Shown: positions 1 to 39,527 of the stretch, one piece after another
Position numbering within the stretch: the first letter of the stretch is position 1
Layout of the letters: every line of letters starts with the position of its first letter
Source: Planctomycetaceae bacterium
GTDB taxonomy: Bacteria; Planctomycetota; SZUA-567
Reading direction: 5' to 3'
Assembly (NCBI GenBank): GCA_021205245.1
Contig: JAJPXZ010000183.1
Coordinates: forward strand, 1-39,527
Length of the DNA stretch: 39,527 bases
The notes under the pieces: model-generated
Database searches by the model: none
What the model saw: only the letters and a program-made list of their open reading frames with translations
Told to the model about the DNA's origin: nothing
Program-made: the position numbers and the translations under genes

Positions 1-1
1 G

Positions 2-1969
2 TCTGTCGCCCCGCCGCCCCCTTCGTCCTCCGCGTCCACGCCCACACCCGAGACTGCTTCAGCGTCGGGACGGCAGGTCGACGTCAGGGCCTGGGGCATT
101 GTCACCGATCCCAACGAAATTCCCATGGCGCCCGAGGTCGACGCCACCCCGAACCTCCGCCGCGCCGGCATAGCCGGTGGACTCGGCGGTGCGTTGCCGC
201 CGCCCCCGTCCTCCGACATGGTCGAAGGGCCGATGGGCCAGCGCGGCGCGTCCGGCATGGCCGACAGCGGCTCGATGTTTGGCGGCGGCGGTTGGGGCCG
301 GGCCGAAACGCCCAGCGCTCCCGCCTACGCCGGTAGCATTGCCGATCCCCTGGCACATCAACCGGCGGCCGCGACAGCGGCTGGCGAAGGGGTGCGTCTG
401 CCCCTTCCTCCCGGTTTGATTGGGGCCGGGTCTGGTGAAGAGACGCCTCTCTACGGCTCTGCCGCAGCAAGGCCGGGAGCCATCGCCGCACCCGCGTCGC
501 CTTCGTCAGGCTTTGGCGGCGGCGTCGCCGATTCGTATGCGGGAAGCTACGGCGGCTATGGCGCGACGCCGTCTCCCATCGGATCGTATTCGTCCGACAT
601 TATCGTCCCCACCGCAGACGGCGCTGTCGGCACACCGCTCTATGGCCCCTCGCCCACCGTGGACGTCATAGCCGGTACCGGCACCTATACATCCCCGACC
701 AATCTCTCGGACGAGGTGCATTCGCAGCCCTACCAGGCCACCGGCGATCTGGTGCCGCAAGCGGCCCAGGCCGTCCCCATGTATACCGGCCAGCCCGACT
801 CGAGCCCGCTCGATTCCCTGCCCGAATCCTATATCACCGAAGTCCCGGCCGAGCCGACCACGGCACCGAGCGGCGGGTTGAGCGGATTGCCCATTCCGCC
901 TCCCGGCTCTTCCCAAGCCGGCGCTGGCAGCGAAACAGACACCGGCGACTACGGCACCATCGCCTTCCCGGGTGATACCGACACCTTTGGCCTGGGCGAC
1001 CAATACTTCGAATCCGAAAGCGAGAGCGACGGCCCGCCGTCCCTGTTTGGCGGCATGGTCATGCCGCCTCCGCCCGGCGGCGGCTCCTCCAGCACCGAGA
1101 CCGGCGATGACTATGCCGGCTTTGCCGAATCGGAAGAGGGCGTAGAAGACTACACTGGCGAAGCCGAGGATCGCACCGATATGTCCGGACCGGACGACTC
1201 GTTCGACAGTCCCTTCGAGTATGATTTCGACCATCCCGATTCGCCTTATGCCGCTGTCGAATCGGACGGCTTTGCCGACAGCGAGAGTGCCGAATCGTAT
1301 GACGACGACGAATGGGGTGAGGTCGAGGATCTCTCCAGCTATCCCGCGTTCGACGAAGTCGTGCAGGGACGCGGCGACGAGGACGATGAAACATCGTCGG
1401 CACCTCCAGTCAGCGAAGACGACAGCGAACCCGCCATGACCATCACCACCGAACGGGCGCGGAGCGAGACCCCGGCCTCGGCAGCACCTTCGGCGCCAGC
1501 CGCACCAGCTACAGCAACGCAGCCTGCGGCCAGCGCACCGGCGGCGCGAGCGGCGGTGGAGATACCGCCCGACGCATCTGAGAAGGCGAGCAAGATTTTG
1601 TCCGCCCTGGCGGATATCGAAATGGGCGGCTCGTCATCGTCGTCGACTCCGGCAGCGCCAGCCGCACCTGCCGCACCTGCCGCACCGGCTGCGCCAGCAC
1701 CGAGGCCTGCTCCGGCCGTTACCATCCCGCCCTATGCCGTTCCCCAGCCGGGCATGGAGGATGAGGTCACCGAGGATACGTACATTACCGAGGACGAGGT
1801 CTATGACCTCGACGAGTACCCGAGCGGGTTCATCCCCGCCGCTCCGGCCGATGGCGGCTCGTCCGACGCCTCGCCAATAGGGACGGCGGAAGAGATGCCG
1901 CTCCTTGGCGACAATCTCTCGCCCCTGCCCATTCCGTCCGACTCCGGTTCTGCCTCGACGGATGAGTAA
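2..1969 (+). CDS. Low-complexity Ala/Pro/Ser/Gly-rich, strongly acidic protein (5' truncated by the window edge)
   Basis: The reading frame of ORF 125..1969 is open back to position 2 (SVAPPPPSSSASTPTPETASASGRQVDVRAWGIVTDPNEIPM...). Contains acidic tracts (SESESD, ESYDDDEWGEVEDL) and AAP repeats near the C-terminus. Confidence 0.75.
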   Translation, partial: SVAPPPPSSSASTPTPETASASGRQVDVRAWGIVTDPNEIPMAPEVDATPNLRRAGIAGGLGGALPPPPSSDMVEGPMGQRGASGMADSGSMFGGGGWGRAETPSAPAYAGSIADPLAHQPAAATAAGEGVRLPLPPGLIGAGSGEETPLYGSAAARPGAIAAPASPSSGFGGGVADSYAGSYGGYGATPSPIGSYSSDIIVPTADGAVGTPLYGPSPTVDVIAGTGTYTSPTNLSDEVHSQPYQATGDLVPQAAQAVPMYTGQPDSSPLDSLPESYITEVPAEPTTAPSGGLSGLPIPPPGSSQAGAGSETDTGDYGTIAFPGDTDTFGLGDQYFESESESDGPPSLFGGMVMPPPPGGGSSSTETGDDYAGFAESEEGVEDYTGEAEDRTDMSGPDDSFDSPFEYDFDHPDSPYAAVESDGFADSESAESYDDDEWGEVEDLSSYPAFDEVVQGRGDEDDETSSAPPVSEDDSEPAMTITTERARSETPASAAPSAPAAPATATQPAASAPAARAAVEIPPDASEKASKILSALADIEMGGSSSSSTPAAPAAPAAPAAPAAPAPRPAPAVTIPPYAVPQPGMEDEVTEDTYITEDEVYDLDEYPSGFIPAAPADGGSSDASPIGTAEEMPLLGDNLSPLPIPSDSGSASTDE

Positions 1970-2010
1970 GAGAACTGATTTGTAGAGCGCCGTGGTTTCT
2001 TAGTACTAAT

Positions 2011-2038
2011 CGGCCCGCCCAACAAAAGGGGCGGGCCG
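2011..2038 (+). terminator. GC-rich hairpin downstream of the first CDS, possible terminator
   Basis: cggcccgccc-aacaaaag-gggcgggccg inverted repeat just after the 1969 stop; no clear T-run follows. Confidence 0.4.
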
Positions 2039-2079
2039 CTCATAATAACCGCAGAAATATCCATCTCGGCACCCCCACG

Positions 2080-2268
2080 CGTCACCCCGGCGTCTTGACA
2101 TCCGCCGTGGGACTGACGGGAGGTTGTGCCGGGGCAAGGTGGGATTAGCAAGCGGCTGCAGGCTGTTTGACCGTACCGAGCGACACCATAGCGTGACCGC
2201 GTCCCCGCCTTGCCCCGGCACAACTTCACGCCCCTCGCCCGGTTCATCGCATAGACGCCGGGGTGACG
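2080..2268. repeat. Nested inverted-repeat element, copy A (189 bp)
   Basis: Perfect 15-bp terminal inverted repeats CGTCACCCCGGCGTC (2080-2094) / GACGCCGGGGTGACG (2254-2268). Inner 21-bp inverted repeat 2123-2143 / 2204-2224 (gttgtgccggggcaaggtggg / cccgccttgccccggcacaac). Confidence 0.85.
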
Positions 2269-2404
2269 TTTTTTGGGAAAATCTTACGTTGAAAGTTGAA
2301 ATTACCGGGGCAAAGGTACCGCTGGTGAAGATCCGCACGTCGGGTGACGTATGGGGGAGGCGCAAAATGGTATGGCTGACAGAAACGCGGAAATACCGTC
2401 GCGA

Positions 2405-3301
2405 TTATTGAATAACATCAGGCAAGCTCAAGGACGGCCGTTCCCGCGGCAGCTCCGGCCGGCCGGGAGGACCGGGCGGCGGCGGCGGTTCGGGCAGCTC
2501 GTCCTGCAAATTCACCCCAGCGCCAGGCAGTGGCGGTTCGCTTAGTTCCGGCAACCCTTCAACCAACGGCGGCGCGGCCGGTTCGGGCATTTCCATGTCG
2601 TCGGGAGGAGGCAGAGGGATAGGTGAATCAGGCATCGCCGCCGGTTCCTGCACCGGCAGGGCCGTGTCTTCCACCAGTTCAACAGAACGCACCTCACCGG
2701 ATTCGTCCAGGTAGAAGGTCCGTAAGCGCGGCGTGCGCGGGAAAGCCTGAAAACGGCTGCCATCCCATTCAATTCGGTAATGCCGAAGCGCCGGGTTGTT
2801 CGCCTGGGCCGTTTGCATGGCAGACAAGAGATCGGCGGGTGGTGCCAGACGGCGGTTTTGCCAAAGCATCGACAACAGCCCGCGCGCGGCCGATTCGACC
2901 CGCTCCGGTTCTTCGTTGCGGGCGGCGACCAACCCCCACCTGCCGTTGTTCCTGGCAAACGACACCACCACCCTGAAGCCCCGGCCGGTGGCCGGATTGA
3001 CGCCGCCGTAGGCCAATTGCGCCCAATCGCCGTCCAGCGAGGTGGACTGCGACGCGGGCTTGGCCAGCACCATCTCCCGCGCCGCCGACAATGGTCCGTA
3101 CTCGGTCACGAAATCGGCATAGGGCAGGATGGCCCGCGACTGGGGAGAAAACAGCGCGTGGGCGCGGCGGTAGTCGCCCCGGCGGACCGACGCGGCAAAA
3201 TCGTTCCATACCGCCGTGACGCCCTGGATGTCATCCAGGGCGTCGGCGTTGGGAAGAACGAGGACAATCAGCAGCACCGAGAGCAAAACGCTCCGCCGCA
3301 T
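2405..3301 (-). CDS. Secreted protein with Pro-rich C-terminal tail, unknown function
   Basis: 298 aa ORF with N-terminal signal sequence (MRRSVLLSVLLIVLVLPNADA), a folded middle region and a Pro/Glu-rich tail. Confidence 0.75.
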   Translation of the reverse strand: MRRSVLLSVLLIVLVLPNADALDDIQGVTAVWNDFAASVRRGDYRRAHALFSPQSRAILPYADFVTEYGPLSAAREMVLAKPASQSTSLDGDWAQLAYGGVNPATGRGFRVVVSFARNNGRWGLVAARNEEPERVESAARGLLSMLWQNRRLAPPADLLSAMQTAQANNPALRHYRIEWDGSRFQAFPRTPRLRTFYLDESGEVRSVELVEDTALPVQEPAAMPDSPIPLPPPDDMEMPEPAAPPLVEGLPELSEPPLPGAGVNLQDELPEPPPPPGPPGRPELPRERPSLSLPDVIQ

Positions 3302-3324
3302 TGCGACTCCTTTAATCGGTTACA

Positions 3325-4530
3325 TTACCGCAGTGAGATCGTCACGTCGGCGTCGACCGTGGCCTGAACCGGTTCGACCACGCCCACGTAGATGCCGTAG
3401 GTCAGATTGTTGGCCGGGGGCCGCGAGACGATGCGCGCCTCGATGAGGGCGCGTTCGCCAGCGCCGACAAAGCGGTTTGGCACCCGGGGGCTGACGCAGA
3501 CACAGGTGGAGGTCAACCTGCCGATACGGATGGGGCCGTTGCCGGGACGGATGATTTCAAACCACTGCGACGGCGCGGCATCGCTCGGGTGGTTGCCGGG
3601 CGGAATGTCCATGGCCGGAACCAGCCTGAGTTCCGACGCGTTATAGGTGAGGGCCGTGTTCACCGGCAGCGGCGCTCCGGTGCTGCCCTGCACCACCGGA
3701 CCCGATTGGGCGCTCGCCACGTCCGACAACTGCTCGGTGGACGGCTGCACCGCACTCAGCGGGAACGGCGCGCCAAAGTTCGGCTGGGCCGAAGCCGGAG
3801 CCGAGGGCGCCTGATTCGGCGTCGCGGTATAGGTACTGTAGGTGCTTGTCGTCGGCGGCGTATAGCTGGTGTTGACAATGGTCGGAGCCGGGTACGGAGC
3901 CACATAGCCCGAGTTAGCCGGCGGCGTATAGGCCGGGGCGGCGTAGGTCTGGGCCGGTTGCGCATAGGTTGGCTGCGCATAGTTCGGCGTCGCGTAGGTG
4001 GTGCCGGTATAGGCCTGGTTCAATTGGCTCGACGTCGTGGTGTAGGACTGGCCGGTGGCTGTGTTGTTGATAATGACCGACGGGTCGGCGATGGGAACGA
4101 TAGGGTTCATGCCGGCGGTCATGTTTTCCACCGTGCAATTGGCACCGGCAGGCACCCACGGCGGGCAGTAGTTGCCGGTCGGGAAGGGTTCGGTATATCC
4201 CATGTTCGGGTTGTACTGGGTCTGAATCGCGGACGGAGCGGGAACGGTGGTGGCGACATAGCCGGTCCCGGCGTAGGCAGGCGCACCGGCATAGGCGGGC
4301 GCACCGGCGGGTGCGTATTCGGCCGTGGCCGCGCCACTGATGCGGGTCGGGGCCGATCCCTGCAACGGCTGCACCGACCCGGGAGGCGGGGCGGTGAGGG
4401 GATAGAGGTTGACCCGTGGCGGCCCGATGGCCACCGTTTCTTCCTGCGGGTAATAGGCGGTGTTATTGTTGCCGCAACCAACGAGCATGGCCAAAATGCC
4501 GGCCGCTACGAAAAGATGGACTGTGCGCAT
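3325..4530 (-). CDS. Lipoprotein with Tyr/Pro/Ala/Thr-rich repeat region and conserved C-terminal domain
   Basis: Lipobox-like ILAMLVGCGNN; YAQPTYAQPAQTYAAPAYTPP and GAPAYAGAPAYAG repeats; C-terminal domain with CVCV motif; GGAG Shine-Dalgarno upstream. Confidence 0.8.
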   Translation of the reverse strand: MRTVHLFVAAGILAMLVGCGNNNTAYYPQEETVAIGPPRVNLYPLTAPPPGSVQPLQGSAPTRISGAATAEYAPAGAPAYAGAPAYAGTGYVATTVPAPSAIQTQYNPNMGYTEPFPTGNYCPPWVPAGANCTVENMTAGMNPIVPIADPSVIINNTATGQSYTTTSSQLNQAYTGTTYATPNYAQPTYAQPAQTYAAPAYTPPANSGYVAPYPAPTIVNTSYTPPTTSTYSTYTATPNQAPSAPASAQPNFGAPFPLSAVQPSTEQLSDVASAQSGPVVQGSTGAPLPVNTALTYNASELRLVPAMDIPPGNHPSDAAPSQWFEIIRPGNGPIRIGRLTSTCVCVSPRVPNRFVGAGERALIEARIVSRPPANNLTYGIYVGVVEPVQATVDADVTISLR

Positions 4531-4648
4531 GGAGGTGTCTCCATTCTACATTATATGAACAACGGTATTTTCTGACTCTGCCCCACCCTTCATTATCGTC
4601 CATGATACTACCACCTGCAGTAAAAAAAGGGAAGCGCCGATTCGGTGA

Positions 4649-4677
4649 TTGCCCCGGGTGGGCGATAAAACTATAAT
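4649..4677 (+). promoter_or_regulatory. Candidate sigma70 promoter upstream of the HtrA/DegP gene
   Basis: TTGCCC - 17 nt - TATAAT. Confidence 0.4.
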
Positions 4678-4902
4678 TAGTCACGTTAAAAGCCGTATCC
4701 CGGCGAAGGATGGCAAATCCTTGGGGGACATGGGAATATGTACCAAAAAATGGATTGGACTCTTGCCCGTAACCCGTATTTGCGGGCTGGTCCGTGTTGT
4801 CAACCACAACCAGAATCATGGTCCGGGGGACCGATTCCACGGTCTCCGCCCACGTGTCAACGGCACGAGGGGACTTTTTTATAAACGCTAGGAGAAAAAG
4901 AA

Positions 4903-6474
4903 ATGCGCCAAACCCCGAGGCAACAGGCAGTGGCTATTGCAGCGACCGCCACCGGCGGACGCACCCTGCGGATGGTATTTGCCGCGCTTGTTCTGGCCGT
5001 CATGGCCGCCATGTTCGCGTCCAACGCCTTCGCGCTCGACTCGGAAAACGTCCGCGTCGCCAAGGCCCTGTCCAACGCCTACGCCGAAGTGGTCGATCAC
5101 GTCGGTCCGGCGGTGGTCGGCATTGAAACGGAAAAAATCGTGCGCCGTTCCGCCAGCCCGCGCGGCATGGACGATCCGATGGAATTCTTCGAACGCTTCT
5201 TCGATCTTCCTCCCGGAATGTCGCCCCGCAACCGTCAGCAACGCCCCACCCCGAAAGATGAGACGACCCGCTCCACCGGTATCGGCAGCGGCGTGGTCAT
5301 CGACGAGGAAGGCCACATCCTGACCAACAACCACGTTGTCGCCGACGCAGACAACATCAAGGTCGAATTCGCCAGCGAAAAGGGCCGCACCTTCAAGGCC
5401 GAAGTGGTGGGCCGCGACCCGAACTCCGACCTGGCCGTCATCAAGCTGGTCGAAAAACCGGACTATCTGCCGGTCGCCGCCATGGGCGATTCCGAGGCCC
5501 TCAAGCCCGGCAACATCGTTATCGCCATCGGTTCGCCGCTCGGCTTCAAGCAGAGCGTCACCTCCGGCGTCGTGTCGGCCAAGGGCCGCAACCTGGGCGA
5601 ACTCGCCTACGAACGGTTTATCCAGACCGACGCCTCCATCAACCCCGGCAACTCCGGCGGCCCGCTCGTCAACCTCGACGGCGAGGTGGTGGGTTTGAAC
5701 ACGATGATTTCCGTCCGCCCCGGCTCGAGCGGCTCTATCGGCATCGGCTTCGCCATTCCCATCAATCAGGCGAAAACCGTCATCCGTCAGCTTATCGAAA
5801 AGGGTAGCGTCACCCGTGGCTGGCTCGGCATCGTCATGAACCCGGACGACAAGGACATCAGCCTCCAGCTTGGTCACGACGGCACCGGCGTGCTGATCAC
5901 CGAAGTCGACCCCTCCGGTCCCGCCCACAAGGCCGGCATCCGCCGTGGCGACCTCATCATCCAGTTCGACAACCTTGGCATCAAGGACAACGAACACCTG
6001 CGCTACCTGGTTGCCGAGACCGCCCCCGGCCGCGACGTCCCCGTGACGGTGCTCCGCGCCGGCGAACGGGTCAACCTCTCCCTGACGGTTGAGGCGCAAC
6101 CGGACGACCTCTACACCAGCGCCCGCCGTTTGGGCATGGGTGGCGGCGAAGGCGGCAGCGGCATCGAAGGCGCGGACGAAGTGTCGAGCAGCCTCGGACT
6201 GACCGTCCGTAACCTCGACGACGCGACCCGCAAGCAGTATGAGATCGCCGACACCGTCCGCCAGGGCGTGGTCGTCACCGAAGTCGACGACAGCGGTGAA
6301 GCGAAGGAACTGGGCATCCGTCCCGGCACGGTCATCATCGAAATGGACGGCCAGCCGGTCAAGGACATCCCCGCCTTCCGCCGCATCCTCAAGGATTCGG
6401 CCGGCAAGGAAAAGATCCTCGTTTACCTGCGCTACGGTGAAGTCTCCCGTTACATGAGCATGAAGTTGAAATAA
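4903..6474 (+). CDS. degP: Do/HtrA family periplasmic serine protease with two PDZ domains
   Basis: Catalytic triad contexts TNNHVV, SDLAVIK and NPGNSGGPLVN; two C-terminal PDZ-like regions; N-terminal signal sequence. Confidence 0.95.
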   Translation: MRQTPRQQAVAIAATATGGRTLRMVFAALVLAVMAAMFASNAFALDSENVRVAKALSNAYAEVVDHVGPAVVGIETEKIVRRSASPRGMDDPMEFFERFFDLPPGMSPRNRQQRPTPKDETTRSTGIGSGVVIDEEGHILTNNHVVADADNIKVEFASEKGRTFKAEVVGRDPNSDLAVIKLVEKPDYLPVAAMGDSEALKPGNIVIAIGSPLGFKQSVTSGVVSAKGRNLGELAYERFIQTDASINPGNSGGPLVNLDGEVVGLNTMISVRPGSSGSIGIGFAIPINQAKTVIRQLIEKGSVTRGWLGIVMNPDDKDISLQLGHDGTGVLITEVDPSGPAHKAGIRRGDLIIQFDNLGIKDNEHLRYLVAETAPGRDVPVTVLRAGERVNLSLTVEAQPDDLYTSARRLGMGGGEGGSGIEGADEVSSSLGLTVRNLDDATRKQYEIADTVRQGVVVTEVDDSGEAKELGIRPGTVIIEMDGQPVKDIPAFRRILKDSAGKEKILVYLRYGEVSRYMSMKLK

Positions 6475-6514
6475 CTGTAAAAGCGGCTCTGCCGCATACG
6501 CAGTGCAACACTCC

Positions 6515-6552
6515 AGGCCGGAAGCCCCTCGCGGGTTTCCGGCCTTTTTTTT
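6515..6552 (+). terminator. Rho-independent terminator after degP
   Basis: ggccggaagcccctcgcgggtttccggcc followed by a T-tract. Confidence 0.8.
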
Positions 6553-6815
6553 GACGCCACCATGGAATCGTAAACCATATCTAAACACTCAAAATTTGTC
6601 CGCCACCACGAAAAATCCGCCTGCCCGGTACAGTACCGAACGAAGCGTCTTTTTTTTTACATTATATTACAGTGCACCTTACAGAGATTCTGCCGGAGGC
6701 TCGGTCACACATATCTTGAAAGGATTATCTCCACACGACCAACAGGAAGAGGATATGGAAGATGGTAATTATCGTTTAGTTGATTAAATCCATATCGTCA
6801 GTGTGGAGTAAAAAT

Positions 6816-7682
6816 ATGACCGCCATGCGCAGCAAGTATGCTAATATCCTCAACGAAAATAAAATCCTCTACATGCCCTCATGTCTGGTGGTGGAGATGA
6901 TGACCAAACTGTACAGCCAGGTCTCGATGATCAATCTCTCCAACAGCATCCACAACGTCATGCCCGACCTCCTCATCCTGCTGCAACGCTTGACCCACAA
7001 TCTACGCACCACCGCCACCGCCTACCGCGAGGAACGCATACGCTTTTTCATTGGCGACTGGAAAACCGACAAGCTGCGCGCCCGCAAATTATTCTTCAAT
7101 CTGATGTCGCGTTTAGGCTATATGTGCCAGCTTTTGGGTCCGGTGGACAAGAACCTTTTGTATAAGGCGATCGAGGAGATGTCGAGCGAATGGAGAGCTC
7201 TCGACGTCATAATGGAACGGAAGTGCGAGGCGAGCCGTTGCCTCTACGATTGCGCTTCGTGCCGCTATTTCCGCTCCGACTCTGTCGACAATTGGCAGGC
7301 GGTCATGGCCAAAACCATTCTCGAACTCGACGAAGAGGCGAATTATCCGGACGATGAAACCTACCTGGTTCTCCTCTGCTACGAGCGCATCCGCGCCAGC
7401 GTCCTGAATGCAATCCACACATTGCTTCGGCGCACCAGCGGGATACGGCAGTTCGAGGCGAACCGTATCCTCTATGTCTCCAACGAAGACCTCCCCATCA
7501 CCTGCCCAAAATGCGGCAGGATGACGGATATCCTCCGCCGTGGCACGACCGAAATATTCCGGAAGGACTACGCGAACTCCATGCCCGAAGCTCGGCAGCA
7601 GCACAGTGAGCGGGAGGATCCCGCCGCAACGCCGCAGGGACGGTGTCCCATGCCGCCGTCATTGGCCGGCATTGCGAAGTAG
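6816..7682 (+). CDS. Uncharacterised cytoplasmic protein with Cys clusters
   Basis: ORF 6780..7682; ATG at 6816 preferred over the upstream TTG. Motifs CEASRCLYDCASC (CX4CX3CX2C) and CPKCG. Confidence 0.65.
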   Translation: MTAMRSKYANILNENKILYMPSCLVVEMMTKLYSQVSMINLSNSIHNVMPDLLILLQRLTHNLRTTATAYREERIRFFIGDWKTDKLRARKLFFNLMSRLGYMCQLLGPVDKNLLYKAIEEMSSEWRALDVIMERKCEASRCLYDCASCRYFRSDSVDNWQAVMAKTILELDEEANYPDDETYLVLLCYERIRASVLNAIHTLLRRTSGIRQFEANRILYVSNEDLPITCPKCGRMTDILRRGTTEIFRKDYANSMPEARQQHSEREDPAATPQGRCPMPPSLAGIAK

Positions 7683-7830
7683 GTCGGGTACACAACCCCG
7701 GCCGGAAAAGAGGGAAGCTCTTTGAAGGATGGGAATCGTTAACGACAGTAAGAAACAGAAGCACCACGCGTTAATTATTGGCAATGCGCCTCCGTCCCGG
7801 CGCATTTTACCGTCCTAAGGAGATTAAAAG

Positions 7831-8271
7831 ATGTCATTACTTGAAAAGATTATGCGTCCCGTTCTGGCGCTCGCTATGGTTGTGGTTCTTGGCGCCGGCA
7901 TTGCCTCTGCCGCCGATTTCTGCGAACCCTGCGTCCAGCCGGCCTACTGCACCCCCACCTGCACCGTGCAGCCCGCCCCGGCCATGGAACCGGTTTGCAC
8001 CACCTTCTGCGGCGACAATCCGTCCCTCGCGGCGATTGCGCCGACCAACCTGCCCGGGTACTATGTTCGTGAAACCAGCTATTCCGTCTCTTCTCAGCGC
8101 GGCACCGGTATTTCCTACCTTATTCCTACCATGAATGGCTTTATTGAAAGCGATCACATCCCCCTGACCAACCCGGTCGATCAGTACTATGCAACCCACG
8201 AGGTGCAGAATGGCCAGGTCGTCCAGACCGGCTATGTGACTGATACCGGGGCACTCGCCAGTATTAACTAG
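7831..8271 (+). CDS. Small secreted Cys-rich protein
   Basis: Signal peptide (PVLALAMVVVLGAGIASA) followed by CEPCVQPAYCTPTCTVQPAPAMEPVC; aaggag Shine-Dalgarno; terminator downstream. Confidence 0.8.
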   Translation: MSLLEKIMRPVLALAMVVVLGAGIASAADFCEPCVQPAYCTPTCTVQPAPAMEPVCTTFCGDNPSLAAIAPTNLPGYYVRETSYSVSSQRGTGISYLIPTMNGFIESDHIPLTNPVDQYYATHEVQNGQVVQTGYVTDTGALASIN

Positions 8272-8299
8272 ATAACGTCGCCGGGAAGAAACGCATCAG

Positions 8300-8324
8300 G
8301 CCGCCCTCCGGGGCGGCTTGTTTT
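8300..8324 (+). terminator. Rho-independent terminator
   Basis: gccgccctccggggcggc + ttgtttt. Confidence 0.7.
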
Positions 8325-8406
8325 ATGCCGTTCCCCGCAGATGCTTGATTCCCGTAGTTGGGAAATGTAGCATTCATGCGTATGGCGAGGGAAAAAAGGA
8401 GAACCT

Positions 8407-8919
8407 ATGAAGCAAGCGAATCTGGTACGGGGCGTGGCGGCGGCGCTATGCGTGTGTCTGTGGCTTGGCGTCAGCGCCGCCGGCGAAAGCCGTGGCACAC
8501 TGTTATCCTATGATCAAGCCTTGGAAATCGCCATGAACCTCCTCGGCGGCGCTGGAACGGTCACTGAAAGCGACATCGATCACAAGCGGAGCGGCCGGGT
8601 GATTTATGAATTCGATATTGAGTCGGACGACTACGAATACGAAGTGGAGATTGACGGCTATACCGGCGACGTGCTCCAGTACAAGCAGGAGCGCGCCAAA
8701 GGGCGGCGCGGCAAAACCGCCGGGTTGCGCCTGGACGCCCGGACGGTGCAGGAGATGGCCCGCAACCAGGCCGGCGGCGGCAATGTCGTCAAGTACGAGG
8801 TCGAACGGGATGACGGAAGGGTTATCCACGAAATTACCGTCGTCGACGGCGCGACCAGACATAAGATGGAGATAGACGACGCCACCGGCGAAGTGGTCGA
8901 GTATTCGCGCAAACGATAA
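8407..8919 (+). CDS. Exported PepSY-domain protein (two PepSY-like repeats)
   Basis: Signal peptide; YEFDIESDDYEYEVEIDGYTGDVLQ and VVKYEVERDDGRVIHEITVVDGATRHKMEIDDATGEVVEY. Confidence 0.8.
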   Translation: MKQANLVRGVAAALCVCLWLGVSAAGESRGTLLSYDQALEIAMNLLGGAGTVTESDIDHKRSGRVIYEFDIESDDYEYEVEIDGYTGDVLQYKQERAKGRRGKTAGLRLDARTVQEMARNQAGGGNVVKYEVERDDGRVIHEITVVDGATRHKMEIDDATGEVVEYSRKR

Positions 8920-8943
8920 TCAATCGTACCATGCAAATCAACT

Positions 8944-8979
8944 AGCCCCGGCCAATGTGGCCGGGGCTGGTTCTTTTTA
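8944..8979 (+). terminator. Rho-independent terminator of the PepSY gene
   Basis: agccccggccaatgtggccggggct + ggttcttttt. Confidence 0.85.
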
Positions 8980-9004
8980 GTAAGTCCGTGCAGCCGCCTC
9001 CACA

Positions 9005-9195
9005 CGTCACCCCGGCGTGCGGACCTCCACCAGCGAGGCTTGCGGGCGGTTCGGCCGGGGTCCACGGGATAGGGCATCTATGGCACCAACTCAAGCGGTG
9101 GCACGGGCCGCTTTTTGTATTGAGCGTTCGGGGCATGGACCCCGGCCGAACCGCCTGTTTTTTCCGCTGATGGACGTTCTGACGCCGGGGTGACG
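9005..9195. repeat. Nested inverted-repeat element, copy B (191 bp)
   Basis: Terminal repeats CGTCACCCCGGCGT / ACGCCGGGGTGACG; inner perfect 20-bp inverted repeat 9045-9064 / 9136-9155 (ggcggttcggccggggtcca / tggaccccggccgaaccgcc). Confidence 0.88.
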
Positions 9196-9264
9196 ATGGT
9201 GGGTATTATCGTCGGTCGTGGAGCATACGTTCCTGGATGACGCGGCAAAGACCAACCCCGACAA

Positions 9265-9304
9265 ACAAACAGCCCCGACCACATTGGCCGGGGCTGTTTG
9301 TTGA
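9265..9304 (-). terminator. Rho-independent terminator of the minus-strand lipoprotein gene
   Basis: Stem agccccg(g/a)ccaatgtgg.cggggct, read on the minus strand and followed by a T-rich tract. Confidence 0.7.
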
Positions 9305-9320
9305 CCGCTTGGAGGAGGAG

Positions 9321-9860
9321 TTATTTTGAAGGGGTGGTATCCACGGGTGGTTCCACCGGGTACTGATTCTTGAAGGTGGGCATGGGCGGCAGCGGCTCAC
9401 CAACGTATTCGGGCTGGACGGCATCATAGTGTTCGCTCGCCGTGTACGGTGCCACTTCGGCGGGGTAAAGCGGCGTGTCGGCGGGAACCAGGCAGCCGGC
9501 GATACGCACAGGCGGAACCGCGGCGGCTGGCTTGACGTCCGCTTTCGCCACGGCCTTCGGAGCGGCTGGGGCCTTTTCCGCTTTTTCCGGCTTTTCGGTT
9601 TTGGCGGGAGCGTACTTGTCCCTGCCTTCGATAGCCTGCTTCAGGGCTTCGGCGGTTTTGCGCGACGCTTCCGGGTTACGGTTAACAGCAGCCGGATAGA
9701 GTTCGGGACGGTAACTGACGCTGCACGGATCGACCACCGCGCACGGTTGCGCCGGAACAGTGCAGGTCGGCGTGTTGCAGTTCGAGCATCCAGACGCCAC
9801 CATCGCGGCGGCAACGGCCACGCTCAGGCCGATATATTTCCAAAACAAGGCGATACGCAT
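9321..9860 (-). CDS. Small lipoprotein, Cys-rich N-terminus with Lys/Ala/Pro-rich region
   Basis: Lipobox-like AAAMVASGCSNCNTPTCTVPAQPC; plausible GGGGGAAG Shine-Dalgarno. Confidence 0.75.
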   Translation of the reverse strand: MRIALFWKYIGLSVAVAAAMVASGCSNCNTPTCTVPAQPCAVVDPCSVSYRPELYPAAVNRNPEASRKTAEALKQAIEGRDKYAPAKTEKPEKAEKAPAAPKAVAKADVKPAAAVPPVRIAGCLVPADTPLYPAEVAPYTASEHYDAVQPEYVGEPLPPMPTFKNQYPVEPPVDTTPSK

Positions 9861-10133
9861 TTTGGTCTTCCCCCTAGTGTCAATGACATAAACAGCGCCA
9901 ATTGCGGCACTGCCCCCATTTATAAACTGTTTCCCCAGTGCTTTCTTTTGTAGCTATTCGTTGCCCTTATATCAACTATAATCGGATTTTTTCAGACCCA
10001 GCTTTACGAAATTTTTCGAATTTCTTGAAAATATATTCCGCCTGCCGCCCTCTTCAACCCCGGTATTGCTAATTTCCGCCGGGACGGAAGCACAGTCGGG
10101 TACACTATAAGAGGGAAAGAGACGGAGGGAGCC

Positions 10134-11120
10134 ATGGCAAAGCAAGACGAGCTCAGGGAGTTATTTGCGGCCAAATTGAAAGCGGCGCTGGCCCACGCTA
10201 TCACCGTGCATAAGCGCGGCCTTCGTTGGGTATTGCCGCTGGCGATTGGCGTCTTTGCCGTCTTTTACCTGATCCTGGGTCAGATGCCCTGGTTATTCGG
10301 GTCGCACGGACGGGGCGCACTGACCCAATTCGCCACCATTCTGTTTTCACTGGTCCCGGCATTCTTTGTCTGGCACTATGCGCCACGGGCGCTGGCGCGG
10401 TCGGCGCGGCGCGTTTTTACCGAGACGGTGCTGCGTCCTCTCGGCCGACTCGTCGATCCGGCAATGGACTACGAGCCTAAGGCACGCATCTCCCGGGATA
10501 TCCTCGACACCAGCCTCCTTTTCGACAGCGTTGGCGAAGGGCTGACCAGCATACGCGGCGATAATCTGTTCAAGGGAACTGCCGCCGACGGCAATGCCTT
10601 TGCCTTTTCGACGCTCCAGGCCGACAAAAAGGTTCGCCATGGCTGCCATCTCTACGGCGGCACCTTGTTCAGCGGCATGTTCCTGCGGCGGACAGCGCGT
10701 GAATCGATTGACGGCCTGATGATGATTGTACCGCGTGCATCCGGACTGACGCCGGAAGGATTGACGGAACGAATCCGGGTTGCGGAACGGGACGCGCTTT
10801 TGCCGGTCAGGGAAATCGAGGTAATACATGATCCGGCGTTTGTCCGCTGGTTCATTGTCCTTGCCGCCGGCGGCGACGCGCCGCCTCCCACTCCCGCCAT
10901 GCGGGAACGGATTCTTGCTCTGCTGGAGGAATACGGATATCAACCGTACTATTCCCGCATGGGCACCGAATGGCATCTTGGGTTGATGACCGCCAGGCGA
11001 CAGTTGGAGATTCCGGATTGCGCGCCTGGCGACGAAAAGACACTCTTACTGGCGTGTGAACGGTATTACACCGATATCCAGGTGGTGCGGGAGTTGGCGG
11101 ATGCGGAGGCGTTTGCCTAA
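10134..11120 (+). CDS. Membrane protein, DUF3137-like
   Basis: Two N-terminal TM helices, then a domain with SRDILDTSLLFDS...GDNLFKGTAADGNAFAFSTLQ...LFSGMFLRR resembling DUF3137; ggagcc upstream of the ATG. Confidence 0.65.
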   Translation: MAKQDELRELFAAKLKAALAHAITVHKRGLRWVLPLAIGVFAVFYLILGQMPWLFGSHGRGALTQFATILFSLVPAFFVWHYAPRALARSARRVFTETVLRPLGRLVDPAMDYEPKARISRDILDTSLLFDSVGEGLTSIRGDNLFKGTAADGNAFAFSTLQADKKVRHGCHLYGGTLFSGMFLRRTARESIDGLMMIVPRASGLTPEGLTERIRVAERDALLPVREIEVIHDPAFVRWFIVLAAGGDAPPPTPAMRERILALLEEYGYQPYYSRMGTEWHLGLMTARRQLEIPDCAPGDEKTLLLACERYYTDIQVVRELADAEAFA

Positions 11121-11142
11121 GGGTCACGCATCGCGCCGGAAT

Positions 11143-12165
11143 TCATGCAAGGCTGTAGCGATCAAACAGCGCCTGCATTCCCCCTTTTTGCCAATCGCCC
11201 CGCGTCAGTGCCACCTGCAACAATACCCTGGCCTTGGCCGGGCTGAGGAACCCGGCGGCGATGAATCCGTCGCGGCGAATCTTTTCGGTCAGCGGAACCG
11301 GTCCGTCGACCACCCGCGTGGCGCACACAACAGCCACGCCACCGGCGACAGCCTCGGCCAGAGCCGGCCGCACATCCCCATGCACATTCCCCATGCCGAC
11401 GCCCGCATGCACCAGCCCCCACGCGCCGGCGGCGAGAGCGGCATCGACCAGGCCGCGTTCCTGACCGGCATGACCGTAGATGATTTCCACCCGTGGCAAC
11501 GCATCCAACCCGGCCACGGTAAACACCGGCAGGCCTTCCCGAGCCGTGGCTGGACGGAAGAACACCGGGTCGCCGTCGACCACCCGCCCCTCCGGACCGC
11601 CCCAGGAGGAAAACGCGTTCAAGGCCATGGAATCGGTTTTCCTGACCCGTCGCGCCGCATGAATGTCGTTATTGAACACCACCAGCACGCCCCGGCCGGA
11701 AGCGGCGGGACAGACCGCAGTCTGCACCGCAGCCAGGATATTGGCTGGGCCGTCGGCCGAAACGGCGTCGGCGGGGCGCATCGCGCCGGTCATCACCACC
11801 GGTTTGCCATGGGGAAGCAGGCAGTCGAGAAAAACCGCCGTCTCCTCCATCGTGTCGGTGCCATGCAGGACAATCACCCCCGAGACTTCGGGATCGTCCA
11901 ATTCCTGGCTGGCGGTCCGCACCAAATCAAGCCATACGTCCGACGTCATATCCTCGCTGCCGATATTCGCCACCTGATGGGCCCGGAGCCGCACCGCCGC
12001 CGACAAACCAGGAACAGCCGCCAATAAATCGTCACCAGAGACAACGCCGGAACGGTAGTTGGCTGAACTGCCCTGGCGCGTCGACTGTCCAGCAATGGTG
12101 CCGCCGGTGGCAAGAACTGAAATCAGCGGCAGAGAAGCCGAATTTATAGAGTCATTACGTGTCAT
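11143..12165 (-). CDS. L-asparaginase (type I/II family)
   Basis: LISVLATGGTIAGQ and GVIVLHGTDTMEETAVFL signatures. Start chosen at MTRNDS (the ORF extends to 12291). Confidence 0.9.
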   Translation of the reverse strand: MTRNDSINSASLPLISVLATGGTIAGQSTRQGSSANYRSGVVSGDDLLAAVPGLSAAVRLRAHQVANIGSEDMTSDVWLDLVRTASQELDDPEVSGVIVLHGTDTMEETAVFLDCLLPHGKPVVMTGAMRPADAVSADGPANILAAVQTAVCPAASGRGVLVVFNNDIHAARRVRKTDSMALNAFSSWGGPEGRVVDGDPVFFRPATAREGLPVFTVAGLDALPRVEIIYGHAGQERGLVDAALAAGAWGLVHAGVGMGNVHGDVRPALAEAVAGGVAVVCATRVVDGPVPLTEKIRRDGFIAAGFLSPAKARVLLQVALTRGDWQKGGMQALFDRYSLA

Positions 12166-12191
12166 ATTCACCCATTCACACAAAAATACAC

Positions 12192-12241
12192 GGGCTTTGA
12201 CAGTTCGTTGCCTGTTTAAGGCAAAGAACCTGTCAAAGCCC
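12192..12241. repeat. Long imperfect hairpin in the asparaginase 5' leader
   Basis: gggctttgacagttcgttgcct-gtttaa-ggcaaagaacctgtcaaagccc; arms about 22 nt with one bulge and one mismatch. Confidence 0.75.
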
Positions 12242-12540
12242 TTCAATAGTGCGAAAACTCCGATAAGGGTTGAAAGTTGATGGGGAGACATCTTTTAGTA
12301 TAAACCATGAAACCATTTTCGCAACTCTCAATCCATAAAATTTCGCATTTATGCAACATGTTTTGTAGACGCAGGTTCAATGGATGCGTCAACTTTTACC
12401 GTAAAGGCCGCCCATACCTACCGGTTACGGCGGCATCCACTGCCATGTTAATTGAGCGTAAATTAATTTTTCCATTTGACAAATTAATTCTTTCCTTTTA
12501 AACCCTTCTCACGTTGGTGGTTGTTGCCCAAGAGAGGATA

Positions 12541-12850
12541 TCCTAGTATGACCAGCGACGTTGAAAACCCTGTCCCGCCCCAGGAAGAAATCAAGCCGAT
12601 CCTTAAGGCCCTCCGCACCTGCCGAGGCCAACTCGACGGCATTATCGGCATGGTCGAGAAGACCCGCGACTCGCTCGAGGTATCAAATCAGATACTCGCC
12701 GCCCAGGCCATGCTCAAGCGCGCAAACAAGATGGTTCTGATTCAGTACATCGAGGAGACCATGCGAACCGGTATGGCCGAACCCCAGAGAACCGATGCCG
12801 CCATCGCGGAAATTAATACCATCCTCGACAAGCTTTTGCGCCAACCCTAA
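12541..12850 (+). CDS. CsoR/RcnR (DUF156) family transcriptional repressor-like protein
   Basis: RTCRGQLDGIIGMVEKTRDSLEVSNQILAAQAMLKRANKMVLIQYIEETM matches the family fold pattern. ORF 12521..12850; start probably ATG near 12548. Confidence 0.8.
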
Positions 12851-12933
12851 CGGAAACGCCCCATGATGCGCCTTGTGCGAGTCCACTCTTGTAGTTATAA
12901 TAGAGACAGGTACTCCTATGCAAGGGACAGATA

Positions 12934-15402
12934 ATGGCCGCCACCGCGACAATGGGCATAACCGGCATGACCTGCGCTGCCTGCGGCAAGCGGGTGGAAA
13001 AGGTGGTTGGCAAATTGCCGGGCGTCAATACAGCCTCAGTCAACATCGCCACTGAAAAACTTTCCGTCGCCTACGACGACGCCGTGGTCGGCCCGGCCGA
13101 TATCGAGAACGCTGTCTCCCGGGCCGGCTTCGGCGTCGTGCGACAGGATGAAAAAACCGCTGTCATCCCCATCGCCGGTATGAGTTGCGCCGCCTGCGCC
13201 TCGCGCCTCGAAAAGGTGTTGGGCAAATTGGACGGCACCGTCTCGGCCAACGTCAACTACGCCACCGAAAAAGCCGTTCTTGTCTACAACCCCGCAGCCC
13301 TCCGGATGGCTACCGTCCGCGAGGCTGTCGCCAAGGCCGGTTTCCAGGCACTCGACATCGAGAAAGAGGGGGCGGTCGACGCCGACCGCATCCGCCGCGA
13401 CGCCGAAGTGCGCTCGATGTGGCGGCGCTTTACCGTTGCCGTCATCTTTGCCGCGCCACTCCTGTACATCGCCATGGCCAGCATGATTCCGGGCGCGCCG
13501 TTTCCATCCTTCCTCGACCCGGCTATGCACCCGCTTCGCTTTGCCCTGGTGCAACTCTGTCTCACCCTGCCCATCGCCTGGGTAGGCAGGCGCTTCTACT
13601 CGGTTGGGTTCAAGCTGCTGTGGCAGCGCGCCCCGAACATGGACTCGCTGATCGCCGTCGGCACCTCGGCCGCCATCGCCTACAGCCTTTATTCCACCTG
13701 GCGGATTTGGCACGGAGACGCCCACGCGGTCAACGGCCTTTATTACGAATCGGCCGGGGTGATTATCGCCCTTATTCTCTTGGGGAAATCCCTCGAGGCG
13801 GTGTCCAAAGGAAAGACCTCCCAAGCCATCAAGAAGCTGATGGGCCTGGCGCCGAAGACCGCCCTGGTGGTGCGTGACGGCGTCGAGGCGGAACTGCCTA
13901 TCGACGAGGTCGAACCGGGCGACGTGGTGGTGGTGAAGCCTGGCGACAAGATACCGGTCGACGGGGTCATCCTCGAAGGCAGGACCACCATTGACGAGGC
14001 GATGCTGACCGGCGAGTCCATGCCGGTCGACAAGAAGACCGGCGACAGGGTCTACGGCGCGTCGATCAATAAAAACGGCCGCATCCTTTTCCGAGCCGAA
14101 AAAGTTGGCGCAGACACCGCCCTGGCGCAAATCGTCAAGCTGGTCGAGGACGCGCAAAACGCCAAGGCCCCTATCGCCCGCCTGGCGGACGTGGTGGCCG
14201 GGTACTTTGTGCCGGCGGTCATCCTGATAGCGGTTCTGGCCGCCCTCGCCTGGTGGATCGGGACGCGGGACTTCGCCTTTGCGCTGTCCATCTTTATCTC
14301 GGTCCTTATTATCGCCTGCCCCTGCGCCCTCGGCCTCGCCACGCCGACGGCAATCATGGTCGGCACCGGGCGCGGCGCGGAGTATGGCATCCTTATCAAG
14401 GGCGGCGACGCCCTGGAATCGGCGCAAAAAATTAATGCCGTCATCCTTGACAAAACCGGCACCATAACCAGGGGCAAGCCGGAACTTACCGATGTCCTGC
14501 CGGTTCCGGGCGGCGACCGTAAAACTCTCCTCCGCTTGGCCGCATCGGCGGAAAAGGGGTCCGAGCACCCGCTGGGCGAAGCGGTGACCGAGGGCGCGGC
14601 ACGGGAGGGAATCGACCTCCTCCCGCTCGAGCATTTCGAAGCGCTTCCCGGCCGTGGCATCGACGCCACCGCCTCGGGTGAACGCATCCTTCTCGGCAAC
14701 GAACGCCTGCTCGTCGAAAACGGCATCGCCCCGGGAGCGTTGACCGAAGAATTTATCCGTCTCGCCTCCGACGGCAAGACGCCCATGTATGTGGCGGCGA
14801 ATGGCGCACTGGCGGGGGTTCTGGCGGTTGCGGACGTGGTCAAGCCGTCCAGCGCCGAGGCGGTGCGGGCACTCCGCGACCTTGGTATCGAAGTGGCGAT
14901 GCTGACCGGCGACAACCGCCGCACCGCCGAGGCGATTGCCAAGCAGGTCGGCGTCGACCGGGTTTTGGCCGAGGTGTTGCCAGGCGACAAGGCAAACGAG
15001 GTCAAGCGGCTGCAGGCGGAAGGAAAACGCGTCGCCATGGTCGGCGACGGCATTAACGACGCCCCCGCCCTGGCCCAGGCCGACGTGGGGATAGCCATCG
15101 GCTCGGGTGCGGACGTGGCGATGGAGTCGGCCGACGTGGTCCTGATGCACAGCGATCTCATGGATGTGCCGGCCGCGGTGGAACTGGCCCGCGCCACCAT
15201 CCGCAACATCAAGGAAAACCTGTTTTGGGCATTTGCCTACAATACGCTTGGCATTCCGGTGGCCGCCGGGGTGCTCTACCTTTTCGGCGGTCCGCTATTG
15301 AACCCGATGCTGGCCGCCGCGGCGATGTCCCTGAGTTCCGTCTCTGTGTTGACGAATGCGCTGCGGTTGCGGCGTTTTCGTCCCAAGGCCAAAAAGGGGT
15401 GA
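12934..15402 (+). CDS. copA: Copper-translocating P1B-type ATPase with two N-terminal HMA domains
   Basis: Two GMTCAAC/GMSCAAC HMA motifs, IIACPCALG, DKTGTITRG, TGDNRRTAEAIA and GDGINDAPAL. Confidence 0.95.
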   Translation: MAATATMGITGMTCAACGKRVEKVVGKLPGVNTASVNIATEKLSVAYDDAVVGPADIENAVSRAGFGVVRQDEKTAVIPIAGMSCAACASRLEKVLGKLDGTVSANVNYATEKAVLVYNPAALRMATVREAVAKAGFQALDIEKEGAVDADRIRRDAEVRSMWRRFTVAVIFAAPLLYIAMASMIPGAPFPSFLDPAMHPLRFALVQLCLTLPIAWVGRRFYSVGFKLLWQRAPNMDSLIAVGTSAAIAYSLYSTWRIWHGDAHAVNGLYYESAGVIIALILLGKSLEAVSKGKTSQAIKKLMGLAPKTALVVRDGVEAELPIDEVEPGDVVVVKPGDKIPVDGVILEGRTTIDEAMLTGESMPVDKKTGDRVYGASINKNGRILFRAEKVGADTALAQIVKLVEDAQNAKAPIARLADVVAGYFVPAVILIAVLAALAWWIGTRDFAFALSIFISVLIIACPCALGLATPTAIMVGTGRGAEYGILIKGGDALESAQKINAVILDKTGTITRGKPELTDVLPVPGGDRKTLLRLAASAEKGSEHPLGEAVTEGAAREGIDLLPLEHFEALPGRGIDATASGERILLGNERLLVENGIAPGALTEEFIRLASDGKTPMYVAANGALAGVLAVADVVKPSSAEAVRALRDLGIEVAMLTGDNRRTAEAIAKQVGVDRVLAEVLPGDKANEVKRLQAEGKRVAMVGDGINDAPALAQADVGIAIGSGADVAMESADVVLMHSDLMDVPAAVELARATIRNIKENLFWAFAYNTLGIPVAAGVLYLFGGPLLNPMLAAAAMSLSSVSVLTNALRLRRFRPKAKKG

Positions 15403-15437
15403 GGCGTTCCCGGCCGATTTCGAAAAAGGAGAGAGCC

Positions 15438-16205
15438 ATGAGCACGCTATACCGTCGAGTCCTCTGTCTCCTGGCGGTCGTCCTTCTGGGCGGCGGATAC
15501 GGCTGGGCTGCTTCACGAAGCGAAGTGGCGAACAAGCTGGAAGATTTTCGGCAGTTCTTCGTCGACTTCCAGCTCGCACCCGACTCGGGCATTCCCGGCG
15601 ATCTGCTGGCCGAGTGTTACGGCGTTATTATTATGCGACAGTACAAGGCCGGGTTTATCTTCGGCGCGCGGGTCGGTCATGGCGTGATCTTCATGCACGA
15701 CCGGTTCACCGGCGAGTGGTCGCCGCCGGCGTTTGTGCGGTCTGCCGACGGCAGCTTCGGCTTCCAGATAGGAGGCCAGTCCGTCGACGCCATCATCCTG
15801 ATCATGAACCAGGAAGGGGTGGACATGCTCCTGAAGACCCGCTTCTCCATCGGCGTCGACGCGTCGGCTGCCGCTGGTCCGGTGGGACGGGACATGTCGG
15901 CCCAGGTGGGGCCGGGAACAGCGCTCCTCACCTATTCCAGGGCGAAGGGCCTCTATGCCGGCGCGTCTTTCGAAGGCGGCGCGTTCTTGAACAACAACGA
16001 CTACAACCTCGCCCTCTACGGACGGCCAGTCGGGATCCGGGACATTCTCCTGAACCGCCAAGTAGCCATGCCGCCTGAAGCCCACCCGATTATCTCCACC
16101 CTGCAGCAGTACGCTACCAGCGGCGGCCCGGCGACCCCGGCCCAGCCGTCGACCGGCGGCCTGCCTCCGCGCATCGGGTCGGTGACTCCCGCGCCGGAGT
16201 ACTAG
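15438..16205 (+). CDS. YSC84/Ysc84-like exported lipid-binding protein
   Basis: Signal peptide at MSTLYRRVLCLLAVVLLGGGYGWA; pattern GVIIMRQYKAGFIFGARVGHGVIFMHD...GFQIGGQSVDAIILIMN...TYSRAKGLYAGASFEG is typical of the family. Confidence 0.8.
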   Translation: MSTLYRRVLCLLAVVLLGGGYGWAASRSEVANKLEDFRQFFVDFQLAPDSGIPGDLLAECYGVIIMRQYKAGFIFGARVGHGVIFMHDRFTGEWSPPAFVRSADGSFGFQIGGQSVDAIILIMNQEGVDMLLKTRFSIGVDASAAAGPVGRDMSAQVGPGTALLTYSRAKGLYAGASFEGGAFLNNNDYNLALYGRPVGIRDILLNRQVAMPPEAHPIISTLQQYATSGGPATPAQPSTGGLPPRIGSVTPAPEY

Positions 16206-16389
16206 AGCGAAACCGCGATTGGTTAGGTATACAAAGCAAACAGTCGCCGCGACGGCGTCCTGTTTTTGTTGTTTGTCTTAAGGATAACCATTTGCGCCCC
16301 CTCGGCGTCAACCCGTCGTCAGGGGAGGCTGGATGGTAAATCAAACAACCGAGGCGACGCAAGGAGGAGATGGGATGCCTTACCTGCTC

Positions 16390-17376
16390 CTACCCCTTTT
16401 GCGCCGCCGGGATAATGAGGTTTTCCGGCCGCGTTGTCTCTTTGCCCCGGTCGACGATGTTCAGGAGCAGCCGCGCCGCCCGTCGGCCCAGGGTATAGTT
16501 GTCGAAATGCATAACCGCCACGCCGTCCGGGGTCATGAGAACGTCTTCCCCGGTCGACACGTACACGATGTTGGACGCGGTGCCGAGCGGCATCCCGGCG
16601 TCCTCCAGGGCGATGGCGGTTTCGGGCAAGAGGCCGCGAAGCATCGCCACCCCGACTTTACGTCCACCGGTGCGGCTCTGGAAGTTCTGGAGCCAGGCGG
16701 CGTCGGGGACAAACGCCCCTTTCCAACTCACGCAGGGGATGCCGTGGGTTGCCTCCCACTCGTTGAAGAAATCGACAAACGGGACATAGACGGCGGTATC
16801 GACGTTCTGCGGCATGACCAGGACGATGCCGCCGCATTCCTCGGCCAGGAGCGTCTCGGCGATGTCGGCCGCGAACGAACGCATGTCAAAGGAAACGGTA
16901 TTCACGTTCGGCCGGGGATTGCCGCCCATGATGACGAAGGGCCGCTCCGACTGCTGCAGCATGGTGATATGTTCCTCGTCCTCGCCCGAGTCCTGGATGA
17001 TGAACCCGTCGACTTGGCGGCCATAGGCCATCTGGCGGATAATCTCCAGCTCGTGTTCGCGGTTTCGGGACATAACCAGCATGAGCCGTTCCTCCCGCTC
17101 CCACATGAGGTCGCTCACGCCGCGCAGAGACTCGTGCCAAATATCGTCGGAACGGAAAAGACTATAAGACGACGAAACAAAGGCTATTATACGGGTCTTA
17201 CCGGTGCGTAATCCGCGCGCCGCCGCCAGCGGCACATAATTCATGCTCTTGGCGATCCTGTGTATCCGTTCCGCCGTCGCCGGGGATACCCTTACCCGGT
17301 TCACCCCGGACAGGACGCTGGATGCCGTTACCGTGCTTACCTGCGCCGCAGCCGCCACTTCTTTTAACGTAACCAT
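16390..17376 (-). CDS. LacI-family transcriptional regulator
   Basis: N-terminal HTH VTLKEVAAAAQVSTVTASSVLSGVNRVRVSPATAERIHRIAKSMNYVPLAAARGLRTGKT; periplasmic-binding-protein-like C-terminal region. Confidence 0.92.
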   Translation of the reverse strand: MVTLKEVAAAAQVSTVTASSVLSGVNRVRVSPATAERIHRIAKSMNYVPLAAARGLRTGKTRIIAFVSSSYSLFRSDDIWHESLRGVSDLMWEREERLMLVMSRNREHELEIIRQMAYGRQVDGFIIQDSGEDEEHITMLQQSERPFVIMGGNPRPNVNTVSFDMRSFAADIAETLLAEECGGIVLVMPQNVDTAVYVPFVDFFNEWEATHGIPCVSWKGAFVPDAAWLQNFQSRTGGRKVGVAMLRGLLPETAIALEDAGMPLGTASNIVYVSTGEDVLMTPDGVAVMHFDNYTLGRRAARLLLNIVDRGKETTRPENLIIPAAQKG

Positions 17377-17425
17377 ACGATCAAGCCTTCCTGGATCAAG
17401 CGCTGGTTTGAGGGAGATAACCGCC

Positions 17426-17445
17426 GGTTTAAACCAGTATAAACC
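17426..17445. promoter_or_regulatory. Candidate operator upstream of the LacI-family gene
   Basis: GGTTTAAACCAGTATAAACC: perfect GGTTTAAACC palindrome plus outer GGTTTA-N8-TAAACC dyad, downstream of a minus-strand TTGACA (17475-17480). Confidence 0.5.
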
Positions 17446-17627
17446 ATGTTAAAAATATACTGTAAAACATTCCTTGTCAAGTAACCATATAGGCGATATC
17501 TCCCTGTTTTATCCCACGCGGGGGTGATAAATAGCGGAGACGGGACGGGAGGGGCGTGTTGAGGGACCGATCCGGAAAAAATTGCGGAAAATGCAAAAGT
17601 TTCATTTGGATATTTTTCCCGTCGGCT

Positions 17628-17633
17628 TATAAT
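17628..17633 (+). promoter_or_regulatory. Candidate -10 box of the atp operon
   Basis: Exact TATAAT 38 nt upstream of the atpI-like ATG; the -35 is weak (TTGGAT, 16 nt spacing). Confidence 0.45.
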
Positions 17634-17671
17634 GCTCCGTTTGGCCCACTGGTATTTAATAGGTATTAACA

Positions 17672-18103
17672 ATGGCGACGCCGGATAGCATGCAGGACTT
17701 TCTTCGATATCACCGGCGCATGTTCAGCCTGATGATCGGGGTGTGTTTGGCGGTTTTTGTGGTCTTGCTCGCCGTCATGCGCCATGATATGGCCTGGGCG
17801 GGCGGGTTTGCCGCCGGTGCGGCGGCACAACTCGGAAAATTCGGATTTCTTGATGTCGCTGTCATAAAAAAAATAGCCGCGGAGAAAAAAGACCCGGCCG
17901 TCACCCAACTGAAAGCCATGTTTGTCTCGCTGGCTCTCTTCGGGCTGGCGGTGGTTATTGTGTATACATTTGGCCTCAACGTTTGGACCATGGCAGCCGG
18001 GATTTTTCTGCCCCGGCTTATCTTGCTAGCCGACGCCTATATCCGCCCCAACCCCTTCGGGAACGGGACTGAAGACGCCGCCGCGGAGGAAACCGGTGAG
18101 TAG
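17672..18103 (+). CDS. atpI: ATP synthase subunit I-like membrane protein
   Basis: 143 aa with four hydrophobic segments, first gene before subunit a. Confidence 0.65.
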   Translation: MATPDSMQDFLRYHRRMFSLMIGVCLAVFVVLLAVMRHDMAWAGGFAAGAAAQLGKFGFLDVAVIKKIAAEKKDPAVTQLKAMFVSLALFGLAVVIVYTFGLNVWTMAAGIFLPRLILLADAYIRPNPFGNGTEDAAAEETGE

Positions 18104-19075
18104 TGCGTGTTCGGGAATCGACCCGTCAGGTGTAATCGCCCCCGCATGGGAGCGCCATAACAGAAAATCGGGTGGCCGGTTTCGGACCGCGAGGTCCCGT
18201 CTCGCCGTTGCCGCCCTCCTGCCCTTCGTCGGCGCGACCGCCATGGCGGGGATGGAAGATCCGCCGCCGCTGCAACTCCTCGGCCTATCCTTCAACCACG
18301 CGACCATCATCCACTGCGCCATCGCCGCCGTTGCCGTCTATCTGCTGGTGCGGCTCCTGACCATCAACCTGTCGCGCGAGCACCCCCGGCGCGGCCAGGT
18401 GCTTATCGAGATGATCGTCTCGACCTTCCTTGATTTGACCAAATCCACCATCGGTCCCAATCGCGGCCCCTGGTACCTCCCCTACATCGGCACGCTGTTT
18501 CTGTTCCTCTGGGCGTGCAACATGATGGCCCTGTTCCCAGTGGGGAACTCCCACTTCGGCGGCGAGACCTTTATCGACTACAACTCGAACGGATTGTACG
18601 ACCCGGGTGAACCGTTTATCGACATGAACGGCGACGGCATCCATAACCCGGGATTCCAGCTCCCGGCGTTTGAGGAACCGACCACCGACCTCACCCTGCC
18701 CGCCACCCTGGCCATCATCTTCGTGATTGTCCTCGGCCACGGCTCGGGGATACGCTACAACGGCATACGCGGCTACCTGAAGGAGTACTTCTCGCCCGGC
18801 GGGTTGATCGGCATCGGCATGTTTCCGTTGAATGTCGTCGGCAAGATTGCGGAACTCATCTCCATTTCGTTCCGTATCTTCGGGAATATTTTCGGCGGGG
18901 CGATCATCATGTCCGTCGTCTCCGGACTGCTCTATTACTTCATCGTGCCGATCGGTATGTACGGGTATTTCGCCGTTTTCTGCGGCACCATCCAGGCCTT
19001 CGTCTTCACCATGCTGGCCACCACTTATATTTCCATGGAAGCGGCTGAAGAAGTGGAAGAAGAGGAGACGACCTG

Positions 19076-19076
<1 letters not shown>
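18096..19076 (+). CDS. atpB: F-type ATP synthase subunit a
   Basis: AELISISFRIFGNIFGGAII carries the conserved stator Arg. GTG start overlaps the atpI stop. Confidence 0.95.
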
Positions 19077-20144
<1,068 letters not shown>

Positions 20145-20161
20145 TTGACGGGAACTAGCAC

Positions 20162-21118
20162 GTGCGTAGAGCCTTTATTGCCTTCGGAATCGCCGTCTTC
20201 CTCGTCTACTGCTGGGCCTCCGTGGCTTATCAGAACCAGGTCGACGTGCCTGGCTACACGAACGTCCAGATCGATCTTCTGGGCGGCATGTCGCGGCAAC
20301 GGTGGGAGTCATCCCAGCAGGAGCAGTTCCAGCGCCTGACAGCGCTCGAGAACAAGCGTTACCAATTGCCCCTGGACGCCGAAGGCGATACCAACAGGCC
20401 GCTTACCGCCGACGATTTCGCCAGGGTCATAGCCGGGACTGAGGGCGCTCCCGTCCTGGTGCGCCTGCGTGACCCGGTGGCTATCTACAGCCTACTGTCA
20501 CTCAACTACCTGCTCCGTGATTCGGTGATGGAGTCCCCCGACCCACGCGCCCAGCCCATCTATGTCGGCGGCGGCGCCATCGACAAGGAGATGCTGGACG
20601 ACCTGCGCGAACGGGGCATCCGCACCATTACGGTGAGCGGCCATGCGCCGCCGGTCAATTTCCAGGTCGGCACGAGCCTGATGATTGCGGTCATCTTTTT
20701 CACCCTGGTCGCGGCCTTGAAGCCGGTTCTCTGGCGACCGTTTTTGGCCATGCTGGAAAAGCGCCGACGCGAACTGGAGATCGGGGCCGAAGCTGAACGC
20801 CAGAACCAGCAGGAGGCGATCCGCTTCGAGGAAGAAAAACGGAAGCGCCACGCCGAACTCGACCGGGACATGCAGGCCCTCCGCTTGGACGGCCAACGTG
20901 AAAATGCCCGCGTCGCCAACGGCATCATCCGTGAGGCGCGCGACCGTGAGCAGGAGGTCAAGCTGGCGGGACTCCGGGATATTCGCCTTCAGGCCGACCA
21001 GACCAAAAGTGAACTGGATACCCGGGTGCCGGAATTGGCCGAGTTGATGGCTGCCGCGCTCACCCCCGGCGTCAGCGGCGACACTCTCGATAACGACGCG
21101 GCTCAACAGCCGCAATAG
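20162..21118 (+). CDS. atpF: F-type ATP synthase b-type stator subunit with extra N-terminal TM and ectodomain
   Basis: TM2 followed by KPVLWRPFLAMLEKRRRELEIGAEAERQNQQEAIRFEEEKRKR, matching the b-subunit neck and coiled coil; located between c and delta genes. Confidence 0.8.
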   Translation: MRRAFIAFGIAVFLVYCWASVAYQNQVDVPGYTNVQIDLLGGMSRQRWESSQQEQFQRLTALENKRYQLPLDAEGDTNRPLTADDFARVIAGTEGAPVLVRLRDPVAIYSLLSLNYLLRDSVMESPDPRAQPIYVGGGAIDKEMLDDLRERGIRTITVSGHAPPVNFQVGTSLMIAVIFFTLVAALKPVLWRPFLAMLEKRRRELEIGAEAERQNQQEAIRFEEEKRKRHAELDRDMQALRLDGQRENARVANGIIREARDREQEVKLAGLRDIRLQADQTKSELDTRVPELAELMAAALTPGVSGDTLDNDAAQQPQ

Positions 21119-21129
21119 GGAATACGGAA

Positions 21130-22389
21130 ATGGCAGACAAGCCGGGTTCGTTCAGGGCCACGCCCAAGGTCTCGCGCCACACTATGGTGATGCGCCGGGC
21201 CAAGGACGAGGACGCACGCCGGGTGGCGGAGCGTGAGGACGGCGTTGTCGTCCATGACGCCGGAGCGTCGGCGCGGCTGACCGCACGCGGTGCAATTACC
21301 CAACGCATTGAGCCTGGCTCCAAAAGTGAACGCACCATGAGCGGCCGCCGGGTGGTGGTCGAGCATGAAGGCTCGGTCAGCGGGCGTTATACCCGTCTCT
21401 CGGGCGATCACGCGACTTCGGTGCGGGTAGCGGGCGGCGACACCATCATCCGCTATCAGTCGGGAACGATGGTCATCCGCCGTGGCGCGAAGCGGGTCTC
21501 CCTGCGCAAACAGATTATCTGGCTCTATGCCCTCGGCTACCTGCTGCTTTTCGGCTGTTACATGTTCTTCCTCCTGACCGGCAAAACCAGCATCACCCCG
21601 GAAGGATTCATCGAACAGGCATTTTACATGCGCCACAGTTCGGAGGTGCTTGATCTCGAACGAGCCGCCCTGGAAGCGATGCGCGGCAACCGCACCCCGG
21701 CCGAGATCCGCATGGCCCAGACGTTGCGGTTCTACGACGAGAACCACGACACCGTCCATGTGGAAAAGGGCGACCGGTTGACCCTGCTGACCGCGGCCAA
21801 ACTCGGCCACGCCATCATCGAGGACCAGCAGCGCCCGACCGACCGGCGTGAGTTCCGCGAGCCGTTTGCCATCTACCGGGAAGGCTACCTGTCTACCGTA
21901 AACTGGCCCTATTGGATGACCTTCTACAATGCCCTCGGCTTTTTCCTGCTCCTCGGGTTGTTCCTGTGGCAGCCGATCATGCATTACCTCGGTACCCAGG
22001 GCAAAAAGACGGCGGTGGCGTTACGGAACGCCCGCGACGCCCAGCAACAAGCGGCCGACTACCGCGACCAGTACCGCGCCCTCGCCGGTGAAATAGGCGA
22101 CAAGGGCGAAAAGCTCCGCGAGCACATCGCCGGAACGGTCGAGGCCGACCGCGAGTGCGCCCTTCAGGCAGCCGACCACCAGGCCAAAGCCATCACCGAC
22201 GGCGTCGAGGCGGCACTCCGCAATGAGCGGCAACAATTGACCTGCCGTCTCAGCGCCGAGGCGTCGCTGGCGGCGTGCGATAAAGCCCGCAGCCTTCTGG
22301 AAATCCGTCTTGGCCAGCGGGAACACGACATTGCCATCGACGAACTTATAACCGACATCGCGTCGTTGAAAGAATCCGCCCGCGTGTGA
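21130..22389 (+). CDS. Second b/b'-type stator subunit with N-terminal cytosolic extension, two TM and an ectodomain
   Basis: TM at aa about 128-149 and 261-281, then LWQPIMHYLGTQGKKTAVALRNARDAQQQAADYRDQYRALAGEIG..., b'-like coiled coil; position b, b', delta. Confidence 0.72.
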   Translation: MADKPGSFRATPKVSRHTMVMRRAKDEDARRVAEREDGVVVHDAGASARLTARGAITQRIEPGSKSERTMSGRRVVVEHEGSVSGRYTRLSGDHATSVRVAGGDTIIRYQSGTMVIRRGAKRVSLRKQIIWLYALGYLLLFGCYMFFLLTGKTSITPEGFIEQAFYMRHSSEVLDLERAALEAMRGNRTPAEIRMAQTLRFYDENHDTVHVEKGDRLTLLTAAKLGHAIIEDQQRPTDRREFREPFAIYREGYLSTVNWPYWMTFYNALGFFLLLGLFLWQPIMHYLGTQGKKTAVALRNARDAQQQAADYRDQYRALAGEIGDKGEKLREHIAGTVEADRECALQAADHQAKAITDGVEAALRNERQQLTCRLSAEASLAACDKARSLLEIRLGQREHDIAIDELITDIASLKESARV

Positions 22390-22406
22390 GCGGGCGTGGA
22401 GAAAGC

Positions 22407-23021
22407 ATGGGACAGCAGGACGTCATAGCAAGGCGCTACGCCAAAGGGCTTATCGAAGCCGCCGCCGAGGCAGGCATCGTCGATCGGGTCAGGGATGAAC
22501 TCAAGGCCCTTGCCGACATCGTCGATCCCGCGTCGGGCGCGGTCCACGTCCCCGAATTCATGCGGCTATTGACGTCGCCGACCGTGAGTCTGTCGGATAA
22601 GATCGCCCTGGCGGAGAGAATCGCCTCCGGCTCCGGCTTCGCCGACCAGACATCTTCGTTCCTGAAAGTGCTGATTGAACACGGCCGAGTCGCGCTTCTC
22701 CCCCGTATTGCCCGAGCATTTGCCGAGCAGGCGGGACCGTTGACCGGCATCTATACCGCCACCGTCCATACCGCCCGGCCGCTCCGGGACGAGCAACTGG
22801 ACAGGCTCCGGCACGCCCTCACGGAAGCGCTGGACGCGCGGGTGGTTCTCCATCAGCGGGTCGAACCGGGTCTGTTGGCCGGTGCGAAAATTGTCGTCGG
22901 CGACAAGACCATCGACGGCACGGTGCTGGGAAAATTGGAACGGCTTAGGGAACGATTGCTCACTGAAAGCGCCGCCTTCGTCGGCACCGGTGACGACGCA
23001 CCGTCGGAAAAGAAGAAATAA
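22407..23021 (+). CDS. atpH: F-type ATP synthase delta subunit
   Basis: [14 protein letters not shown]...; C-terminal [22 protein letters not shown]...[33 protein letters not shown]. Confidence 0.92.
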
Positions 23022-23064
23022 CCGTATCCAGCCGCGTACACGGCGGCATTTGAGGAAAAACAGG

Positions 23065-24825
23065 ATGGACAGCAAACTGAATCCGGAGGAAATCTCCTCC
23101 CTCATTCGCCGCGAAATCGACGGCTTTGGTAAAGCGGCCGAAGCGGCAGATACCGGCACCGTTCTCCAGAACGGCGACGGCATTGCCCGCGTGCACGGCC
23201 TGGAAGAAACCCAGGCGGGCGAGTTGCTGGAATTCCCCGGCGGCGTCATGGGCATTGCCCTCAACCTGGAAGAAGATAACATCGGCGCGGTGCTCCTGGG
23301 CGACGGCGCGCACATCAAGGAAGGCGACCCGGTGCGCCGCACCGGGCGCATCTCCCAGGTCGGGGTCGGCTACGGCCTGCTCGGCCGTGTCGTCGACGCC
23401 CTGGGCGCGCCCCAGGACGGCCTCGGTGAGATAAAGGTCGACGAGGAACGGCTGATCGAACGGATTGCGCCCGGCATAGTCCAGCGCCAGCCCGTCGCCG
23501 AACCGTTGCAGACCGGCTTGAAGGCGGTCGACTCCATCACCCCCATCGGGCGCGGCCAGCGCGAACTCATCATCGGCGACCGCCAGACCGGCAAGACGGC
23601 CATCGCCATCGACGCCATCCTGAACCAGAATCGCGGCTGGGACGGCAACCCGGAAAACCTGGACGTCATCTGCATCTATGTCGCCATCGGCCAGAAACGG
23701 TCGACCGTGTCCCGCATCATCGAGACGCTCCGGCGCGAGAAAGCCCTCGGCTACACCATCATCGTCAGCGCCACCGCGTCCGAACCGGCACCGCAGCAAT
23801 ACCTCGCGCCCTATACTGGCGTGTCCATCGCCGAATATTTCATGGATCTCGGCAAACACGTCCTTATCGTCTATGACGACTTGTCCAAGCACGCCTGGGC
23901 CTACCGCGAGATGTCCCTCCTGCTCCGCCGTCCTCCCGGGCGCGAAGCCTATCCCGGCGACGTGTTCTACCTCCACTCGCGCCTGCTTGAGCGGGCCGTC
24001 AAGATGGCGGACAAATACGTGGCTGTGGAAAAATCCATGCCCGACGTTGTCGACCTCGCCGCTGTTGAAGGCCGAAAAGTCTACACCGGCGTACCGGGCC
24101 TGTGGGCGGTTGAGAAGGAGGTAGCGGCGAATCCAGACCTGAAGAAGGCGAAAATTCGCGGCACCGGCGGCTCCATCACCGCCCTCCCCATCATCGAGAC
24201 CCAGGCCGGAGACGTCTCGGCCTATATCCCGACCAACGTTATCTCCATTACCGACGGCCAGATCTTCCTGGAGGCCGACTTGTTCTACTCCGGCGTCCGC
24301 CCGGCGGTCAACGTCGGCATTTCGGTCTCCCGTGTCGGCGGCGCGGCCCAGACCAAGGCTATGAAGTCGGTGTCTGGTTCGCTCAAGCTCGACTTGGCCC
24401 AGTACCGGGAACTCGCCGCTTTCGCGCAGTTCGGGTCCGACCTCGACGCGGTGACGAAACGCCAGCTCGCCCGGGGCGAGCGCCTGGTCGAACTGATGAA
24501 GCAGCAGCAGTATTCGCCCATGACGGTGGCGGAACAGGTGGCGGCGATTTACGCAGGCACCAAGGGCTATCTCGACAACATCCGCACCGACGCCATTGTC
24601 GAATTCGAACAGGCGCTTCTCGACTATCTGCGCGGCAACCGCGCCGACGTCCTCGACAAGATAAACAAAACCGGCGCGCTCGATGTCGACACAGAGGCTG
24701 ATCTTGGCCGCGCTATCCGCGACTATGTCGATGGCTACGCCGGAATGTACGCGGTCGACGGGACCAAACCGGCTCGGGGTCAGGACACGGGCGAGACAGC
24801 GGTTGTCAGGCCGCCCAGGAAATAG
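23065..24825 (+). CDS. atpA: F-type ATP synthase alpha subunit
   Basis: P-loop [65 protein letters not shown]. Start at [14 protein letters not shown]. Confidence 0.97.
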
Positions 24826-24827
24826 CC

Positions 24828-25847
24828 ATGCAAACCCAGGACATCAAACGCCGCATTCGCTCGGTCAAGAGCACCCAGCAAATCACCCGCGCCATGAAGT
24901 TCGTGGCTGCGGCCAAATTGCGGCGCGCCCAGGACCAGATGCTGGCCATGCGCCCCTATGCCGACGCTATCGACGGGCTGGTCAAGCACGTGGCCGAGGA
25001 TCTCGTCGGCGACGAGCACCCGCTCTTCCGGCCCCATGCCGAAGTGAAGCGGGTCGCCTACGTCCTCATTGCCGGTGACCGGGGCCTGGCTGGTGGCTTC
25101 AACTCGAACCTGTTCCGCGCCGTCACCGAGTACGTCCGTTCGAAGCGGGAGGTCGAACCGGTTTTCTTCGCCATCGGCAAGCGCACCATCGGCTATCTCA
25201 GAAAAACCGAATTCCGCATCGTCCGCACCTATCACGACGTGTTTGAAAAACTCTCCTACATCATGGCCGGAGACATCTGCGAAAAGCTGGTGGCGATGAT
25301 GTCGGAGGACGGCGACGACCGCATCGATGAAGCCTATGTCGTCTATAACGAATTCGCCTCCATGCTCACCCAGCGGCCGGTCATCCGCAAACTCCTCCCT
25401 GTCACCGTGGGCGAGATGCTGCAGCGGGAAAAAGCCGCCGACATGCCTGTCGCCGAAGACGGCGATCCTATTCTCGAAGAAATCGTTCTCGACGAAGCGC
25501 CGGACGACATTTTCGACCTTTCCGACGCCGAAGAGGAATTGATGGCAAAGCAGGGTGAGATGGAAGCGGTGGAAAAAGCCGCGCCGGTCCGCCCCATCTA
25601 CGAGTTGCTTCCCGACACCCGCACCGCCTTGGACAAACTCATGTCCAGGCGCATGGCGACAGAGATTTATCGTGGCATGCTGGAGAGCTATGCCGCCGAA
25701 CTCGCTGCTCGGATGTCGGCGATGGACAACGCCACCAATAACGCCGAGGAGATGGTGTCGAACCTCACCCTCGACCTGAACCGCGCCCGCCAGTCGGGCA
25801 TCACCATGGAGCTCCTCGACATCATCGGCGGCTCCAACGCAATTTAA
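24828..25847 (+). CDS. atpG: F-type ATP synthase gamma subunit with acidic insertion
   Basis: N-terminal DIKRRIRSVKSTQQITRAMKFVAAAKLRRAQ and C-terminal ARMSAMDNATNNAEEMVSNLTLDLNRARQSGITMELLDIIGGSNAI. Confidence 0.96.
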   Translation: MQTQDIKRRIRSVKSTQQITRAMKFVAAAKLRRAQDQMLAMRPYADAIDGLVKHVAEDLVGDEHPLFRPHAEVKRVAYVLIAGDRGLAGGFNSNLFRAVTEYVRSKREVEPVFFAIGKRTIGYLRKTEFRIVRTYHDVFEKLSYIMAGDICEKLVAMMSEDGDDRIDEAYVVYNEFASMLTQRPVIRKLLPVTVGEMLQREKAADMPVAEDGDPILEEIVLDEAPDDIFDLSDAEEELMAKQGEMEAVEKAAPVRPIYELLPDTRTALDKLMSRRMATEIYRGMLESYAAELAARMSAMDNATNNAEEMVSNLTLDLNRARQSGITMELLDIIGGSNAI

Positions 25848-25888
25848 CGGTAGTATAAAAATGGGCGGCGCGCCGCCCGGAGGAATGA

Positions 25889-27313
<1,425 letters not shown>

Positions 27314-27321
27314 GGGACAGA

Positions 27322-27786
27322 ATGTCGACAGACAGACGAGTGGCCAGGGGCAATCTCCGCTGCCGGGTGCTGACGCCACGGCGCGCGGTATTCGACGAGT
27401 TGGTGCAGTCGGTCGAACTCAACACCGCCGCCGGCACGCTGGAGGTTTTTGCCCACTTCGAACCCACCATCGCACCGTTGGAGGTGGGGGTAATGAAGGC
27501 GCGGGGCGACGACGGCTCGGAAACGGAACTCGCCATCCACGGCGGCTATATGGACATGAACGGGCAGGTTCTGGTAATATTGGCCGACTCGGCCGAGGTC
27601 GGGAACGAGATCGATGTCGAACGGGCGCGCACCGCGTTGGAGCGGGCTCGCAAAAAATTGGCGGAGGTTACCTCCGACACCGGCGCGGACGTGCAGGTGG
27701 ATATTGACAGGGCCAAGCTGGCTATCCTGCGGGCGTTGACACGTTTGCAAATCGTCGGCGACAGCCCGCCGCCGGGGAGAAATTGA
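27322..27786 (+). CDS. atpC: F-type ATP synthase epsilon subunit
   Basis: Position after beta; LRCRVLTPRRAVFDELVQSVELNTAAGTLEVFAHFEPTIAPLEVGVMKA... and C-terminal helical region. Confidence 0.9.
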   Translation: MSTDRRVARGNLRCRVLTPRRAVFDELVQSVELNTAAGTLEVFAHFEPTIAPLEVGVMKARGDDGSETELAIHGGYMDMNGQVLVILADSAEVGNEIDVERARTALERARKKLAEVTSDTGADVQVDIDRAKLAILRALTRLQIVGDSPPPGRN

Positions 27787-27789
27787 TCC

Positions 27790-28983
27790 ATGACGGAAAA
27801 TTGCGACTCGGACGACGGGGTGAAGGTAATCCTTCCCCCCGAGCCTATTAATCCGGCCTTCGCGGAAAACAACGTACCGGTTTTTCTCGGCTGTGATGAC
27901 CGGTTCTTCGCGCCCGCCTTGACGACCATCGCCTCGGTAATGCGCCACGCCAGCCCGCAGAACAACTACGACATTTTCATTATCCAGGATGGTATTGCTC
28001 CCGCCCGGCTCAAGGCGGCGGTACAGTGGATGAGGCGGTACCCGAATGCCAGTCTGCGCTTCGTCGACATCCGGCCTCTTGTGGAAGCCGAAGGAAAGGA
28101 AGCGTTCGCCACCAACCGTGCCATCAGCTATGCCGCTTATTTCCGAATCTTCGCACCGGAAGTTTTCGGCGCCTACGACAAAATAGCCTACCTGGATTCC
28201 GATGTCGTACTTTTTGGAGACGTGGCTGACTTCTACCACATTCCGTTGGACGGCATGCCCGTGGGCGCATGCCATGACTATGTGACAGAGGAGCAGAGCC
28301 GGGTCGATCCTGGTGTTGGCAAGTTCTGGCGCGAAAAACTCGGCATGGATCCTGGAACCCCTTACTTTTTTTCAGGCGGACTGGTGATGGATCTTTCCCT
28401 TATGCGCGAGCGTGGGGATGTAAAAGCTTTTCTGGAGAAGAATCGTTTTATCGGCGGCAGTAACCTGCCTGAACAGGACGTTATGAATTCCGTCCTGCAG
28501 GGTAACGTGACCTTCATTGACTGCGAGTGGAACTACCTCGACTGGTGGTACGACGCTGATGAAACGTCGCGTAACTTCAGGTTAATGAACCCGGCCGACC
28601 GAATGACAGTTCGAATGGCTCGACCAAATGTCAAAGTACTTCATTATGCAGAGAAGAAGCCGTGGACCCGCGATTACGTTGGCACGAATGCTCAATATTA
28701 TTGGGAAAACGCCCGTTTAACACCGTTCTATGAAGAGTCGGTGATGCGCCTTAAAGATGAATGCGCACTGTGGCCCACACTTAAACGAAAGGCTGTCGTC
28801 TTCCTGCAAGAGAATAACTTCCGCTTTCGCCTTCTTTTCTGCCCCAAAGAGAAGCGCGGGCGCTACGAAGGCAGGTTGAATAACCTCTTCCTTCGTAAAC
28901 GCGGGCTCGACCGACAACGACGGCTGGTACGGGAATTACAGACTGGGATCTCGATAGACCCATTGCAATCGGAGCAACCATAG
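27790..28983 (+). CDS. Glycosyltransferase family 8 protein
   Basis: NVPVFLGCDDRFFAPALTTIASVMRH...KIAYLDSDVVLFGDVADFY (DxD motif)...VKVLHYAEKKPW. Confidence 0.9.
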   Translation: MTENCDSDDGVKVILPPEPINPAFAENNVPVFLGCDDRFFAPALTTIASVMRHASPQNNYDIFIIQDGIAPARLKAAVQWMRRYPNASLRFVDIRPLVEAEGKEAFATNRAISYAAYFRIFAPEVFGAYDKIAYLDSDVVLFGDVADFYHIPLDGMPVGACHDYVTEEQSRVDPGVGKFWREKLGMDPGTPYFFSGGLVMDLSLMRERGDVKAFLEKNRFIGGSNLPEQDVMNSVLQGNVTFIDCEWNYLDWWYDADETSRNFRLMNPADRMTVRMARPNVKVLHYAEKKPWTRDYVGTNAQYYWENARLTPFYEESVMRLKDECALWPTLKRKAVVFLQENNFRFRLLFCPKEKRGRYEGRLNNLFLRKRGLDRQRRLVRELQTGISIDPLQSEQP

Positions 28984-29661
28984 ATGGACACCAAACACGC
29001 AATCATCCTCCTCTCCGGAGGCCTAGACTCAGCCACCATCCTCGCCGTGGCGAAGTCGGAGGATTATATCTGCCACTGCCTCTCCTTCGATTACGGGCAG
29101 CGGAACAGCCATGAACTCGAAGCGGCTAAACGTCTGGCAGCCGGCGCGGCCAGCCATGCCATCATGCCTATCCACCTCGACCGCTTCGGCGGGTCGGCCC
29201 TGACCGGTGACGGCGAAGTGCCGAAAAACGAGGAATCAAACGGCATCCCCGTCACCTACGTCCCGGCCCGCAACACCATCTTCCTGTCATACGCTCTGGC
29301 ATTGGCGGAGATCAAGAACGCCGAGGCGGTGTTTATCGGCGTCAATTCAGTCGATTATTCCGGCTATCCCGATTGCAGGCCCGAGTTCATCGCCGCCTAC
29401 CAAAAGATGGCCAACCTCGCCACCAAACGGACTGTCGAAGGAGACACCGTCACCATCCGTGCACCGTTGCAGAATCTGACGAAAAGCGGTATTATCGCCT
29501 GGGGAACCAGCCTGGGGGTGGACTACTCACTCACCCTCACCTGTTATGATCCGGTCGGGGGCGACGGCCTCGCCTGCGGCGCGTGCGATTCGTGCCGACT
29601 GCGCCGCCAGGGCTTTCTTGAAGCCGGGGTCGCCGACCCCACCCGCTACGCTAAAAAGTAA
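28984..29661 (+). CDS. queC: 7-cyano-7-deazaguanine synthase
   Basis: [64 protein letters not shown]-terminal [14 protein letters not shown]. Confidence 0.97.
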
Positions 29662-29675
29662 AAGAAACGATCCGC

Positions 29676-30260
29676 ATGGCGAACGGCCATACCCGCATGT
29701 TCATCAAGCAGTTCCTCACCAAGACCGCCTCCACCGGCGCTATTGTGCCCAGTTCGGACGATCTGGCCAGGCGCATGGTAGAATTTGCCGCGCCCGGCCC
29801 GAATGCCGTCATCGCCGAGTACGGGCCTGGGACAGGGGTGTTCACGAACCGGATTCTTGAAAAGCTCCAGCCGGGACAGAAGTTCTTCGCCATCGAGGTG
29901 AACGAGGATTTCGCCACGGCGCTAAAGAAGCGATTTCCCGACGTGCACATTTATACCGATTGCGCCTCCAACGTCTCCACCTGCTGCCTCCACGAAGGCG
30001 TGGACAAGATCGACTGCGTCATCTCCGGCCTGCCGTGGGCGATTTTCCCCGAAGAACTCCAGCACAAGATTCTCCGGGGCATGGTGGATGTCATGCCCGA
30101 AGGCGGCACTTTCGTTACCTTCGCCTACCTCCAGGGGTTGGTGATGCCGGCGGGAAAACGCTTCAAACACAACGTCAAACAATACTTCTCCCACGTGGAA
30201 AGCAGCGGGGTAATCTGGAAGAACCTTCCGCCTGCAATCATATACCGCTGCCGCAAATAA
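29676..30260 (+). CDS. SAM-dependent methyltransferase, PmtA/rRNA-adenine-dimethylase-like
   Basis: STGAIVPSSDDLARRMVEFA...VIAEYGPGTGVFTNRIL...FFAIEVNEDFA. Confidence 0.8.
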   Translation: MANGHTRMFIKQFLTKTASTGAIVPSSDDLARRMVEFAAPGPNAVIAEYGPGTGVFTNRILEKLQPGQKFFAIEVNEDFATALKKRFPDVHIYTDCASNVSTCCLHEGVDKIDCVISGLPWAIFPEELQHKILRGMVDVMPEGGTFVTFAYLQGLVMPAGKRFKHNVKQYFSHVESSGVIWKNLPPAIIYRCRK

Positions 30261-30282
30261 CCCGATAGTAGAAAGAACCACC

Positions 30283-39527: not shown

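What the first reader, a model, noticed from the sequence alone, without database searches (positions are those of the whole stretch)
18576..18653. Ca2+-loop-like motifs inserted in the predicted periplasmic TM2-TM3 loop of ATP synthase subunit a
Between ALFPVGN and PTTDLTLP, which matches the E. coli a-subunit periplasmic loop between MDLLP and PSADVNVT, the sequence reads DYNSNGLYDPGEPFIDMNGDGIHNPG. This has two D-x-N-x-[ND]-G type loops, as in dockerin/EF-hand-like Ca2+ repeats. Such a motif beside the periplasmic half-channel is unexpected and could tune or stabilise the stator with Ca2+.
Basis: partly seen in the sequence, partly recalled or inferred. Interest (0 to 1): 0.72.

Follow-up and report, generated by a model that had tools for sequence, protein, structure and literature searches.

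The report
Calcium-loop pair in ATP synthase subunit a
In one branch of the Planctomycetota, the membrane stator protein of the ATP-making rotary engine carries a conserved extra loop, outside the membrane, shaped like a pair of calcium-binding sites, which suggests that calcium braces the outer face of the motor.

Summary
Window 18576-18653 encodes DYNSNGLYDPGEPFIDMNGDGIHNPG inside atpB (18096-19076), an F-type ATP synthase subunit a. The first 12 residues have every side-chain ligand position of an EF-hand Ca2+ loop (D1, N3, N5, D9, E12, plus G6). A second loop starts exactly 15 residues later and has D1, N3, D5, G6 and N9 but lacks E12. The insert is present in 17 sampled Planctomycetota genomes from five families. 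D110, N112, N114, D118, D125 and N127 are invariant in the 16 aligned sequences, and the loop is under purifying selection comparable to the rest of the protein. No solved AtpB matched has it. Homology places it in the periplasm. It matches no EF-hand or dockerin model and no flanking helices are predicted, so it is EF-hand-loop-like, not an EF-hand. Similar repeats occur in other extracytoplasmic proteins of the phylum. In the one genus of the same family that clearly lost the loop, the periplasmic domain of the second b subunit is also gone. I judge it most likely a structural Ca2+ clamp on the periplasmic face of Fo, possibly contacting the b subunits. Ca2+ binding itself is untested.

The parts
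18096..19076 (+). atpB, F-type ATP synthase subunit a; GTG start overlaps the atpI-like stop; N-terminus looks like a cleavable signal peptide ending ...GATAMAG
   Evidence: PF00119 E 3e-42; Foldseek matches AtpB structures; only atpB in genome
18558..18683 (+). the inserted periplasmic segment GGETFIDYNSNGLYDPGEPFIDMNGDGIHNPGFQLPAFEEPT
   Evidence: alignment with loop-less relatives and PDB sequences
18576..18611 (+). Ca2+ loop 1, D110-Y-N-S-N-G-L-Y-D-P-G-E121: all side-chain ligand positions 1, 3, 5, 9, 12 of the EF-hand loop
   Evidence: D110, N112, N114, D118 invariant in 16/16; E121 in 15/16 (Asp in L016)
18621..18656 (+). Ca2+ loop 2, D125-M-N-G-D-G-I-H-N-P-G-F136: ligand positions 1, 3, 5, 9 present, position 12 hydrophobic
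   Evidence: D125, N127, G135 invariant; Asp/Asn at positions 5 and 9 in all
18564..18566 (+). invariant Glu106 just before loop 1, candidate extra ligand or anchor
   Evidence: invariant in 16/16
18675..18677 (+). invariant Glu143 just after loop 2, before TM3
   Evidence: invariant in 16/16
17672..18103 (+). atpI-like small membrane protein upstream of atpB
   Evidence: 3 predicted TM segments; same position in relatives; no significant Pfam match
19076..19855 (+). fused subunit c of three hairpins; only the first keeps the ion-binding Glu
   Evidence: three PF00137 stretches; site residues E/Q/Q
19884..20144 (+). single-hairpin subunit c with Glu32/Glu65/Ser66/Thr67/Tyr70-type Na+ site (F. 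nucleatum numbering)
   Evidence: sequence; motif compared with PMC3692424
20162..21118 (+). b-type subunit (b1): TM, ~150-aa periplasmic domain, TM, cytoplasmic stalk
   Evidence: PF00430 E 2e-4, below its curated cut-off; hydropathy; model with pLDDT ~90 over the domain
21130..22389 (+). b-type subunit (b2): cytoplasmic N-terminal extension, TM, ~120-aa periplasmic domain, TM, stalk
   Evidence: PF00430 E 2e-6; hydropathy
22386..27786 (+). F1 genes: delta, alpha, gamma, beta, epsilon
   Evidence: delta PF00213 E 7e-41; the delta-alpha-gamma-beta-epsilon order is shared by relatives

Best explanation
The insert is a real, selected, periplasmic metal-binding loop of subunit a. Two EF-hand-like loops in tandem (15-residue period) probably bind Ca2+: loop 1 with a complete ligand set, loop 2 as a weaker or shared site. 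This would fold the long TM2-TM3 connection into a rigid clamp on the outer face of Fo. Most likely the role is structural: Ca2+, which is more abundant outside the cytoplasm, holds the stator's outer rim and provides a docking surface for the periplasmic domains of the b subunits encoded in the same operon. Shown: sequence, position by homology, conservation, selection, distribution, and one concurrent loss with the b2 domain. Inferred: Ca2+ binding, rigidity, docking.
For: Complete EF-loop ligand set in loop 1, with invariant ligands across 16 sequences down to 41% identity. dN in the loop is about the same as in neighbouring parts (window vs L003: dN 0.036, dS 0.58 in the loop; 0.015 and 0.58 in the following 123 residues; L004 vs L005: no amino-acid change in the loop). 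Position between TM2 and TM3, periplasmic in solved AtpB. Found in five families; closest relatives without it also identified. All loop-bearing genomes whose b gene could be read have a b subunit with a large extracytoplasmic segment (76 to about 175 aa between TM segments); the nearest loop-less families have 61-75 aa, and distant ones with a readable b gene have a single-TM b. In genus g5 (G010, G014) the loop is lost and the b2 periplasmic segment is shrunk to 13 residues while b1 keeps its 152. Literature: Dx[DN]xDG loops bind Ca2+ in many folds, are strongly biased to extracytoplasmic proteins and are often structural (PMC3123361).
Against: No ion was modelled; the predicted loop has pLDDT only ~63-71, so ligand geometry is unverified. 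No curated Ca2+-binding model matches. Loop 2 lacks E12. Loop 1 has Asn rather than Asp at position 5, which may lower affinity. The g5 co-loss is one evolutionary event; G018, G036 and G066 have the loop with only one readable b gene, so the link to b2 is not strict. Contact with b subunits was not tested.
Confidence: 0.6

Rival explanations
1. Regulatory sensor: Ca2+ (or another metal) binding to the loop changes ion access or stator coupling, so the enzyme responds to external Ca2+.
For: The loop joins TM2 and TM3 on the side from which the ion enters during synthesis; loop 2 lacks E12 and could be a weak, tunable site.
Against: Near-absolute ligand conservation and a high-Ca2+ compartment fit permanent occupancy better; no evidence of gating.
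Confidence: 0.15
2. A promiscuous extracytoplasmic repeat of Planctomycetota that landed in a tolerant loop and is kept only because it folds neatly; little effect on the enzyme.
For: A very similar 15-residue repeat occurs in periplasmic loops of AI-2E transporters, in S41-type proteases and in secreted pilin-like proteins of the phylum. The loop was lost in g5 and may have been lost in G059.
Against: Purifying selection about as strong as in the core; ligands and flanking Glu106 and Glu143 invariant; always two loops; no expansion in AtpB; the repeat was not found elsewhere in its own genome.
Confidence: 0.15
3. An acidic loop that concentrates Na+ or H+ at the mouth of the periplasmic half-channel without a defined metal site.
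For: Acidic segment on the ion entry side; the single-hairpin c carries the two-carboxylate Na+ motif.
Against: Conservation follows EF-loop positions (D1, N3, N5, G6, D9, E12), including neutral Asn and Gly, rather than net charge.
Confidence: 0.07
4. Chance resemblance.
For: Short Asp/Asn/Gly-rich peptide with no significant database model.
Against: 0 of 200,000 shuffles give the tandem; ligands invariant over four families in the alignment and present in a fifth.
Confidence: 0.03

Closest known systems
F-type ATP synthase subunit a (AtpB; Bacillus PS3 6n2d, mycobacteria 7jg5/8j0s, E. coli 5t4o)
   Same: Fold, TM order, essential Arg, operon context
   Different: The solved ones aligned here have a short TM2-TM3 connection and no Ca2+-type loops; the insert aligns to nothing in them
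EF-hand-like Ca2+ site in the A-B loop of SdrD B domains (4jdz, 10ps)
   Same: Same loop logic (DTNKNGxQDxxE) without flanking EF helices; likely high-affinity Ca2+ sites that fix a loop (PMC13174682)
   Different: SdrD is a cell-wall adhesin with Ig-like domains; the profile match is not significant (E 0.9-9)
Engineered double lanthanide-binding tag on ubiquitin (2ojr; identity of the tag from memory)
   Same: Tandem EF-type loops (GYIDTNNDGWIEGDELYIDTNNDG) with the same 15-residue period
   Different: Designed peptide; match E 6.3, not homology
15-residue Ca2+-loop repeats in planctomycetal AI-2E transporters and S41-type proteases
   Same: Nearly the same unit FxDxNxNGxYDxGEP, also in extracytoplasmic segments
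   Different: Different host proteins, copy number up to about seven
Deinococcus S-layer protein SlpA (7zgx)
   Same: Contains YVDTNGNGKKDDGE
   Different: Cell-envelope protein, E 5.5, single units

Membership tests
F-type ATP synthase subunit a | PF00119 match, essential Arg, TM order | tested here: met
   R209 invariant in 30 sequences
EF-hand | 12-residue loop with ligands at 1, 3, 5, 7, 9, 12 | tested here: met
   loop 1 has all side-chain positions; loop 2 lacks position 12
EF-hand | helix-loop-helix | tested here: not met
   no helices predicted at residues 96-143, only short strands, at modest confidence
EF-hand | match to curated EF-hand profile | tested here: not met
Dockerin type I | match to dockerin profile; paired loop-helix repeats | tested here: not met
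   no match, no helices
Dx[DN]xDG calcium-loop class (Rigden et al. 2011) | Dx[DN]xDG motif, typically extracytoplasmic | tested here: met
   DMNGDG exact in loop 2; DYNSNG with Asn at position 5 in loop 1; TM2-TM3 periplasmic by homology
Dx[DN]xDG calcium-loop class (Rigden et al. 2011) | bound Ca2+ | not testable with these tools
   needs biochemistry or an experimental structure

The most novel reading that the evidence does not exclude
The subunit a loop and the periplasmic domain of the second b subunit form a Ca2+-dependent periplasmic stator clamp, a part of Fo not described for other F-type ATP synthases, in an enzyme with mixed single- and triple-hairpin c subunits and a Na+-type site.
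Probability: 0.25. Interest if true: 0.75.

Novelty: new variant of a known kind. Interest (0 to 1): 0.52.

Why it matters
Subunit a is among the most constrained parts of the ATP synthase. A conserved metal-binding insert on its periplasmic side, in a lineage whose b subunits also carry large periplasmic domains, would mean that the outer face of Fo can be built up and braced by Ca2+. It gives a simple testable handle (Ca2+ dependence, ligand mutants) on stator stability and ion access. It also shows a portable 15-residue Ca2+-loop repeat being used across unrelated extracytoplasmic proteins of one phylum.

Tried and rejected
Dockerin/EF-hand homology: no Pfam or NCBIfam match to the loop; the best was GEVED at E 0.026, below its cut-off, and the repeats of other proteins gave only sub-cut-off hits. 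Loop alone against the PDB: nothing; the profile gave only insignificant but apt matches. Structure prediction: good enough for the AtpB fold, too weak in the loop to judge ligand geometry. Fold of the b1 periplasmic domain: no convincing PDB match; top hits were RNA polymerase at E > 0.01 with TM ~0.14. My first idea that loop-less G010/G014 had lost F1 and the b genes was wrong: they are on other contigs. Paper searches found no report of a Ca2+ loop in subunit a, though only open-access papers are held.

Full report
The window is one whole contig (39,527 bases, contig C199) of a 4.3-Mb draft genome, 85% complete. Named relatives that carry the insert are all Planctomycetota MAGs. The finding lies in atpB, 18096-19076 (+), in an ATP synthase operon of the order atpI-like, a, fused c, c, b1, b2, delta, alpha, gamma, beta, epsilon. 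It is the only atpB in the genome. The GTG start overlaps the stop of the upstream gene, and the N-terminus resembles a cleavable signal peptide (sequence).

Observation. The peptide DYNSNGLYDPGEPFIDMNGDGIHNPG is encoded exactly at 18576-18653. In mature numbering (Gly1 at 18249), loop 1 is D110-E121. It carries D1, N3, N5, G6, D9 and E12 of the canonical 12-residue EF-hand loop. Loop 2 is D125-F136, with D1, N3, D5, G6 and N9 but a hydrophobic residue at position 12. The two start 15 residues apart. Shuffling AtpB 200,000 times gives a single EF-type loop in 0.019% and the tandem never; the window has it once in six frames.

Conservation. I collected relatives by whole-genome searches. In an even sample of 392 genomes of the phylum, the insert was found in 17: 13 of the window's own family and one each in four others (G017, G018, G036, G066). 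Across the 16 aligned sequences (relatives 41-96% identical to the window; G066 not included), E106, D110, N112, N114, D118, D125, N127, G135 and E143 are invariant, and E121 is Glu in 15 and Asp in one. Synonymous change is high and non-synonymous change low, about as in the neighbouring parts of the protein. The ligand pattern is therefore under selection. A tree without the loop columns puts all loop-bearing sequences in one clade (support 92) with loop-less members inside it; several inner branches are weak. The cleanest reading is one gain, one clear loss (G010/G014, nested with loop-bearing G013 at 100) and possibly a second (G059).

Topology. The profile of the family aligns to solved subunits a on both sides of the insert and leaves it unmatched, between TM2 and TM3. 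The predicted model matches AtpB structures. In solved bacterial enzymes this connection is on the periplasmic side (established knowledge). The Arg-rich segments before TM2 and after TM3 agree with the positive-inside rule. In the model, short strands 101-103 and 136-138 flank the loop, with no helices; loop confidence is modest (pLDDT ~63-71).

What it resembles. No curated family covers it. A profile search of the PDB returned, without significance, SdrD B domains and a ubiquitin entry that begins with a tandem EF-type peptide of the same 15-residue period (2ojr; I recognise this as the double lanthanide-binding tag, from memory). The S-layer protein SlpA holds a similar single unit. Rigden et al. 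(PMC3123361) show that Dx[DN]xDG loops bind Ca2+ alike in unrelated folds and are strongly biased to extracytoplasmic proteins. A preprint on SdrD describes such sites fixing loops (PMC13174682). A very similar unit is common elsewhere in this phylum: in the periplasmic loop of AI-2E family transporters, in S41-type proteases and in secreted pilin-like proteins (only the AI-2E assignment was checked with Pfam, the other two are my reading of the sequences). In the window's own genome it was found only in AtpB.

Context in the enzyme. Both b-type subunits have two TM segments enclosing a periplasmic domain (about 150 and 120 residues). This holds in loop-bearing relatives of the family where the genes are complete; G018, G036 and G066, where I could read only one b gene, have extracytoplasmic segments of about 148-175 residues (in G036 a third hydrophobic stretch makes the count uncertain). 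The nearest loop-less families have 61-75 residues, and distant ones with a readable b gene have ordinary single-TM b subunits. In genus g5, which lost the loop, b1 keeps its 152-residue domain but the two TM segments of b2 are only 13 residues apart. This concurrent loss suggests a physical link between the loop and the b2 domain, but it is a single event, and G018 and G066 show that the loop can exist without a second b gene nearby.

Mechanism. I judge most likely that Ca2+ occupies loop 1 and perhaps loop 2, folding the insert into a rigid clamp on the periplasmic rim of the stator, possibly against the b domains. Shown: sequence, conservation, selection, position by homology, distribution. 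Inferred: Ca2+ binding, rigidity, docking. Whether the loop also affects ion access is open; the single-hairpin c has the Glu32/Glu65/Ser66/Thr67/Tyr70 pattern of the two-carboxylate Na+ rotor of Fusobacterium (PMC3692424), so the enzyme may use Na+.

Verdict. Observation confirmed; interpretation right in outline, not borne out for dockerin/EF-hand membership, untested in function. I found no report of such an insert in subunit a in the open-access library. It is a new variant of a known enzyme.

Noticed in passing
19076-19855: Subunit c fused as three hairpins with the ion-binding Glu only in the first (E/Q/Q), beside a normal single-hairpin c gene; closest solved relative is the F1Fo ATPase c1 subunit 4bem_J (Acetobacterium woodii, from memory). 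G010/G014 have a four-hairpin version with none of the canonical Glu.
   Followed up: partly
19884-20144: Single-hairpin c has the Glu32/Glu65/Ser66/Thr67/Tyr70 pattern of two-carboxylate Na+ rotors, conserved with small changes in the loop-bearing relatives read.
   Followed up: partly
20162-22389: Both b-type subunits have a second TM and a periplasmic domain of about 150 and 120 residues; the b1 domain is predicted confidently (pLDDT ~90) but has no clear PDB fold match.
   Followed up: partly
21130-21510: b2 has a ~128-residue N-terminal extension before its first TM, absent in G011 and G013.
   Followed up: no
L051:3533-4081: G006 carries a second, partial copy of b1 next to the first, and b2 is split into two frames; may be an assembly fault.
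   Followed up: no
L105, L130, L133, L074, L128, L134: A 15-residue Ca2+-loop-like repeat (FxDxNxNGxYDxGEP) recurs in AI-2E transporters, S41-type proteases and secreted pilin-like proteins across Planctomycetota, with no Pfam or NCBIfam model above cut-off found for it.
   Followed up: partly
L017, L040-L049: Other lineages also lengthen this same AtpB connection: G018 (L017) has ten extra residues before the Ca2+ loop, and Chloroflexales have Ala/Glu-rich inserts without Ca2+ loops.
   Followed up: no
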